Part shown: piece by piece, positions 1 to 64,000 of the stretch
Layout: each line of letters begins with the position of its first letter
Numbering within the stretch: the first letter of the stretch is position 1
NCBI RefSeq assembly: GCF_003352085.1
Contig: NZ_CP025804.1
Span: 1,860,001 to 1,924,000, forward strand
Reading direction: 5' to 3'
DNA: 64,000 nucleotides
DNA from: Sulfitobacter sp. SK012
Lineage (GTDB): Bacteria > Pseudomonadota > Alphaproteobacteria > Rhodobacterales > Rhodobacteraceae
Notes under the pieces: model-generated
Database searches by the model: none
Told to the model about the DNA's origin: nothing
The model's input: the letters and a program-made list of their open reading frames with translations, nothing else
Made by a program: the position numbers and the translations under genes

Positions 1-716
1 ATCCAGAAGAATACGCCAAATGGTACGGGAACCCACATGCTGCGCTTGAGCAGCAGGCAGAGGCGGTTTACGGCCTCTCCGAATTCTACCGCGAAGATAT
101 CAAAGCGGCGCGGTTGGTTGCGGGTACGGGATGCAATGCCGCGACCGGGCAATTTGCGCTACGGCCACTGATAACGACAGGCGTGATTGATCTTGATGAG
201 ATCATTCTGGACCTTAAATGCGCTGTCTCGGGTGCTGGACGCAGCCTGAAAGAAAATCTGCTACATGCAGAACTTTCCGAAGGGTATCATGCCTATGCGG
301 TCGGCGGCACACACCGTCACTTGGGAGAGTTTGATCAGGAATTCTCGGCGCTTGCAGGTCGTCCGGTTAAGGTGCAATTCACGCCGCATCTGATCCCGGC
401 AAACCGCGGTGTCCTTGCTACGGTTTACGTGAAGGGCGAGGCACAAGCTATTCATAAGGCTTTGGAAAGCGCTTATGTTGATGAACCGTTTATCGAGGTG
501 TTGCCTATGGGCGAAACACCAAGCACGCGGCATATTCGGGGTTCGAACTTTTGTCATATCGGGGTGGTTGCTGACCGCATTGATGGAAGGGCTATCGTGG
601 TTGCAGCGCTTGATAACCTCACTAAAGGGTCATCCGGTCAGGCGTTGCAAAATGCCAATCTGATGTTAGGTCTTCCAGAGACGCAGGGGCTGATGATGGC
701 CCCACTTTTTCCTTGA
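1..716 (+). CDS. argC: N-acetyl-gamma-glutamyl-phosphate reductase-like protein, 5' truncated
   Basis: Reading frame 3 is open from the left edge, so the N-terminal NAD(P)-binding half lies outside the window. The visible part has the ArgC catalytic domain: WYGNPHAA and [11 protein letters not shown] before the active-site cysteine, [17 protein letters not shown], and the C-terminal [20 protein letters not shown]. ArgC reduces N-acetyl-glutamyl-phosphate to the semialdehyde in arginine synthesis. The cysteine sits in GTGCNAAT rather than the common PGCYPT. That form is closer to archaeal and Thermus LysY/ArgC-type enzymes, so the family is certain but the exact substrate is less so. The gene ends 6 bp before ccmE and is probably co-transcribed with it. 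A second, standard argC may exist elsewhere. Confidence 0.85.
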
Positions 717-722
717 GGACGT

Positions 723-1166
723 ATGAAAAGCCTTAAAAAGCAACGCCGCATTCAACTGATCGCCGTCGCGGCGGTGGCCCTTGTGCTGTCGACTGCTTTG
801 ATTGGCTATGGGTTGCGCGATGGTATCAATTTCTTTCGCGCGCCGTCGCAAGTTGTAGATGAACCACCGGGCCCGGGAGAAGTGTTTCGCATTGGTGGGT
901 TGGTCGAAGAAGGCACATTGGTCCGCGGCGATGGGGAAACGATCCGCTTTGCTGTGACCGATGGGGGCGCGAGTGTTCCGGTGACGTTTACCGGCGTTTT
1001 GCCTGATCTTTTCGAAGAAAATCAAGGCATGGTGGGGACGGGCCGTTACATTAATGGGGTCTTTGAAGCTACTGAAATACTTGCGAAACACGATGAAAAT
1101 TATATGCCAAAAGAGGTGGTGGACGCCCTCAAGGCACAAGGCGTTTATCAAGAACCTGACAGCTAG
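723..1166 (+). CDS. ccmE: cytochrome c maturation heme chaperone CcmE
   Basis: CcmE is a membrane-anchored periplasmic heme chaperone. It binds heme covalently through a histidine and hands it to CcmF/CcmH for attachment to apocytochromes c. The 147-residue protein has a basic N-terminus, one membrane segment (about residues 11-30), a beta-barrel OB-fold region, and the heme-binding motif H123-DEN-Y127 (HxxxY). Length is normal for the family. It starts 6 bp after the argC-like gene and is separated from ccmF by an endolysin/holin pair, an arrangement I associate with Rhodobacteraceae. Confidence 0.96.
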   Translation: MKSLKKQRRIQLIAVAAVALVLSTALIGYGLRDGINFFRAPSQVVDEPPGPGEVFRIGGLVEEGTLVRGDGETIRFAVTDGGASVPVTFTGVLPDLFEENQGMVGTGRYINGVFEATEILAKHDENYMPKEVVDALKAQGVYQEPDS

Positions 1167-1242
1167 CAGCGTACGCTCTGGCTGCGGTTCGTTAACTTAG
1201 ATATGGCCAGCTTTCTCCAACGATTGAGGGAGAGTATTGCCA

Positions 1243-1854
1243 ATGCAGACTATCAGACAAATTACAGATCACATCGTCCACCGCGAGGGTGGCTATGTGA
1301 ATGATCCTGATGATCCAGGTGGGGCAACTAATTTTGGTGTGACCATCCACACGATGCGCAGGCTTGGCCTTGATCTGAACAAGGATGGCGCGGTGACGTC
1401 CAAGGACGTGCGATTGCTGACCCGCTCGCAGGCTGTTGATATTTTTATCAAACATTATTTTGAAAGACCGCTGATTGCGGAACTTCCCGAGGCCCTTCAG
1501 GCGTCGGTCTATGATATGTATGTGAACGCGGGGGCCAATGCGGTGAAACTCCTGCAGCAGCTGTTGCGTGAGATGAAGTTTGGCGTTTCGGTTGATGGAA
1601 TGTTGGGGCCACAAAGCCTCGGGGCCGCGCGTGCGGCGTTTGAGGCCGCACCGGGTCATATGGTGGATGCCTACGGCATAGCGCGACGCAACTATTATTT
1701 CCGGCTTGCCGAGCGTCGGAGCGCCAGCCGCAAATACGCCCGCAGTCGTTCGGGTGGCAAAGGCGGTTGGATCAAACGGGCGGAAGAGTTCATTTCCCCC
1801 CAATTTCACCTATCTCATGACCAATTCAAGCAAAGGACCGCATCATGGGGTTGA
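1243..1854 (+). CDS. GH108 family peptidoglycan hydrolase (endolysin)
   Basis: The N-terminal motif EGGYVNDPDDPGGATNFG (Glu about residue 15 as catalytic acid) is the hallmark of glycoside hydrolase family 108, N-acetylmuramidases of phage and secretion-lysis systems. The C-terminal half has the peptidoglycan-binding-like region usual in this family. I chose the ATG at 1243 because GGGAGAG lies 8 bp upstream; a TTG at 1237 is too close to it. No signal peptide is visible, which fits export through the holin encoded next (10 bp overlap). In Rhodobacter capsulatus a homologous endolysin/holin pair releases gene transfer agent particles, and that is the likely role here by inference. Confidence 0.9.
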   Translation: MQTIRQITDHIVHREGGYVNDPDDPGGATNFGVTIHTMRRLGLDLNKDGAVTSKDVRLLTRSQAVDIFIKHYFERPLIAELPEALQASVYDMYVNAGANAVKLLQQLLREMKFGVSVDGMLGPQSLGAARAAFEAAPGHMVDAYGIARRNYYFRLAERRSASRKYARSRSGGKGGWIKRAEEFISPQFHLSHDQFKQRTASWG

Positions 1855-2417
1855 TGGAGAGGATATTTGGCATCGTCTTTGGCGGCGGTCGTAATGTGGT
1901 GCGCGAGACTGCGGAGGTGTTCCGTGAAAACGCCGAAGCAGGGGCCGCACGCGGGGCCGTCGTGCAAGGCCAGGCTATGGCGCAATATGGCGAAGAGTTT
2001 AACGGCACGCGCCAAGGTCTGTTTGATCGCTTTATGGATGCTGTGAATCGCCTGCCGCGCCCCGCGATGGCATTGGGCACACTAGGGCTGTTTATCTCTG
2101 CCATGGTCGCGCCGTTGTGGTTTTCTGAGCGAATGCAAGGGATTGCGTTGGTTCCTGAACCGCTGTGGTGGTTGCTGGGGGTGGTTGTATCGTTTTATTT
2201 CGGCGCGCGGCATCAAACAAAGGCGCAAGACTTCCAACGCTCGATTGTGCAGACCATGGGGCATGTGCCGCAGGTCATGGAAAACATCGAAAAGATAAAA
2301 AAGTTGCGGGCGAGCAGCATTAATGCCGCCGATACTGGGACAGACGCGCGGCTATCGGCCAATGCCATCGCACCAGAGCAAAACTTGGCATTGGATGCGT
2401 GGCGGCGCGCGGAATAA
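1845..2417 (+). CDS. holin of the 3TMs superfamily, GTA-type
   Basis: The protein has 190 residues. The N-terminal part is amphipathic (about 1-65) and includes an Ala/Gly/Arg-rich stretch. Two clear hydrophobic segments follow, around residues 72-92 and 103-120, with a soluble C-terminus. This matches the holin family that sits beside GH108 endolysins in Rhodobacteraceae. Its start codon lies inside the last codons of the endolysin gene, so translation is probably coupled. Holins oligomerise in the inner membrane and let the endolysin reach the wall. The gene is followed by a 78 bp gap and then ccmF. Confidence 0.82.
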   Translation: MGLMERIFGIVFGGGRNVVRETAEVFRENAEAGAARGAVVQGQAMAQYGEEFNGTRQGLFDRFMDAVNRLPRPAMALGTLGLFISAMVAPLWFSERMQGIALVPEPLWWLLGVVVSFYFGARHQTKAQDFQRSIVQTMGHVPQVMENIEKIKKLRASSINAADTGTDARLSANAIAPEQNLALDAWRRAE

Positions 2418-2495
2418 GCCGACTGCCAGAGATGTGACAACACGCCCTCCTTTCTTGCATTGGAAAGGGGGGGCTTGCAGGCTTATACTCAGCCC

Positions 2496-4457
2496 ATGGT
2501 TACAGAACTCGGACATTTCGCTCTTATCCTCGCATTCGGTGTGGCGCTCGTGCAGATGGTGGTGCCGATGATCGGGGCCGCACGTGGGATGCCGGGCTGG
2601 ATGGCCGTGGCAGAGCCAGCCGCGGGCGTACAATTTGTTTTGATAGCGGCGTCTTTTTTAGCGTTGATGTGGGCCTTTATAACTTCAGATTTCAGCCTAA
2701 CGGTTGTTGTTGCAAACAGTCATTCGGCAAAACCGCTGCTCTATAAAATCAGTGGAACATGGGGCAATCACGAAGGATCTATGCTGCTTTGGGTGTTGAT
2801 CGTTAGCCTTTTCGGGGCAATGGCTGCGTGGTTTGGGACCGCATTGCCGACCAGCCTGCGGGCGCGTGTTCTGGGTGTTCAGGCCGCGATAGGTGTGGCT
2901 TTCCTCGCCTTTATTCTTTTCACGTCAAACCCGTTTACGCGCATGGCTGTGCCGCCCTTTGATGGGCAGGATCTTAACCCTCTGCTACAAGATCCCGGCC
3001 TCGCATTTCATCCCCCGTTTCTTTACCTCGGTTATGTTGGGCTAAGCATGACGTTCAGCTTTGCGGTGGCGGCCCTGATTGAGGGGCGTGTTGATGCCGC
3101 ATGGGGTCGCTGGGTGCGGCCTTGGACGTTGGCTGCGTGGATATTCCTGACCATTGGCATCGCACTGGGCTCATGGTGGGCCTACTATGAACTGGGCTGG
3201 GGTGGCTTCTGGTTCTGGGACCCGGTCGAGAATGCCAGCTTTATGCCTTGGCTTCTGGCCGCTGCGCTGCTGCATTCGGCTATTGTTGTGGAAAAACGCG
3301 AGAGCCTGAAAAGCTGGACCATCCTGCTCGCGATTCTAGCCTTTGGCTTTTCGCTCATCGGGACGTTCATCGTGCGCTCGGGCCTCCTGACGTCGGTGCA
3401 TGCCTTTGCAAATGATCCTGAACGTGGTGTGTTCATCCTTGCGATTATGGGGTTCTTCACAGGAGGGGCGCTGCTGCTCTTTGCCTTGAGGGCAGGCACG
3501 ATGGAAGCGAAGGGCGTGTTTGGCGTTGCCAGCCGCGAATCCGCGCTGATCCTGAATAACGTTTTGTTGGCGGTTTCCTGCTTTGTTGTGTTCATCGGTA
3601 CAATGTGGCCGCTGCTGGCAGAGATGTTCTTTGATCGCAAACTCAGCGTTGGGCCTCCTTTCTTTAATTTGGCATTCACCCCCTTTATGGTGGCGCTTGG
3701 ACTGGCCTTACCGATTGGGTCCGCGCTGTCGTGGAAGCGCGCGTCCTTCATGCGCACCATTCGGCCGTTGCGCTGGGTGTTTGTCACCGCACTTGCGATC
3801 GGTGGCCTTGTTTGGGCGATGCAGACCGGGCGGAGCCTGATTGGACCGGTGGGCATGTTCCTCGCGGCGTGGGTTGTGATGGGCACCGGCGTCGATCTTG
3901 CGCAGCGCACTGGGCGTGGGCAGGGCCGGTGGCGGCGCCTAATGCGGTTGCCGCGTGCGGATTGGGGCAAGGCCACGGCACATGCAGGCCTTGGTATTAC
4001 GATGCTTGGTGTTGCGGGACTGACGGCTTGGACGGTCGAGGACATTCAGGTGGCGCGTATTGATCAACCCTTTGATGTTGGGGCCTACAAGTTAACCCTG
4101 CGTGAGGTGACCGAGGGGCGCGGGCCGAATTATTTGGCCACGACTGGTGTTCTGGATGTCAGCCAAGATGGCCGCTCCTTGGGGCAGCTATCGCCAGAGA
4201 AACGCTTTTACCCCGTCGCGCAGATGCCAACGACCGAAGCTGCGATCCATCAGAACCTCGCGCGCGATCTTTATGTTGTGATCGGTGATGAACAGACCGG
4301 TGGCGGCTGGGCCGTGCGGACCTATATCAAGCCGCTGACCAACTGGATTTGGATCGGCTGTGGATTGATGGCTCTGGGTGGGTTGCTCAGCCTGTCAGAC
4401 CGGCGTTTCCGGGTTGCCGCAGGTGCCCGAAAAGCCAGACAGGTTCCAGCCGAATGA
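2496..4457 (+). CDS. ccmF: heme lyase subunit CcmF
   Basis: CcmF is the large polytopic membrane subunit of the cytochrome c heme lyase. The 653-residue protein has many transmembrane segments and the tryptophan-rich WWD signature at about residues 225-245 (GSWWAYYELGWGG then FWFWDPVENASF). The heme-handling histidines lie in the flanking loops. The frame is open further upstream (TTG at 2460), but family members begin M-x-x-ELGHFAL, which fits the ATG at 2496; no good Shine-Dalgarno is visible for either. It overlaps ccmH by ATGA. Confidence 0.96.
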   Translation: MVTELGHFALILAFGVALVQMVVPMIGAARGMPGWMAVAEPAAGVQFVLIAASFLALMWAFITSDFSLTVVVANSHSAKPLLYKISGTWGNHEGSMLLWVLIVSLFGAMAAWFGTALPTSLRARVLGVQAAIGVAFLAFILFTSNPFTRMAVPPFDGQDLNPLLQDPGLAFHPPFLYLGYVGLSMTFSFAVAALIEGRVDAAWGRWVRPWTLAAWIFLTIGIALGSWWAYYELGWGGFWFWDPVENASFMPWLLAAALLHSAIVVEKRESLKSWTILLAILAFGFSLIGTFIVRSGLLTSVHAFANDPERGVFILAIMGFFTGGALLLFALRAGTMEAKGVFGVASRESALILNNVLLAVSCFVVFIGTMWPLLAEMFFDRKLSVGPPFFNLAFTPFMVALGLALPIGSALSWKRASFMRTIRPLRWVFVTALAIGGLVWAMQTGRSLIGPVGMFLAAWVVMGTGVDLAQRTGRGQGRWRRLMRLPRADWGKATAHAGLGITMLGVAGLTAWTVEDIQVARIDQPFDVGAYKLTLREVTEGRGPNYLATTGVLDVSQDGRSLGQLSPEKRFYPVAQMPTTEAAIHQNLARDLYVVIGDEQTGGGWAVRTYIKPLTNWIWIGCGLMALGGLLSLSDRRFRVAAGARKARQVPAE

Positions 4458-4906
4458 AGCATCTTTGTCTGATCTTGGTGCTGCTCGCGACGCCCTTGGC
4501 GGCGGTTCAGCCTGATGAAGTCCTCAGTGATCCGGTGCTCGAAGCGCGGGCCCGCGATGTTTCCAAAGAACTGCGATGCCTTGTATGTCGCAACGAGAGC
4601 ATTGACGAGAGCGAAGCGAGCCTTGCGCGCGATCTGCGGATTTTGCTGCGCGAACGGTTGGTTGCGGGCGACACAGATGCAGAGGCAGTTGATTTCATCG
4701 TCGCGCGGTACGGTGAATTTGTACTGCTCAATCCAACGTTGGGTGGCGCGAATTGGCTTCTTTGGGCTGCGGGGCCGCTGATGTTGTTGATCGCAGGCGG
4801 TGTTGGGGGCATATACCTGCGCGCACGAAGCCGTGCACCGACGCTGGGTGAGGATGTTTTGTCCGACGCAGAAGAAGCCCGCCTGCGCGATATCCTAAAA
4901 GACTGA
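4454..4906 (+). CDS. ccmH: cytochrome c maturation thiol-reductant protein CcmH/CycL
   Basis: The 150-residue protein has an N-terminal signal peptide (about 1-17), the redox motif C42-LV-C45 in ELRCLVCRNES, and a C-terminal membrane anchor (about 96-116). CcmH keeps the apocytochrome CxxCH cysteines reduced for heme ligation and acts with CcmF. It corresponds to the short CycL form; the CcmI-like domain is not fused. The start is fixed by the ATGA overlap with ccmF. Confidence 0.95.
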   Translation: MKHLCLILVLLATPLAAVQPDEVLSDPVLEARARDVSKELRCLVCRNESIDESEASLARDLRILLRERLVAGDTDAEAVDFIVARYGEFVLLNPTLGGANWLLWAAGPLMLLIAGGVGGIYLRARSRAPTLGEDVLSDAEEARLRDILKD

Positions 4907-4981
4907 CGCTCGGTTTCGCTGGCGAGTAGCGCGTGCTCTGTTAGAACGGTGGAAACCGATTGGACGAAGGATACCCGGACC

Positions 4982-5758
4982 ATGGAATACCAAACCCTGA
5001 CCTATGACCTCAGCAACGGCGTGGCGATTGTCACCCTGAATCGTGCTGATAAAATGAACGCCCTTAGCACGCAGATGCGCGCCGAGATTGCCCATGCATT
5101 TACGCAAGCTGGCAAAGAATCGCGGGTGGTTGTTATCACCGGGGCAGGGCGGGCTTTTTGTTCGGGCCAAGATTTGGGTGACCGCGCGTCCTCGGCGGAC
5201 ATTGATCTTGAACGGACATTGCGCGACGAATACGCGCCAATGCTGCGCGCCATCTATGACTGCCCTGTCCCAACAATCGCTGCGGTGAATGGACCAGCTG
5301 CGGGGGCCGGGGCGAACTTGGCACTGGCCGCAGATGTGGTTTTTGCAACCGAGAGCGCATATTTCCTGCAGGCCTTCACGCGGATTGGCCTTATTCCCGA
5401 TGCGGGCGGCACCTATATGCTGCCGCGCCAGATGGGCATGGCCAAAGCTATGGGGGCCGCACTTTTTGCCGATAAAATCAGCGCACGTCAGGCCGACGAT
5501 TGGGGCATGATCTGGGAAGCGGTCGCCGATAAAGATTTTGATGCGCATTGGCGTGCAAAAGCTGCGCATCTTGCCTCGGGTCCAACAGCAGCGTTTGAAT
5601 CTGTGAAAAAGGTCATACGCGGCAGCTGGGACAATACCCTTGATGCGCAACTGGCATTTGAAGCGCGCGAGCAGGGCAAATGCGGCAAATCACGTGATTT
5701 TAAGGAAGGCGTGATGGCCTTTATCGAAAAACGCCCCGCGGAATTCGAGGGGCGCTAA
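4982..5758 (+). CDS. enoyl-CoA hydratase/isomerase, PaaG-like
   Basis: Crotonase-fold protein of about 258 residues with the oxyanion-hole segments GAGRAFCSGQDLGDR and AAGAGANLALAADVVFA. The FCSGQDLGD variant is typical of PaaG-like 2-(1,2-epoxy-1,2-dihydrophenyl)acetyl-CoA isomerases, but I see no paa genes nearby, so general enoyl-CoA hydratase activity is equally possible. The ATG at 4982 has AAGGA about 10 bp upstream; a GTG at 4949 is an alternative. The gene follows ccmH by 75 bp and ends 6 bp from the convergent gene on the other strand, with no terminator hairpin between them. Confidence 0.87.
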   Translation: MEYQTLTYDLSNGVAIVTLNRADKMNALSTQMRAEIAHAFTQAGKESRVVVITGAGRAFCSGQDLGDRASSADIDLERTLRDEYAPMLRAIYDCPVPTIAAVNGPAAGAGANLALAADVVFATESAYFLQAFTRIGLIPDAGGTYMLPRQMGMAKAMGAALFADKISARQADDWGMIWEAVADKDFDAHWRAKAAHLASGPTAAFESVKKVIRGSWDNTLDAQLAFEAREQGKCGKSRDFKEGVMAFIEKRPAEFEGR

Positions 5759-5764
5759 GCGATC

Positions 5765-6070
5765 TTAGGTGTGAACGCTGCGCTCAACCAAAAGCACATC
5801 CGCGGGATTGAGGGCCGCGCCAGTGCTGCGGGCGATCACTGCAATGGCCACACCATTGGCTAGAACCGTGTGCACCATGCCAGAGGTTTCCTTGATCGTA
5901 ATCTCTGGCGGGGTGTCACCACGGTCATAGACCACAGCGACGTGGTCGCAGTTGTGGTTGCTGTCGGGAACAAGCGCTCCCTGCAGTCCTTTTTGATTTG
6001 GGGCCGTCGCAGGGATCAATCCCTTTGCGTTCGACCATTCGTAGTTTGCATATTTGATATAGCTTGCCAT
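5765..6070 (-). CDS. small conserved-looking protein of unknown function
   Basis: 101 residues, soluble, with no signal peptide and no cysteines apart from one near residue 41. The C-terminal part (IAVIARSTGAALNPADVLLVERS) has the flavour of the C-terminus of Roseobacter RTX/Hint-type secreted proteins, but this is only a resemblance. The start ATG at 6070 has AAAGGAA a few bases upstream, supporting real translation. It lies 73 bp downstream of the RTX protein gene on the same strand and may be co-transcribed with it. I do not recognise a function. Confidence 0.6.
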   Translation of the reverse strand: MASYIKYANYEWSNAKGLIPATAPNQKGLQGALVPDSNHNCDHVAVVYDRGDTPPEITIKETSGMVHTVLANGVAIAVIARSTGAALNPADVLLVERSVHT

Positions 6071-6143
6071 GGTATTCCTTTGACCTCTCGGCCCGTCCTA
6101 AAAGTTTATGCAACTAGCCCGTTTAGCTGCCTGTTGTATTAAG

Positions 6144-7073
6144 TTATGCGACTGCCGCCGGAGCGTTTGGTTCAAACAGTTGCACTACCGTCGCTTCGGT
6201 CAAGACGGTGATATCGCCCGCGCTCAAAGTGCCACCCGCACCCGTAACCCGTGCCACGACCGTTCCGTCAACACGCACAATGGCATCGCCATCATTGTTG
6301 TTAACAGTGACATTCACATCGGTGTCGTTCTCTACGATGACAGTGACGCTATCGTCGACTTCATCGTAATCCATAATAGTTGCAACGCCGGCACCCGCCT
6401 GTTCGTTCAGTACGTGGAAGGTGTCTTCGCCGTTGCCACCGGTACCCATGTCCTGGCTACCCAAGATCAAGTCATCGTCGCCAGCGCCGCCGTAGAGAAT
6501 ATTACCCAAGCTGTCATCGCGCATGTCGACTTGGCCACCATTTAGGTCTGCCAGCGTGGAGGTGCCGTCGCGCAACGCGTCCATTTCTTCAAGGTCCAAG
6601 GGCAAAGCGTTTACGATCCCACCAAAGAGCACATCATCCCCTGAGAAACCGCCCAAGTTGTCAAAGCCGCGTCCGCCAACCAGCGTGTCGGAGCCTTCGT
6701 TGCCGCGCAGTAGGTCAGCACTGTAATCGCCAGAGATGAAGTCGTCGCCACCTTGGCCTTCGATGGTGTCGCTGCCGCGGTTACCGGTGATAAAGTCATC
6801 GCCATCGCCAGAACACAGCATGTCAGCACCGTCTTCGCCGGTGATAATGTCGTCGCCCTCTCGGCCAAAGATGGTATCGTCGCCGGCCAGACCAACAAGG
6901 TCATCATCGCCCGCACCACCGTCCAAAAAGTCATCGCCCTGGCCGCCTTCAAGAGTATCAGCGTTTTCGGCCCCTTCCAGGCTTTCACCGGAATCGTCGT
7001 CGTCGTCATCATGGTTTGCCACGACCACGCCAATGAGAGCGACAGGCAATAAAAGTGAAAGTATTAAAATCAT
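6144..7073 (-). CDS. RTX-type calcium-binding repeat protein
   Basis: The 309-residue protein begins with a hydrophobic segment (about 1-20) followed by an Asp-rich stretch (HDDDDDD). About seven to nine nonapeptide RTX repeats of type GGxGxDxUx follow, at roughly residues 35-150 (for example GGQGDDFLDGGAGDDDL and GREGDDIITG), with another motif near residue 205. These repeats fold into a calcium-bound parallel beta roll. No catalytic domain is seen, and no type I secretion genes lie in this window. The hydrophobic start suggests export or membrane anchoring. The C-terminal beta-rich part (about 215-309) is typical of Roseobacter RTX proteins. Confidence 0.88.
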   Translation of the reverse strand: MILILSLLLPVALIGVVVANHDDDDDDSGESLEGAENADTLEGGQGDDFLDGGAGDDDLVGLAGDDTIFGREGDDIITGEDGADMLCSGDGDDFITGNRGSDTIEGQGGDDFISGDYSADLLRGNEGSDTLVGGRGFDNLGGFSGDDVLFGGIVNALPLDLEEMDALRDGTSTLADLNGGQVDMRDDSLGNILYGGAGDDDLILGSQDMGTGGNGEDTFHVLNEQAGAGVATIMDYDEVDDSVTVIVENDTDVNVTVNNNDGDAIVRVDGTVVARVTGAGGTLSAGDITVLTEATVVQLFEPNAPAAVA

Positions 7074-7302
7074 ACCGGAACTCTCTAAAAACTCGTTAAC
7101 ACATAGTTATTCGCCTGAGGATTGCTGGGTCAAGCTTTCTGATTCCATTGTAAGGCTGGTCGAAACAATGCCACATTATGGCCTTTTTTGGTGGCTTAGC
7201 GCTGCGTAGTAGACACGCATAGGTGGCGACAATCCGCTGTTTCCGTTGGAGATTATTATCGGGACTGCTTCGGCAACATATGATTCGAATCAAACGATTC
7301 GG
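7074..7302. other. intergenic region without a recognised gene
   Basis: This stretch lies upstream of the RTX gene (-) and downstream of gltA (-). It must contain the RTX promoter. It holds the near-palindrome GATTCGAATC around 7282 and three ATTCG motifs just before the orphan terminator. The short ORFs here lack ribosome binding sites and codon bias, so I call no protein. Confidence 0.5.
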
Positions 7303-7333
7303 GGCACCAACTGCGCAAGCGGTGCCTTTTTTT
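7303..7333 (+). terminator. orphan intrinsic terminator
   Basis: The hairpin GGCACC (7303-7308) / GGTGCC (7321-7326) is followed directly by seven T residues. No plus-strand gene lies upstream back to 5758, so the transcript it ends would be a small RNA or a long antisense transcript. Confidence 0.65.
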
Positions 7334-7368
7334 CGCCACATTTGGGGAGGTCAAAAACCGCTCAAAAC

Positions 7369-7398
7369 GAAAAAGGCCCCGGCATATTGCCGAGGCCT
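7369..7398 (-). terminator. intrinsic terminator of gltA
   Basis: On the minus strand, AGGCCTCGGC (7398-7389) pairs with GCCGGGGCCT (7383-7374) across a 5-nt loop and is followed by a run of T. It lies 24 bp after the gltA stop codon. Confidence 0.85.
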
Positions 7399-7422
7399 AA
7401 AACATCTAAATCGAGCTGTGAA

Positions 7423-8718
7423 TTAGCGGTTTTCAATGTCCACGTAGTTGCGTGCGGTGGCCCCTTGATAAAGCTGACGGGGCCGGCCGATTTTGAGTTG
7501 TGGGTCGCTGATCTGCTCTTTCCACTGCGAAATCCAACCCACCGTGCGCGCCAGCGCAAAGATCGGTGTGAACATCGATGTGGGGAAACCCATCGCTTCG
7601 AGAATGGTGCCTGAATAGAAGTCGACATTCGGGAAGAGTTTCTTTTCTGCGAAATACGGATCTTCAAGGGCGGCTCTCTCAAGCTCCTTTGCGACCTGTA
7701 GGATCGGGTTGTTTTCCACGCCCAAAAGCTCGAGCACTTCGTCAGCGCTCTCTTTCATCACGGTCGCACGCGGGTCAAAGTTCTTATAGACCCGGTGGCC
7801 AAAGCCCATCAGGCGGAAAGGATCGTTTTTATCCTTAGCGCGCGCAATGAATTCTGGGATCCGGTCTGGTGTGCCAATTTCCTTGAGCATCTCAAGGCAG
7901 GCTTGGTTTGCGCCGCCATGCGCAGGGCCCCAAAGGCAAGCAATACCGGCTGCAATACACGCAAAGGGGTTGGCTCCAGAGGAAGAGGCCAAACGCACAG
8001 TTGATGTTGAAGCGTTTTGTTCGTGATCCGCATGCAGGGTAAAGATGCGGTCCATTGCACGGCTAAGGATCGGGTTCACCACGTAATCTTCGGCAGGCAC
8101 GGCAAAACACATGCGCAGGAAGTTAGAGGCATAATCCAGATCGTTGCGCGGGTGCACGAAAGGTTGGCCGACGGTATATTTATAGGCCATCGCGGCAATC
8201 GTGGGCATCTTTGCAATCAGACGGATAGAGGCAACTTCGCGCTGCCACGGGTCAGTGATGTCTGTGCTGTCGTGATAAAACGCGGACATAGCGCCCACAA
8301 CGCCAACCATGACGGCCATCGGGTGCGCGTCGCGCCGGAACCCACGGAAGAAATTCATCATCTGCTCGTGCAGCATGGTGTGATTGGTGACGCGGTGTTC
8401 AAAATCTTCAAGCTCTGCAGGGGAGGGTAGCTCCCCGTAAAGCAGCAGATAACAGACTTCGAGGTAGTGTGATTTGGAGGCCAGCTCGCCGATGGGATAC
8501 CCACGGTGCAGCAAGATACCTTCTTCGCCATCGATAAAGGTGATGGAGCTGTCGCAGGCCGCCGTTGAGGTAAAACCCGGATCGTATGTAAACACACCCG
8601 CTTGCGCATAAAGCTTGCGGATGTCGATCACATCGGGGCCAACGCTGGGTGAGAAAATCGGCAAATCTATCGTTTTGCCATCAATGGTCAATGTTGCGGA
8701 TTTTGTACTTTCGGCCAT
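7423..8718 (-). CDS. gltA: citrate synthase, type II
   Basis: Citrate synthase condenses oxaloacetate and acetyl-CoA at the entry of the TCA cycle. The 431-residue length is normal for the hexameric, NADH-sensitive type of Gram-negative bacteria. Diagnostic motifs are [26 protein letters not shown] and [14 protein letters not shown], which carry the catalytic histidines, and the catalytic Asp near the C-terminus in PNVDFYSG. The start ATG at 8718 has GGAAGGGA just upstream on the minus strand. It has its own terminator. Confidence 0.97.
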
Positions 8719-8834
8719 GGTATCCCTTCCCGATCTGGTGTCGCGAAATTGTTTTTCGCAATCTTGTATGGCGCACCCTTAGGGGCGCACCACCGTTTAA
8801 GTCTTAAGTTGGCCAGCGGCCATTTGGGCCACTT

Positions 8835-10235
8835 TCAGGTTGCCGCATCGCTAAGTCGCGCGATGGTCTCATCCCTGCCAAGCACCAGCATCATGTCATA
8901 AACTGACGGTGTAACCGCGCGTCCGGCGAGGGCGGCACGTAGCGGTCCTGCTAGTTTGCCAAATTTGGTATCTTTGCTTGAGGCAAACTCGTTCAGAGCC
9001 TGCTCTAACGTTTCCTTATCCCAGCTAACAGTTTGCAGATGCGGCGTCAATTCTCCCAGTATACCGCGGGATACCGGATCAAGATGTTTTGAGGCCTTTT
9101 CATCTGGCGATATTGGGCGGCTGACCAGCGCAAATTCAGCCTTTTCAAGGAGTTCTGGAAAGGTTTTGGCGCGTTCCTTGAGGCAGTACATCGCAGCTTC
9201 AAGACCTTGTGATTGCCGTTGGGTCAACGCAGGTTGCCCTGCGGCTGCTAGATATTCCTGCGCTTCGTGCCGCAGTGCAGCGTCATCAGCGGCGGCAATC
9301 TGCTGGCCTGAAATGTTTTCTAGTTTTTTGAGGTCGAACTGCGCGGGACTTTTGCGAATACCGTCCAGATCGAACCACTCACGGGCCTGCGCGTCGCTGA
9401 AAAACTCGTCATCGCCGTGGCTCCAGCCTAACCGCGCGAGGTAGTTGCGCATGCCAGCCGCGGGATAGCCCATGGCCTGATACTCCTGAGCGCCAAGTGC
9501 GCCGTGGCGTTTGCTGAGTTTCTTACCATCGGATCCGTGGATCAGCGGGATATGCGCCCAGACGGGTACGTCCCAGCCCATACCGTGATAGATCATCATC
9601 TGACGCGCGGCGTTGTTGAGGTGATCATCTCCGCGGATCACATGTGTGACGCCCATATCATGGTCGTCCACCACCACCGCCAGCATGTATACAGGTGTGC
9701 CATCGGACCTAAGCAGCACCATATCATCGAGCTGATCGTTGCCAATGGTCACGTCGCCTTGAACAGCATCGCGGATCACGGTTGTTCCTGTCAGCGGTGC
9801 TTTGATGCGGATAACAAATGGCGCGTCTGGGTGGGTGGCTGGATCTGCGTCGCGCCACGGCGAGCGGTAGAGAGTGCTGCGCCCTTCGGCCCGTGCCGCC
9901 TCGCGGAAAGCCGCGATTTCATCTTGGCTGGCAAAACACTTGTAAGCGGCTCCCGTGCTCAACAGCTCCTGTGCGACGGCTGCGTGGCGCGGGGCGTTGT
10001 CAAATTGACTGACGATGTCACCGTCATGATCAAGGCCAAGCCAAGCCAACCCTTGCAGGATAGCCGCAGTTGCCTCGGGGGTGGATCGCGCGCGATCCGT
10101 GTCTTCAATGCGCAACAGAAACTTGCCGCCATGACCCCGTGCAAAAAGCCAGTTGAACAGCGCAGTGCGCGCCCCCCCGATATGTAAAAAACCAGTAGGG
10201 GATGGAGCGAAACGGGTAACGACAGGAGCAGTCAT
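8835..10235 (-). CDS. gltX: glutamyl-tRNA synthetase
   Basis: Class I aminoacyl-tRNA synthetase that charges tRNA-Glu (and possibly tRNA-Gln) with glutamate. It has the HIGH-type motif [21 protein letters not shown] at the N-terminus and the KMSKS-type motif KKLSKRHG near residue 240. The ATG at 10235 gives 466 residues and starts directly with the family's [15 protein letters not shown]; an upstream in-frame ATG at 10256 has no ribosome site. Many alphaproteobacteria carry two gltX paralogs, and I cannot tell which this is. Confidence 0.96.
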
Positions 10236-10370
10236 GTGGCAACGATACCTTTGCATTTAGGGGCCAGTCCCAACCGCTTCTGCTTTGTGAAAAGCGATGT
10301 TTACCATTTGGTAACCAACGGGAGATTAGGTTTGTCGCCTGTCTAAACAGTGCAGCAACCGGGGGCAAGC

Positions 10371-12425
10371 ATGGGCCTGCGCCATATGTTCTTGATGCAA
10401 CGCGGCGCGCTTTTCGGTTGGGTACCTGTGTGTCTTGCTGTCGGCATCGGCACGTTTTTTAACCTCACCTGGGAGCCCTCCCCGCCGTTGTTGATCGGCT
10501 TGGCCGCAGCGGCGCTTTTAGCAATGATTGCTGGGCGCTTTTCGGGTGAACTGCTTGGCCCCGTGTTTGTGGCGATTGGTCTGGTCGTGGCGGGTTTCGT
10601 ATTGGCTGGCGTGCGCACCAATTCCGTTGCGGAGCCTGTGTTGGGTTGGCGGTATTACGGGCCCGTTGAAGGGCGCATCATCGCGATTGATCGCAGCCAA
10701 TCTGACGCGTTACGCCTAACGCTGGACCGGGTTGTGCTGGCCCGCGTAGGGCCCGACAAAACGCCGGCCCGCGTGCGTATATCACTGCACGGCGACCGTA
10801 GTGATGACATCGCGGCAGAGCCGGGGTTGCGGGTCATGACAACAGGGCATCTGTCACCGCCGTCTGGCCCGGTAGAACCCGATGGTTTCGATTTCCAGCG
10901 TCATGCTTGGTTTGTCCAACTGGGTGCCGTTGGCTATACTCGTGTGCCTTTGATGGGCATCGAACGTGCGCAACAGGGGCAGGCGGGCCTTGCTGTCTTT
11001 CGTATCCGCATGGCGGCTTCTGCCCGTATCCAAGCGGTGTTGCCGGGCGACATTGGTGGATTTGCAGCAGCCATCACAACGGGCGACCGAAGCGCCATGA
11101 GCGCTTCAGCACTCGATGCGCTTAGGGCCAGTAATCTTGCGCATTTATTGGCGATTTCTGGATTGCACATGGGGTTGCTCTCAGGCGTGGTTTTTGCGGG
11201 CCTGCGGATCTTGTTTGCCCTAATCCCTTACGTGGCCTTGCGCATGCCGGCCCGCAGTATGGCGGCGGGTGGTGCATTGATCGCGTCCGCAGGATACCTC
11301 GCGCTGTCGGGCGGCAATGTCTCGACCGAGCGCGCGTTCATCATGGTTGCTGTCGCATTATGCGCGCTGATGCTGGGGCGGCGCGCAATCAGCCTGCGGG
11401 CCGTCGCGATTGCTGCGATCATTGTGCTGGTGCTGCGCCCAGAAGCGTTGATGGGTCCCGGTTTTCAAATGTCCTTTGCTGCGACCACGGCGTTGGTTGC
11501 CGTCTTTGGCTGGCTGCGCGATGCCGATCTGCCGCTGGGTCCTGCATGGCTTCGGCCCGTGATCGGTGTGGTCATGTCGTCTGCCATTGCTGGGTTTGCG
11601 ACGGCTCCGATTGCTGCCGCGCATTTCAATGCATTCGCCCAATACGGGCTCATTGCTAATGTGGTCAGCGTCCCGTTGATGGGGGTGTTGGTGATCCCGG
11701 CCGCGGTGGTTGCCGTGGTGTTGGCACCCTTGGGGCTTGAGTTTATCGGCTTGCAGTTCATGAGGCTTGGGCTGCGCTGGATCCTTTGGGTGGCGCATGG
11801 GGTGGCCGGTTGGGATGGTGCGCGCAGCTATGTTGTGGGGCCGGGGCCGTGGGTGTTGCCGCTGTTAACGCTGGGGTTTTTGTTCGCGGTGCTGTGGCAA
11901 GGCCGTCTGCGGTGGGCCGGTGGTGTCGCAATCGCGCTGAGTTTCGTGCTGTGGCAGGGGGCCACCAGGCCTGCTCTTTTGATCGCAGATACGGGCACAT
12001 TGGTAGGGGTGATGACTGCCCAAGGCCGCGCCCTGAGCAAGCCAAAAGGTGCGGGTTTCGTTGCACGTAACTGGTTGGAGAATGATGGCGACGGCAGTGA
12101 TCAACTGGCCGCGGCAGCGCGCTGGAAGCTAGGGGCGCTTGGCGACGTGGAGGTGATCCACCTCTCTGGCAAACGCGCAGCCGCCAAGCTGGCACGCTGT
12201 GGCAAGGGCCAAATCGTGGTTGCATCCGTGGCGTGGGAGGGGGCTCAGGGCAAGGGCTGTACATTGTTTGAGCCGGACGCATTGCGTGAAACGGGATCAA
12301 TCGCGTTCATCATGCAAGACGGCGCGTTGATCAAGCGTACGTCGCGTGCAGCCGTTGGTGACCGACTTTGGACCAACTGGCCCAAAGCGCGCCGTACCAA
12401 ACGTGTCGCATCAAAGGATCAATAG
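10371..12425 (+). CDS. comEC: ComEC/Rec2 family DNA-uptake channel protein
   Basis: The 684-residue polytopic membrane protein has the ComEC N-terminal soluble region and the competence domain with the signature [17 protein letters not shown]. ComEC forms the inner-membrane channel for single-stranded DNA in natural transformation. The C-terminal part (about 560-684) is short and contains no HxHxDH metallo-beta-lactamase motif, so the nuclease-like domain of Bacillus-type ComEC is lacking. Candidate starts are ATG 10371, preceded by GGGGGC, and GTG 10350. Its 3' end overlaps lexA (convergent) by 7 bp. Confidence 0.92.
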
Positions 12426-13117
12426 GACCTAATCAACCCAACCAAACGACCCTGTACCTTGACCTGATCTGCGTTAAAGACCCGCGTCTCATAGGCGGGG
12501 TTTGCCGCCTCAAGCGCGATGGAGCGGCCTTTGCGCTTAAACCGCTTCAGCGTGGCTTCGTGATCTTCAACCAATGCGACAACAATATCGCCGTCATCAG
12601 CCACTGAAGTTTCGCGAATGACTACAACGTCACCGTCGTTGATCCCGGCCTCGATCATCGAATCGCCTTTGACTTCGAGTGCATAATGCTCGCCAGAGCC
12701 TGACAGCATCGCACCCGGTACGGCCACGGAATGGGACTGCTGATTGATCGCTTCAATCGGCACACCGGCGGCGATCCGGCCCATCATCGGCAACTCAACT
12801 GAGCTGGCCATAATCATCTGTGCGGAGGGCGGAGGCGGTGCATCAGGACGATCGCCTTCGATTACGCGTGGGGTAAAGCCAACTGTTGCTTCACCGCCAA
12901 GGCTTTCGGGTAATTTCACGACTTCAATTGCGCGCGCTCTGTGCGCAAGACGGCGGATAAACCCGCGTTCCTCTAGTGCTGTGATAAGGCGGTGGATGCC
13001 AGATTTCGACCGTAGATCAAGGGCTTCTTTCATTTCGTCAAAGCTGGGCGGAACGCCGTCGCGCTGAACGCGTTTGTGAATGAAAGCCAGAAGATCGAGT
13101 TGTTTTTTGGTGAGCAC
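12419..13117 (-). CDS. lexA: LexA SOS repressor
   Basis: The N-terminal winged helix begins [16 protein letters not shown]. The C-terminal S24-type autoprotease has its cleavage site at A117-G118 in RIAAGVP, catalytic S153 in [10 protein letters not shown] and catalytic K191 in EATLKRF. LexA represses DNA-repair genes and self-cleaves when bound to RecA filaments. At 232 residues it fits the alphaproteobacterial form. A perfect LexA operator lies 34 bp upstream, so it is autoregulated. Confidence 0.97.
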
Positions 13118-13150
13118 GGTCGTTCCCTTCGCCTGTCAAAGTTAACCTTT

Positions 13151-13165
13151 GTTCTAGGGATGTTC
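13151..13165. promoter_or_regulatory. LexA operator (SOS box), alphaproteobacterial type
   Basis: GTTC-TAGGGAT-GTTC matches the direct-repeat LexA box GTTC-N7-GTTC of alphaproteobacteria exactly. It sits between moeA and lexA, 34 bp upstream of the lexA start codon. Confidence 0.93.
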
Positions 13166-13195
13166 CCGTTTTGTGTCAACCTTTAAGGCTAGTTC

Positions 13196-14368
13196 CTAGA
13201 TATCGATGACTTGGACCATTTCGCCGATCTCTCGCGCAGGATCATCAATTGGCCGCACCATTAGCACATCGGCTGTGGCCAAGATGCTGAGCAGGCTGCT
13301 GTCTTGTTGGCTCTCAGGGTGGACTTGCCCGTCCTGAAGCTGCGCGCGCATGTAGTGTTCGCGCGGACCATTTGCAGGAATGGCCCTGGCCAACGGTACG
13401 CTGCGGCGCAAAGCGGGCTCGGTGGCAAGTCCCAGCATCAACCGGATCATTGGGCCCAGAAACACAGTGCCACATACCATTGCTGAGACGGGATTACCGG
13501 GCAGCCCAACCATTGCCGCGTCCCCCAACCGACCCGCCATCAGCGGTTTTCCGGGACGCATGGCAACTTTATAAAACGCCTGTTCCATTCCGAGTTTCGC
13601 TGCAACTGGTGCTACGAGGTCGTGATCGCCAACGGACGCGCCGCCAATGGTCACAATAAGATCGGCACCCTTTGCCAACCCAAACGCCTGAATCAAAGCG
13701 GCTTCGGTATCAGCGGCAATCGGCAACATCCGCGCGGTGGCGCCAATACCCTCAACCATCGCGGCCAAGCCATAGCTGTTGGAGGCGATGATTTGATCTG
13801 GGCCGGGGGTTTCACCGGGCTGCACCAATTCATCCCCGGTGGCCAAAATCGCAACGATTGGTTTGCGGGTCACAGGCACGGTGGCAATGTTCATGGCCGC
13901 CAAAAGGGCGATATCAGCAGGGCGCAGCAGCCGGGGGGCCGTCATCAATTCACCTGCGGAGAAATCACCACCTGCGGGGCGAATATTGTCCTTTGTACCG
14001 ACTCGGTGGCCCAAAGTGATCAGGTCGCCACGCCGTGTCACATCTTCTTGAATAATAATGAAATCAGCGCCTTGCGGCATAGGAGCGCCAGTAAAGATAC
14101 GGACAGCCTGACCCGCGCGCATCGTGCCTTCAAAGCGGTGCCCGGCTGCGGCTTCGCCGATAACCTTGAACATCGCATCAGGCTCAACTTCGGCGCGCCG
14201 CACTGCATACCCATCCATTGAGGATGCCGCGAAGGGCGGCTGGGTACGTGTAGCGGCAACATCGCGGGCCAAAACCCGACCTGATGCTTCGCGCAGCGGA
14301 ACATTTTCGACGTCTAACGGCGATACAAGTGAAAACAGCTGATCGAGGGCCTGCGAGACGGTGATCAT
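13196..14368 (-). CDS. moeA: molybdopterin molybdenumtransferase MoeA
   Basis: MoeA inserts molybdate into adenylylated molybdopterin, the last step of molybdenum cofactor synthesis. The 390-residue protein shows the domain III motifs GGASVGDHD and [10 protein letters not shown], plus [11 protein letters not shown]. The first half carries SMDGYAV and [11 protein letters not shown], typical of the family. It overlaps moaC by 4 bp (ATGA). The lexA operator starts downstream of it, so lexA has an independent promoter. Confidence 0.96.
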
Positions 14369-14841
14369 GTCGCCACGTAGCGGCCAGATTTCCCACCGTC
14401 TTTAAGTGTGACATGTAGGCCGTTGATTTCCATATTTTTATCGACGGCTTTGCACATGTCATAAACGGTAAGTGCGGCGACAGACGCGGCCGTTAACGCT
14501 TCCATTTCGACCCCGGTTTGGCCTGTCGTCTTGACCGTTGCGACAATCCGGATACCGGGAAGTTCTGGATCAGGGGTTAGATCGACGCTGACCTTGGTGA
14601 TGGGGAGCGGGTGACACAGCGGGATCAGATCAGAGGTTCGCTTGGCTGCCATGATCCCAGCAAGGCGTGCGACGCCCAGCACATCACCCTTTTTGGCGCG
14701 TCCTTCGGTAATGATATCAAAGGTTTCGCGGTGCATTTTGATGTGGTTTTCAGCCGTGGCAATCCGCGCAGTGATGTCCTTGTCAGACACATCCACCATA
14801 TGCGCGTGGCCGTCTCCGTCAAAATGGGTCAGTGCCATCAC
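14365..14841 (-). CDS. moaC: cyclic pyranopterin monophosphate synthase MoaC
   Basis: MoaC converts the MoaA product to cyclic pyranopterin monophosphate. The 158-residue protein has [18 protein letters not shown] at the N-terminus, and [17 protein letters not shown] and [23 protein letters not shown] further on, all family hallmarks. ATGA overlaps join it to trpC and moeA. It is therefore part of the same transcription unit as the tryptophan genes. Confidence 0.97.
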
Positions 14842-15650
14842 ATACCTCCAGCGTTAAGAGGGTTGGCCAGCAAATCATGGGTCGCTTTCGCAACGTCTGC
14901 TTGTCGCATCAAACTTTCGCCAATCAAGAATGTGCGCGCCCCGTATAGCGCCATGTCAGCAAGGTCTTTGGGGACAAACAAGCCGCTTTCGCAAACGATA
15001 ATCCGGTCGGCGGGGACTTCTTTTGCGAGCGTGCGGGTCACATCCAAAGAGGTCTCGAAGGTATTGAGATTTCGGTTGTTTATGCCGATCATCCTGCTTT
15101 TAAGCCTTGCGGCACGGACCAGCTCTTCGGCGTTATGAACCTCGATCAGGGCGTCCATGCCCCACTGGGTTGCGGCGTCTTCAAGCTCGGCAGCCTGGGC
15201 GTCAGAAACCGAAGCCATGATGATCAAAATGCAATCGGCCCCAAGGGCACGCGCTTCGGCAACCTGATAGGTGTCATAGAGGAAATCTTTACGCAGAACC
15301 GGCAGGGTGCAGGCCTCACGGGCCTCAACAAGAAAGGATTTTGCCCCCTGAAAACTTGGGGTGTCGGTCAAAACCGAAAGACATGTCGCACCGCCTTCTT
15401 GGTAGGCCGCAGCAAGGGTCGCTGGGTCGAAATCTTCGCGGATCAGACCTTTTGACGGGCTGGCCTTTTTGATCTCGGCAATGAGGCCGTAACCTTCGCG
15501 AGACGCGTTAAACAACGCATCTGCAAAGGGGCGCACTGGCGATGCGGCCTTTGCGTCGGCTTCAATCACCTCGATCGGCTTTTCAGCCTTTGCAGCAGCG
15601 ATTTCTTCGAGCTTATAGGCTTTGATTTTGTCGAGAATGGTCTGTGTCAT
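14838..15650 (-). CDS. trpC: indole-3-glycerol-phosphate synthase
   Basis: TrpC closes the ring of carboxyphenylamino-deoxyribulose phosphate to form indole-3-glycerol phosphate. The 270-residue TIM barrel has [25 protein letters not shown] and [11 protein letters not shown], which carry the catalytic lysines and glutamate. The start at 15650 has GGAGG 4 bp upstream and overlaps the ung stop as ATGA. An in-frame upstream extension has no ribosome site. It is a monofunctional enzyme without a fused trpF. Confidence 0.97.
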
Positions 15651-16306
15651 TGGGCCTCCGGGTCGGTCCAGTTTATGACGGGCTGGCCTTGGGCGTGCAA
15701 CCACGCATTGGTGCGGCTAAAGGGTCTTGCCCCAAAGAACCCGCGCCGCGCCGACAAGGGTGACGGATGCGCGGTCTCGATTTTGAGGTTTGTCATGGGG
15801 TCGACCTGTGATGCGGCCGCCTGTGCAGGTTTACCCCAAAGTAGATATGCCCGCGGCCCGTCGGCCAATCGCATTAGGATTTGTGCCGTCAAAGCCTGCC
15901 ATCCCAGGGCTTTGCGTCCTTGGGGTGTACCCGCAGGAACGGTGAGCACCGTGTTCAATAGGAGTACACCTTGATCTGCCCAGAACCGCAGATCCGCGTG
16001 ACGGGGCGCGTCCCCGATGTCATCCCGCATTTCTTTGAAGATGTTAGATAATGATCGCGGCAAAGGTTTGGTGTTTGCATCCGCGGAGAAAGAAAACCCG
16101 TGAGCATGGCCGGGCGTTGGGTAGGGGTCTTGGCCCAAAATAACAACGCGCACCTTATGCGGGGGCGTCCGCGCAAGCGCTGCAAAGACTTGATCTTGGG
16201 GCGGCAAAAACGCCTTATCGTCCAGATGCGCTTCGATGGCGGGCAGGGTGTCCGCAAAAAAGGGCAGGTCGCTCCAAGCGCCAAGTTGATCTAGATCAAA
16301 GCGCAT
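15647..16306 (-). CDS. ung: uracil-DNA glycosylase, family 1
   Basis: Ung removes uracil from DNA to start base-excision repair. The 219-residue protein has the water-activating motif [17 protein letters not shown] and the minor-groove loop [11 protein letters not shown]. It lies between trpD and trpC with overlapping start and stop codons on both sides: TGATG with trpD, ATGA with trpC. A TTG 3 bp upstream is an alternative start. A repair gene within a tryptophan unit is an unusual neighbour, but the protein looks intact. Confidence 0.96.
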
Positions 16307-17325
16307 CAACCTGCTTGGGTAATGCGCGCGACGGCTGTGATTTTGTCGCGAGCGGCACCAGAATCAATGCTGGCGCGGGCCATCTCTACACCGGCTTTGA
16401 GATCAGGGGCTGCATCCGCCACAACCAAAGCCGCTGCGGAATTGAGCAACACAGCATCGCGGTAGGCTGACGGCGTTCCGTCAAGCAGTGCATTGAAATC
16501 ACGCGCATTTTCTTCAGGAGTGCCGCCAATGATCGCCTCGAAAGGGTGGACCGGCAGGCCTGCTTCTTCGGGATGCACTTCGAAGTCGCGGACACTGCTG
16601 TCTTGCTCGAGTGCTGCCACCCAGCTTATGCCGGTGATCGTCAATTCGTCCGTCCCATCGGAGCCGTGAACCAACCATGCGCGCTCTGATCCCAATTGCC
16701 CCAGCGTCTCGGCCATGGGGCGTATAAGATCACGTGAAAACGCGCCGGTAAGCTGGCGTTTGACGCCTGCAGGGTTGGTGAGTGGCCCAAGGATGTTGAA
16801 AATTGTGCGCGTCCCGAGTTCAGAGCGCGTGGGCATGACATGGGCAATCGCGGGGTGGTGCATGGGGGCCATCATGAAACCGATACCCGCCTCAGCGAGG
16901 GCTGCTTCAACCACCTTGGGACCAACCATGACCCTGAGGCCCATTTGGGTCAGCGCGTCGGCGGCGCCTGATTTTGAACTGAGGTTGCGGTTGCCGTGTT
17001 TGGCCACCACGACGCCAGCGCCTGCCACGACAAAAGCCGTCGCGGTTGAGATATTAAGCGTGCCTTTGCCGTCGCCCCCGGTGCCAACGATGTCCATCGC
17101 CCCCTCAGGCGCGTGAACCTTGTGGCATTTGGCGCGCATCACGGCGGCTGCGGCGGCGTATTCATCGACCGTTTCGCCGCGCGTGCGCAAAGCCATCAGC
17201 AATCCGCCGATCTGGCTGGGGGTTGCTTCGCCGTCAAACAGGATTTCGAAGGCGGCCATGGCTTGCACGCGTGTCAGCGGGCCGTTGGCTGCGGCATCAA
17301 TCAGGGGCTTGAGGGCGTCACTCAT
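16306..17325 (-). CDS. trpD: anthranilate phosphoribosyltransferase
   Basis: TrpD transfers the phosphoribosyl group of PRPP to anthranilate. The 339-residue protein shows [17 protein letters not shown] (PRPP-binding GTGGD), [17 protein letters not shown] and [11 protein letters not shown], all diagnostic. It is monofunctional and overlaps trpG by 4 bp upstream. Confidence 0.97.
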
Positions 17326-17903
17326 GCTGGAACCTTCATTTCGTTTAGGAAGTTTTGGAGCAGAGCGTGGCCATGCTCTGACCGGATCGATTCGGGGTGA
17401 AATTGTACCCCATGCAGCGGCAAATTGCGGTGCTGCAGGCCCATAATGGTGCCGTCTTCAAGGGTTGCGGTCACCTCAAGGCAGTCCGGCAAGCTGTCCG
17501 CATCAACAACCAAGGAGTGGTAACGCGTGGCAGCAAAGGGGCTGGGCAGGTCTGCAAACACACCTTTTCCGTGGTGAATGATATGCCCCATCTTGCCGTG
17601 CACGATGTCTTTGGCACGGATTACTCTACCACCGAATGCCTGTCCCAGCGTTTGATGACCCAAGCATACGCCCAATAAAGGCAGCTGTGCATCTGCGGCT
17701 GCGTGCGTCATTTCAAGGCAAATGCCGGCTTGATCAGGGTCACAAGGACCTGGCGACAGCACGATCCCCGCAGGGTTCAGCGCCATCGCATCTTGCGCTG
17801 TGATCGCGTCATTTCGGTAGACAGTAACATCAGCACCAAGCGTGCCGAGATAATGCACCAAATTATAGGTGAAACTGTCGTAGTTATCTATCAGCAGCAA
17901 CAT
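17322..17903 (-). CDS. trpG: anthranilate synthase component II (glutamine amidotransferase)
   Basis: TrpG supplies ammonia from glutamine to TrpE, and may also serve PabB for folate. The 193-residue class I amidotransferase has nucleophile C80 in [17 protein letters not shown] and the His/Glu pair in GVQFHPESI. It is the first gene of the trpG-trpD-ung-trpC-moaC-moeA run. I see no attenuator-like leader peptide or terminator in the 134 bp upstream. Confidence 0.95.
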
Positions 17904-18037
17904 TCAGCTAACTTCGCATTAGGACTAGAGGTAACCCGCCGGAACGGGGTATAGATCGGAGCTACATGGTCAGGCTTGGCCGCGCTCGTCAAGAGGCGGG
18001 GGAAAGCCGGGACAGAGCAGGACGAAGGACAGGCAGC

Positions 18038-19654
18038 ATGGCGCGCGGCGTACTCAGTGGAATGATCTTTGGGGCGGTGGCAAGTCTGGGGGTCGCAGGG
18101 GCGATCTCTGTACTGGTGCCTGTGGCACCTCCTACCCCAGCACCTCAGGTGCCCGAAACGGCGCCGGAACAGGCCGCTGCATCTGATGCGGTGCCGCAGG
18201 ATGTGCCCGCAACACCGCCACAAGATGAGGCGGTGATTGAACCGCGCGAAACGCCGCAAGCGCTGCAAACCCCGACAGACACAGCCACGTCGCCCCTCGA
18301 TGTTGAGGGTGGGTTAGGGACGCAGGCGCCGAAACCACAGACTGGTGTGGTGGATGGCCTTGGCACACCGCAGTCTATTGCACAGAGCGCAGCAGCTCAG
18401 CCTGAGGATGATGCGCCAGTGTTGCCAAACCCGCAGGCCTTGGCCCCGATGGAGCCCTTGCAAGAAGACCAACTCCCGCTGGATACCGAGCCTGCAGCAA
18501 AAGCGGTACCCCCAGTTGCCGAGGTCGTCGAAACGCCAGTTGCGGAATCAGATTCAGAAAAAACTGAAGAAGTGCCTGAAGCGGATGCCGTTGTGCCCGA
18601 AGCCGTCGCTGAGGTTGATACGCCAGTCACCGAGCCGGTTGAAACCACCGAAGTGCAACCGGTTGAAGAGCCACAGGCCGACCCCGACCTAGACGTCGCG
18701 GACGTGCCGCAGGCTGACGCGCCATCACCCCAAGCACCGGCTGAAGAGGTGGCAGAGCTACAAGATACGCAAACACCCGAGGACCAAGCCGTGTCCGGGG
18801 GGCCGCGCATTGGCAAACCTGCGACCAGCCTTTTGGCGCGCGACAGTGGCATTCAGGTAAATCGGCCCGAAGCTGAGGATGCTGCCGCTGTGGTCGTTGC
18901 TGGCGCCGCAGATGCCGCTGAGCCGGCCCTGCCAACCACCGTGACGCCGCAGGCACCTGCGGTTGATTCAAATCTCCCTATTCACCGCTATGCCCAAGTA
19001 TTTGATAATCCAGAGCAAAAACCACTCATGGGCATTGTGCTGATTGATCATGGTTTTGATCTGGACGCAGGCGGCATTGGATTGCCCGCGTTGGGCAGCT
19101 TTCCTTATCCGCTCAGTTTTGCAGTAGATGCGAGCCTGCCGGACGCCGTTGCGCGGATGACGCGGTACCGCGAAGAAGGCTTCGAAGTGCTGGCGATGAT
19201 CGACCTGCCCGAAGGCGCACAGCCCGTTGATGTTGAAACCAACCTTGCGGTGATGTTGCCACGTATGGCCGAAGTCGTTGGTGTTCTAGAGGGCACGGGC
19301 ACCGGTTTTCCCGATCAGCGCGAAGCCACGGACCAAGTGGCCGCTGTTTTGGCGCAAACCGGGCATGGGCTGATCACGCAGGCGCAAGGCCTGAACACGG
19401 CTGCCACGCTGGCGCGCAAACAAGGGGTGCCTGCGGTGGCGGTGTTCCGTGATTTTGACGGCAAAGATCAAAGCGCCAAGGTGATCCGTCGTTTTCTGGA
19501 TCAGGCCGCTTTTAAGGCAAGCCAAGAAGGCGGTGTGATCATGCTGGGTCGCTTGCGCCCTGAAACGATCAAGGCGCTGTTGGTTTGGGGGCTTGCCGAT
19601 CGTGCGTCTCAGGTGGCACTGGCTCCGGTATCGGCGGTTCTGACGCAGAACTAG
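18038..19654 (+). CDS. divergent polysaccharide deacetylase (YibQ-like) with long disordered linker
   Basis: An N-terminal membrane or signal segment (about 5-28) is followed by some 280 residues of Pro/Glu/Ala/Val-rich low-complexity sequence. The C-terminal domain (about 310-538) has motifs of the divergent polysaccharide deacetylase family, such as GIVLIDHGFDLDA, LPALGSFPYPLSFAVDAS and TGHGLITQ. YibQ-type proteins are periplasmic and tied to envelope or peptidoglycan turnover; the chemistry is not established. The ATG at 18038 has AAGGA 8 bp upstream. The gene faces trpG head to head and is convergent with the next gene 4 bp away. The trpE/yibQ/trpGDC grouping is one I recall from Rhodobacter sphaeroides. 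Confidence 0.85.
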   Translation: MARGVLSGMIFGAVASLGVAGAISVLVPVAPPTPAPQVPETAPEQAAASDAVPQDVPATPPQDEAVIEPRETPQALQTPTDTATSPLDVEGGLGTQAPKPQTGVVDGLGTPQSIAQSAAAQPEDDAPVLPNPQALAPMEPLQEDQLPLDTEPAAKAVPPVAEVVETPVAESDSEKTEEVPEADAVVPEAVAEVDTPVTEPVETTEVQPVEEPQADPDLDVADVPQADAPSPQAPAEEVAELQDTQTPEDQAVSGGPRIGKPATSLLARDSGIQVNRPEAEDAAAVVVAGAADAAEPALPTTVTPQAPAVDSNLPIHRYAQVFDNPEQKPLMGIVLIDHGFDLDAGGIGLPALGSFPYPLSFAVDASLPDAVARMTRYREEGFEVLAMIDLPEGAQPVDVETNLAVMLPRMAEVVGVLEGTGTGFPDQREATDQVAAVLAQTGHGLITQAQGLNTAATLARKQGVPAVAVFRDFDGKDQSAKVIRRFLDQAAFKASQEGGVIMLGRLRPETIKALLVWGLADRASQVALAPVSAVLTQN

Positions 19655-19658
19655 CGGT

Positions 19659-20693
19659 TCAAATAATCTCGTCTTCGTCAAAAAGCGGATCATCCGAGAG
19701 TTGCTCGGCCATTTCTTCGACAGTGTCGGGATCGGCGCGCGGGGCAAGCTTGGCCAAGTGAAACACTGCATCGCCTTCGTTGACGATCGGCAACGTTGCT
19801 CGGCCAATCAGAATGCCTGCGTTGGGCGCGATGATATCGGTTTCGGATTTGCCCATCGGGTCAGATACGCTGGCCAGCACGTCACCTTCAGCGACCATCT
19901 CGCCCTCAGCCCGGAAGATGCGCAGCAGCCCGCCCACAGGCGCGCGCAGCCAGCTTGATGCCGCACAGATATGCGAGGGCGTGCGCGATGTGGCGATGCC
20001 CTTGGCGGCAAGCATACCCTCGGCCAGCATCACACGCAGGATGCCTGCAAGACCGGCACGTACGGCCATTTCATCAAAGCGCAGCCCTTCGCCCGCCTCA
20101 AAAAGCAGCACAGGCGTGCCCTTGGCGGCCGCCACGCCGCGCAACGAGCCATCGCGCAAAGATGAGGTGAGAATCACAGGCGCGCCAAAAGCTTTTGCCA
20201 TGCGGTGGGTGACCGGATCAGACGGAGAAATACGCAGTTGCGGAAGGTTGGTTCGGTGGATCGCAGCAGAATGTAGGTCAATGCCAAACGCGCAGCGCAG
20301 TACAACTTCGTTCAGGAAAATATATGCCAAACGTGCACCAAGTGATCCCGATGGATGGCCGGGAAAACACCGGTTGAGATCTCGGCGGTCGGGCAGATAG
20401 CGCGACTGGTTGAGAAAGCCGAATGAGTTGACCACTGGGACGACCAAAAGTGTGCCGCGCAGGCTGGCCAATTGCGGGGCGCGCAACACGCGGCGCACAA
20501 TCTCGACCCCGATGACTTCGTTGCCATGGACCGCGGCGCTGATAAACATCACGGGGCCTGGGCGCTTGCCATGAATGACCTCAACCGACAGGGTCACGGG
20601 CGTATGATCTGGGAGGTTCGATACCGGCAGGTTGACGGTCTGGCGGGTGCCGGGGGCGACAGTTATGCCTGCGATCTCAAAACCGGTTGGCAT
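19659..20693 (-). CDS. succinylglutamate desuccinylase/aspartoacylase-family zinc hydrolase
   Basis: The 344-residue M14-like zinc carboxypeptidase-fold protein has the metal motif HGNEVIG (HxxE) near residue 55, RDLNRCFPG, and a third ligand in GIDLHSAAIHR. The C-terminal beta domain resembles a barrel-sandwich. The best specific hit would be the AstE/AspA-like subgroup that deacylates small N-acyl compounds; no arginine-succinyltransferase genes are nearby, so the substrate is unknown. Its start overlaps the trpE stop as TGATG, so it is translationally coupled to trpE. Confidence 0.85.
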   Translation of the reverse strand: MPTGFEIAGITVAPGTRQTVNLPVSNLPDHTPVTLSVEVIHGKRPGPVMFISAAVHGNEVIGVEIVRRVLRAPQLASLRGTLLVVPVVNSFGFLNQSRYLPDRRDLNRCFPGHPSGSLGARLAYIFLNEVVLRCAFGIDLHSAAIHRTNLPQLRISPSDPVTHRMAKAFGAPVILTSSLRDGSLRGVAAAKGTPVLLFEAGEGLRFDEMAVRAGLAGILRVMLAEGMLAAKGIATSRTPSHICAASSWLRAPVGGLLRIFRAEGEMVAEGDVLASVSDPMGKSETDIIAPNAGILIGRATLPIVNEGDAVFHLAKLAPRADPDTVEEMAEQLSDDPLFDEDEII

Positions 20694-22204
20694 CAGCCGT
20701 TGCCCGAACCGCCAAAGCGCGCTGCGTCTTCGGCTGCGCGGCGAATGGCACCGGATTTATGCACGGTCTCCATGAACTCCGCTTCGGGGTCGCTGTCATA
20801 AACAACACCGCCGCCAGCTTGGATATAAAGCGTTTCGTCTTTGATCACCGCTGTGCGCAGGGCGATACACATGTCCATGTCGCCGCCTGCGCTGAAATAG
20901 CCAACACCGCCGCCGTAAAGGCCGCGCTTTTCTGGCTCCAGCTCGTCGATAATCTGCATGGCGCGGACTTTGGGCGCACCAGAGACGGTGCCTGCAGGCA
21001 TACCTGCAAAAAACGCATCCAAGGAGTCTTTGCCTTCGGCAAGTTCGCCTACCACGTTGGAGACGATATGCATGACATGCGAATACCGTTCGACGATGAA
21101 TTCTTCGGTTGGGCGTACGGTTCCGATTTTGGCAACGCGACCCACATCGTTGCGGCCCAAATCAAACAACATCAAATGTTCGGCCAGCTCTTTTTCGTCA
21201 CTCAAAAGGTCCGCTTCTAAGGCACGGTCTTCTTCGGGTGTGGCACCACGAGGGCGGGTGCCTGCAATGGGGCGAATAGTAACTTCATTGCCAAACACAC
21301 GGACAAGGATTTCCGGGCTGGCGCCGACAACATGAAAGCCGCCGAAGTTGAAATAGAACATGAAGGGCGAGGGGTTCGTACGCCGCAAGGATCGGTACAG
21401 CGCGAAGGGCGGTTGCGCAAAAGGCTGCGCCCAACGTTGTGACGGGACCACCTGAAAGATATCGCCCGCGCGGATGTATTCTTGGGCATCGCGCACGGCC
21501 TGTTTGTAGCCGTCGCGGGTGAAATTGCTGACGGGCTCTGGAACAGCCGCGGCGTCGCCTAAATCACGCGAGGACGCTGCGGGGCTGCGCTCGAGATCAC
21601 GCACGGCATCCATCACGCGCTCAGCCGCTTGCGCATAGGCGGCGCGGGCAGTTTGGCCTTCGGTGACCCACGCAGGGGACACGACCGTAACGTCGCCTTT
21701 GACACCGTCCAGCACGGCCACCACGGACGGGCGCAACATCAGCGCATCGGGCAGGCCAAGCGGGTCGGGATTAATGTTTGGAAGATGTTCTACCAATCGG
21801 ATCATATCGTAACCGAGATAGCCAAAAAGGCCTGCGGCAGCCTGCGGTAAACCGTCAGGCAGATCGATCTTTGAGGCATCTATCAGGTCGCGCAAAGCAT
21901 CGAGAGGATCGCCCGCAATTGGCTCAAACGCATCCGGGTCATAGCGCGCGGCCCGGTTGACCTCGGACGTGGTGCCACGGCAGCGCCAGATCAGGTCGGG
22001 TTTCATCCCAATGATCGAATAGCGCCCACGCACCTCGCCGCCGGTGACTGATTCCAGCATGAACGCGTTTTCCGCAGCCCCGCTGAGCTTGAGCATCAAT
22101 GAAACAGGCGTATCAAGATCCGCGGCCAGCCGGGTGTAGACAACCTGATGTTCACCCGCAGCATAGCGGGCAGCGAAGCTTTCAAAAGATGGGTTCAGCG
22201 CCAT
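20693..22204 (-). CDS. trpE: anthranilate synthase component I
   Basis: TrpE converts chorismate to anthranilate using ammonia from TrpG. The 503-residue protein has the chorismate-binding C-terminal domain with PSPFMFYFNFGG, IAGTRPRG, DLGRNDVGRV and GTVSGAPKVRAM. The N-terminal LLES-type region (MLESVTGGEVRGRYSIIG) suggests tryptophan feedback control. It sits 2 bp downstream of the PpiD-like gene and apart from trpGDC, with which it must act. Confidence 0.97.
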   Translation of the reverse strand: MALNPSFESFAARYAAGEHQVVYTRLAADLDTPVSLMLKLSGAAENAFMLESVTGGEVRGRYSIIGMKPDLIWRCRGTTSEVNRAARYDPDAFEPIAGDPLDALRDLIDASKIDLPDGLPQAAAGLFGYLGYDMIRLVEHLPNINPDPLGLPDALMLRPSVVAVLDGVKGDVTVVSPAWVTEGQTARAAYAQAAERVMDAVRDLERSPAASSRDLGDAAAVPEPVSNFTRDGYKQAVRDAQEYIRAGDIFQVVPSQRWAQPFAQPPFALYRSLRRTNPSPFMFYFNFGGFHVVGASPEILVRVFGNEVTIRPIAGTRPRGATPEEDRALEADLLSDEKELAEHLMLFDLGRNDVGRVAKIGTVRPTEEFIVERYSHVMHIVSNVVGELAEGKDSLDAFFAGMPAGTVSGAPKVRAMQIIDELEPEKRGLYGGGVGYFSAGGDMDMCIALRTAVIKDETLYIQAGGGVVYDSDPEAEFMETVHKSGAIRRAAEDAARFGGSGNG

Positions 22205-22206
22205 GG

Positions 22207-24048
22207 CTACTGGAAGTTCACGTTCACGGCTTGCACAGCGCGTTGGTCGATTTCTTGGCCTGCGCGCAAGATCGTGTCATTTGCGTAGACGGTGAACAGG
22301 GCTTGGGCCAACGCCGCGTTTTGTTGTGTGGCGAGGCTGTCGAGCAAAGCCGCGCTTTCGGCGTTTTGTTCCGCAGCTTCAATCCCATCAAGCCGCACGA
22401 TTACAACGGTATCGTCACCCGGCAAGACGCGTAGATCACCTGGTGCCATCTCAAACACGGATGCCATGAAAGCGGTTGGTGTGCCATTTACGAAGGCACT
22501 GCGGTTTTGGCCTTCTTCAACCACAGCATCGAGGCCCAGTTCGGTCATATCAGTGCCTGCTTGGATCTGAGGCAGCAGTTCTTCGGCTTGTGCAGTCAGG
22601 CGGGTCAGGATTTGCTGAGTGCGCACCGCGGCGGCAATGTCGTCGGTGACCGCTTCAAAAGGGGCAGGGCGCGGGGGCAGTTCTTCGTCCAGACGCATGG
22701 CAAATATGCCGCCGTCTTCAAGTTGGCGGATTTTCGGGAAATCATTGAGGGACACGCCCGCGGCGGCCTCGCGGAAATCGCCATAAGCGGCCAGCCCGTC
22801 GCTACTTTGTGGGGTCCAATCGATCTGACCCAAAGTCATGTCGGTTTCTTCAGCCAGTTGTTCCAGCGTTGCACCGCCAGCAAGGCGATCGTCAAAATCT
22901 TCAGCCTGCGCCTCGACCAGACGGACAGCGCGATCGGCTGCAAGGATATCACGCAGCTGCGGTTCGGCCTCTTCAAAGGTGACGTAGAGTGCAGGCAAAA
23001 CGGCGTTGACCCGGAAAAGTGCGGGTCCCAGATCGCTTGGCAGGGGGCCGACAACATCGCCAACTTGGGCTGAAAAGACATCCAAACCGGCAGCGCCTAA
23101 TTCTTGCTGACCCATATCGCCCAGATCAATATCAGAGAGGTTCAATCCACGCTCTTGGACCAGTGCTTCAAAAGTGGTGCCGTCGACCTCAAGATTGGCA
23201 GCGGCCTGATTGGCGGTCTCTTGATCGGAGAACACAAGACGTTCTACCAGACGGCGCTCGGGCTGTTGGAATTGGTCGATACGCGTATCAAATTCGCGGC
23301 GCAGTTCTTCTTGGGTCAGGTCCACTTGGTCAATCAGATCATCCGGGCTGAGCACAACATAGGTGAGTTGTTTGGTCTCAGGCAGGGTGAAATCATCGCC
23401 ATTTGCGTCGAAATAGGCTTGCAGATCAGCTTGGCTGGGGGCGCTTAGAGGGGGATCCATCATAGTCTCGTCCAGCAGACCCCATGTGAAACTGCGGGTT
23501 TCACCGACGTAATTCACCAGCGTGCGCGCGAAGGTCTGAGGCATCTCAACCCCACCAAGGATCGCGTCTTGCAACAGCGTGCGGGCGGTGTCTTCGCGCA
23601 GGGTTTCTTCAAATTCTTTCTCGTTCAGGCCGGCCTGACGCAGGGTCTGGGCATAGCCTTCACGGTCAAATGAGCCGTCAATGCCTTGAAACCCTGGGAT
23701 TTCGAGGATGCGTTCACGCAAGATCTCGTCGCCAATGGAAAGGCCCATCTGCGAAGTTTCATGATCCAGTGCGCGGTCGCGTACCAGCCGCTGGATCACG
23801 GCACGGTCCAGGCCGATTTGCTGGGCCTGGGCAAACGTGACCGATTGGCCGGTTTGTTGGCTGATTGCGCGCATTTCTTGCTGCATTTCGCGGAAGTAGC
23901 GGTCCACAGTGATGGTCTTTTCGCCGACCGTGCCAATGAGCCGAGCGTTGCCTGACAGGTCAACGGCCCCAAAGCCAGCCAGACCTAAGATCAAAAGGCC
24001 AAGCAGCACCCAAACGGCGGTTTTAGAAAAGCTCATTCCTTTGGCCAT
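22207..24048 (-). CDS. PpiD/SurA-type periplasmic peptidyl-prolyl isomerase
   Basis: The 613-residue protein has one N-terminal membrane helix (about 8-30), a SurA-N-like helical chaperone region, and a parvulin-like domain around residues 240-380 that looks divergent. This is the PpiD architecture: an inner-membrane-anchored periplasmic chaperone for newly exported proteins. The ATG at 24048 has AAGGGGG 5 bp upstream; an earlier in-frame start has none. It precedes trpE by 2 bp, so the two are probably one operon. Confidence 0.88.
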   Translation of the reverse strand: MAKGMSFSKTAVWVLLGLLILGLAGFGAVDLSGNARLIGTVGEKTITVDRYFREMQQEMRAISQQTGQSVTFAQAQQIGLDRAVIQRLVRDRALDHETSQMGLSIGDEILRERILEIPGFQGIDGSFDREGYAQTLRQAGLNEKEFEETLREDTARTLLQDAILGGVEMPQTFARTLVNYVGETRSFTWGLLDETMMDPPLSAPSQADLQAYFDANGDDFTLPETKQLTYVVLSPDDLIDQVDLTQEELRREFDTRIDQFQQPERRLVERLVFSDQETANQAAANLEVDGTTFEALVQERGLNLSDIDLGDMGQQELGAAGLDVFSAQVGDVVGPLPSDLGPALFRVNAVLPALYVTFEEAEPQLRDILAADRAVRLVEAQAEDFDDRLAGGATLEQLAEETDMTLGQIDWTPQSSDGLAAYGDFREAAAGVSLNDFPKIRQLEDGGIFAMRLDEELPPRPAPFEAVTDDIAAAVRTQQILTRLTAQAEELLPQIQAGTDMTELGLDAVVEEGQNRSAFVNGTPTAFMASVFEMAPGDLRVLPGDDTVVIVRLDGIEAAEQNAESAALLDSLATQQNAALAQALFTVYANDTILRAGQEIDQRAVQAVNVNFQ

Positions 24049-24111
24049 GTGGGCCCCCTTTTTTCGCGTTTCGCACTGTCTATGCGTTGACGGTTCGCGG
24101 GGCAAGACCTG

Positions 24112-25293
24112 CTATTTTGGGGGCTTCAGCCCGGCAAGGCGGTCAAAGAGCACGCCAAGCCCTGCCGCATCCAAATTGGCGAAGGCCAGTCTGATTTGTG
24201 AGGCACCGCTGACATCGCCTTGCGGGCAAAACATGGTGCCGGGCAGGCACAGAATTCCAGCATCGCGGACCAGTGCAGGGGCCAAATCGGCGCTGCTGAT
24301 GTCGAAGGGATGTTGCAGATAGGCAAAGTATCCGCCAAGGCCCAGAAGCTTCCAACCGTGAGTTTCAATGCGCGGCATCAGCTGTGTAATTGTGGCGCGG
24401 CGTGACAGGATTTCGTCGCGCTCTGATGCCAGCCATTGACCAAGGTTCTCCAGGCCCCAAAGGGCGGCATGCTGCCCGATCTGGCCGGGGCAGATGGCAA
24501 CAGTGTCTAGGAATTTCTCAACCTCGGCCAAGCGTTCGGCACTTGTGATCAAGGCTCCGACACGGTGTCCGGTCAGGCGGTAGGCCTTGGAGAAAGAGTA
24601 AAGGTGGATCAGAGTGTCGTGCCAGTCTGGATCTTGGAAAAGGGGATGGGCAGGGCCGGAGTGGCTGTGAAAGTCGCGGTATGTCTCATCCACGATCAGC
24701 GAGATGCCGCGGCTGCGCGCCAGATCAAAGAACGCTTGCACCAGATCGGCGGGATATTCGACACCGCATGGATTGTTGGGTGTGACCAGTGAAATGGCGC
24801 GGGTGCGGGGTGTTATCAGGGCGGCGGCCTGAGCAGGATCGGGCAGCATCTCAGGACCGGCAGGAAGAGCGACTGCGTTAACACCCGCCATATCGAGCCA
24901 CATTTTATGATTGAAATACCACGGGGTCGGCAGAATGACCTCGTCCCCTTCGGCGCAAAGCGACGCGATGGCGGCCGCAAATGCCTGATTACACCCCGAG
25001 GTGATGGCAACTTGGCCCCCAGTGACGGTGCCGCCGTAGAGGGACTGTGTGGTGGCGGCCAAAGCATCGCGCAACTCGGGCAACCCCAAGACAGGCCCAT
25101 AAAGATGCACATCATCACGGGTCAGGGCGACATCTGCCATCACCTGCCGCAAAGCGGGCGGCGGCGGATCAACGGGAGCTGCTTGGCTCACGTTGATCAA
25201 CGGCCGATCCGCAGGATGGGTCACGCCGTCAAGCCAGCGGCGCGCTTCCATCACAGGCGGGGGAAAGGTAGCGGCGGTGCGGGTCAGCGACAT
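24112..25293 (-). CDS. class I/II pyridoxal-phosphate aminotransferase
   Basis: The 393-residue fold-type I aminotransferase has TSGCNQAFAAAIASL, VTPNNPCGVEYP, VDETYRDF and the Schiff-base lysine in YSFSKAYRLTGHRVGAL. The substrate cannot be read from sequence; members of this branch act on aspartate, aromatic or other amino acids. It runs in the same direction as trpE and is separated from ppiD by 63 bp. Confidence 0.88.
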   Translation of the reverse strand: MSLTRTAATFPPPVMEARRWLDGVTHPADRPLINVSQAAPVDPPPPALRQVMADVALTRDDVHLYGPVLGLPELRDALAATTQSLYGGTVTGGQVAITSGCNQAFAAAIASLCAEGDEVILPTPWYFNHKMWLDMAGVNAVALPAGPEMLPDPAQAAALITPRTRAISLVTPNNPCGVEYPADLVQAFFDLARSRGISLIVDETYRDFHSHSGPAHPLFQDPDWHDTLIHLYSFSKAYRLTGHRVGALITSAERLAEVEKFLDTVAICPGQIGQHAALWGLENLGQWLASERDEILSRRATITQLMPRIETHGWKLLGLGGYFAYLQHPFDISSADLAPALVRDAGILCLPGTMFCPQGDVSGASQIRLAFANLDAAGLGVLFDRLAGLKPPK

Positions 25294-25325
25294 GATGGCT
25301 CCGGTTTGGGCGTTTTGGACTGGCT

Positions 25326-25847
25326 TCAGTCCTTGCCGCGGTAAGGTTCAACATATTGCAGCGCCATGTCCCATGGAAAAAAGATCCAAGTGTCTTGGCT
25401 GACTTCGGTGATGAACGTGTCGACCTGCGGGCGACCTGAGGGTTTTGCGTAGACTGTTGCAAAATGTGCGTTCGGGTACATTGCGCGGACGACCTCAAGG
25501 GTTTTACCACTGTCGACCAGATCGTCGATGATCAAGATACCAGTTCCGTCCCCCATCAGGTCTGCATCCGGTGCCTTGAGCACTTTGGCTTCAGATTGTT
25601 CCTGGTGGTCGTAGGATTTGATCGAAATGGTGTCGACAGTGCGAATGTCGAGTTCGCGTGCGGCAATCATTGCCGGGGCCATGCCACCGCGGGTGATGGC
25701 AACAACGGCGCGCCATGCACCGTTGTCGGGGCCTTTACCGTCAAGCCGCCAGGCAAGCGCCCGGCTGTCGCGGTGGATTTGGTCCCAGCTGATGTGAAAA
25801 CCCTTTTCGTGGGGCAAACGGCCCGGATCTTTGGTCGCGTCAGTCAT
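25326..25847 (-). CDS. gpt: xanthine-guanine phosphoribosyltransferase
   Basis: Purine-salvage enzyme that joins PRPP to xanthine or guanine. The 173-residue protein has the PRPP-binding loop [14 protein letters not shown] and the N-terminal [18 protein letters not shown] typical of Gpt. [11 protein letters not shown] provides the other conserved loop. It lies between the aminotransferase and the LysE-type exporter on the same strand. Confidence 0.94.
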
Positions 25848-25852
25848 AGGAT

Positions 25853-26455
25853 TTACCTTTGCAGCAGAAGTTTGAGGCCTAAACCACCCAGCAACAGGGC
25901 GGCGGCACGGTCGATATGAGGTTTCACACGCAGATAGCGGGTCCGCGCTACCGGGGCACTTAGAACAAAGGCGCAGCCTGTGTAGAAGAGAATTTCCAGC
26001 GTAAAGTGATTAAGCACCACTGTCGCTATTTCCGCGCCCGTCAGGTTGGGTGGGAAGACCACCACCAGAACGGCAGCGGCGAATAGCACAGATTTGGGAT
26101 TGCCGAGGTTAACCAGAAATCCGTCGATAAAGGCGCGGCCTTGTGCTTTGGGGGCCGCAGTGACGGGCTGTTTTGCCCCACGCCATGTCATCACGGCGAG
26201 GTAGATAAGGTAAGCCGCACCACCGATTTTTAGGGCTGCGAAGGCCCAAGGGAACAGCGCAAAGATAGCATCCATGCCCACAAGGGCCGCGAGCGTCCAA
26301 AGACTCGCCATTGTCGCAAGGCCAAGTCCCGTCGCGATGCCTGCGCGCCTGCCGCCTGATACGCTGGCACGCACAGCCATCAAAAACGCAGCGCCGGGGC
26401 TAAGGATCGACACGATCAGCACGGCGTTGAAGGCGATGAGCTGCTCAAATGTCAT
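25853..26455 (-). CDS. LysE/RhtB family amino-acid exporter
   Basis: The 200-residue membrane protein has about six hydrophobic segments and the family motif near the N-terminus ([27 protein letters not shown]). Proteins of this family export amino acids or related metabolites by proton antiport; the substrate here is unknown. It is 5 bp upstream of gpt and 14 bp downstream of fabI. Confidence 0.9.
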
Positions 26456-26469
26456 GTCGCGGCGCCCTG

Positions 26470-27276
26470 TTAATCTTTGCTCATGTCAGGCGCGTCGACG
26501 GCCTTCATGCCCACCACATGATATCCTGCGTCCACATGCAGGTTTTCGCCGGTGGTGCCGCTGCCGAGATCACTGAGCAGGAAGAGCGCTGCCTTGCCCA
26601 CTTCATCAGTGGTCACGTTGCGGCGCAGGGGAGAGTTGTATTCGTTCCACTTCATAATGTAGCGAAAGTCGCCGATCCCCGATGCGGCCAATGTCTTGAT
26701 CGGACCGGCGCTGATGGCGTTCACGCGAATGCCGTCTTTGCCCAGATCTTCGGCGAGGTATTTGACGCTCGCCTCCAACGCGGCCTTGGCCACGCCCATG
26801 ACATTATAATGTGGCATCACCTTTTCCGCGCCATAATAGGTCAGCGTCAGGCACGAACCGCCTGGGTTCATCATCTTTTCGGCGCGCTGCACGACGGCGG
26901 TAAAGGAATAGACTGAGATATCCATAGACATCGCGAAATTTGAACGGCTGGTGTCGACGTAGCGGCCACGTAATTCGTTTTTGTCAGAGAAGCCGATGGC
27001 ATGAACGATGAAATCAAGAGTGCCCCAACGCTCTTTCAAGCTGTCGAAAAGCGCATCAACCGATGCTTCATCCCCAACATCGCAGGGCAGAACAATGTCA
27101 CTCCCTAGTTGAGCGGCAAGCGGGCCAACCCGCTTTTTTAGAGCGTCGCCTTGATAAGAAAAGGCCAGTTCGGCACCTGCATCGGCAAGATGCCGCGCAA
27201 TGCCCCAGGCGATCGACTTGTCATTCGCCAAGCCCATGATAAGCCCACGTTTTCCAGCCATTAGGTTGTTTGACAC
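26470..27276 (-). CDS. fabI: enoyl-[acyl-carrier-protein] reductase (NADH)
   Basis: FabI catalyses the last reduction of each fatty-acid elongation round. The 268-residue short-chain dehydrogenase has the FabI-type nucleotide motif GLANDKSIAWGIARHLADAGAELAFSYQG (quoted in part: GLANDKSIAWG), HAIGFSDKNEL and the active-site Tyr/Lys in YNVMGVAKAALE. These are the sequence features of the triclosan-sensitive class. Confidence 0.96.
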   Translation of the reverse strand: MSNNLMAGKRGLIMGLANDKSIAWGIARHLADAGAELAFSYQGDALKKRVGPLAAQLGSDIVLPCDVGDEASVDALFDSLKERWGTLDFIVHAIGFSDKNELRGRYVDTSRSNFAMSMDISVYSFTAVVQRAEKMMNPGGSCLTLTYYGAEKVMPHYNVMGVAKAALEASVKYLAEDLGKDGIRVNAISAGPIKTLAASGIGDFRYIMKWNEYNSPLRRNVTTDEVGKAALFLLSDLGSGTTGENLHVDAGYHVVGMKAVDAPDMSKD

Positions 27277-27518
27277 ACGCAGACTCCAAAATATCCTACA
27301 ATTGCTGACGGTTTAGGACATTGCAGAGGGCGCATCAAGGCGGCAGAATCGCGATGGGCGATAACTCAACCCACGGGATATTGCTCATGGTGGTTAAAAG
27401 GCGATGCCTAAGAGGGCAAAACGAACGAAAGAGTTGTTGGGTTATGCACAATGCTGTAGCTCTAACAGAAGAACGATCCACCGTAAAACCCGTGCCAAAA
27501 AGGCCAAAGGAGGGGGCG

Positions 27519-28124
27519 ATGACGACACGAACAGGCATTTTCGCCGGCGAAAATCCTTTTGATCTGGCGCATAGTTGGCTCAAAGAAGCCGAAGCGGCAG
27601 AGCCAAATGATGCCAATGCGGTCGCGCTGTCGACGGTTGATGCTGAAGGTATGCCCAATGCGCGTGTCGTATTGCTCAAAGACATCGAGCAAGATGGCTT
27701 TGTTTTTTACACCAATTACGAGAGTGCCAAGGCGCAAGAACTTGATGCTTCAGGTCGGGCTGCGTTTGTGATGCACTGGAAATCTCTGCGCCGCCAAGTG
27801 CGGGCGCGGGGTCTGATAACGCGCGAAGACGGCCCGCAGGCCGACGCGTACTACAAATCACGTTCGCTCAAGAGCCGTTTGGGGGCTTGGGCGTCGCGTC
27901 AAAGCCGTCCGCTGGAGAGCCGTGAAGTACTGCTTGAAGAAGTAGATAGAATTAGCGCCGAGAAAGGCACCGATCCTGAGAGGCCCCCATTCTGGGGTGG
28001 TTTCCGTCTGACCCCGCTTGAGATAGAGTTCTGGGCGGATGGCGAGGCGCGCTTGCATGATCGATTTCGATGGCGGCGTGAAGCACCTGGCGCACCGTGG
28101 ACGGTGCACCGACTAAATCCGTAA
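27519..28124 (+). CDS. pdxH: pyridoxine/pyridoxamine 5'-phosphate oxidase
   Basis: FMN-dependent oxidase that makes pyridoxal 5'-phosphate. The 201-residue protein has [36 protein letters not shown] and the C-terminal [11 protein letters not shown] and RLHDR motifs. The ATG at 27519 is preceded by AAAGGAGGG; the longer frame to 27321 has no homology. It is divergent from fabI and followed by the cold-shock gene 14 bp later. Confidence 0.96.
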
Positions 28125-28138
28125 AGGTTACTGAGTAA

Positions 28139-28777
28139 ATGTTTGTTCCGAATTTGTTTCCCGACCCTCTAATATGTGACGATGATCCTGTGACAGATAC
28201 CCAAGAGACGAATAATGAGCCTTCCCGCGTTGAGGGTATTGTAAAATGGTTTGATCCCCTGAAGGGATTCGGTTTTGTTGTCTCTAACGAGGGCGGGCCG
28301 GACATTCTTTTGCACGTCAATGTGCTGCGCAATTTTGGGCAAAGTTCCGTCACAGATGGTGCGCGGGTCGAATTGATGAGCCAGACGACCGATCGCGGCG
28401 TTCAGGCTACCGAAGTTTTGTCGATCACCCCGCCGGATAGTTCGCAGATTACACCCTTGAGCGATATTGTGGGGCTGGATTCCGAAGCAGTGGCACTAGC
28501 TCCGATGGAGCCTGCGCGGGTCAAATGGTTCGACAAGAGCAAGGGATTCGGTTTTGCCAACATATTTGGCAAACGCGAAGATGTCTTTTTGCACATCGAA
28601 GTACTGAGGCTGTCTGGTCTGGCGGATTTGCAGCCTGGCGAGGCGCTTGCGATGCGTGTCATTGACGGAAAACGGGGCCGTATGGCGGCTGAGGTGCGGG
28701 CATGGGAAACGATCTACACAGACGAGGACGAGGCCACTGGCGCGGACCTGGACGCGGGCGAATCCGACGCAGGCTAA
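28139..28777 (+). CDS. double cold-shock-domain protein
   Basis: Two cold-shock domains, about residues 30-95 and 122-190, each open with the RNA-binding pattern KWFDPLKGFGFV and KWFDKSKGFGFA and contain LLHV / FLHI. CSDs bind single-stranded RNA or DNA and act as RNA chaperones. Single-domain proteins are about 70 residues, so this is a tandem form common in Rhodobacteraceae. The ATG at 28139 has AAAGG 11 bp upstream inside the pdxH stop; a GTG at 28190 is an alternative. The last 76 bp overlap the next gene in another frame. Confidence 0.9.
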   Translation: MFVPNLFPDPLICDDDPVTDTQETNNEPSRVEGIVKWFDPLKGFGFVVSNEGGPDILLHVNVLRNFGQSSVTDGARVELMSQTTDRGVQATEVLSITPPDSSQITPLSDIVGLDSEAVALAPMEPARVKWFDKSKGFGFANIFGKREDVFLHIEVLRLSGLADLQPGEALAMRVIDGKRGRMAAEVRAWETIYTDEDEATGADLDAGESDAG

Positions 28778-29232
28778 GCCTTGCCGTTGTATTTGCAGTT
28801 CTTTGGGCTGGAAACGCCGCTGCACAAGAGTGCCGCCCCGATACCGTGCAGTTGCGTGGTGACTGGGGGCAGGCGCGATTCACCGTAGAGATAGCTGATG
28901 ACCGCGAGGAGCGCGCCCAAGGGCTGATGCACCGTACCAGCATGCCGTCGAGCGCTGGGATGCTCTTTATTTATGAAGAGCCCCAGCGGCTGTCGTTCTG
29001 GATGCGGAACACGCTTATTGAGCTGGATATGTTGTTTATCGACGAACACGGCGTTGTGCGCCACATCCACCACCGGGCACAGCCGTTGGATGAAACGCCT
29101 ATTGCGGGTGGAGAGGGGCTGATTGCCGTGCTTGAAATCGGTGGCGGTTTGGCGCGCCGAATGGGCATCACAGAGGGCAGTTCGTTGCGTCATCCTGCCT
29201 TTGCGAAGAGCACGCCGGCATGGCCATGTTAG
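28702..29232 (+). CDS. DUF192 family exported protein
   Basis: The DUF192 domain (about residues 50-165) shows FTVEIADDREERAQGLMHRT, LSFWMRNTLIELDMLFID and VLEIGGG, the family signatures. An arginine-rich N-terminus and hydrophobic stretch ending AGNAAAQE look like a signal peptide cleaved near residue 41. No in-frame start codon exists between the signal peptide and the ATG at 28702, so the gene must start 76 bp inside the cold-shock gene. The function of DUF192 is unknown; it is a small beta-barrel domain. Confidence 0.86.
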   Translation: MGNDLHRRGRGHWRGPGRGRIRRRLSLAVVFAVLWAGNAAAQECRPDTVQLRGDWGQARFTVEIADDREERAQGLMHRTSMPSSAGMLFIYEEPQRLSFWMRNTLIELDMLFIDEHGVVRHIHHRAQPLDETPIAGGEGLIAVLEIGGGLARRMGITEGSSLRHPAFAKSTPAWPC

Positions 29233-29288
29233 ACTATGTGAGATTTGTGCTTTCCAATCCCGAAGACAGGCGATAAAGAACCCTCAGT

Positions 29289-29365
29289 CGGGGCGTGGCG
29301 CAGCCTGGTAGCGCACCTGTTTTGGGTACAGGGGGTCGGAAGTTCGAATCTTCTCGCCCCGACCA
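29289..29365 (+). tRNA. tRNA-Pro (anticodon UGG)
   Basis: The acceptor stem CGGGGCG / CGCCCCG encloses a normal cloverleaf with D arm GCGCAGCCTGGTAGCGC, anticodon stem CCTGT/ACAGG with loop TTTGGGT, and T arm with GTTCGAATC. The anticodon is UGG. The CCA end is encoded (29363-29365). Confidence 0.97.
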
Positions 29366-29387
29366 CTTTCAAGATCATATCTACATC

Positions 29388-29425
29388 TTGTGGGACTTCC
29401 TTGCCTTCGGGCAAGGAAGCCACAA
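29388..29425 (+). repeat. long perfect hairpin downstream of tRNA-Pro
   Basis: CTTCCTTGCC (29396-29405), a TTCG tetraloop, and GGCAAGGAAG form a 10-bp stem. After a 2-nt bulge it is extended by TTGTGG / CCACAA. No T-run follows, so it is not a classical intrinsic terminator. It could be a processing or 3'-end stability element of the tRNA transcript. Confidence 0.6.
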
Positions 29426-29788
29426 TCTGTGGTTTGCGCATCCTAACCCATTTGAGTGGAAAACCGAAAAAATCTGCGGTGCCGTGGTTTTTTTGCAGCA
29501 ACTACTTTTGCGCGAAAATTAATCAATATTAACGTTCATGGTTGAGCATGGCCTCACTCAAGACACGCGTTGCATCGGGTAAGTCGCAAGGATTATTTGC
29601 TTTTCCCCGCTCATAGTACTGCCACCGCGTGACGTTTCTGCGTTGGCGTTAATACTATGAATCACACGAGGCCGTGAACGGCACATCCAAGGCCCATGGG
29701 TCAACCCAGAATATGTGAAAAAAAAGTGAAAAAATTCGTTGACCGGGTAGGGGTTGGTACGCCAGTTTGTGCAAGTCGATGATACCGC
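29426..29788. other. intergenic region without a recognised gene
   Basis: Between the tRNA hairpin and the nrdJ promoter I see no convincing coding frame on either strand. A weak GC hairpin followed by a T-run lies near 29476-29494. Two long frames on the minus strand are overlapped by the nrdJ promoter and 5' end and have no ribosome sites. I find no cobalamin riboswitch landmarks. Confidence 0.5.
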
Positions 29789-29804
29789 CACAAGATGTAG
29801 TGTG
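29789..29804 (+). promoter_or_regulatory. putative NrdR box upstream of nrdJ
   Basis: CACAAGATGTAGTGTG is a 16-bp near-palindrome (flanks extend it to CCACA...TGTGG) resembling the NrdR operator ACAC-N-AT-N-T-N-GTGT. It lies 190 bp upstream of the ribonucleotide reductase gene. I find only one good copy; NrdR usually uses two. Confidence 0.6.
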
Positions 29805-29994
29805 GAAAACAATGAGGGCGGATCAGGCAACAGGGCAGGCAGACGATCATACTTTGACGTTCTGATGTGGTTCGCGCTGAGTTTTTCGGGGCGTAGGACA
29901 GCATGTTTGTGGCTGTTGCGGGGCAATTGAGTGGGCTGCATGCAATGACATGCTGCACAAAGTGATAAACTGCTGGATGTGAGGCGCTGTTAAA

Positions 29995-32900
29995 ATGAAA
30001 ATTGAACGGAAATTTACCAAGCTCGGACAGGACGCTTACGCGGATCTGGATTTTGTGAAAACCGTGTCCGAAATTCGCAATCCCGATGGATCCATTGTGT
30101 TCCACCTTGATGGTGTCGAAGTCCCGAGCAGCTGGAGCCAGGTCGCCTCTGATGTGATCGCTCAGAAATATTTCCGGAAAGCTGGCGTGCCGACTCGCCT
30201 CAAGAAAGTCAAAGAAAAGGGCGTGCCAGAATTCCTGTGGCGCTCTGTTCCTGATGATGGGGCCGTGATGGGCGGCGAGACGTCGTCCAAGCAGGTTTTT
30301 GATCGGTTGGCAGGTGCTTGGGCGTACTGGGGTTGGAAAGGTGGGTATTTCACCACCGAAGCCGATGCCCAAGCGTATTACGACGAAATGCGCCACATGT
30401 TGGCCAGCCAGCGCGCGGCCCCGAATTCTCCACAGTGGTTCAACACAGGTTTGCACTGGGCTTACGGCATCGACGGGCCAGCGCAGGGCCACTACTATGT
30501 TGATTTCAAGACACAAAAACTGACACGCTCAAAGTCGTCTTATGAGCATCCTCAGCCACACGCCTGCTTTATCCAGTCGGTTGCAGATGATCTGGTTGGC
30601 GATGGCGGCATCATGGATCTGTGGGTTCGTGAAGCACGTTTGTTCAAATACGGCTCTGGGACAGGCACCAACTTTTCCAGCCTGCGCGGTGCCGGAGAAA
30701 AATTGTCTGGTGGTGGTAAATCATCGGGCTTGATGGGTTTCTTGAAAATTGGCGATCGCGCTGCGGGTGCGATCAAATCAGGCGGCACCACGCGCCGTGC
30801 GGCGAAGATGGTCATTGTCGACGCGGACCACCCCGATATTGAGGATTTCATCAACTGGAAGGTGCTTGAAGAGCAAAAAGTGGCGTCCATCGTCGCTGGT
30901 TCCAAGATGCACGAGCAAAAGCTGAACTTGCTCTTTGCTGCGATCAAAGCTTGGGATGGTGCCGAAGAAGATGCCTATGACCCGGCCAAGAACGAGCAGC
31001 TTAAGCAGGCGGTTCGCGAAGCCAAAAAGGTCGCTATCCCAGAGACATACGTCAAGCGCGTGCTGGATTATGCCAAGCAGGGCCACACCAGCATCGAATT
31101 CCCGACATATGACACCGATTGGGACAGCGAGGCGTATAACTCCGTCTCTGGCCAAAACTCCAACAACTCGATCCGGGTGACAAACGGGTTCCTTAAAGCC
31201 GTCGAAAAAGACGCCGATTGGGAATTGCTGGACCGCACAACAGGCAAAGTATCCAAGACAATCCGGGCGCGTGATCTTTGGGCGCAGGTTGGCCATGCCG
31301 CATGGGCTTGTGCTGATCCGGGCATCCAATACCACGACACGGTTAATGACTGGCACACATGCCCCGAAGATGGCGCGATCCGTGGGTCAAACCCGTGTTC
31401 AGAATACATGTTCCTGGATGATACGGCCTGTAACCTTGCTTCAATGAACCTCCTAACGTTCTTGTCGGACGGTGAATTCCAAGTCGAAGACTATATGCAT
31501 GCGTCGCGTCTTTGGACGGTCACGCTCGAAATCTCAGTGATGATGGCGCAGTTCCCATCAAAGGAGATCGCACAGCGTTCGTATGATTTCCGCACGCTGG
31601 GACTGGGGTATGCCAACATTGGCGGCCTGTTGATGAACATGGGCTTTTCTTATGACAGCGACGAGGGCCGCGCTCTTTGTGGTGCCCTGACTGCGATCAT
31701 GACGGGCGTATCTTATGCGACCTCTGCCGAAATGGCGGGCGAGTTGGGGGCGTTCCCCGGCTATGTCAGTAACAGCGAACACATGCTGCGTGTTATCCGC
31801 AACCACCGCAACGCCGCGTATGGCGAGGCGAATGGCTATGAGGATCTATCGATCAAGCCGGTCCCATTGGATCACGGCAGTTGCCCGCAACCCGGTTTGG
31901 TTGATGTGGCAATGTCATGCTGGGACGAAGCGCTGAAACTGGGCGAGACACATGGATACCGCAACGCGCAGGTTTCTGTGATTGCGCCCACTGGGACCAT
32001 TGGTCTGGTCATGGATTGCGACACGACCGGCATCGAGCCTGACTTTGCTTTGGTAAAGTTCAAGAAACTTGCCGGTGGCGGGTATTTCAAGATCATCAAC
32101 CAGTCAGTGCCCGCGGCATTGGAAAAGCAGGGCTACGGTTCTGCGCAGATCGAAGAAATCGTCAGCTATGCGGTCGGTCACGGTAGCATCGGCAATGCCC
32201 CTGCGATCAACACCACCACGCTGATCGGTCACGGTTTTGGCCCTAATGAGTTGGCCAAGATCGAAGGTGCATTGGCGCAGGCCTTTGATATCCGCTTTGT
32301 TTTCAACCAGTGGACGCTGGGCGAGGAGTTCTGCACGCAGGTTCTTGGTATTCCTACGGCCAAGCTGAATGATCCGACCTTTGATTTGCTGAAATCCTTG
32401 GGCTTTAGCCGCGGCGATATTGAAGCGGCCAATGATCATGTATGTGGCACGATGACCCTTGAGGGCGCGCCGCACCTGAAAACTGAGCATTACAGCATCT
32501 TTGATTGTGCCAATGCCTGCGGGAAAAAGGGCAAGCGTTATCTCGGCGTTAACAGCCACATCTACATGATGGCTGCTGCGCAATCGTTCATCTCTGGTGC
32601 GATTTCCAAGACGATCAATATGCAAAACGACGCAACGATCGAAGATTGCCAGAAGGCCTATGAGCTAAGCTGGTCACTGGGTATCAAAGCCAACGCGCTC
32701 TACCGCGATGGGTCCAAACTGTCCCAGCCATTGGCTGCTGCACTGGTCGAAGATGACGACGAAGCGGCAGATATCCTAGAGAGCGGGACGATGCATGAAA
32801 AAGCAGTCGTTCTGGCGGAAAAGATCATTGAGAAGGTGATCGTCAAGGAGATCATCAAGTCACACCGCGAAAAGATGCCACAGCGTCGCAAGGGCTATAC

Positions 32901-33639
32901 CCAAAAGGCGAACGTGGGTGGCCATAAGGTTTATCTGCGCACTGGCGAATACGAAGATGGCGCCTTGGGTGAAATCTTCATCGACATGCACAAAGAAGGT
33001 GCTGGCTTCCGTGCGATGATGAATAACTTTGCCATCGCGGTCAGCGTGGGTCTGCAATACGGCGTGCCGCTAGAGGAGTTCGTGGATGCGTTTACCTTCA
33101 CCAAGTTCGAGCCCGCCGGCATGGTTCAAGGCAACGACAGCATCAAGAACGCGACGTCGATCCTTGACTATATCTTCCGCGAATTGGCGGTGAGCTATCT
33201 TGATCGTACTGATCTGGCGCATGTCCAACCCGAAGGGGCGACATTCGACACGCTGGGCCGTGGCGAAGAAGAAGGTGTGGCGAACATTTCTGAGATCAGT
33301 GAAAGCGCGGCGGCTAAGTCTTTGGAAGTGCTGAAGCAAATCACGTCGCCGGGATATCTGCGCAACCGTGTTCCTTCAAGCTTTACCGTGCTTCAAGGCG
33401 GTCAGGCTGCGATGAGCGATGTAGCATTGGCACCCGACGTGGCAGTTGGCGGCGGTGTGGCAGTTGCCATGGCATCGTCCACCTCCACCATGGTGGCCAC
33501 GTCGATGGATAACCGCACCAAAGCCAAGATGCAGGGCTACGAGGGCGAAGCGTGCGGCGAATGCGGCAACTACACGCTGGTGCGTAACGGCACCTGCATG
33601 AAGTGCAACACCTGCGGCGGGACATCCGGCTGTAGCTGA
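29995..33639 (+). CDS. nrdJ: adenosylcobalamin-dependent ribonucleotide reductase (class II)
   Basis: NrdJ reduces ribonucleotides to deoxyribonucleotides using a thiyl radical made from adenosylcobalamin, independent of oxygen. The 1214-residue length is normal for the large alphaproteobacterial form. The active-site segment is N466-PCSE-470 within [14 protein letters not shown], with further barrel motifs [14 protein letters not shown] and [16 protein letters not shown]. The C-terminus is a cysteine-rich zinc-ribbon tail ([11 protein letters not shown] then [13 protein letters not shown]). Class I nrdAB are not in this window. A NrdR-like box lies upstream. Activity depends on B12, for which cobK occurs at 58786. 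Confidence 0.97.
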
Positions 33640-33926
33640 TACGGATTAGGGTGGGGCGCTTGATAAGCCACTCATAGTTTGTCCAAATGAGCGAATTTTG
33701 AGTGGTTTCACGAAGCATAGTTTGTCCAGAGTTCTGCAACCCTTTGTTAAGGTTGTATATAAATTTTTGGGGCTTCTGGGTGTAGCTGAAGCAATACGTG
33801 TCCCTGGGAAGGGGCGCGAGGGACTGGGCCGGTCTTACTGATCCGGCTTCCGACGAGGCAGGGTGAGACGAGACGCGACTTGAGTCCTTCTCATCCTACT
33901 ACAGAGGCAGAGCGATTTGCCTTTGC
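33640..33926. other. intergenic stretch rich in hairpins, 5' of RNA copy A
   Basis: No coding frame is convincing. From about 33760 the plus strand could fold into consecutive stems: GCTTC/GAAGC (33772-33795), GTCCCT/AGGGAC, GCCGG/CCGGC with loop TCTTACTGAT, and GGGTGAGA with TCTCATCC near 33860-33895. This could be a longer 5' part of RNA copy A or a separate RNA. It is not shared with copy B. Confidence 0.45.
33673..33728 (+). repeat. 13-bp direct repeat CATAGTTTGTCCA (two copies)
   Basis: Exact copies lie at 33673-33685 and 33716-33728, 43 bp apart. The inverse, TGGACAAACTA, occurs at 36313-36323, and close relatives at 36216 and 36239, on the far side of the accessory stretch. Confidence 0.7.
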
Positions 33927-34046
33927 TACACGGGGCGGGTGCGCTCGCCCCCGACGACGTTCAGGCCGCAGGCAAAAAATACCGAGCGGTTAACAAATTG
34001 AGCTTGAACGGCGAAACTTAACGGAGGGCTTCGGCTCTCCGTTTTT
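33927..34046 (+). ncRNA. candidate structured small RNA, copy A
   Basis: The copy starts with a hairpin GGGGCG (33932-33937) / CGCCCC (33946-33951). A long-range 7-bp stem GTTCAGG (33959-33965) / CTTGAAC (34003-34009) encloses an inner CCGC/GCGG stem and the conserved GAGCGGTTAACA. It ends in a UUCG-looped terminator with T-run (34022-34046). A second copy at 36433 shares 26 identical bases at the 5' end and keeps the long-range stem with different bases. I do not recognise the family; 6S, SRP, RNase P and tmRNA do not fit. The true 5' end may lie upstream. Confidence 0.6.
34022..34046 (+). terminator. intrinsic terminator of RNA copy A
   Basis: CGGAGGGC, loop TTCG, GCTCTCCG, then five T residues. 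Confidence 0.85.
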
Positions 34047-34198
34047 ATTTTTCAGATATGTGATGCACAAGGGAGTTGAGGGCCATTTGGTAGTTTTGGT
34101 GCCCACTTCTATCTTTCGGTCGGCCCTTCTTTTGGTTCTGTACACAGTCGCTTGTAGGGTTTTGGCTGTGCTTTCCCGCTGTGCGGCGCACGACATGT

Positions 34199-34390
34199 CT
34201 ACTGCTTCGTTTTTTCTGCAATCGTTCTTAGGCGGTCAACTATCTCAGCTAACGCCATGAGTACCGCAAAGGCGACAATCGATTGGATGGCCGCTGTTCC
34301 ATACATCCATGGTTGGTCCAAACTAAAGCCTAAGAATATGCCGAAGGCCCCTGAGAAGAGCGCGCCAAATGCAAGTATTCTCAACATCAT
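34199..34390 (-). CDS. small two-helix membrane protein, unknown
   Basis: A 63-residue frame from ATG 34390, with GGGAG 6 bp upstream, encodes two hydrophobic segments (about residues 3-20 and 28-48) and a charged C-terminus (IVDRLRTIAEKTKQ). The ribosome site and clean topology argue that it is real. The frame continues upstream to 34513 without a better start. It stands alone in the accessory stretch, and I recognise no family. Confidence 0.5.
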   Translation of the reverse strand: MMLRILAFGALFSGAFGIFLGFSLDQPWMYGTAAIQSIVAFAVLMALAEIVDRLRTIAEKTKQ

Positions 34391-34770
34391 TTCGTTCTCC
34401 CACTTAGTTACCAATTTTGAGGGGGAACTCATATGAAACCCTCCACCAAAGCAAACTGTTTTCTTGAAACCTTGGCTATGCGCCGGAAAGGACGCCTGAA
34501 GGCATTTCCGCATTTCTGACTGTGCGCCCGATTTCTAGTACCTCGCCAACAATCCCGCTAGGACTGTGAAGAGTAGACGGGTTTCAATTTTTTCTGTCGT
34601 GAGCCTGAAGTGTCACTTCGAAATGTTCTTCAGAAGGCTATGATCTCATCCAAAAAATAACTCGGCTGGCTAATCACGCTATCGTTGCATTACCCCACAA
34701 CGAAAATCCAGTTTCCGCCGTTACTGCCGAAATGTGCATGGTGCAGAATTGGTCGCTTTGGGCGGCGGTC
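34391..34770. other. gene-poor accessory DNA
   Basis: No supported gene. Small frames lack ribosome sites. The segment next to 34771 is probably the distal end of the IS30-type element whose transposase remnant follows. Confidence 0.4.
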
Positions 34771-34887
34771 TCAATTGATCGACGCAACACATGCACTGAA
34801 ACGCTCTGCGGGTGTCTCATATCCCAGCGTCATTCGTGGTCGTTCGCTAAGCTGTCTTGCGACGGCGCTCAACTGAGCGCTCCAGTA
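34771..34887 (-). pseudogene. IS30-family transposase, C-terminal remnant
   Basis: Read on the minus strand, 38 codons before a stop encode a peptide containing VARQLSERPRMTLGYETP and AERFSACVAS. This matches the conserved C-terminus of IS30-family transposases (RPRKTLGWxTPAE). An in-frame stop lies 36 codons further upstream and no DDE core is found, so only the tail remains. It marks past insertion and decay in this stretch. Confidence 0.8.
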
Positions 34888-35153
34888 CGGCATCACCTTG
34901 CCAGTCTCAATCGCGTCGACGCTGATATAAACCAGACCTTTAGCTCCATCTTAACCACTCAGCACTTTGAAAAAAGGGCCCCGCCCTCGCGGTAAGAATA
35001 CGACCTCACGTTCCAACTGCCCTTCATCTGGGATGACAAGTTATAGTCCACCTGGCATTTCGCCTCGGAAACCATCAAGTTCAGGAGCAAACGTGCTCTC
35101 TAACAATCTAGAACTCCGTGCTGCGCAGGAGCGCGTTTCATCTTATGCCAGAT
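34888..35153. other. gene-poor accessory DNA
   Basis: Between the transposase remnant and the yrbL-like gene I see no supported coding region or RNA. Confidence 0.4.
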
Positions 35154-35822
35154 TTACCTGACAGAACCTGCTGGCAAACTTATCTCTGCAATCCGGGCCA
35201 GGGCCTCTTCCGCCTGCGCCACGAACAGGCTGCGCACCCGCTCCAGACGGCGTGTGTTCAGCCATTTAGACCATTTTCGCGTTGGTATCGCCTGCTTGCA
35301 CCCAAAACTATCGATCCAAACAAACCGGCCGTGGCCCGGCCTCTCTGTTTGGAAAATGATATTGTTAAGGTTCTCATTACTAACCACGACGTGCTGCGCG
35401 ATCAGCGTGTCGAAAAAGGCGTTTAGCAAGGGCACGTGCCAAGCTTCCAAACACCCCGTGTCGATCATTTCCTTCAGCGTCGGGGGCAGGCTGCCATCTG
35501 GGTCCGAGATGCGTTCGTAGACAAGACCCAGCCCCAAATCGGAAGGCACCGTTCCATGCACTGCACAGATCGGCAGCAAGACGCCAGGCTCCTGTCGGTG
35601 GGCCTTAAGTTCAAGATATTCTCGGAACTCGCGCACGAAACTCTTGTACATGGTGGCGCGGCGAAAGCGGCGTTCAAACCAGTTCGTATTCGGGATATGG
35701 CCATCGGGCTCGAAGGTTCCGGGTTGCGGAATTTTAACAAGCAGGGTTGGATCGCCGGGGTGCGCATAGACATGTTGCCGATTACCCTTGGCAATGACGG
35801 GCTCGTCACTAAGCTTCAGCAT
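35154..35822 (-). CDS. YrbL family protein
   Basis: The 222-residue protein matches the PhoP-regulatory-network protein YrbL family, which has a protein-kinase-like fold. Visible features are the N-terminal IAKGNRQHVYAHPGDPTLLVKI, a glycine-rich-loop-like start with the family's conserved Lys. In the middle are GLGLVYERI, a hinge-like segment, and the catalytic-loop-like VVVSNENLNNIIF followed by FVWIDSFG, similar to kinase HxDxxxxN and DFG. No activity has been established that I can name. It lies in the accessory stretch between the IS30 remnant and RNA copy B. Confidence 0.8.
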   Translation of the reverse strand: MLKLSDEPVIAKGNRQHVYAHPGDPTLLVKIPQPGTFEPDGHIPNTNWFERRFRRATMYKSFVREFREYLELKAHRQEPGVLLPICAVHGTVPSDLGLGLVYERISDPDGSLPPTLKEMIDTGCLEAWHVPLLNAFFDTLIAQHVVVSNENLNNIIFQTERPGHGRFVWIDSFGCKQAIPTRKWSKWLNTRRLERVRSLFVAQAEEALARIAEISLPAGSVR

Positions 35823-36171
35823 TTTTCGACGTGCGCCTCCTTTTGCCTGACATTCCCCTAGTAGACTGCCTTCCCAAGAATTTGTCGCTGTTTTGCGCCC
35901 AGATCAAGCATCTTCGAGAAACAGCCATGATATCGGTGTCGGCCGCATGGGCTTGTCAGGTTTCTGTCCACGCGAGTAAAGCGGACTTTCGCGGCGTACA
36001 ACACGAACGGCAGCTAAGGGCCGGAAGCGCCATTTGCCTCACTTTGGCTGAACGGCGGCTTTGCCCCGCATAGCAGCCATTGGTGGATGGCGCAGCGAAG
36101 GTCTGCTTTGTTACATTTGGCGCTTTGAGATTTAATAGGTCCAGACCCTAGAAACGAGATCAGCTATCTGA
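35823..36171. other. intergenic region without a recognised gene
   Basis: No supported coding frame. It contains a GC-rich segment with AGCTAAGGGCCGG around 36013, a kind of non-coding sequence I have seen scattered in Roseobacter genomes. It ends in a plus-strand terminator with no gene in front. Confidence 0.4.
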
Positions 36172-36197
36172 AAGCCGCTCCTTTGAGCGGCTTTTTT
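36172..36197 (+). terminator. orphan intrinsic terminator
   Basis: AAGCCGCTC, loop CTTT, GAGCGGCTT, then a run of T. No plus-strand gene lies upstream as far as nrdJ, so it may end a small RNA or be left from a deleted gene. Confidence 0.75.
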
Positions 36198-36215
36198 GTT
36201 TGGCCGGAAAGTCGG

Positions 36216-36325
36216 TGGACAACTTATGGGGGGTCAAATGGACAAAACGTCCGCCGCGAGGGAGCTCCAAATCTTAAAAACTTGTTGTTTTCAGTAGTTT
36301 TATCTAGGGCTGTGGACAAACTACG
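36216..36325 (-). repeat. TGGACAAACTA-type repeats (three, one exact)
   Basis: TGGACAACTTATG (36216), TGGACAAAACGTC (36239) and TGGACAAACTACG (36313) resemble the inverse of the 13-bp repeat at 33673/33716. They sit just before RNA copy B. Confidence 0.55.
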
Positions 36326-36432
36326 GCGGTCTTTACAGCGCTTTTTGTGCCTCACCGATAACTGGGGTGGTCGCTGCGTTCAAAATGGAACGACGACAGC
36401 TACCTCTTTGTCCCACCTAATACGGGGCAACT

Positions 36433-36557
36433 TACACGGGGCGGGTGCGCTCGCCCCCTGACGCAACTTGGGCCGCAGGCAATAAAAACATTGAGCGGTT
36501 AACATATTGAGCCTAAGTGGCGAGACTATGAGGGGAGCGTTCGCGCTCCCCCTTTTT
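36433..36557 (+). ncRNA. candidate structured small RNA, copy B
   Basis: This has the same layout as copy A: hairpin GGGGCG (36438-36443) / CGCCCC (36452-36457), long-range stem ACTTGGG (36466-36472) / CCTAAGT (36512-36518), inner CCGC/GCGG, conserved GAGCGGTTAACA, and terminator GGGGAGCG-TTCG-CGCTCCCC with a T-run (36532-36557). The long-range stem uses other bases than copy A but pairs fully. It lies 32 bp upstream of the yqaA-like gene, from which its terminator separates it. Confidence 0.6.
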
Positions 36558-36588
36558 ATTGCTTCGTGAAACAGGCATTGGGTAAAAG

Positions 36589-37017
36589 ATGATCGCGTAT
36601 ATCAGCCTTTTCATGTCAGCCCTTGTGGCGGCGACCATCCTGCCGATGCAATCCGAAGCCGTTTTGGTGGGGTTGTTGCTTAACGATGCCCATCCGGCGT
36701 CTGTTTTGATCACCGTCGCGACAGTGGGCAATGTGTTGGGATCAGTGATCAACTGGTATCTTGGGCGCCATATGCTGCGTTTCAAAGACAGACGGTGGTT
36801 TCCATGCTCAGAACAGCAGCTTGAACGCGCCCAGAATTGGTATCGGCGCTACGGCAGGTGGTCGCTTTTGGGGAGTTGGCTGCCGATTGTCGGCGATCCG
36901 CTTACCGTCGTGGCGGGCCTTATGCGCGAACCATTTGCACCATTTGTGCTGCTGGTCACGATCGCAAAGGGGGCAAGATATTTGGTTTTGGCAGCACTTG
37001 TGTTGAACTGGTTCTGA
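36589..37017 (+). CDS. YqaA family membrane protein (DedA/SNARE-associated superfamily)
   Basis: The 142-residue polytopic protein has four hydrophobic segments and the motifs LPMQSEAVLVGLL, GNVLGSVINWYLGR and GSWLPIVGDPLTVVAGL. These are characteristic of YqaA and related DedA-like proteins, which are linked to membrane lipid handling and homeostasis. The exact activity is unknown. It stands alone after RNA copy B. Confidence 0.9.
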   Translation: MIAYISLFMSALVAATILPMQSEAVLVGLLLNDAHPASVLITVATVGNVLGSVINWYLGRHMLRFKDRRWFPCSEQQLERAQNWYRRYGRWSLLGSWLPIVGDPLTVVAGLMREPFAPFVLLVTIAKGARYLVLAALVLNWF

Positions 37018-37157
37018 CAGCGCAAAGCCGCTTTTCTACTCGAATTAGAATGCTTGGGAAAACTTCTGTCCTAGTGAGTGCCGCATCTCTGGCTTTCAGT
37101 GAGGGAAAGCATGGGGATATGGGTGTTCTTGAGCTAAGGGACAGCGGGTCGTGGTAC

Positions 37158-37181
37158 CCGGGGCCAGAAAACTGGCCCCGG
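37158..37181. terminator. strong GC hairpin downstream of the glp operon
   Basis: CCGGGGCCAG, loop AAAA, CTGGCCCCGG is a perfect 10-bp inverted repeat 10 bp after the glpV stop codon. No T-run follows on either strand, so it may protect the 3' end of the mRNA rather than terminate transcription. Confidence 0.6.
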
Positions 37182-37190
37182 ATGAAAGGC

Positions 37191-38912
37191 TTACTGCCAA
37201 GATTTGATCAACTCATCATAAGAGATCGTCACTGGAGTTTCGTCTTCGTTGTCCAGCTTCGGCTTTGGTGAACCGGGCTGTGAGAGCCAGTATTCTGGAT
37301 CCTGCTCTTCGTTCATTTTCGGACCGATATCCCCTTGGACACCAGCGCGCTCCAGACGGATCAGAACTTTTTCCTGATCAGCACACAGCGCATCAAGTGC
37401 TTCTTGTGGGGTTTTCGCACCGGACATTGCATCGCCGATGTTCTGCCACCACAACTGGGCCAGCTTTGGATAGTCAGGCACGTTGGTACCTGTTGGCGAC
37501 CACTGAACGCGGGCTGGTGAACGATAGAATTCGATCAAGCCACCCAGTTTCGGTGCACGCTCGGTAAAGCTTTCGTGCTGGATCGTCGATTCACGAATGA
37601 ATGTCAGGCCAACATGGCTTTTCTTCACGTCCACTGTCTTGGAGGTCACGAACTGCGCATAGAGCCAAGCGGCCTGTGCACGGTCTACTGGCGTCGATTC
37701 CATCAAGGTCCATGAACCGGCATCTTGGTAGCCGATCTTGGTGCCTTCGGTCCAATATGAACCGTGTGGCGAAGGTGCCATACGCCATTTTGGTGTGCCA
37801 TCTTCGTTCATCACAGGCAGATCAGGCATCACAGAAGCTGCTGTAAACGCTGTATACCAGAACATCTGCTGAGCGACGTTACCCTGAGCAGGAATTGGAC
37901 CCGCTTCGGAGAATGTCATACCAGCTGCGGCAGGAGGGGAGTACTTCTCCAGCCATTCGATGGATTTTGTGATCGCGTAGACAGCTGCCGGTCCGTTTGT
38001 AGCGCCGCCACGTGCAACACAAGAACCAACAGGCTGCGAGTTTTCGTTAACGCGGATGCCCCATTCATCGACAGGCAGGCCGTTTGGCTCACCTACGTCG
38101 CCGGCACCAGCCATGGACAGCCACGCATCAGTGTAGCGCCAACCCAAGGATGGGTCTTTTTTGCCGTAATCCATGTTACCAAAGACGTCGCCTTCGACGC
38201 CCAGACGCGACAGGTCGCGACCGGTGAAGAATTCAGCGATGTCTTCATAGGCTGACCAGTTAACCGGAACGCCCAGATCGTAGCCGAATTTCTCTTTGAA
38301 ATCAGTCTTGTTCTGTTCGTCGTTGAACCAATCATAGCGGAACCAATATAGGTTCGCGAATTGCTGGTCAGGCAACTGATAGATTTTGCCATCTGGTCCG
38401 GTTGTGAACGAAAGACCAATGAAATCTTCCAGATCAATATTGGGGTTGGTGACAGCAGCGCCTTCACCAGCCATCCAATCAGTCAGATTGCGCGCTTGCT
38501 GGTAGCGCCAGTGCGTGCCGATCAGATCGGAGTCGTTGATATAGGCGTCATAGATGTTCTCGCCAGACTGCATTTGTGTTTGCAGCTTTTCGACAACGTC
38601 GCCTTCGCCAATCAGGTCATGCGTGACTTTGATGCCAGTGATGGCTTCAAACGCAGGAGCCAGAACGGTGGCTTCGTATTCGTGTGTCCCGATTGTCTCG
38701 GACACCACATTGATCGACATGCCTGCATAAGGTGCGGCTGCGTCGACAAAGAACTGTAGCTCGGATTCTTGATCGGCCCGAGACAGTGATGACAACTCTC
38801 CGATTTCGCTGTCCAAGAAAGCCTTTGCAGCATCCATGTCCGCGAACGCCGGAGCGGCAAGCATGCATGTTGCAAGGCCTATCGCTGTCGTTCCTTTTAG
38901 TCGCAAGTTCAT
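37191..38912 (-). CDS. glpV: glycerol ABC transporter substrate-binding protein GlpV
   Basis: The 573-residue protein has an N-terminal signal peptide (about 1-24, ending PAFA), followed by the extracellular solute-binding fold of family 1 type. Its position at the end of glpD-S-T-P-Q-U identifies it as the periplasmic binding protein of the glycerol uptake system described in Rhizobium leguminosarum. The large size is characteristic. The 71 bp before it contain its ribosome site (GGGAGGAA). Confidence 0.9.
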   Translation of the reverse strand: MNLRLKGTTAIGLATCMLAAPAFADMDAAKAFLDSEIGELSSLSRADQESELQFFVDAAAPYAGMSINVVSETIGTHEYEATVLAPAFEAITGIKVTHDLIGEGDVVEKLQTQMQSGENIYDAYINDSDLIGTHWRYQQARNLTDWMAGEGAAVTNPNIDLEDFIGLSFTTGPDGKIYQLPDQQFANLYWFRYDWFNDEQNKTDFKEKFGYDLGVPVNWSAYEDIAEFFTGRDLSRLGVEGDVFGNMDYGKKDPSLGWRYTDAWLSMAGAGDVGEPNGLPVDEWGIRVNENSQPVGSCVARGGATNGPAAVYAITKSIEWLEKYSPPAAAGMTFSEAGPIPAQGNVAQQMFWYTAFTAASVMPDLPVMNEDGTPKWRMAPSPHGSYWTEGTKIGYQDAGSWTLMESTPVDRAQAAWLYAQFVTSKTVDVKKSHVGLTFIRESTIQHESFTERAPKLGGLIEFYRSPARVQWSPTGTNVPDYPKLAQLWWQNIGDAMSGAKTPQEALDALCADQEKVLIRLERAGVQGDIGPKMNEEQDPEYWLSQPGSPKPKLDNEDETPVTISYDELIKSWQ

Positions 38913-38983
38913 TGGTGTTCCTCCCTAGATAAGAACGGTTAAGGCCGGCCGGGTCTTGCACACCGGTGGCCCATTTGCTTTTT

Positions 38984-39256
38984 CTAGACCCAGCGAAATA
39001 CTGCGAGAGCGTAGAAAAAGCATACGATCAGTGCACCCCATTGGGGCGCGCTGAGCAGTCCAAGCCAAGCCAGATTAAGAAAGGCTGAGCCTAGTAGCGT
39101 GATGAACAAGCGGTCACCCCGCGTCGTTTCGATCCCCAAAACGCCATTGCGCGGCACTTCGGGGAATTTGATTCCGAGCACCGTAAAGGTGATCAGTGTC
39201 ACCGCAATAAATGCGAAGAAAGCGGCGGTCGGCCAAGTCCATGCCATCCATTCCAT
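38984..39256 (-). CDS. glpU: DUF2160 membrane protein GlpU
   Basis: The 90-residue protein has two or three hydrophobic segments (about 8-27, 50-66, 70-88) and the DUF2160 pattern GIETTRGDRLFITLLGSAF. In the glycerol ABC operon this small membrane protein sits between the permease and binding-protein genes. Its role is not defined; it may assist the transporter. Confidence 0.88.
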   Translation of the reverse strand: MEWMAWTWPTAAFFAFIAVTLITFTVLGIKFPEVPRNGVLGIETTRGDRLFITLLGSAFLNLAWLGLLSAPQWGALIVCFFYALAVFRWV

Positions 39257-39276
39257 AGGTCTCTCCCTTTTCTTAG

Positions 39277-40116
39277 TTACACGCGGCCCAGGGCAAAGCC
39301 CTTGGCGATGTAGTTGCGGACAAAGTAAATCACCAAAACGCCGGGCAAGATTGTGAGAACCCCGGCAGCAGCCAGAACACCCCAGTCAATCCCAGCAGCA
39401 CCGACGGTACGTGTCATCGTGGCTGCAATCGGCTTGGCGTTAACGCTGGTCAGTGTGCGGCTCAGCAAAAGCTCAACCCAGCTGAACATGAACAAAAAGA
39501 ACGCGGTGACGCCGATGCCTGAGGCAACAAGTGGCGTGAAAATCCGGATGAAAAACCGCGGGAACGAATAGCCGTCGATATAGGCCGTTTCGTCGATCTC
39601 TTTGGGTACACCGCGCATGAACCCTTCGAGGATCCAAACCGCCAGAGGCACGTTGAACAGGCAATGCGCCAAAGCGACGGCGATATGCGTGTCGAACAAA
39701 CCAACCGAGCTGTAGAGCTGGAAAAACGGCAGCGCAAAAACAGCAGGGGGGGCCATCCGGTTGGTCAGCAGCCAAAAGAACAGGTGCTTATCACCAAGGA
39801 ACGTATAGCGGCTGAACGCGTAAGCGGCGGGCAGGGCGACGGCCAGTGAGATGACCATATTCATCACCACATAGGCCATGGAGTTTAGATAGCCGGTGTA
39901 CCACGAGGCATCCGCCAGGATCGTGCGGTAGTTGTCGAATGTCAGATCATTAGGCCACAAGGTGAAGCTGTTTAGGATCTCCGTGTTTGTTTTGAGGCTC
40001 ATGGTCAGCAGCCAATAGATCGGCAGCAGCAAGAACAGCAGATAAAGACCCATTACAATGGCGCTGCCCTTTATCTTGGGTAGGCGACGGGCGGTGGGAT
40101 GAGAGACATCAGACAT
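39277..40116 (-). CDS. glpQ: glycerol ABC transporter permease GlpQ
   Basis: The 279-residue binding-protein-dependent permease has about six membrane segments and the EAA-type cytoplasmic loop near residues 170-195 (EIDETAYIDGYSFPRFFIRIF), where the ATPase docks. It starts at the last base of the glpP stop (TGATG-type overlap), so the two permeases are translationally coupled. Confidence 0.92.
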   Translation of the reverse strand: MSDVSHPTARRLPKIKGSAIVMGLYLLFLLLPIYWLLTMSLKTNTEILNSFTLWPNDLTFDNYRTILADASWYTGYLNSMAYVVMNMVISLAVALPAAYAFSRYTFLGDKHLFFWLLTNRMAPPAVFALPFFQLYSSVGLFDTHIAVALAHCLFNVPLAVWILEGFMRGVPKEIDETAYIDGYSFPRFFIRIFTPLVASGIGVTAFFLFMFSWVELLLSRTLTSVNAKPIAATMTRTVGAAGIDWGVLAAAGVLTILPGVLVIYFVRNYIAKGFALGRV

Positions 40117-40988
40117 TAGTGGCCATCCCTTTTGTCGAGGTTCGTCATGACGGTGTAGAACACGTATGAAATCAACAGGATAACGAGATAATACATGATC
40201 GAGAACGCCGCAGCAGGTCCAAGGTCAAACTGTCCAAGCGCCATTTTGACCAGATCAATCGACAAGAACGTAGTCGAGTTGCCGGGGCCGCCACCAGTGA
40301 CCACAAAGGGTTCGGTGTAGATCATAAAGCTGTCCATGAACCGCAGCAGGATCGCGATCATCAGAACGCCCATGATCTTGGGCAGTTCAATAAAGCGGAA
40401 CACTTTCCAACGGCTGGCCTGATCGATTTTGGCGGCCTGATAATAGGCATCCGGGATCGATTGCAAACCGGCATACGCCAGAAGGGCGACCAGAGATGTC
40501 CAATGCCAGACATCCATAACGATGACGGTTACCCATGCGGCATAGAAGTTTTGCGTATAGTTATAATCGATCCCAATGGCATCCAGCGTATAGCCCAACA
40601 GCCCGATATCGACGCGGCCAAAGATCTGCCAAATCGTGCCTACAACATTCCATGGGATGAGCAGGGGGAGAGACATCAGGACCAGGCAAAGTGACGCCCA
40701 GAACCCGCTTTTGGGCATGTTGAGCGCTACAAAGATGCCCAAGGGAATTTCGATCGCGAGAATGATCCCCGAGAAGGCAAGCTGGCGGCCCAAAGCGTTC
40801 CACATCCGCTCTGACGACATCATTTCCTCGAACCACTCGAAACCGGCCCAGAAGAATTGGTTGTTGCCGAATGTGTCCTGAACCGAATAGTTTACCACCG
40901 TCATCAGGGGAATGACCGCTGAGAAGGCAACAAGCACAAGCACGGGCAGGATAAGAAACCATGCCTTTTGATTGACGGTCTTATTCAC
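40116..40988 (-). CDS. glpP: glycerol ABC transporter permease GlpP
   Basis: The 290-residue permease has about six membrane segments and an EAA-like loop (IPDAYYQAAKIDQASRWKVF). It pairs with GlpQ to form the channel. It lies 54 bp downstream of glpT. Confidence 0.92.
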   Translation of the reverse strand: MNKTVNQKAWFLILPVLVLVAFSAVIPLMTVVNYSVQDTFGNNQFFWAGFEWFEEMMSSERMWNALGRQLAFSGIILAIEIPLGIFVALNMPKSGFWASLCLVLMSLPLLIPWNVVGTIWQIFGRVDIGLLGYTLDAIGIDYNYTQNFYAAWVTVIVMDVWHWTSLVALLAYAGLQSIPDAYYQAAKIDQASRWKVFRFIELPKIMGVLMIAILLRFMDSFMIYTEPFVVTGGGPGNSTTFLSIDLVKMALGQFDLGPAAAFSIMYYLVILLISYVFYTVMTNLDKRDGH

Positions 40989-41042
40989 AACGCAGCTCCT
41001 TCAACGAAATGACAGGTCGGATGGATTAAGCTTGGGCGCATC

Positions 41043-42122
41043 TCATGCCCCCTTTGGCGCGATGCGCCAGCTATCGGCGTAGACGTTCACACCGGCAGTA
41101 TCGAAAACAACGCGGTTCATTTCGGGTGAAACCGTCTCGCCCTCAGCGAGGATTACGTTGATCGCGGTGCCTTGAAAATCTGCGCGGACAATCTTGTGGC
41201 GGCCCACATCTTCAACCCGCTTGATGGTGACGGGAATACCCTCATCTCCTTCAGCGAGTGAGGTGAACTCAGGCCGCACCCCAAGCTCTACTTTGCCTGT
41301 TGGTGTTCCATAGGCCTTGCCCAGTGAAATCTTGTTGCCTGCAATCACGGCCGTGTTGCCAGAGACTTCGGCATCAAGGACGTTCATGCCCGGAGAGCCA
41401 ATGAAATACCCAACAAAGGTATGCTCAGGTGTCTCAAACAGCTCCTGCGGCGTGCCCATTTGCACAACGCGCCCGTCATACATAACGGCCACTTTGTCGG
41501 CAAAGGTCAGCGCTTCGGTTTGGTCATGCGTCACATAGATCATCGTGTGGCCAAACTCATGATGGAGCGCCTTTAGCTGTGTGCGCAGCTCCCATTTCAT
41601 ATGGGGATCGATGACAGTTAGCGGCTCGTCAAACAGCAGCGCATTCACATCCTCGCGGACCATGCCGCGGCCCAGCGATATCTTTTGCTTTGCGTCTGCC
41701 GTGAGGCCGCGCGCCTTGCGGTCCAGCATTTCTTCCATGCCGATCATATTTGCGATCTGCTGTACTCGGTCGCGCACATAGGCCGCATCAGCGCCCCGAT
41801 TGCGCAGCGGAAAAGCCAGATTGTCACGCACGGTCATTGTGTCGTAAACGACCGGAAACTGGAACACTTGCGCTATGTTGCGCTCTGTTGTGGGCGCCAT
41901 TGTCACATCTTGATCATTGAACAGGATGCGACCCTGACTTGGGTGCAAAAGCCCCGAGATGATGTTGAGCAGCGTGGATTTACCACAGCCCGAAGCACCA
42001 AGCAGGGCATAGGCTTCGCCGTCCACCCAATCATGGTTCAACTCTTTAAGCGCGAAATCGTCTTCGCCCTTGGGGTTGGGCAGGTAGGAATGCGCCAGAT
42101 TATCGAGGGTTATTTTTGCCAT
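41043..42122 (-). CDS. glpT: glycerol ABC transporter ATPase GlpT, with atypical signature motif
   Basis: The 359-residue ATPase has Walker A GASGCGKST, Walker B ALLFDEPLTVID, H-loop IYVTHDQ and a C-terminal TOBE-like domain. The ABC signature, normally LSGGQ, reads LTADAKQKISLGRG. The partner GlpS has a canonical signature, so the two form an asymmetric heterodimer with one probably degenerate ATP site. It is 12 bp after glpS. The symbol follows the Rhizobium operon and is not the E. coli GlpT antiporter. Confidence 0.9.
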   Translation of the reverse strand: MAKITLDNLAHSYLPNPKGEDDFALKELNHDWVDGEAYALLGASGCGKSTLLNIISGLLHPSQGRILFNDQDVTMAPTTERNIAQVFQFPVVYDTMTVRDNLAFPLRNRGADAAYVRDRVQQIANMIGMEEMLDRKARGLTADAKQKISLGRGMVREDVNALLFDEPLTVIDPHMKWELRTQLKALHHEFGHTMIYVTHDQTEALTFADKVAVMYDGRVVQMGTPQELFETPEHTFVGYFIGSPGMNVLDAEVSGNTAVIAGNKISLGKAYGTPTGKVELGVRPEFTSLAEGDEGIPVTIKRVEDVGRHKIVRADFQGTAINVILAEGETVSPEMNRVVFDTAGVNVYADSWRIAPKGA

Positions 42123-42134
42123 TCTATTTTCCCC

Positions 42135-43223
42135 TCAGGCCGCAGTTGCATAAGATGCAGCTGCGATTGCTGTGCCGTCTTTGGCAAAGATGTAGACATG
42201 TTTTGGATCTAGATAGACCTTCAAAGCGGAGCCGATCTCTAGGATTTTGACCCCATGGACCAATCCGACCCAGCTTTCGCCTTGGTGGTCCAAATGCACG
42301 AAAGTTTCTGATCCGGTGATCTCTGTGACGCTCAACTTGCCGGTGAATTCCAAGGCGGCCGGCGAATGTTTGGCCAGCTCAAGATGGTTCGGGCGGAACC
42401 CGGCAAGATATTCGCCATCGGCCAAACCTGCAAAGGCATCAGAAACCGGTGCTGTTTGCCCCTCTCCAAAATGTAGACGCTCGCCAGTTTTGCGGATTTG
42501 CAAAAAGTTCATAGGTGGATCAGAGAATACCCGCGCTGTTGTGGCATCAACGGGCTGGCGGTAGACGATCGGCGTTTTACCAAATTGCGTGACCCGGCCT
42601 TCCCACAAGGCCGCCGTATTACCGCCGAGCAACAAAGCCTCTTCGGGCTCGGTCGTGGCGTAAACAAAGATTGAGCCTGCTTCCTCGAAAATCTTGGGGA
42701 TCTCGGCGCGCAATTCTTCGCGCAGCTTGTAATCGAGATTGGCCAATGGCTCATCCAACAAAACAAGGCCTGCGTCTTTGACAAGGGCGCGCGCAAGGGC
42801 GCAGCGCTGTTGCTGACCGCCCGACAATTCCAATGGTTTGCGGTCCAACATTGCAGAAAGCTGCATCAAATCGGCGGCCTTTTTCACGGCGCCGTCAATC
42901 TGATCGGCTGACTTACCAAGCAGCCGCATTGGGCTGGCGATGTTGTCATAGACCGTCATAGAGGGGTAGTTGATGAACTGCTGATAAACCATGGCGACGC
43001 CGCGGTCCTGAACGCGCATGCCGGTGACATCGGTGCCATTCCAAATGACCTTGCCGGTGGTCGGCACGTCGAGCCCCGCCATCACACGCATCAGCGATGT
43101 CTTGCCCGATGAGGTAGGCCCAAGCAGGACATTCATCGTGCCGGACGACAGCTCCAGATCGGTAGGGTGAATATGTGTCTGGCCGTTCACGACCTTGGAC
43201 ACACCCTCTAGAACAAGTGACAT
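42135..43223 (-). CDS. glpS: glycerol ABC transporter ATPase GlpS
   Basis: The 362-residue ATPase has Walker A GPTSSGKTS, the canonical signature LSGGQQQRCALARAL, Walker B LVLLDEPLANLD and a C-terminal TOBE-type regulatory domain. The H-loop position reads VYATTEPEEAL, with Thr in place of the usual histidine, so this half also departs from consensus. It works with GlpT to drive GlpPQ. It lies 21 bp after glpD. Confidence 0.9.
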   Translation of the reverse strand: MSLVLEGVSKVVNGQTHIHPTDLELSSGTMNVLLGPTSSGKTSLMRVMAGLDVPTTGKVIWNGTDVTGMRVQDRGVAMVYQQFINYPSMTVYDNIASPMRLLGKSADQIDGAVKKAADLMQLSAMLDRKPLELSGGQQQRCALARALVKDAGLVLLDEPLANLDYKLREELRAEIPKIFEEAGSIFVYATTEPEEALLLGGNTAALWEGRVTQFGKTPIVYRQPVDATTARVFSDPPMNFLQIRKTGERLHFGEGQTAPVSDAFAGLADGEYLAGFRPNHLELAKHSPAALEFTGKLSVTEITGSETFVHLDHQGESWVGLVHGVKILEIGSALKVYLDPKHVYIFAKDGTAIAAASYATAA

Positions 43224-43244
43224 TTCTCTCTCCCTTGTCGCAGT

Positions 43245-44861
43245 TTACACTGCGCTTTGCAGCGACGAGGCGGTGGGCACGTTGGCCAACCATGTGTCGA
43301 GCAAATCAATTTCTTGCGTTGTTAGCCTGAGGCCAAGCTTGGATCGGCGCCAAACAATATCTTCTGCGCTGACCGCAAATTCCTTTTGGGTCAGCCATTT
43401 TACTTCACGTTCCGTCAGGTCTGCTCCGAAGTCTTGCCCAAGGTCCGCTGCGGTTTTCGCATCACCCAAGACTTCAAACGCTTCAAGACCGTAAGCTTTC
43501 ACCATACGTGAAGCCCAGCGTTTGGACAAAAATGGGTATTTCTCCGCCAACTGACCTTGCAGCGCCGCGACACCGTCTACCGGAAAATCTCCACCCGGCA
43601 GCGGAACGCCGGCCGTCCATGGCTTTTGAGCATGACTGAAAAACGGCTCGACCTTTTCCAGCGCGGATTCAGCAAGCTTGCGGTAGGTTGTGATCTTGCC
43701 GCCAAAGACGTTCAGGATAGGCGCACCCGCAGATTGGTCGACCTTTAAGACATAGTCGCGCGTTGCAGATGTCGCTGAGGATGCACCGTCATTATAAAGC
43801 GGGCGCACACCAGAATAGGTCCAGACAACATCGTCCTGTGTCACAGGTTTCTTGAGGTAATTCGATGCAAAAGCCAAAAGATAGTCTTGTTCTTCTGGTG
43901 TGCAGACGGGCTTCTCACCCACCGATTCATGATCTGCGTCTGTGGTCCCGATCAGTGTAAAGTCGGTCTCGTAGGGAACCGTAAAGATGATCCGTCCGTC
44001 TTCACCTTGGAAGAAATAGCATTTGTCGTGATCATAGAGTTTCCGGGTCACGATGTGGCTGCCCCGGACCAAGCGCACACCTTCTGAGGAATTGATGCGC
44101 ACGGTATTGCGAATGATATTTTCGACCCATGGGCCACCTGCGTTGATCAACATCCGCGCTTTGACCAGCCGATGCTCGCCTTGGTCCTTTGCCTCAAGCA
44201 TCACGTGCCACAGGCCGTCCACTTGTTCCGCAGAGATAACCTTGGTTCGAACATTGATCTGGGCACCGCGGTCTTGGGCATCGCGGGCATTCAAGACCAC
44301 CAAGCGGCTGTCTTCGATCCAGCAATCAGAATATTCGTAGGCCTGCTCAAACCGCTCCTGAAGCGGCGCACCCTCTGGGCTGCCCTTAAGCCGAATTGAG
44401 GTCGTGCGTTTGAGGATTTGGCGCCCGCCCAGATTGTCATACATGAACAAGCCCAACCGAATGAGCCAAGCGGGGCGGCGGCCTTTCATCCATGGCATCA
44501 CAACATTTAGCAGTTTTGAGGTTGGCGTATCGCCTTCAAACCGCATGTCTTTGTGGTAGGGCAGGACAAACCGCATCGGCCAAGAGATATGCGGCATCGC
44601 TTTGAGTAATGTTTCGCGTTCGATCAACGCCTCGCGGACAAGGCGGACTTCCCAATATTCAAGATAGCGCAAGCCACCATGAAACAACTTTGTTGAGGCG
44701 GAGGATGTTGCCGAAGCCAGATCATTCATTTCGGCCAGCTCAACGCTCAGGCCACGGCCAACCGCATCACGTGCAATGCCACATCCATTGATCCCGCCGC
44801 CTATGACGAACAGATCGACGATGTCTAGGTTTGCACCTTGATCCAATGAAGCCCCCCGCAT
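43245..44861 (-). CDS. glpD: aerobic glycerol-3-phosphate dehydrogenase
   Basis: GlpD oxidises glycerol-3-phosphate to dihydroxyacetone phosphate and passes electrons to quinone at the inner membrane. The 538-residue flavoprotein has the FAD motif VIGGGINGCGIARDAVGRGL and the family motifs SSASTKLFHGGLRYLE, NAGGPWVENI and GGKITTYRKLAE. It is the first gene of the glycerol operon and is divergent from its repressor. Glycerol kinase is not in this window. Confidence 0.97.
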   Translation of the reverse strand: MRGASLDQGANLDIVDLFVIGGGINGCGIARDAVGRGLSVELAEMNDLASATSSASTKLFHGGLRYLEYWEVRLVREALIERETLLKAMPHISWPMRFVLPYHKDMRFEGDTPTSKLLNVVMPWMKGRRPAWLIRLGLFMYDNLGGRQILKRTTSIRLKGSPEGAPLQERFEQAYEYSDCWIEDSRLVVLNARDAQDRGAQINVRTKVISAEQVDGLWHVMLEAKDQGEHRLVKARMLINAGGPWVENIIRNTVRINSSEGVRLVRGSHIVTRKLYDHDKCYFFQGEDGRIIFTVPYETDFTLIGTTDADHESVGEKPVCTPEEQDYLLAFASNYLKKPVTQDDVVWTYSGVRPLYNDGASSATSATRDYVLKVDQSAGAPILNVFGGKITTYRKLAESALEKVEPFFSHAQKPWTAGVPLPGGDFPVDGVAALQGQLAEKYPFLSKRWASRMVKAYGLEAFEVLGDAKTAADLGQDFGADLTEREVKWLTQKEFAVSAEDIVWRRSKLGLRLTTQEIDLLDTWLANVPTASSLQSAV

Positions 44862-45140
44862 TCATGACCCGCCAAAGACTCAGCGTTTCCGGCGTTGCGT
44901 CACTAGGCACTAAGCGTCTTTAACGGTCAAGTCCGAATGTTCGTTTTTTTTCGCTTCTCTAATTTGAACATATTTTCATCAACATTTCTCGGCATAAGGG
45001 TGAAATTCTTGTGGCGCTGGATCAAAGCGAACCCAGCGCTCCCTTGACGCGCATGCGCTGGTGGTGATTGTTGTCAAACGCAGCGCCCAGACAAGGACGT
45101 GCTATTAACCAAGCGGGCACAAGCGCCCGGGGAGAAGACC
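44862..45140. promoter_or_regulatory. glpD-glpR divergent control region
   Basis: This intergenic region is AT-rich around 44935-45000, with TGTTCG near 44938 and TTTGAACAT near 44963. These resemble half-sites of GlpR operators (TGTTCG...CGAACA), but no clean palindrome is present. It probably holds both promoters. Confidence 0.4.
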
Positions 45141-45899
45141 ATGGCCGCGAATTTCCGGCAAAAAGAGATAGTTGAGCTGGCGCGTAAGGAGGGCAAAGTC
45201 ACCGTTGATGGGCTTGCTGACTTTTATGATGTGACCGTCCAAACCATCAGACGTGACTTGTCCGAATTGGCAGAGAAGGGACGGCTTGAGCGCGTGCATG
45301 GCGGCGCGGTTGTGCCTTCAGGGGTTGTGAACCTGGTCTATGACGAACGCCGCCGCATGAACGAAGACGGCAAGAAAGCGATTGCTGTCGCATGTGCCGC
45401 CGCGATTTCGAATGGGGCATCGGTGTTCATGAACATCGGAACCAGTACCGAAGCCGTTGCGCATGAACTGCTGGATCACGAAAATCTGCTGGTTGTGACC
45501 AACAACCTGAATATCGCGAACACACTCGCAGCCAACCATAGTTTCGAGATCATCCTGACAGGTGGCGTTTTGCGGCGTGCGGACGGTGGGCTTGTTGGTG
45601 GCCTTACCGCTGAAATGGTGCGGCAATTCAAGTTTGATTTCTCGGTTCTAGGGTGCTCTGCGATCGACGAAGATGGCGATCTTTTGGATTTTGATGGCCA
45701 AGAAGTTCTGGTGAGCAAAACCGCCATTCAACGCTCGCGCAATGTCATGGTTGTTGCCGATCACCTCAAGCTTCAACGCAAGGCACCGCTCACAATTTGT
45801 TCTCTCAGCGATGTGGGGGTTTGGTTCACGGATGGCGCATTGCCTGAGAAGCTCGCAGGCGACTGCCAGCGGTGGGGCACACAAGTTGTGAAGGTCTAA
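45141..45899 (+). CDS. glpR: DeoR-family repressor of glycerol metabolism
   Basis: The 252-residue protein has the N-terminal DeoR helix-turn-helix (VDGLADFYDVTVQTIRRDL) and the C-terminal DeoRC sugar-phosphate sensor with NIGTSTEAVAHEL and LTGGVLRR. Adjacent to and divergent from glpD, it is most likely the glycerol-3-phosphate-responsive repressor GlpR. The ATG at 45141 has GGAG 6 bp upstream; the frame extends to 45099 without homology. Confidence 0.9.
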   Translation: MAANFRQKEIVELARKEGKVTVDGLADFYDVTVQTIRRDLSELAEKGRLERVHGGAVVPSGVVNLVYDERRRMNEDGKKAIAVACAAAISNGASVFMNIGTSTEAVAHELLDHENLLVVTNNLNIANTLAANHSFEIILTGGVLRRADGGLVGGLTAEMVRQFKFDFSVLGCSAIDEDGDLLDFDGQEVLVSKTAIQRSRNVMVVADHLKLQRKAPLTICSLSDVGVWFTDGALPEKLAGDCQRWGTQVVKV

Positions 45900-45985
45900 G
45901 GCCTCAACGGACCATCAATGCAGGCGCATGTGATCATTTATCGTGACACAAGTGACTGAATTTAGCGGATGCAGTGCTTTTTGCA

Positions 45986-47056
45986 CTAACGCCGTTTACC
46001 GCGGGCTTGTGTTTTCTTGTTGCCGCGCGCCCCGGTCGTTGTGGGCGTGTTGTCGCGGTTTTCCTCTGACAGTTTGCGCCACCGACCCAGGCGTTCCGCG
46101 TCGAGCGTGCCATCCTTGATGGCCGCCTGAACCATACAGCCCGGTTCGTGCATATGCGTGCAATCTCTGAAGCGGCAGTGCGGGGCCAGTTCCGTGATTT
46201 CAGCAAAGAGCACATCCAGCCCAGCAGAGACATCGCTGACGTGCAGCGTGCGCATGCCCGGCGTATCGATCACCCAACCGCCACTGGCAATTTCATGAAG
46301 CGACCGCGAGGTGGTGGTATGCCGCCCCTTTGCGTCGCCCTCGCGGATGCCACCTGTCGGCTGCGCTTCTTCCTCAGATTTGGCGGCCAAGGTATTGAGC
46401 AAAGTGGATTTTCCAACCCCAGATGATCCAACAAGAGCAACGGTTTGGCCAACACCACACCACGGAGCAAGCGCCGTTACCGCAGCCTGCGTTTTTGCGT
46501 TCAACGTCACGACAGATAGGTCGCGTTGAAGGGCCGCTGCCTGCTCTTCATAGTTCGACACGTCTTCTACCTGATCCGCCTTGGTCAAGACGATCACCGG
46601 ATCTGTTCCAGCTTCATTGGCGAGGGCGAGATAACGTTCCAAGCGGGCGGGGTTAAAATCGTCATTGCACGAGGTAACGATAAAAAGCGTGTCGATGTTT
46701 GCCGCAATCAATTGCCGGACCCGCGCGCCCATCGTTTGCCGCTGGAGCAATGACTGTCGTTCAAGCCGGCGAATGACCATGTGATCCTGAGGTTCCACAA
46801 GAACCCAGTCCCCCACTGCGAAATCGGTTGTCCCCATCTGGCCGGGCAGGCTCAGCTTGACTGGGCCATCTTCAGATTGCGCCGTCAGTCGGGAGCGATG
46901 AACCGTCGCGATGCGTACGCGCGCATACGCCGTTTCGTCAGCGTCCAGTTGGTCGTCAAAGAACTGAGACCAACCAAGAGAGGCCAACGAGGATGAAGCA
47001 GGATCAGTATTTTTATTCACAGTTCTCTGAATGGTCGCGCCATCCGCGTGATGCAA
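45986..47056 (-). CDS. rsgA: ribosome small-subunit-dependent GTPase RsgA
   Basis: RsgA is a circularly permuted GTPase that checks late 30S maturation. The 356-residue protein has an OB-fold N-terminus. The GTPase motifs come in permuted order: LTKAD (G4) before GSSGVGKSTLLN (G1) and DTPGMR (G3). A zinc-binding C-terminal segment (CRFRDCTHMHEPGC) follows. The last residues are very basic. It stands alone between glpR and the ferric-reductase-like gene. Confidence 0.96.
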   Translation of the reverse strand: MHHADGATIQRTVNKNTDPASSSLASLGWSQFFDDQLDADETAYARVRIATVHRSRLTAQSEDGPVKLSLPGQMGTTDFAVGDWVLVEPQDHMVIRRLERQSLLQRQTMGARVRQLIAANIDTLFIVTSCNDDFNPARLERYLALANEAGTDPVIVLTKADQVEDVSNYEEQAAALQRDLSVVTLNAKTQAAVTALAPWCGVGQTVALVGSSGVGKSTLLNTLAAKSEEEAQPTGGIREGDAKGRHTTTSRSLHEIASGGWVIDTPGMRTLHVSDVSAGLDVLFAEITELAPHCRFRDCTHMHEPGCMVQAAIKDGTLDAERLGRWRKLSEENRDNTPTTTGARGNKKTQARGKRR

Positions 47057-47161
47057 GGCTTTCTATTGGTATCTACATGCTTTGATGTCCAAAGCGTCAG
47101 GCAGGTTACAGTAACAGCAGCATTTGAAATTGGCGTGGCGTGAACCCGTGCTCAGACAAAA

Positions 47162-47770
47162 TTACGGGCGACGGGATAAAGGCCGCAGGATCCGCAGATG
47201 AAAGATCGTGATCCCAGTTGTGGCCAGCACACAGATGCACAGAGCGATTTTTGACGTAGCCCCCATTGCGCCTTCGATCATCAGCGCGTGGACAACTGCG
47301 CCGATGACAACGGCCAGAGCCAGCAAATTATGTGTAATTTTCCAAGTGGTTGGCTTCAGTCGCAGCTTGTGGCGCGCGGCGACTAAAATCGCAGTTAGCA
47401 CCACTGCCCACATCGAAACGACGCCATAGACGGAAAAGGGCGTCGGGGAGACCAAAAGGAGTGCATCAAGCGCATCTGGCGGGCTGGTTAGATAAAGGCC
47501 TCCGACGTGCACTGCCACGGCCGAAACCAACGCGATGCCGACCCATTTGTGCCAGCGGCGCAACACGGCTGGTCTGACGCCGGGCAGGTATCCCGCGGCG
47601 AGCAGGGGTTGGATCAAGAGCAGCGCCAGTGCTGTGATGCCCGCCATGCCGCCCGTGACATAGGCCGCAGACCGAGACGCGAGCAGCGGGTTCTGCGCTG
47701 CGACTAAGAAGGGGCCAATCATCGTAAACGCCATCACGGCCCAGACAAGCGTGCTTGCCCAGCGTGGCAA
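47162..47770 (-). CDS. ferric-reductase-like heme b membrane protein
   Basis: The 202-residue protein has six hydrophobic segments and four histidines in two helices: RRWHKWVGIAL / AVHVGGL and ITHNLLALAVVIGAVVHALM. This is the bis-heme pattern of the ferric-reductase-like transmembrane domain. There is no NAD or flavin domain, so it needs a partner reductase. It is the last gene of the unit with the sigma factor and dioxygenase-like gene (26 bp gap). Confidence 0.85.
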   Translation of the reverse strand: MPRWASTLVWAVMAFTMIGPFLVAAQNPLLASRSAAYVTGGMAGITALALLLIQPLLAAGYLPGVRPAVLRRWHKWVGIALVSAVAVHVGGLYLTSPPDALDALLLVSPTPFSVYGVVSMWAVVLTAILVAARHKLRLKPTTWKITHNLLALAVVIGAVVHALMIEGAMGATSKIALCICVLATTGITIFHLRILRPLSRRP

Positions 47771-47795
47771 AGGGTCTTGGCGGCGGGGCAGGGCG

Positions 47796-48284
47796 TTAGG
47801 CCCGTTCTAGAATGAAATCGGCGCGCAAGCTGGTGTCACTGGCGCTTGGCATCACGGGGCGCAGGAAAACGGTTTGAAATGCGTCATCGTCATACGCCAA
47901 GTGGGCGTGCGGTTGACCAAAATTCGGAACGATCTGCTCCATCTCCAACCGGAAGCTGCCATCAGCCGCGGTGAGCACGCTACCGTGGTTGCTCGGTTCG
48001 CGCTCTCCGCCCCGTTTGGTTGCCGCCCAGATTTGGATGCGCACATTTGCCAGTGGTGCGCCGTCATCGGCGCGGCGCACGTTGCCCGACATTTCAAATC
48101 CTGAGCCAAGGTTGTCGACCAGTGGCGCGCCGGGGCTGTAGTTATTGCTTCCCCCGCGCATTGTCTGCGTGGGCGATAGTACGGTTTGCGCTGCGGCAGA
48201 TGTGATCAAGCCGAGAGGATACGCTAGAGTGGCGGCTGCGCCACCGATAAGCATGCTTCGTCGATCGTAGGCGGGGATTCTCAT
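47796..48284 (-). CDS. Tat-exported dioxygenase-like protein
   Basis: A twin-arginine-like signal (YDRRSMLIGGAAATLAYPLG, cut after SAAAQ) is followed by a beta-sandwich domain similar to intradiol ring-cleavage dioxygenases, seen in SGNVRRADDGAPLANVRIQIW and FGQPHAHLAY. At 162 residues it is short, and of the two Tyr and two His iron ligands only the PHAH histidines are obvious, so catalysis is doubtful. The ATG at 48284 has GGAG 8 bp upstream. Confidence 0.75.
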   Translation of the reverse strand: MRIPAYDRRSMLIGGAAATLAYPLGLITSAAAQTVLSPTQTMRGGSNNYSPGAPLVDNLGSGFEMSGNVRRADDGAPLANVRIQIWAATKRGGEREPSNHGSVLTAADGSFRLEMEQIVPNFGQPHAHLAYDDDAFQTVFLRPVMPSASDTSLRADFILERA

Positions 48285-48408
48285 CAAAGTATCTCCTGTT
48301 CGGGCTCAAAGGATCTTGTCTGGTCTAGCTTAGATAATAGGTCGGCGTGCATAGACCAGTCCACACATGTTTGTGAGGTAGGCTCTTTGGCAATAGGACC
48401 GCGTTCCG

Positions 48409-48906
48409 TCACAACAGCGCAGATACAGGCTCGGACCCCTCAAGCCCCATTTCGCGGCGCAAGCGCGCGCGGGCACGGGCGAGGCGCGACATGACGGTAC
48501 CAACCGGGCAACCAACAGTGTGCGACAATTGCCGCGGACTTGTCTCGCCTTCCATAACAAGGCGCATCAGGCGGGCTTGATCCGGCGGCAGTCGGTTGAT
48601 GGCATCGATGATCTGGCTGCATGCAAGCCGCGCTGTTCCGCTGTCAGGTGTGCTAGCGTTGTTCTCTTCCAGCTCTTGTGTGTCGTGACGGTCGCGCCAG
48701 CGTTGCCGCGCAAGGTTGTGCACAATGATCATGCCGTAATGCTCGGGGGCCGCGATCGGGGCGCGGTCCATGGCCTGTAGTAGGCGCAGACAGGTTTCCT
48801 GAACCAAATCTTCGGCTTCGGTGCGGGTTCTGGTCAGCCGCCGAGCACGGCGCCGCAAGCGGGGTAGAAAAACTTCAAGGGCGTTAGGTGTATGTTTGGG
48901 TGTCAT
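48409..48906 (-). CDS. ECF-type RNA polymerase sigma factor
   Basis: The 165-residue protein has sigma region 2 (TRTEAEDLVQETCLRLLQAM) and region 4 with a helix-turn-helix (PRQLSHTVGCPVGTVMSRLARARARLR). Region 3 is absent, as in ECF sigma factors. No anti-sigma gene follows. The downstream dioxygenase-like and ferric-reductase-like genes, and the divergent EF-hand gene, are plausible targets by position. Confidence 0.92.
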   Translation of the reverse strand: MTPKHTPNALEVFLPRLRRRARRLTRTRTEAEDLVQETCLRLLQAMDRAPIAAPEHYGMIIVHNLARQRWRDRHDTQELEENNASTPDSGTARLACSQIIDAINRLPPDQARLMRLVMEGETSPRQLSHTVGCPVGTVMSRLARARARLRREMGLEGSEPVSALL

Positions 48907-49156
48907 GGTGATTTTCCTGTTGGGTCAGGCACCAACATTCAGAAAAAATCACAGTTCAACCAGAGGGGGAATTTCCGCCGATTGCCGCACACCCCTTTTT
49001 TGGGCGGTGGCTTGCCCAGCGGGTAAGGCGCAATCGGCGGGCTTTGGCGGGTGATACTTTGGGGGCGGACGCAAAGGGCATGAGGCGCATCTAACCCTCT
49101 GAGAGCCACACTGGCCCTCGGACGACAACTTAGATGATTAACTCAAGGAGATCACC

Positions 49157-49417
49157 ATGACACATACAACCAAACTCGCGACGATCGTCATTACAGCCCT
49201 TTGCTTGCCGGCATTTGCGATGGGCCAAGGGGCGACGGAAATGGACGCTAATGGGGATGGCATGTTGAGCATGGCAGAGCTGCAAGCGGTCTATCCTGAC
49301 ATGACGGCAGACCAGTTTGCCACCGTTGACACCAACGCGGATGGATCGCTGGACGCCACCGAAGTGGCGGCGGCCACGGATGCTGGGCTTCTCCCCGCAG
49401 CGCCCACAGACGGCTAA
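49157..49417 (+). CDS. exported EF-hand calcium-binding protein
   Basis: The 86-residue protein has a signal peptide (about 1-23, ending AFAMG) and two EF-hand loops, DANGDGMLSMAE and DTNADGSLDATE. AAGGAGA lies 7 bp upstream of the ATG. It is divergent from the sigma factor gene across 250 bp. It likely binds calcium in the periplasm; a link to the sigma factor is inferred only from position. Confidence 0.85.
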   Translation: MTHTTKLATIVITALCLPAFAMGQGATEMDANGDGMLSMAELQAVYPDMTADQFATVDTNADGSLDATEVAAATDAGLLPAAPTDG

Positions 49418-49462
49418 CGCTGGCTGCAGCTAAGGCCCGTTAGGACGTCTAGTTGCAGATTT

Positions 49463-49490
49463 GAGGCCCGGCTTTCCCCCGCCGGGCCTC
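49463..49490. terminator. shared terminator-like hairpin
   Basis: GAGGCCCGGC (49463-49472) pairs with GCCGGGCCTC (49481-49490) between the convergent EF-hand and mttB-like genes. Only short T-rich sequence follows on either side. Confidence 0.65.
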
Positions 49491-49506
49491 ATTTGTATTC
49501 AGATAC

Positions 49507-51057
49507 TTACGCGGGAAGGTGAATGTTGAACTTCGCCCGTATCTCGGCATCAAGGTCTGCGGGAAAACGGGCTTCTGCGCGGGTGGCAAGGATCGCTTCT
49601 TTTCTGGCCGTTGCCCCAACAAGTAGATCAGGTTTTTCCATCTCAACCCATTCCTTGGGGGACATGCGGTTGCCCAAAGCAGGATAGACGTTGTCGCTTT
49701 GCATACGGCTTAGCGTCTCGTCGGTGCCAAGGTAATGTCCGGGACCGCCCATACAGACAGACGCAATTTGATCGACGGCAAGGGTTTCTTCGTTCACCTC
49801 GATCCCGCGCACACAGCGCATGGCCTGACCAATCAGATCGTCGCTAAGGATCAGCGATTCATGGCAGAAACCCAATAGCGAGGCATGCATCCCTGCAGCC
49901 TCATAGACCATGTTGAGCCCCGAAAGGCCCGCCATCACGTTGGAGCACATCTGCTCCCAACCCGCCTGCATATCTGGCATTTTGCTGTCAGCGATACCTG
50001 CAGCAGCCCCACCTGGTAGGTCGTAGAACTTGTGCATTTGCGCGCAGCCCGCTGTGAGCAGCGCTTGTTCGCCAGATCCACCCGTCATAGCACCAGTGCG
50101 TAGATCCAGATCAAACGGCCACGTGCCAAAAACCGCTGTGGCACCGGGTTTGATCGCGTTTACATAAACCAACCCAGCAAGGCATTCCGCGACCGCTTGC
50201 ACAATGGCACCTGCGATGGTCGACGGAGCAGTAGCCCCTGACATGCCCGCAGACAGCAGCAAAACAGGCATGCCGTGTTTGATGCATTCCTCCATCACCA
50301 GACAGGATTCAGTGGCAAATTTCATTGGCGGCACAACAAAACAGTTGGAGTTGCTGACAAAAGGCCGCTCGCGCCATTTGTCTTCACCGCCTGCGATCAT
50401 GTGCAGCATCTCGATTGCGGGGGCTACGTAGGCGGGGTCCGTAAAGGAGGTGCCGATGTGTTTGGTGGTGCCGCAAGTTGTGGCATAGATGCTGTTGATA
50501 TCCATCTCGAAGTTATCGAAAATATCGCGGCAAACCATCGGGCGTTGGCAAAAATGCACATTGTCCAGCACGTCAACGATATGCGCTGCATCATGCAAAT
50601 CTTGAACGGTGGATTCGCGGTAATGTCTGCCGTCCACATCGACCATATGCACGGCTGCGCCTGCCGTGCCGTAGTGAACGCGGTTGCCCCACAGCTCCAG
50701 ATCATTTGCACCGTTGCGGCTGCATAGGGTTATGCTGCGGTTGGCGCGCGCGATTGTATCTTCGACCAATGCGCGGGGAAACCGGATGCGTCCGTCGTCG
50801 CCCTCAATGGCACCAGCTGCAGTTAGGTATGCCACGCCCGAGGGTGGTGCGTCGGCCAGCCCAATGCGTTCAAGCGCGTCAAGGGCGGCACTGTGGATTT
50901 GTGCCATATCGGTATCGCTGAGCGGGCGGTATGCGCCACCCTGCATACCGGGGCGGATTGGCCGGAGGTGATCGGCTAGGGGGGCTGCGCGGGCGGCACG
51001 GCGCGCGGCGCGGCCACCTGAGCGGCCAGGGGGAGAGATAGCGGAATGTTCGGTCAT
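49507..51057 (-). CDS. MttB-family corrinoid methyltransferase, non-pyrrolysine type
   Basis: The 516-residue protein belongs to the trimethylamine methyltransferase MttB superfamily. Motifs include GTSFTDPAYVAPAIEMLH, GATAPSTIAGAIVQAVAE and MQAGWEQM. The frame is uninterrupted by UAG, so it lacks pyrrolysine and is expected to use other methylated amines such as betaines. It would pass the methyl group to a corrinoid protein. No corrinoid-protein gene lies nearby. A basic, Arg/Ala-rich N-terminus (GGRAARRAARAA) is typical of Rhodobacteraceae members. Confidence 0.9.
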   Translation of the reverse strand: MTEHSAISPPGRSGGRAARRAARAAPLADHLRPIRPGMQGGAYRPLSDTDMAQIHSAALDALERIGLADAPPSGVAYLTAAGAIEGDDGRIRFPRALVEDTIARANRSITLCSRNGANDLELWGNRVHYGTAGAAVHMVDVDGRHYRESTVQDLHDAAHIVDVLDNVHFCQRPMVCRDIFDNFEMDINSIYATTCGTTKHIGTSFTDPAYVAPAIEMLHMIAGGEDKWRERPFVSNSNCFVVPPMKFATESCLVMEECIKHGMPVLLLSAGMSGATAPSTIAGAIVQAVAECLAGLVYVNAIKPGATAVFGTWPFDLDLRTGAMTGGSGEQALLTAGCAQMHKFYDLPGGAAAGIADSKMPDMQAGWEQMCSNVMAGLSGLNMVYEAAGMHASLLGFCHESLILSDDLIGQAMRCVRGIEVNEETLAVDQIASVCMGGPGHYLGTDETLSRMQSDNVYPALGNRMSPKEWVEMEKPDLLVGATARKEAILATRAEARFPADLDAEIRAKFNIHLPA

Positions 51058-51099
51058 AAATAGAGGTCCATGGATTGCGGAAAAAGAGCAGGGTGGCGT

Positions 51100-51195
51100 T
51101 CAAACAACTAAGTCTGGCGCGCCCCGTGCTGCACGTCCGCGCTCCGCCCCAATGGTGCGGATGATCAGTGCTATCATACAAATACTGTGCTGCAT
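51100..51195 (-). CDS. possible 31-residue small protein upstream of the MttB-like gene
   Basis: The short frame starts at ATG 51195 with GAGGA 7 bp upstream. It encodes a hydrophobic N-terminal half (about residues 5-14) and a basic Arg/Ala/Gly-rich second half. It ends 43 bp before the mttB start. The clean ribosome site and position suggest a leader peptide or small protein, but I recognise no family. Confidence 0.4.
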   Translation of the reverse strand: MQHSICMIALIIRTIGAERGRAARGAPDLVV

Positions 51196-51468
51196 GGCTC
51201 TGTCCTCTTTGCTAAGCCAAGGCTGGCAACGCAAGGTCCGCGGTTCTGTCCTATTTGCGACCTATGGTATGTTTGCGACATGAAATGCACATGGCCCAAA
51301 AAGGGGGCAGATCGCCCAATGGGGTGATTTTCGGCGCAAAATTTGCTTATCGCAACAGTTTGGACAGCAAATGCAAAATCCCACCCCTGTTGGCGTTTAG
51401 GCCTCGGGATGGGTTAGATCTTGTGGGGTGGGCAGAACCTGTGTGCCGCGCGAGGAAGAGGGCCGGTG
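51196..51468. other. intergenic region without a recognised gene
   Basis: The region lies between the aminotransferase (-) and the small ORF (-). TTTGCGACCTATGG and TTTGCGACATGA near 51256 and 51272 form a short imperfect direct repeat that could be an operator. I see no hairpin terminator. Confidence 0.4.
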
Positions 51469-52641
51469 TTAACCCGCACGCCCTTCTGCATATTTACACA
51501 GACGCTCCAACGCTGCGACAAAGCTGTCATCTGCGATGGTCATCGCCACACGCACATGGCCCGCTGCGGCATCTCCAAAGCTCTCGCCCGGCATCACTGC
51601 GATATGCTCTGCATCCAGCAGATCATTGGCGAAGTCTTCACCGCTAAGTCCAGTGCTGCGGATATCGAGCATCAGATACATCGCTCCTTGTGCCGGAACG
51701 AGCGACACGGCATTCTGTTTCGCAATAACCTCTTTTGCAAGTGCGCGGCGGCGCCGGAAGGGGGCGGCGATTTCTTCTTCCAGTTCGGCACCCTGTTCCA
51801 GCGCAAAAGCGGCGGCATCCTGAATGTAGCCCGGCACGCCGTAGGTCGTATTGGTGGCAAGATCAATTAGGTACGCAATGATGTCGGGTGGCCCAACAAT
51901 CCAGCCACAGCGCGAGCCCGTCATGGCATGGGATTTTGACATTGATCCACAGACAAGTGTCCGCTCAGCCATACCGGGTAGGGCGCGGGGGCTGATATGT
52001 TGTCCCTCCCAAACCTGCGAGTCATAAACCTCGTCCGAGATGAGCCAAAGATCATGGTCAATGCAGACCTGCGCGATGCCGTCCATCGTGGCTTGGGAAT
52101 AGACCACGCCGGTTGGGTTGTTGGGTGAGTTGATCAGCAGTGATTTTGCGCCCTCAGCGGCGGCAGCAATGTCACTGGCGCGGGGCTGAAAGGCGTCGTC
52201 GGCTCTGGTCGCAATACGCCGCGGCTGTGCCGAGACGCTGCGCAGGGTACCGGGGTAAGTCGCGTAATAGGGGTCTAGATACAGGGCCACATCACCGGGA
52301 TCAGTGACGGCGACATGGGCAGCAAAGAGCGCCGATTGCCCCCCGGGCGTAATCAAAACGTTGTCGCGGGTGGTCGGCACGCCTGTACGGTCGGTATAGC
52401 GCGCAGCCACGATATCGCGTAGCTTGCTCGTTCCAGGTACGGAGGCATAGCCGGTGTGACCTGCCATCGCGGCGCGGTGCATCTCTTGCAAGATTGGCGC
52501 TGCAGTACGGATGTCATGCTCGCCAATTGTCAACTCGGTCACGGGAACACCGTCGGCGATCATATCACGTGCTTTGTTAAAGACGTCCCAGCCGTCTGAG
52601 CCGCCGCCAAGAAGTGTCGTGATACGCTGTGATGGTTTCAT
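51469..52641 (-). CDS. class I/II pyridoxal-phosphate aminotransferase
   Basis: The 390-residue fold-type I enzyme has TPGGQSALFAAHVAV, NSPNNPTGVVYS, ISDEVYDSQVW and the Schiff-base lysine in GSMSKSHAMTGSRCGW. The substrate is unknown. The ATG at 52641 has GGAGG 7 bp upstream, better than the longer frame to 52698. It is in the same direction as the MttB-like gene, but 273 bp separate it from the small ORF. Confidence 0.88.
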   Translation of the reverse strand: MKPSQRITTLLGGGSDGWDVFNKARDMIADGVPVTELTIGEHDIRTAAPILQEMHRAAMAGHTGYASVPGTSKLRDIVAARYTDRTGVPTTRDNVLITPGGQSALFAAHVAVTDPGDVALYLDPYYATYPGTLRSVSAQPRRIATRADDAFQPRASDIAAAAEGAKSLLINSPNNPTGVVYSQATMDGIAQVCIDHDLWLISDEVYDSQVWEGQHISPRALPGMAERTLVCGSMSKSHAMTGSRCGWIVGPPDIIAYLIDLATNTTYGVPGYIQDAAAFALEQGAELEEEIAAPFRRRRALAKEVIAKQNAVSLVPAQGAMYLMLDIRSTGLSGEDFANDLLDAEHIAVMPGESFGDAAAGHVRVAMTIADDSFVAALERLCKYAEGRAG

Positions 52642-52868
52642 GTCGGTGCCTCCGTTACTGTTACTCGGCAGGGGCGCAGAGGACATCTGATTTGTCAATC
52701 AGGCTTGACCACCCCCGTGCCCACGCGCTACGCATTCCCCATGAACATGTCGATTTGCATTTGCTGTCCCATTACCTGCTGAGAGTTTTCTCGCGGGCCT
52801 GTTCATGTCGTTTTCATTCTGATTGATATGTGGCAAGCCCGCGCCAGAGTTGCGCGAGGAACCAACCC

Positions 52869-54269
52869 ATGACGTCCCCAATGCCCACCCTACGACTGCA
52901 CAACACCAAATCCCGCAAACGCGAGGATTTTGTGCCAATCGACGACCAAAACGTGCGGATGTATGTGTGCGGACCGACCGTCTATGACCGCGCCCACATC
53001 GGCAACGCGCGGCCGGTGATTGTGTTTGATGTGCTCTACCGGTTGTTGCGGCATGTGTATGGGCCGGATCATGTGACTTATGTGCGAAATTTCACGGATG
53101 TGGATGACCGCATCAACGAGACGGCGCAGAAACGCAAAGCGGCAGGGGCGCAGGGGAGCTTGGAAGAGCTGATCGCCAGCCGCGCGGATGAGACCATTGA
53201 GTGGTATCACGCCGATATGGATGCGCTAGGCGCGATGCGGCCAGATGATGAGCCACGCGCGACAGCGTATATTGCGCAGATGATCGCGATGATCGGGGTT
53301 CTGATCGACAAGGGCCATGCCTATGAAAAGGAAGGCCACGTGTTGTTTCGTGTGCGCTCAGATAGTTCATATGGCCAGCTTTCAGGGCGATCCGTTGACG
53401 ATATGATTGCGGGTGCACGGGTCGAAGTGGCCCCGTTCAAAGAAGATCCCATGGATTTCGTACTGTGGAAGCCGTCGCCAGATGATTTGCCAGGGTGGGA
53501 CAGCCCGTGGGGGCGCGGTCGGCCTGGGTGGCACATCGAATGTTCTGCCATGGCGGATGAGCTGCTGGGCAGTCACTTTGATATCCACGGTGGTGGCAAT
53601 GACCTGCAGTTTCCACATCACGAAAATGAAATTGCACAGTCGCGTTGCGCGGGGCACGAATTTGCCAATGTCTGGCTGCACAACGAGATGCTGCAGGTCG
53701 AAGGTAGGAAAATGTCCAAGTCGCTTGGTAACTTCTTTACGGTACGTGACCTGTTGGACCAAGACGTGCCGGGCGAGGTGATCCGATTTGTGATGCTCAG
53801 CACGCATTACCGCAAGCCAATGGACTGGACGGAAAAGAAGCGGGCGGAGGCGGAGAAGACGCTGCGCAAGTGGTATGCCATTGCAGCCGATCAAGAAGAA
53901 GGCGTGCCGGACAGCAAGCTTTTGGGATTGCTCGCAGACGATCTGAATACTGCCGGTGCCATTACCCATCTTCATGAACTTGCCAACGCGGGCAAGGCCG
54001 CAAGCTTGCGCGCTGGGCTTCGCATGGTTGGTCTGATGGGGGATCTGGCACCTGAATGGGCCGCAAGGGCGCAGTTTGATCTGTCGGTCTACGAACTCCT
54101 TTTGAGTGAGGCGCGGATCACCGCGATGGAAACCAAGGATTTCACCCATGTGGACCGGATCAAAGGCAAACTGATGGAGGCCGGCGTCGAGGTGCAGATG
54201 AGCAAAACAGGCGTTGTGTTGATGCCAACCCCTGAGTTCGATGAAAGCAAGCTTGAGGCCGTCAAATGA
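52869..54269 (+). CDS. cysS: cysteinyl-tRNA synthetase
   Basis: Class I synthetase that charges tRNA-Cys. The 466-residue protein has the zinc-cysteine and HIGH region [16 protein letters not shown] and the KMSKS motif [33 protein letters not shown] and [11 protein letters not shown] carry other zinc ligands. The ATG at 52869 has GAGGA 8 bp upstream; an internal ATG at 52881 is possible. Confidence 0.97.
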
Positions 54270-54348
54270 TCGCTCCTCAGGGTATGACCAATCTCGCAGA
54301 GCCTTGGCCAAATGGCACAGTCTGTAATCCAGCAAGGAGGGCCCACCC

Positions 54349-55974
54349 ATGACCCGGACACGCCTTTGCATCTATGACACCACCCTGCGCGATGGGCAGC
54401 AAACCCAAGGCGTCCAGTTCTCAACGGATGAGAAAATGCAGATATCCGCGGCGCTTGATGCGCTGGGCGTGGATTACATCGAAGGCGGTTGGCCGGGGGC
54501 GAACCCAACGGACAATGCGTTTTTTGATGCAGCCCCCAAGACACGTGCCGCGATGACAGCATTTGGCATGACCAAACGGGTAGGGATTTCGGCGGAAAAT
54601 GACGACGTACTGGCCGCGGTTCTGAATGCGGGGACCAAATCCGTCTGTCTGGTTGGCAAGACCCATGAGTTCCACGTGACAACGGCGCTTGGGATCACGC
54701 TGGACGAAAACCTCGACAATATCGCCCGGTCTTTTGCACATCTTGTGGCCCAAGGGCGTGAGGCACTGTTTGACGCTGAGCATTTCTTTGACGGCTACCG
54801 TGCCAATCCTGAATATGCGCTCAAAGCGATCCATGCCGCGTTTGACGCAGGCGCACGTTGGATTGTGCTGTGTGACACCAATGGCGGTACCTTGCCTGCC
54901 GAAGTGTCGCGTGTGACGGCGCAGGTTATCGCAAGCGGCATTCCGGGTGACCGTTTGGGCATTCACACGCATGACGACACTGAAAACGCGGTTGCCTGTT
55001 CGCTGGCGGCTGTGGATGCGGGTGCGCGGCAAATCCAAGGCACATTGAATGGCTTAGGTGAGCGGTGTGGCAATGCAAACCTGACCACGCTGATCCCGAT
55101 TTTGCTGCTCAAAGAACCCTATGCCAGCCAGTTTGAGATAGGCGTCAGCCTTGAGGCGCTCAAGACACTGACCCAGACCAGTCGGATGTTGGATGAAATC
55201 CTCAACCGCGTGCCGATGAAGCAGGCCGCGTTTGTTGGATCTTCGGCCTTTGCGCATAAGGCGGGGTTGCACGCGAGTGCGATCCTCAAGGACCCATCGA
55301 CCTACGAGCATATCGAGCCAAGTATTGTTGGTAACGCGCGCATCATTCCGATGTCCAATCAGGCTGGCCAGTCCAATCTGCGGCGTCGTTTGGCCAGTGC
55401 CGGTCTGTCCGTGGAAAAGGGTGATCCGGCGCTGGGCCGCATCCTAGAAGACGTAAAAGCCCGAGAGGCTGAGGGATATTCCTACGACACGGCCCAAGCG
55501 AGCTTTGAGTTGTTGGCCCGCACTGCTTTGGGACGGATGCCTGAGTTATTTGAGGTCAAACGCTACCGAGTGACGGTTGAGCGGCGCAAAAACAAATACG
55601 ACCAGATGGTCAGCCTGTCTGAGGCGGTGGTTGTGGTCAAAGTTGACGGCGAAAAGCGGCAGTCGGTGTCTGAAAGCATGGACGCGCTGGGCTGTGACCG
55701 GGGGCCGGTGAATGCCCTTTCCAAGGCGTTGGCCAAGGATTTGGGGCAGTATTCAGCACATCTTGAAGACATGCGCTTGGTGGATTTCAAAGTCCGCATC
55801 ACCCAAGGCGGAACTGAGGCTGTGACCCGCGTCATCATCGACAGCGAAGATGCGCTTGGCCACCGTTGGTCGACCGTAGGGGTCAGCGCAAACATAGTGG
55901 ATGCGAGTTTTGAGGCGCTGCTAGACGCGATCCGTTGGAAGCTGATCCGCGACACAGGAGGGGCGGCAACATGA
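54349..55974 (+). CDS. cimA: (R)-citramalate synthase
   Basis: CimA condenses pyruvate and acetyl-CoA to citramalate, an alternative start of isoleucine synthesis. The 541-residue protein has the HMGL-like barrel motif YDTTLRDGQQTQGVQF, GIHTHDDTENAVACS and NGLGERCGNANL, and a C-terminal LeuA-type regulatory domain. IEGGWPGANPTD distinguishes CimA from isopropylmalate synthase. Its stop overlaps the next gene as ATGA. Confidence 0.94.
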   Translation: MTRTRLCIYDTTLRDGQQTQGVQFSTDEKMQISAALDALGVDYIEGGWPGANPTDNAFFDAAPKTRAAMTAFGMTKRVGISAENDDVLAAVLNAGTKSVCLVGKTHEFHVTTALGITLDENLDNIARSFAHLVAQGREALFDAEHFFDGYRANPEYALKAIHAAFDAGARWIVLCDTNGGTLPAEVSRVTAQVIASGIPGDRLGIHTHDDTENAVACSLAAVDAGARQIQGTLNGLGERCGNANLTTLIPILLLKEPYASQFEIGVSLEALKTLTQTSRMLDEILNRVPMKQAAFVGSSAFAHKAGLHASAILKDPSTYEHIEPSIVGNARIIPMSNQAGQSNLRRRLASAGLSVEKGDPALGRILEDVKAREAEGYSYDTAQASFELLARTALGRMPELFEVKRYRVTVERRKNKYDQMVSLSEAVVVVKVDGEKRQSVSESMDALGCDRGPVNALSKALAKDLGQYSAHLEDMRLVDFKVRITQGGTEAVTRVIIDSEDALGHRWSTVGVSANIVDASFEALLDAIRWKLIRDTGGAAT

Positions 55975-56690
55975 GTTTTGATCCCGAGGCGTTTTTCACC
56001 CTGCACAGGGATTTGTCGCGCGAAGGACCGGGCGAGCCTGCGGATGTTGCGTGGGCAGCGGCTCTGGCCAAGCTTAGCCCAAAGGCTGTTGTGGGCGATG
56101 TGGCCTGCGGTCCAGGAGGGGACATTGCGGCATTGTTGGATGCGGCCCCTCAGGGCCATGTCACGGCGCTTGATAAGACACCGCATTTTGTGGATACGGC
56201 CCGAAACGCGTGGCGCGGCGACGACCGTGTTACGGTTTTGCGAGCAGACATGGCGCGGGTGGCAAACCAATATGACATGATCTGGTGCGCTGGTGCTGTC
56301 TATTTCCTTGGGGTTACTCAGGCCTTGCAAGCGTGGCGCAAATCATTGACCAAAAGCGGCGTGATCGCGTTCAGTGAGCCGTGTTGGTTTACCGATGATC
56401 GCTCGGCGGAAGCACAGGCAAACTGGGCCGAATATCCAGCGATGACCGATACGGCGGGTATTGCCGCTAAGGTTGAAGCGGCAGGGTATGAGATGCTGGG
56501 CACCCGTGCGCTGTCTGATGCGGCGTGGGAGGCCTATTATAGCCCGGTAGATGCGCGGATCGCGATGTTGCGCGGAACCGGCGACGCGGCTCTTGAAACT
56601 GTTCTGGATGAGGCCGAAGCAGAAGCGGCTTGCTGGCGCGCCAACCGCGCGAGTTTTGGCTACTTGCTTTGTGTGGTGCGCCCCGCGTGA
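55971..56690 (+). CDS. class I SAM-dependent methyltransferase
   Basis: The 239-residue protein has the SAM-binding motif VGDVACGPGGDIAALL, a second motif VTALDKTP and a third MIWCAGAVYFLG. Methyltransferases of this kind act on small molecules or quinone-like substrates; the substrate is unknown. It is coupled to cimA upstream (ATGA) and to the squalene/phytoene-synthase-like gene downstream (GTGA). Confidence 0.88.
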   Translation: MSFDPEAFFTLHRDLSREGPGEPADVAWAAALAKLSPKAVVGDVACGPGGDIAALLDAAPQGHVTALDKTPHFVDTARNAWRGDDRVTVLRADMARVANQYDMIWCAGAVYFLGVTQALQAWRKSLTKSGVIAFSEPCWFTDDRSAEAQANWAEYPAMTDTAGIAAKVEAAGYEMLGTRALSDAAWEAYYSPVDARIAMLRGTGDAALETVLDEAEAEAACWRANRASFGYLLCVVRPA

Positions 56691-57451
56691 GTTTTGACGC
56701 CGATCTAAATGCCTGCGCTGCTCTTGTTGAAAAGGGCGATCCATTGCGCTTTCGGTGCGCGATGGCAGCCCCCTTGGCGGCGCGGCGGGTTCTGTTTCCG
56801 CTTTATGCCTTTAACGTTGAAGTCGCACGCGCCCCGTGGGTCACGCAAGAACCGATGATCGCAGAAATGCGCCTGCAATGGTGGCGTGATGCCTTGGAGG
56901 AAATTGCCGAGGGCGGGACTGTTCGTCGCCACGAGGTAACGACGCCCTTGGCCGCAGTGCTAAGCCCTGATTTGGCCAAGATGTTGGATGCATTGGTGGC
57001 CTCGCGACGTTTTGATATCTACCGGGACCCGTTCGAGGATGAGGTGCATTTTGAGCGCTTCGTGAATGAGACTTCGGGGCATTTGATGTGGGCAGGCGCG
57101 TCGTTGCTGGGCCACGCAGATGAGGCGACAGTTCGAAACGCGGCCTATGCGGCTGGGATTGCAAACTGGTTGCGCGCGATCCTGCAGCTGGAAAAAGCGG
57201 GCCGTGTGCCGCTTTTGGACGGAACGGCGGCTGGCGTTCGGGCGCTGGCTCAGGACGCATTGAACCGGCTTGGGACGGCACGGTCCGCGCGGCGCAGTAT
57301 TTCAAGCGATGCCGCACCGGCAATTCTGCCCGCAGCAGCAGCGGGGCCGGTGCTAAGAGCCGCAGTGGCAAATCCAAACTGTGTCGCAGATGGGTTGCTG
57401 CCAGAACCGGGCCTTGGGTTTACGCTGCGCGCAGCCCTTCGGCGCTGGTAG
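56687..57451 (+). CDS. squalene/phytoene synthase family protein
   Basis: The 254-residue protein has the all-helical prenyl-synthase-like fold, with FPLYAFNVEVARAPW and MRLQWWRDALEEI early and ETSGHLMWAGASLLG later. The Asp-rich motifs of true phytoene synthases are weak, and no carotenoid genes are nearby. It may belong to the NDUFAF6-like branch associated with complex I assembly. The start is GTG 56687, overlapping the methyltransferase stop. Confidence 0.75.
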   Translation: MSFDADLNACAALVEKGDPLRFRCAMAAPLAARRVLFPLYAFNVEVARAPWVTQEPMIAEMRLQWWRDALEEIAEGGTVRRHEVTTPLAAVLSPDLAKMLDALVASRRFDIYRDPFEDEVHFERFVNETSGHLMWAGASLLGHADEATVRNAAYAAGIANWLRAILQLEKAGRVPLLDGTAAGVRALAQDALNRLGTARSARRSISSDAAPAILPAAAAGPVLRAAVANPNCVADGLLPEPGLGFTLRAALRRW

Positions 57452-57456
57452 ATACC

Positions 57457-58689
57457 TTAAGCGAGAGCGGCACGCCGTTCGTGCAGGGTTAACCAGATCA
57501 ACGACCCGCCGGCGAGGATCAAAAACGGCACCATCGCATAGTTCACCGCAGCCCATCCTTCGACGGCATTGCCACCTGAACAGTTCATCAGACCGCCAGA
57601 TGCGAGCGATGCCACCGTCACACCACCAAAGACCAACAGATCGTTCAGCCCTTGCATGCGCCCGCGCTCGTGTGGGGCGTGGGCACCAGCCAGCATGGTC
57701 GTCGCACCGATAAAGCCAAAGTTCCAACCAAGGCCCAGCAGGATCAGCGCGAAAAAGAAGTTGGGAAGGGCGACGCCCATCAGGGCAACCATACCAGCGG
57801 CCGCCAAGATCGCGATACCAATCCCCATAATCCGCTCGACCCCGAAGCGCGCAATAAGGTGCCCGGTGAAGAATGACGGTGCGAACATTGCCAGCACGTG
57901 GCCCGTCACCACATCGGCCGCAACGGATTTATCAAAGCCGCACCCAACAACGGCCAGCGGCGTTGAGGTCATAACCAAATTCATCAACGCATAGCTGACC
58001 ATGGCGCAGATGACGGCGACTGCGATGCGCGGGGTCTTCAAAAGCTCTAACCGGCTGCGCCCCTTGGGTGCGTCATGTTGTGGGACGGGTGGTTTGGGAA
58101 TGTCGATAAAAACAAACAGCAAGCTGCCGATGACGTTTAAGGCGATTACCGCGATATATGTCCCCAAGAACGGGATCACGTATGCGTCGGCGGTAAATTT
58201 GACCAGTTGTGGACCCAGAATGGCGGATATTAATCCACCGGCCATTACATAAGATATCGCCTTGGGCCGGAACGTCTCGGATGCGGTATCAGAGGCGGCA
58301 AACCGGTAAAATCCCTGCGCTGACATATAGATACCCGTCAGCAGGCTGCCCAATAAGAAGATTGGGAAGGACGCCACATAGAGGCCATATGCACCAACCG
58401 CGCCCCCCAAAGCACCGCCTGTCGCGCCGATGATAAATCCAACGCGCCGTCCGTAGCGCTGCATGATCGCAGAGACCGGCGTGGCGGCCAGCATGGATCC
58501 GATGACGATCATCGTAATTGGCATGGTCGCAAAACAGATGTTGGCCGCAAGCGATTGCCCAGCAAGGCCCCCAACCACAAAGATCATCGGCATTTGACTG
58601 CCCAGAAACGCCTGTGCGGCGACCAATACAAAAACGTTGCGCTTTGCGCGTGCGTCATCGGATTCAATCTGCTGCACTGGGTCGGTCAT
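57457..58689 (-). CDS. MFS transporter
   Basis: The 410-residue membrane protein has about twelve hydrophobic segments and the MFS loop motif between helices 2 and 3 (MQRYGRRVGFIIGATGG). The ATG at 58689 has AAGGA 8 bp upstream. The substrate is unknown. It is convergent with the preceding gene and divergent from cobK. Confidence 0.9.
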   Translation of the reverse strand: MTDPVQQIESDDARAKRNVFVLVAAQAFLGSQMPMIFVVGGLAGQSLAANICFATMPITMIVIGSMLAATPVSAIMQRYGRRVGFIIGATGGALGGAVGAYGLYVASFPIFLLGSLLTGIYMSAQGFYRFAASDTASETFRPKAISYVMAGGLISAILGPQLVKFTADAYVIPFLGTYIAVIALNVIGSLLFVFIDIPKPPVPQHDAPKGRSRLELLKTPRIAVAVICAMVSYALMNLVMTSTPLAVVGCGFDKSVAADVVTGHVLAMFAPSFFTGHLIARFGVERIMGIGIAILAAAGMVALMGVALPNFFFALILLGLGWNFGFIGATTMLAGAHAPHERGRMQGLNDLLVFGGVTVASLASGGLMNCSGGNAVEGWAAVNYAMVPFLILAGGSLIWLTLHERRAALA

Positions 58690-58785
58690 TTTGGTGGTCC
58701 TTTGCCTGTGCGGTATGGCTAGACCTCGCGGCGGGGGGGAGCAAGCCCCCTTGCGCATACGCGCGGGCGAGATAAGCATGGTGAC

Positions 58786-59529
58786 ATGAGTAAGGTCCGA
58801 TCCCTGATGTTGATGGCTGGCAGTGCTGAGGCCAACCTCCTTGCTGAGGCGCTGGTTTCACTACCGATCACAACCCGTTCTATCATGTCAGAACCACCGC
58901 GGGGCCTGCGCGCTCCTGCGATTGAGCCTGAGGTCAAACAGTTTTCTGATGTGGACGAAATGGTTGGCTATTTGGCAAAGGCCGGAAGTGACGCGGTGCT
59001 GGACGCAAGCCACGGGTTTGATGGGACAATGACGTCGCTGGGGTTTTTGGCCGCAAAAAAGCTGGGGCTGCCGTTTTTGCGGATTGATCGTCCGGGTTGG
59101 CCGCTTCCCGAAATTCCGCGCGGGCGCAGTGCCGTGGACGTGGCTGCTGCGATGTCACTGATTGCGCCGGGCACACGGGTGTTTTCGGCGACTGGATGGG
59201 AAAGCCTTCCCCAGTATAAGGGATTTCCGGGAGAGACCTTGTTGCTGCGACAGACCCGACAAGAGGACCGCGCGCCGCCATTCAGTTTTGTAGAGCCCGT
59301 CTTTGGCATTCCGCCATTTACGGTGGACAGCGAAGTGCAGCTTTTTGAAGGAATGGGCGTTGATCTGCTGATCTGTCGCAATCTGGGCGGCCGCGCGAGC
59401 CGCCCCAAGGTGGATGCGGCGATCAAGCTGGGATTGGATGTTATCCTCATCGATCGGCCAGTATCGCCACCCGATATGCTGAGTGTGGATAGCGTTAGGG
59501 CTGCGCTCGACTGGGTTGGTGCCCTGTGA
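58786..59529 (+). CDS. cobK: precorrin-6A reductase
   Basis: CobK reduces precorrin-6A to precorrin-6B in corrin-ring synthesis. The 247-residue protein shows DASHGFDGTMTSLGF, RPGWPLPEIPRG, VFSATGWESLPQYKG and the C-terminal CRNLGGRASRPKVDAA typical of the family. It stands apart from other cob genes in this window. The alkA-type gene overlaps its stop as GTGA. Confidence 0.92.
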   Translation: MSKVRSLMLMAGSAEANLLAEALVSLPITTRSIMSEPPRGLRAPAIEPEVKQFSDVDEMVGYLAKAGSDAVLDASHGFDGTMTSLGFLAAKKLGLPFLRIDRPGWPLPEIPRGRSAVDVAAAMSLIAPGTRVFSATGWESLPQYKGFPGETLLLRQTRQEDRAPPFSFVEPVFGIPPFTVDSEVQLFEGMGVDLLICRNLGGRASRPKVDAAIKLGLDVILIDRPVSPPDMLSVDSVRAALDWVGAL

Positions 59530-60155
59530 ACTCGCGGATCATCACGTGTGTTGCTGATGTGGCCGAAGGGGCCGCATGGTTGGCCCGGGCGCAGCCGCGC
59601 TTTGAATATGCGATGTCGCTGATGGGGCCGCTGCCCTTGCGGTTACGCGGCGATGGTTTCGCCACCGTGCTTCATGCCATCATGGGGCAGCAGGTTTCGG
59701 TCGCCTCAGCCAACGCGATCTGGGCGCGGATGCTGGCGCTGGGGATGGACACGCCCGTTGGGGTTATTACGGCAGGCGAGGACGGTCTGCGTGCTGCGGG
59801 ATTGAGCCGTCAAAAGATCCGTTATGCCTTGGCGCTGGCTGACGCGGGCATCGATTATGTCGCTTTGCGCGAGCAACCTGATGCAGATGTCATTGCGACG
59901 CTGACCCAAGTTCCGGGCGTTGGGCAATGGACGGCGCAAATTTATGCGATGTTTGGATTGGGCCGCGCGGATGTGTTCGCACCCGGCGATTTGGCCCTCC
60001 AAGAAGCAACCCGGATCTTATTTGAGTTACCAGAACGACCAACACCCCGGGTGCTGGCTGTGATGGCTCAAGACTGGTCGCCGTGGCGGGCAGTTGCAGC
60101 GCGGCTTTTGTTTACGTACTACCGAGTAGCAAAAGACAGGGAAGGGATCACATGA
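59526..60155 (+). CDS. DNA-3-methyladenine glycosylase II (AlkA-type, HhH-GPD)
   Basis: The 209-residue HhH-GPD superfamily protein excises alkylated bases. The helix-hairpin-helix and catalytic Asp lie in LTQVPGVGQWTAQIYAMFGL followed by GRADVFAPGDLAL, and MGQQVSVASANAIW is the family's early motif. It has no N-terminal extension like E. coli AlkA. The start is GTG 59526, overlapping cobK; its stop overlaps the esterase as ATGA. Confidence 0.93.
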   Translation: MNSRIITCVADVAEGAAWLARAQPRFEYAMSLMGPLPLRLRGDGFATVLHAIMGQQVSVASANAIWARMLALGMDTPVGVITAGEDGLRAAGLSRQKIRYALALADAGIDYVALREQPDADVIATLTQVPGVGQWTAQIYAMFGLGRADVFAPGDLALQEATRILFELPERPTPRVLAVMAQDWSPWRAVAARLLFTYYRVAKDREGIT

Positions 60156-60817
60156 CACGGATTTTAAACGCAGAACAGCGTGCGCCGCTTTCGGGAGAAA
60201 CACGATCAGTCGTGGTATTCTTACATGGCTACGGCGCAAATGGTGCGGACCTTTTAGGTCTTGCCGATCCGCTGGCGGAGCACCTGCCGGACACGCTTTT
60301 TGTGGCCCCTGATGCGCCAGAAGCCTGTGCTGGCGCGCCGATGGGATTTCAGTGGTTCCCAATCCCGTGGATAGACAATTCATCCGAAGAAGAGTCTGCG
60401 CGCGGCATGGCGTATGCGGTGGATGATCTAAATGCGTTTCTTGATGCGTTGATGGTAGATAATGATGTGCTGCCCGAGCAGGTCGTGCTTTTTGGATTTT
60501 CCCAAGGCTCGATGATGGCGCTGCATGTGGCCCCGCGCCGCGAAGATCCGGTGGCGGGCATTGTTGCATTTTCGGGCCGCCTTTTGTCGCCAGAGACCCT
60601 GGCGGATGACGTTGTAAGCCGCCCGCCGGTTTTGCTAGTGCACGGCGACGAAGACGATGTCGTGCCGCCACAATCGTTGCCCCAAGCGGCAGAAGCGCTA
60701 CAAGAGGCCGGGTGGAAAGATGTCTTTGCCCACGTGATGAAAGGGACCGGTCATGGCATAGCGCCTGATGGCCTTTCGGTAGCGCTGGCCTTTATGCGCG
60801 ACAAACTAGGACTGTAG
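60152..60817 (+). CDS. alpha/beta hydrolase, carboxylesterase/phospholipase family
   Basis: The 221-residue alpha/beta-hydrolase has the nucleophile elbow GFSQGS and catalytic Asp in HGDEDDVVP. The catalytic His lies in GTGHGIAPDG, and the oxyanion segment is FLHGYGANGADLL. It belongs to the YpfH / acyl-protein thioesterase-like group. The substrate is unknown. ATGA overlap with the AlkA-type gene fixes the start. Confidence 0.92.
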   Translation: MTRILNAEQRAPLSGETRSVVVFLHGYGANGADLLGLADPLAEHLPDTLFVAPDAPEACAGAPMGFQWFPIPWIDNSSEEESARGMAYAVDDLNAFLDALMVDNDVLPEQVVLFGFSQGSMMALHVAPRREDPVAGIVAFSGRLLSPETLADDVVSRPPVLLVHGDEDDVVPPQSLPQAAEALQEAGWKDVFAHVMKGTGHGIAPDGLSVALAFMRDKLGL

Positions 60818-60938
60818 GTTCCGGTCGGTCCACGCACCTCGTTTACGTTTATGCGCGATATCTTGTGGTTAAGCTTTGGGTTGCCAGAGTAAAACCACGA
60901 GATATAGTCGGATAAATGGGCAAGGGACGACACCGGAT

Positions 60939-61523
60939 ATGCACGGCGACTTCAGAACCGAATTCACGCGCCAACCTGGTGCGCTAAAGCATCGACCTGC
61001 ATTGGTGCTAAACGCGGATTACCGTCCGCTTAGTTACTATCCGCTGTCGCTGTGGCCTTGGCAGGATGCGATCAAGGCCAAGTGGCTCGACCGGGTGGAT
61101 ATCGTTGCTGAATACGATGACTGCGTGCACAGCCCGTCACGGACAATCCGAATACCGTCGGTTGTTGTGCTCAAAGACTATGTGAAACCTCAAAAGCGCG
61201 TGGCCTTCACGCGCTTTAATTTATTTCTGCGCGATGAATTTTGTTGCCAGTACTGTGGTGCGCGCGGTGATCTGACGTTTGATCATGTGGTGCCACGGGC
61301 CGCTGGTGGGGTGACCAGTTGGCAGAACGTCGTTGCCGCGTGCAGCCCGTGTAACCTGCGCAAAGGATCTAAGGCGTTGCACCAAACGGGGTATTCATTG
61401 CGCAAGCCGCCGCGCCAGCCCGGTGCCGAAGAACTGCGCAATATGGGTCGCAAGTTCCCACCGGGCCACCTTCATGAAAGCTGGATGGACTTCCTGTATT
61501 GGGACGCAGAACTGCAGGCATGA
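60939..61523 (+). CDS. HNH endonuclease
   Basis: The 194-residue protein has a central HNH domain with zinc cysteines and catalytic His: CCQYCGARGDLTFDHVVPRA and WQNVVAACSPCNLRKG. The N-terminal part (PALVLNADYRPLSYYPLSLW) matches the common chromosomal HNH family of alphaproteobacteria, whose cellular role is not settled. I chose ATG 60939 over TTG 60876, which has no ribosome site. Confidence 0.92.
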   Translation: MHGDFRTEFTRQPGALKHRPALVLNADYRPLSYYPLSLWPWQDAIKAKWLDRVDIVAEYDDCVHSPSRTIRIPSVVVLKDYVKPQKRVAFTRFNLFLRDEFCCQYCGARGDLTFDHVVPRAAGGVTSWQNVVAACSPCNLRKGSKALHQTGYSLRKPPRQPGAEELRNMGRKFPPGHLHESWMDFLYWDAELQA

Positions 61524-61566
61524 CGCTGTTGACGCGCTCCGTGTGGATCCTGTCCTACAGCCGTCG

Positions 61567-62349
61567 TTAAAGCGCCAATTCCACCCAAACCGGAACATGG
61601 TCTGAAGGCTTTTCGCGTGCTCGGATGTCTTTGTCGATCTGGCAATCGCGCAAAAGATCGGCGGTTTGCGGGCACAGCAGAAAATGGTCGATGCGAATGC
61701 CGTTGTTTCGGTTCCACGCCCCGGCTTGATAATCCCAAAAACTGTAATGACCTGGCCCCTGATGCCGCGCGCGGAATGCTTCGGTTAGGCCAAGATTGAG
61801 CAGCTCACGCCATTTCTCACGCGATTCCGGACGAAAGAGCGCGTCCTCGCGCCAGCTGTCAGGGGTGGCTGCATCTTCGGCCTGAGGGATAATGTTGAAA
61901 TCACCCGTCATCAGGAAGGGTGTTTCTTCGGCCAGCAATGCGGCCGCACGGTCGCGCAGGCGGTCCATCCACGCCAACTTGTAGTCGTATTTTGGGCCCG
62001 GCACCGGGTTGCCGTTGGGCAGGTACAATCCGCACAGGCGCACGGCATGAGCTTCGCCCACCACAGTTGCTTCGATATAGCGGGCTTGTTCGTCTTCTGG
62101 GTCACCGGGCAAGCCCCGGGTGACGTCCTCGAGTGGCAATTTCGACAAGATCGCTACGCCGTTGAATGACTTTTGCCCGTGGGTTTCGACGTTATAGCCG
62201 CGCTCTTCAAAAACCTCGCGGGGAAACCCTTCGTCGACTGATTTGATCTCCTGCAGCAGCACGACATCGGGGGATGCTTCGTCCAACCAAGTGGGCAGGG
62301 CGTCGATGCGGGCTTTGATGCCGTTGATGTTGAAGGTCGCGATCTTCAT
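61567..62349 (-). CDS. xth: exodeoxyribonuclease III
   Basis: AP endonuclease and 3'-5' exonuclease of base-excision repair. The 260-residue protein opens MKIATFNINGIKAR and has metal-binding LLQEIKS, GDFNIIP, and the C-terminal SDHVPVWVEL. The ATG at 62349 is preceded by AAGGAG 6 bp upstream. It lies on the minus strand beside the HNH gene. Confidence 0.96.
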   Translation of the reverse strand: MKIATFNINGIKARIDALPTWLDEASPDVVLLQEIKSVDEGFPREVFEERGYNVETHGQKSFNGVAILSKLPLEDVTRGLPGDPEDEQARYIEATVVGEAHAVRLCGLYLPNGNPVPGPKYDYKLAWMDRLRDRAAALLAEETPFLMTGDFNIIPQAEDAATPDSWREDALFRPESREKWRELLNLGLTEAFRARHQGPGHYSFWDYQAGAWNRNNGIRIDHFLLCPQTADLLRDCQIDKDIRAREKPSDHVPVWVELAL

Positions 62350-62510
62350 GGCGGGCTCCTTTTGCGGTCTGTTTGCTATCGCTGATCGGGTCGGTTTGGG
62401 CAAGGGCGGTGACTTTGGGAGAATCACTTTATTGGTTAACAAAAGAACAATATTCCCGCATGAAGGGAAATTTAAGTCGAGATTTCTGTTTAGCTCCGAA
62501 TTAGTGGGGC

Positions 62511-62595
62511 TGTGGATAAAAAATTTCTGCCGTTAACCATTCCCAATCTTCTTGCTCGGCCGCCACGGATTGGACGGCGCAGTTGATGTGGATAA
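62511..62595 (+). promoter_or_regulatory. two perfect DnaA-box 9-mers, each followed by AAATTTC
   Basis: TGTGGATAA occurs at 62511-62519 and 62587-62595 in the same orientation. AAATTTC follows at 62521 and 62602, with a third AAATTTC at 62620. The flanks of the first box are AT-rich. The pair lies in the 355-bp region between xth (-) and the repeat-protein gene (+). No dnaA or hemE neighbours suggest a chromosomal origin. Confidence 0.55.
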
Positions 62596-62704
62596 GTCCC
62601 GAAATTTCCGAGGGTGTCAAAATTTCTTGTTGGCAGATCGCCTTTAACGGGCAAGCGTTGATCCATCTGCAACTATAAATAGAACACTGAAAAGGATGAC
62701 CCCA

Positions 62705-63103
62705 ATGACAGCACTTGCACAGCGTATCGAAGCACACGAGATTTTTGGCGACGACATGTTCACAGGCCACGGCACCGAGCTTTTCTCTTCGGGCTCAGCT
62801 CCAGCGGCGGGCGACACACTGATGGGGGACGCAACTGAACTGTTTTCCTCTGGTTCTACGCCAGCAATGACCACTGAAATGCTAACAGGCGACGGAACCG
62901 CGCTGTTTACCACCAGCTGCATCACGGCGGATGCATCATCGATGGCGGGCGACAAAGTTGAGATGTTTACCACCAGCTGCGTGACCGCAGATGCATCATC
63001 GATTGCTGGCGATAAAGTCGAGATGTTTACCACCAGCTGCATTGATGCAGGCACCTCGTCGGATGGCGGTGATCAAGTCGCTCTGTTCACCACCAGCTGC
63101 TGA
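62705..63103 (+). CDS. repeat protein with FSSGS/FTTSC motifs, possible modified-peptide precursor
   Basis: The 132-residue protein has a 19-residue N-terminal part (MTALAQRIEAHEIFGDDMF) followed by six tandem units of 20-21 residues. The first two carry FSSGS and the last four FTTSC, with acidic linkers such as TADASSMAGDKVEM between them. All four cysteines close their units, and the protein ends in one. AAAGGA lies 8 bp upstream of the ATG at 62705; an in-frame ATG at 62696 is possible. It has no signal peptide. I do not know its function; a leader plus repeated core resembles multi-core RiPP precursors, but this is inference. Confidence 0.8.
   Translation: MTALAQRIEAHEIFGDDMFTGHGTELFSSGSAPAAGDTLMGDATELFSSGSTPAMTTEMLTGDGTALFTTSCITADASSMAGDKVEMFTTSCVTADASSIAGDKVEMFTTSCIDAGTSSDGGDQVALFTTSC
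62762..63103 (+). repeat. tandem 60-bp repeat array inside the repeat-protein gene
   Basis: Six units at about 60 bp; the motif ACCACCAGCTGC ends at 62920, 62980, 63040 and 63100, exactly 60 bp apart. The last four are highly alike at DNA level, suggesting recent duplication or gene conversion. Confidence 0.85.
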
Positions 63104-63154
63104 ACAATCTTTGAGGCGGCGCTATGCGCGAATTGTAACAATGAGGATCAAAAT

Positions 63155-64000
63155 ATGTCCAATGTGGTTTCCCTTCGCGATATGCGCCGCCCCGAACCTC
63201 GGCCGCGTCTGCCTGCACTGGTAGAGGCGTTCGCCGCACACCGTCGCGCTGGCGATGATGTGTTCTGGCTCAAGGAAAATGCTGAATTTCTAGGAATACT
63301 GGCCTGTAGCGGGGCCAAGCTGCCGGACGGTGCGCTTGCTCCGTTCGATACCTTTTACGAACAAATCGAAAAGCGGCTGCGGTTTTTTCCGCAATACTAC
63401 CGGTTCTTAGTTTCTGTGTGCCTCGACCTCGAAGATCTGGGGATGGGCGGCAACAAGGCATCAGCGCTTTGTACCTGGGCGGCCCAAGCTGGACTTGCTG
63501 ACGCGGAGCTGTCCGATCTGCAACGCGCAGAAGCGCGCAGGCTTTTTGCGCGGCGCGGCATTGAAGTGGTCGATGACGGGTTAACGGAGCGCTTGCACAG
63601 CTTTATGAACCGCACGGATACGTTTGTAATGCCCAACAAAAAGGCAGCCTATGAGTTGACCCATATTGTCTTTTACCTAAGTGAATATGGTGCGCGGGAT
63701 CCGGGCCTTGATGCATCTGCAATCACCAGCCTCGAATACGCTGGCTTGCTTGCCTATCTTGATCAAAACATGGATCTTTTGGCCGAAGTCTGTGTGGCGC
63801 TGCGCTTTGCGGGGCGTGTTCCTTCTGCGATTTGGGAGGCTTCTGTCGAGGCGTCCGTGGCCCACGCAACCATTACACCAGCAGGACCTGACACAGTCCC
63901 TGATACCTACCACGAATATCTGGTGGGCAATTGGGCGCTTCGGGTCGCGGGCCATGACGGTTTCGAGCAGGCCGTTCCCGAAGGCCGAGTGCAGTTTAAC
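63155..64000 (+). CDS. unrecognised protein downstream of the repeat protein, cut by the window end
   Basis: The frame is open from ATG 63155 to the right edge (282 codons), with GAGGA 7 bp upstream. The sequence looks all-alpha and soluble, without signal peptide or membrane segments. A notable motif is NKKAAYELTHIVFYLSEYG near residues 161-179, whose HxxFYLxxxG pattern resembles one I recall in helical proteins of unknown function. It starts 51 bp after the repeat-protein gene and is probably co-transcribed with it. The function is unknown; it could act on the repeat protein. Confidence 0.75.
   Translation, partial: MSNVVSLRDMRRPEPRPRLPALVEAFAAHRRAGDDVFWLKENAEFLGILACSGAKLPDGALAPFDTFYEQIEKRLRFFPQYYRFLVSVCLDLEDLGMGGNKASALCTWAAQAGLADAELSDLQRAEARRLFARRGIEVVDDGLTERLHSFMNRTDTFVMPNKKAAYELTHIVFYLSEYGARDPGLDASAITSLEYAGLLAYLDQNMDLLAEVCVALRFAGRVPSAIWEASVEASVAHATITPAGPDTVPDTYHEYLVGNWALRVAGHDGFEQAVPEGRVQFN

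Follow-up and report, generated by a model that had tools for sequence, protein, structure and literature searches.

The window (the whole stretch of 64,000 nucleotides analysed here) contains at its end, on the forward strand, a gene for a small repeat protein, which starts with MTALAQRIE and is interpreted below as a putative precursor peptide, and, after an intergenic gap of 51 bp, the beginning of a second gene whose product is assigned to the protein family DUF6902 (Table 1). A second in-frame ATG for the small protein is present at 62696, upstream of the start given in the table, and the whole DUF6902 gene of this genome (L002:5155-6216, 353 aa) ends 216 bp beyond the window. The small protein has a short N-terminal part followed by six units, which are spaced 20, 21, 20, 20 and 20 residues apart, the first two carrying the core FSSGS and the following four the core FTTSC, with the final Cys being also the last residue of the protein; at the DNA level a 60-bp tandem repeat is seen within this gene (62904-63100). 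The preliminary description of this region had reported six units of 20-21 residues with FTTSC in four of them, a terminal Cys, repeats of 60 bp and a following gene 51 bp downstream having its own ribosome site, and all of these features are present. However, the second protein, which was described as unrecognised, matches DUF6902 (PF21843) with 409 bits against a cut-off of 27 (484 bits for the whole gene), and it also shows a weaker second match to DUF6895 (PF21836; 82.6 bits, cut-off 23.8). For the small protein, no family was found in Pfam and NCBIfam, and a protein search retrieved four homologues. A match of one precursor relative to T6SS_Vgr (24.4 bits vs 22.4) was taken as a repeat artefact, the other matches being below the cut-offs, and a PADLOC search with four proteins gave no match to anti-phage defence.

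Table 1. Positions in the window of the two genes and of their features
Feature	Positions	Strand	Evidence
AAAAGGA, probable ribosome site in front of the precursor gene	62690..62696	+	read from the sequence
Putative multi-core precursor gene, 132 aa	62705..63103	+	homologues; architecture common to 78 of 81 fetched loci
N-terminal leader-like part, upstream of the first unit	62705..62764	+	M-x-A-[QL]-x-K in relatives; boundary inferred
Core 1, FSSGS	62783..62797	+	
Core 2, FSSGS	62843..62857	+	
Core 3, FTTSC	62906..62920	+	
Core 4, FTTSC	62966..62980	+	
Core 5, FTTSC	63026..63040	+	
Core 6, FTTSC, ending the protein	63086..63100	+	
GAGGA before the DUF6902 gene	63143..63147	+	read from the sequence
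DUF6902 gene, 5' part with 282 of the 353 codons	63155..64000	+	PF21843, E 1.5e-122; PF21836, E 4.1e-23

Distribution and chromosomal place of the DUF6902 gene

DUF6902 was found in 82 of the 295 genomes sampled from the family to which the window's genome belongs, in 58 of the 196 genomes of the order sample (57 above the cut-off) and in 4 of the 299 genomes of the phylum sample (the window's genome counted), and in all three samples every genome match falls in this one family; 14 control genomes gave none. Among named genomes there were 368 stretches encoding DUF6902, and the 80 which were kept bear the names of roseobacter-type genera, 'Rhodobacteraceae', 'Rhodobacterales' or 'Paracoccaceae', except for two that say only Alphaproteobacteria. 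A mobile or phage element as the carrier of DUF6902 was rejected, as no DUF6902 match was obtained in viral contigs, plasmids or phages. In the flanks of the 80 named loci (up to 10 kb), a match to xthA was obtained upstream in 77 loci, and downstream the matches to erpA and to dgt number 74 each; these names were assigned in the present analysis, and the gene types are borne out by Pfam in the window's genome. In three genomes of the same genus that lack DUF6902, the whole precursor-DUF6902 unit is absent and xthA adjoins erpA, with 426, 89 and 456 bp between them, and no repeated 4-mer is present in the slot ORFs listed for these genomes (up to four best per slot, of at least 20 residues). 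A DNA pattern for the unit motif, which is narrow and represents one version of the motif, matched twice or more in 33 of the 295 family genomes, all 33 of them with DUF6902, and in 0 of the 213 genomes without DUF6902, four of which gave a single match; nine more genomes with DUF6902 had one match and 40, the window's own included, had none (the genome classes were counted by eye). With the reversed motif as control, a single match was seen in one of the 295 genomes.

By Pfam, the genes neighbouring the pair in the window are of exonuclease-type, HNH, hydrolase, Fe-S assembly, HD, ArgRS, SPOR, GH3 and ScpA types; one of the eight neighbour proteins scanned had no Pfam match, and neither a protease nor a known RiPP enzyme was seen among these genes. 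The comparison of the relatives' neighbouring genes covered the window's own genes and EamA. Upstream of xthA, at 60083-61523 of the window, are a gene of phospholipase/carboxylesterase type and an HNH endonuclease gene, and among the 80 named loci no more than 19 and 22 have a match to these two in their flanks. A gene for an EamA/DMT permease follows DUF6902 in 61 of the 80 fetched loci with room for it and in 45 of 79 named loci (tblastn with five queries, four of which were checked as PF00892), and in 17 of the 61 the match starts immediately where DUF6902 ends. No EamA permease is present beside DUF6902 in the window's genome, where the best match elsewhere reaches 34%. The system is probably composed of two genes here and of three in most relatives, as in the record of L111 (Ruegeria pomeroyi), in which all three are present. 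Precursors with EamA have a median of 7 units (60 loci) vs 4 in those without it (17 loci; p 0.0004, uncorrected for kinship). In one further genome of the family (G677, locus L222), frame changes have split both DUF6902 and the permease over several reading frames, and a precursor-like ORF with two copies of FSSG remains.

Units and cores of the precursors in related genomes

The preliminary description had read the gene pair as a multi-core precursor of the RiPP type beside its enzyme or binding partner, for which a conserved N-terminal part, a varying number of repeats and a neighbouring partner gene were to be expected in homologues. All three are seen among the relatives, and together with the homology to DUF6895 described below they support this layout well. 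In 78 of the 81 loci analysed from the 82 DUF6902 loci of the family sample (the one in G139, a fragment lying where its contig begins, was left out), DUF6902 follows a same-strand ORF in which a core occurs two or more times, with a gap of median 64 bp (range 10-491). The three loci in which no precursor was found, and which are excluded from the precursor set, are L032, which is masked, L066, where there is no space for a precursor as xthA almost directly adjoins DUF6902, and L082, whose DUF6902 shows only 26% identity. Since two copies of a 4-mer also arise in chance ORFs, the five precursors with only two units (viz. L063, L067, L069, L075 and L081) rest on their form and place as well. 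The number of units per precursor ranges from 2 to 20 with a median of 7 (L079, whose register is unsure, being excluded from these counts), and of the 458 spacings measured 231 are of 20 residues, 185 are of 21 and none is of 36 or more, so that few units should have been overlooked. The units have the form G-[DE]-x-[VT]-x-[ML]-F-x-x-x-x-([AG]-P), and in the consensuses of 72 precursors (those with fewer than three units and L079 excluded) Gly is present at -6 in all 72, Phe at 0 in 71 and Pro at +6 in 63. A regular expression for the precursors recovers only 60 of the 78 known ones. Towards the N-terminus the precursors tend to start with M-x-A-[QL]-x-K, Ala being residue 3 in 56 of 74 and Lys residue 6 in 53 of 74, where the starts were picked by a simple ribosome-site rule and four precursors had no start to choose. 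In 48 of the 78 precursors a core forms the exact C-terminus, which suggests that the product ends at +4; the other 30 have a short tail after the core.

Within a given precursor the cores are nearly uniform. The majority tetrad (+1 to +4) of their own precursor is carried by 518 of the 528 units in 77 precursors, vs a mean of 159 and a maximum of 173 in shuffled units; the finding of units by repeated 4-mers favours uniformity, but this bias is limited by the regular spacing of the units. Between the 77 precursors, 37 distinct tetrads occur, examples of cores being FSSGS, FTSWS, FTSGL, FTTSM, FTNWC, FTCGA and MMCCS. The cores are rich in Ser, Thr, Cys and Trp, and no residue type is common to all of them at +1 to +4, though the Phe at 0 is nearly constant. 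Mixed core types are seen in eight precursors, the window's included; two core types, alternating or with one bracketing the other, are likewise seen in L091 (FTTSA/FTSGS) and L111 (FSSGS around FSTSC). The precursor of L102 (Pseudooceanicola) has its core within direct repeats of eight residues, ALFTSGST, in place of the usual spacing of 20 residues, and 8-residue steps are also present in the precursors of L010, L016, L021, L031 and L070.

The weight which the preliminary description had placed on Cys is not sustained by these comparisons. If the small protein were a cytoplasmic metal or redox buffer acting through Cys, then the four Cys of the window's precursor would be in accordance with it. 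However, even here only four of the six cores contain Cys, and in the relatives Cys is found at +4 in only 8 of the 72 consensuses, most cores being free of it, which disfavours this alternative. Metal-binding peptides of the bufferin/MNIO type are Cys-based, and the conserved Cys that would place the repeats among them is lacking at +4 in most of the same consensuses. Further, no metal-binding partner was seen beside the pair, and the downstream gene for Fe-S assembly lies on the opposite strand and adjoins xthA also where the unit is missing. A buffer is therefore very unlikely, and Cys belongs to one local form of the core.

A different possibility is that the small protein is a functionless low-complexity sequence, whose units are alike only through recent duplication of their DNA. 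In the window the codons of the four FTTSC cores are identical, except for TTC in place of TTT in the last core, and recent duplication could account for these four cores. Due to this, the case against chance is derived from the cores of the relatives. Within their precursors, the four core positions show a difference in 44-54% of the codon pairs, and of these differences 838 of 854, 919 of 937, 788 of 813 and 1048 of 1074 (97-98%) are synonymous, whereas in the spacer (-14 to -7) 79-84% of the codon pairs differ and 12-26% of the differences are synonymous. As the core codons diverge almost only synonymously, it is selection and not recent copying which keeps the peptide constant. The core peptide is thus held by selection within a precursor while different lineages hold different cores, and with the partner and the chromosomal place constant as well, it is scarcely credible that the repeat has no function.

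The turnover of the cores between lineages amounts to at least 50 changes of the tetrad over 77 rows on a quick DUF6902 tree, 37 of whose 77 inner branches are weak (L074 was left out of the DUF6902 trees and L082 also of the second tree, and alignment A2 is without L154, the range of which contained a stop). The sampled genomes, one per species, are related to each other, and only this tree count and the codon test go partly beyond kinship. In 2227 tests for covariation between enzyme residues and cores, only four independent pairs were among the rows listed, with a best p of 0.25.

DUF6902, its DUF6895 relatives and the small peptides beside them

In a comparison of profiles, DUF6902 (44 sequences) and DUF6895 (10 sequences) match with a probability of 97.2 and an E of 2.9e-11 over 196 columns. 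Among 44 diverse DUF6902 sequences, Y166, H170, D207, E211, Y252 and H253 are conserved at 90% or more and G179 is invariant, and the counterparts of the conserved Y, H, D, E and Y-H residues are invariant in the 10 DUF6895 sequences, so that the motifs Y-x-x-[TS]-H, D-x-x-x-E and Y-H are common to both families. Judged from sequence, these Tyr, His, Asp and Glu residues could plausibly form an acid/base or metal site. L082, the most distant DUF6902, deviates from the shared motif set. A Pfam scan of DUF6902 gave no redox, nucleotide, SAM or RRE domain, and a sequence search of solved structures gave a single chance match (E 4.8) and no solved relative.

The DUF6895 genes also have a small ORF upstream of them in all nine loci examined (two Pseudomonadota genomes and seven plasmid records; L192 and L193, with weak matches below the cut-off, were left out). 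In L202 and L203 it lies two genes away, and in the other seven (viz. L186, L187, L198-L201 and L204) directly upstream; on the plasmids five of the seven small ORFs are annotated, that of L204 being an ORF only. Several of these peptides are of leader-plus-core form, with one or two cores. A leader-like stretch, recognised by eye, is common to the small ORFs of L186, L187 and L198-L201, and in a Streptomyces it reads SGILNTDTTLNQLLE. The cores beside DUF6895 are IGPWYAY in L199, VGRWYVY and VGPWFVL in L186, AGPWYIY and VGPWFVL in L187, and AWDKY/AWERY in L200 and L201. The small ORFs sharing this leader span Pseudomonadota, Bacillota and Actinomycetota, and cores of the types GPW[FY] or AW[DE][KR]Y occur in Pseudomonadota and Actinomycetota; these ORFs appear as an unannotated precursor group of their own, three of them being without an NCBIfam match. 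In L202 (2833-6688) and L203, both from Streptomyces, a small peptide, two tandem genes of DUF6895 type and a serine hydrolase gene lie together, preceded in L202 by a P450. When the family of each of the two Pseudomonadota genomes was searched, DUF6895 was found in the starting genome only (1 of 151 and 1 of 120). The DUF6902 system resembles that of DUF6895 in the shared motifs and in the small peptide gene upstream; in contrast, DUF6902 is confined to one family in the samples, and the leader of its precursors, which carry 2-20 cores, is a different one. A DUF6895 protein is called a lasso-peptide epimerase in the title of a paper (Shi et al., ACS Catal. 2026, cited in PMC13352647).

A proposed precursor and enzyme system

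The gene pair is best explained as a multi-core system of the RiPP type, in which DUF6902 modifies each core, most likely by epimerisation, and to this reading we assign a probability of about 0.6; that it is a precursor with a modifying enzyme in some form is highly probable. In the mechanism proposed, we infer the modification, its chemistry, the cleavage, the export and the purpose of the product. The small protein would be the multi-core precursor, with a short N-terminus of conserved start followed by the G...F units; DUF6902 would read or bind the repeated G...F context of each unit and act on the variable core. Most likely it would convert a residue of the core to the D form by epimerisation, an assignment made by analogy from the title of one paper on a distant relative and from homology, as the partner that is constant in the loci is homologous to a reported enzyme family and its own activity is predicted. 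The cores as a whole have no side chain in common, which is best accounted for by a reaction at the backbone, e.g. epimerisation, and the near-constant Phe could be an alternative target of DUF6902. Short peptides would then be released by other cellular proteases, and the EamA permease, where present, may carry the product across the membrane, which is a guess from the position of its gene. Against this reading stand the presence of DUF6902 without a precursor in L066 and of a precursor-like ORF beside a broken DUF6902 in L222, as well as the locus in the window, which has no permease and at which neither a protease nor a known RiPP enzyme was seen, and the lack of an RRE domain in the Pfam scan of DUF6902.

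If the same precursor-enzyme pair exists but DUF6902 carries out another chemistry (e.g. cross-linking, dehydration or cleavage), then the richness of the cores in Ser, Thr, Cys and Trp would be understandable; further, the homology to DUF6895 is distant and enzyme families often change reaction. However, this possibility, which deserves to be kept in mind as a minor one, has against it that no residue type recurs in all cores at +1 to +4, the nearly constant Phe at 0 apart, and that the Pfam scan found neither a redox nor a nucleotide or SAM domain in DUF6902. It is rather unlikely, on the other hand, that the protein is an unmodified multivalent scaffold, whose repeats would gather DUF6902 or the permease in many copies by docking, the motif drifting together with the binding pocket. 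The uniformity of the repeats would agree with such a scaffold, and so would the result that no protease or exporter was seen beside the window's pair. However, the G(-6) and F(0) context is kept across species while the core varies, which is the reverse of what a fixed docking motif would give, the core has changed many times on the tree, and several DUF6895 relatives pair with peptides having one or two cores.

The multi-core system with a modifying DUF6902 can be compared with known ones. In multi-core RiPPs (viz. cyanobactins, graspetides and fungal dikaritins), a leader and spacer-separated cores are encoded beside a modifying enzyme. A leader, repeated cores with spacers and an adjoining putative modifying enzyme are also present here, and the conserved N-terminal start with repeated cores is as expected of a RiPP leader and core. 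Unlike these systems, no ATP-grasp, YcaO, radical SAM, LanM or protease gene was seen at the window's locus, and the cores, of five residues, are uniform within a species and variable between species. Lasso-peptide systems have genes for a B leader protease and a C cyclase, neither of which was seen at the window's locus. The enzyme MslH, presumably of a different fold family from DUF6902, is like it in the proposed reaction type. MslH is described as a metal-dependent lasso peptide epimerase (PMC10406935). In titles, abstract openings and passages of one review, no description of DUF6902 or of the repeat peptides was recognised.

Based on these comparisons, the pair looks like a candidate new RiPP-type system with an unusual evolutionary signature. 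If this is correct, it would constitute a separate RiPP class, which is common in the family, where many marine bacteria carry it, and sits at a fixed chromosomal place, and which has likely been missed by genome mining, as no usual RiPP enzymes adjoin it. A more tentative extension, which we regard as doubtful at present, is that of a peptide code, i.e. a short, lineage-specific peptide, probably with a D residue, which each lineage would make in many copies, nearly uniform within a genome and swapped as a set between lineages. The chromosomal operon would then consist of the precursor, a DUF6902 epimerase and an EamA exporter, and the core pattern would be the trace expected of a peptide which serves in self-recognition or signalling and has a cognate receptor. 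The 37 natural tetrads, each near-uniform per genome, make the specificity of the enzyme and the concerted evolution of the repeats directly testable. A candidate substrate is also given to DUF6902, of which more than 1400 members were found and for which no role was seen in the literature searches. Among 120 members listed, one DUF6902 protein (P0036, 58% identity) is labelled Microbulbifer, which by its name we take to be no member of the roseobacter-type group, and it may represent either a transfer or a mislabelling.
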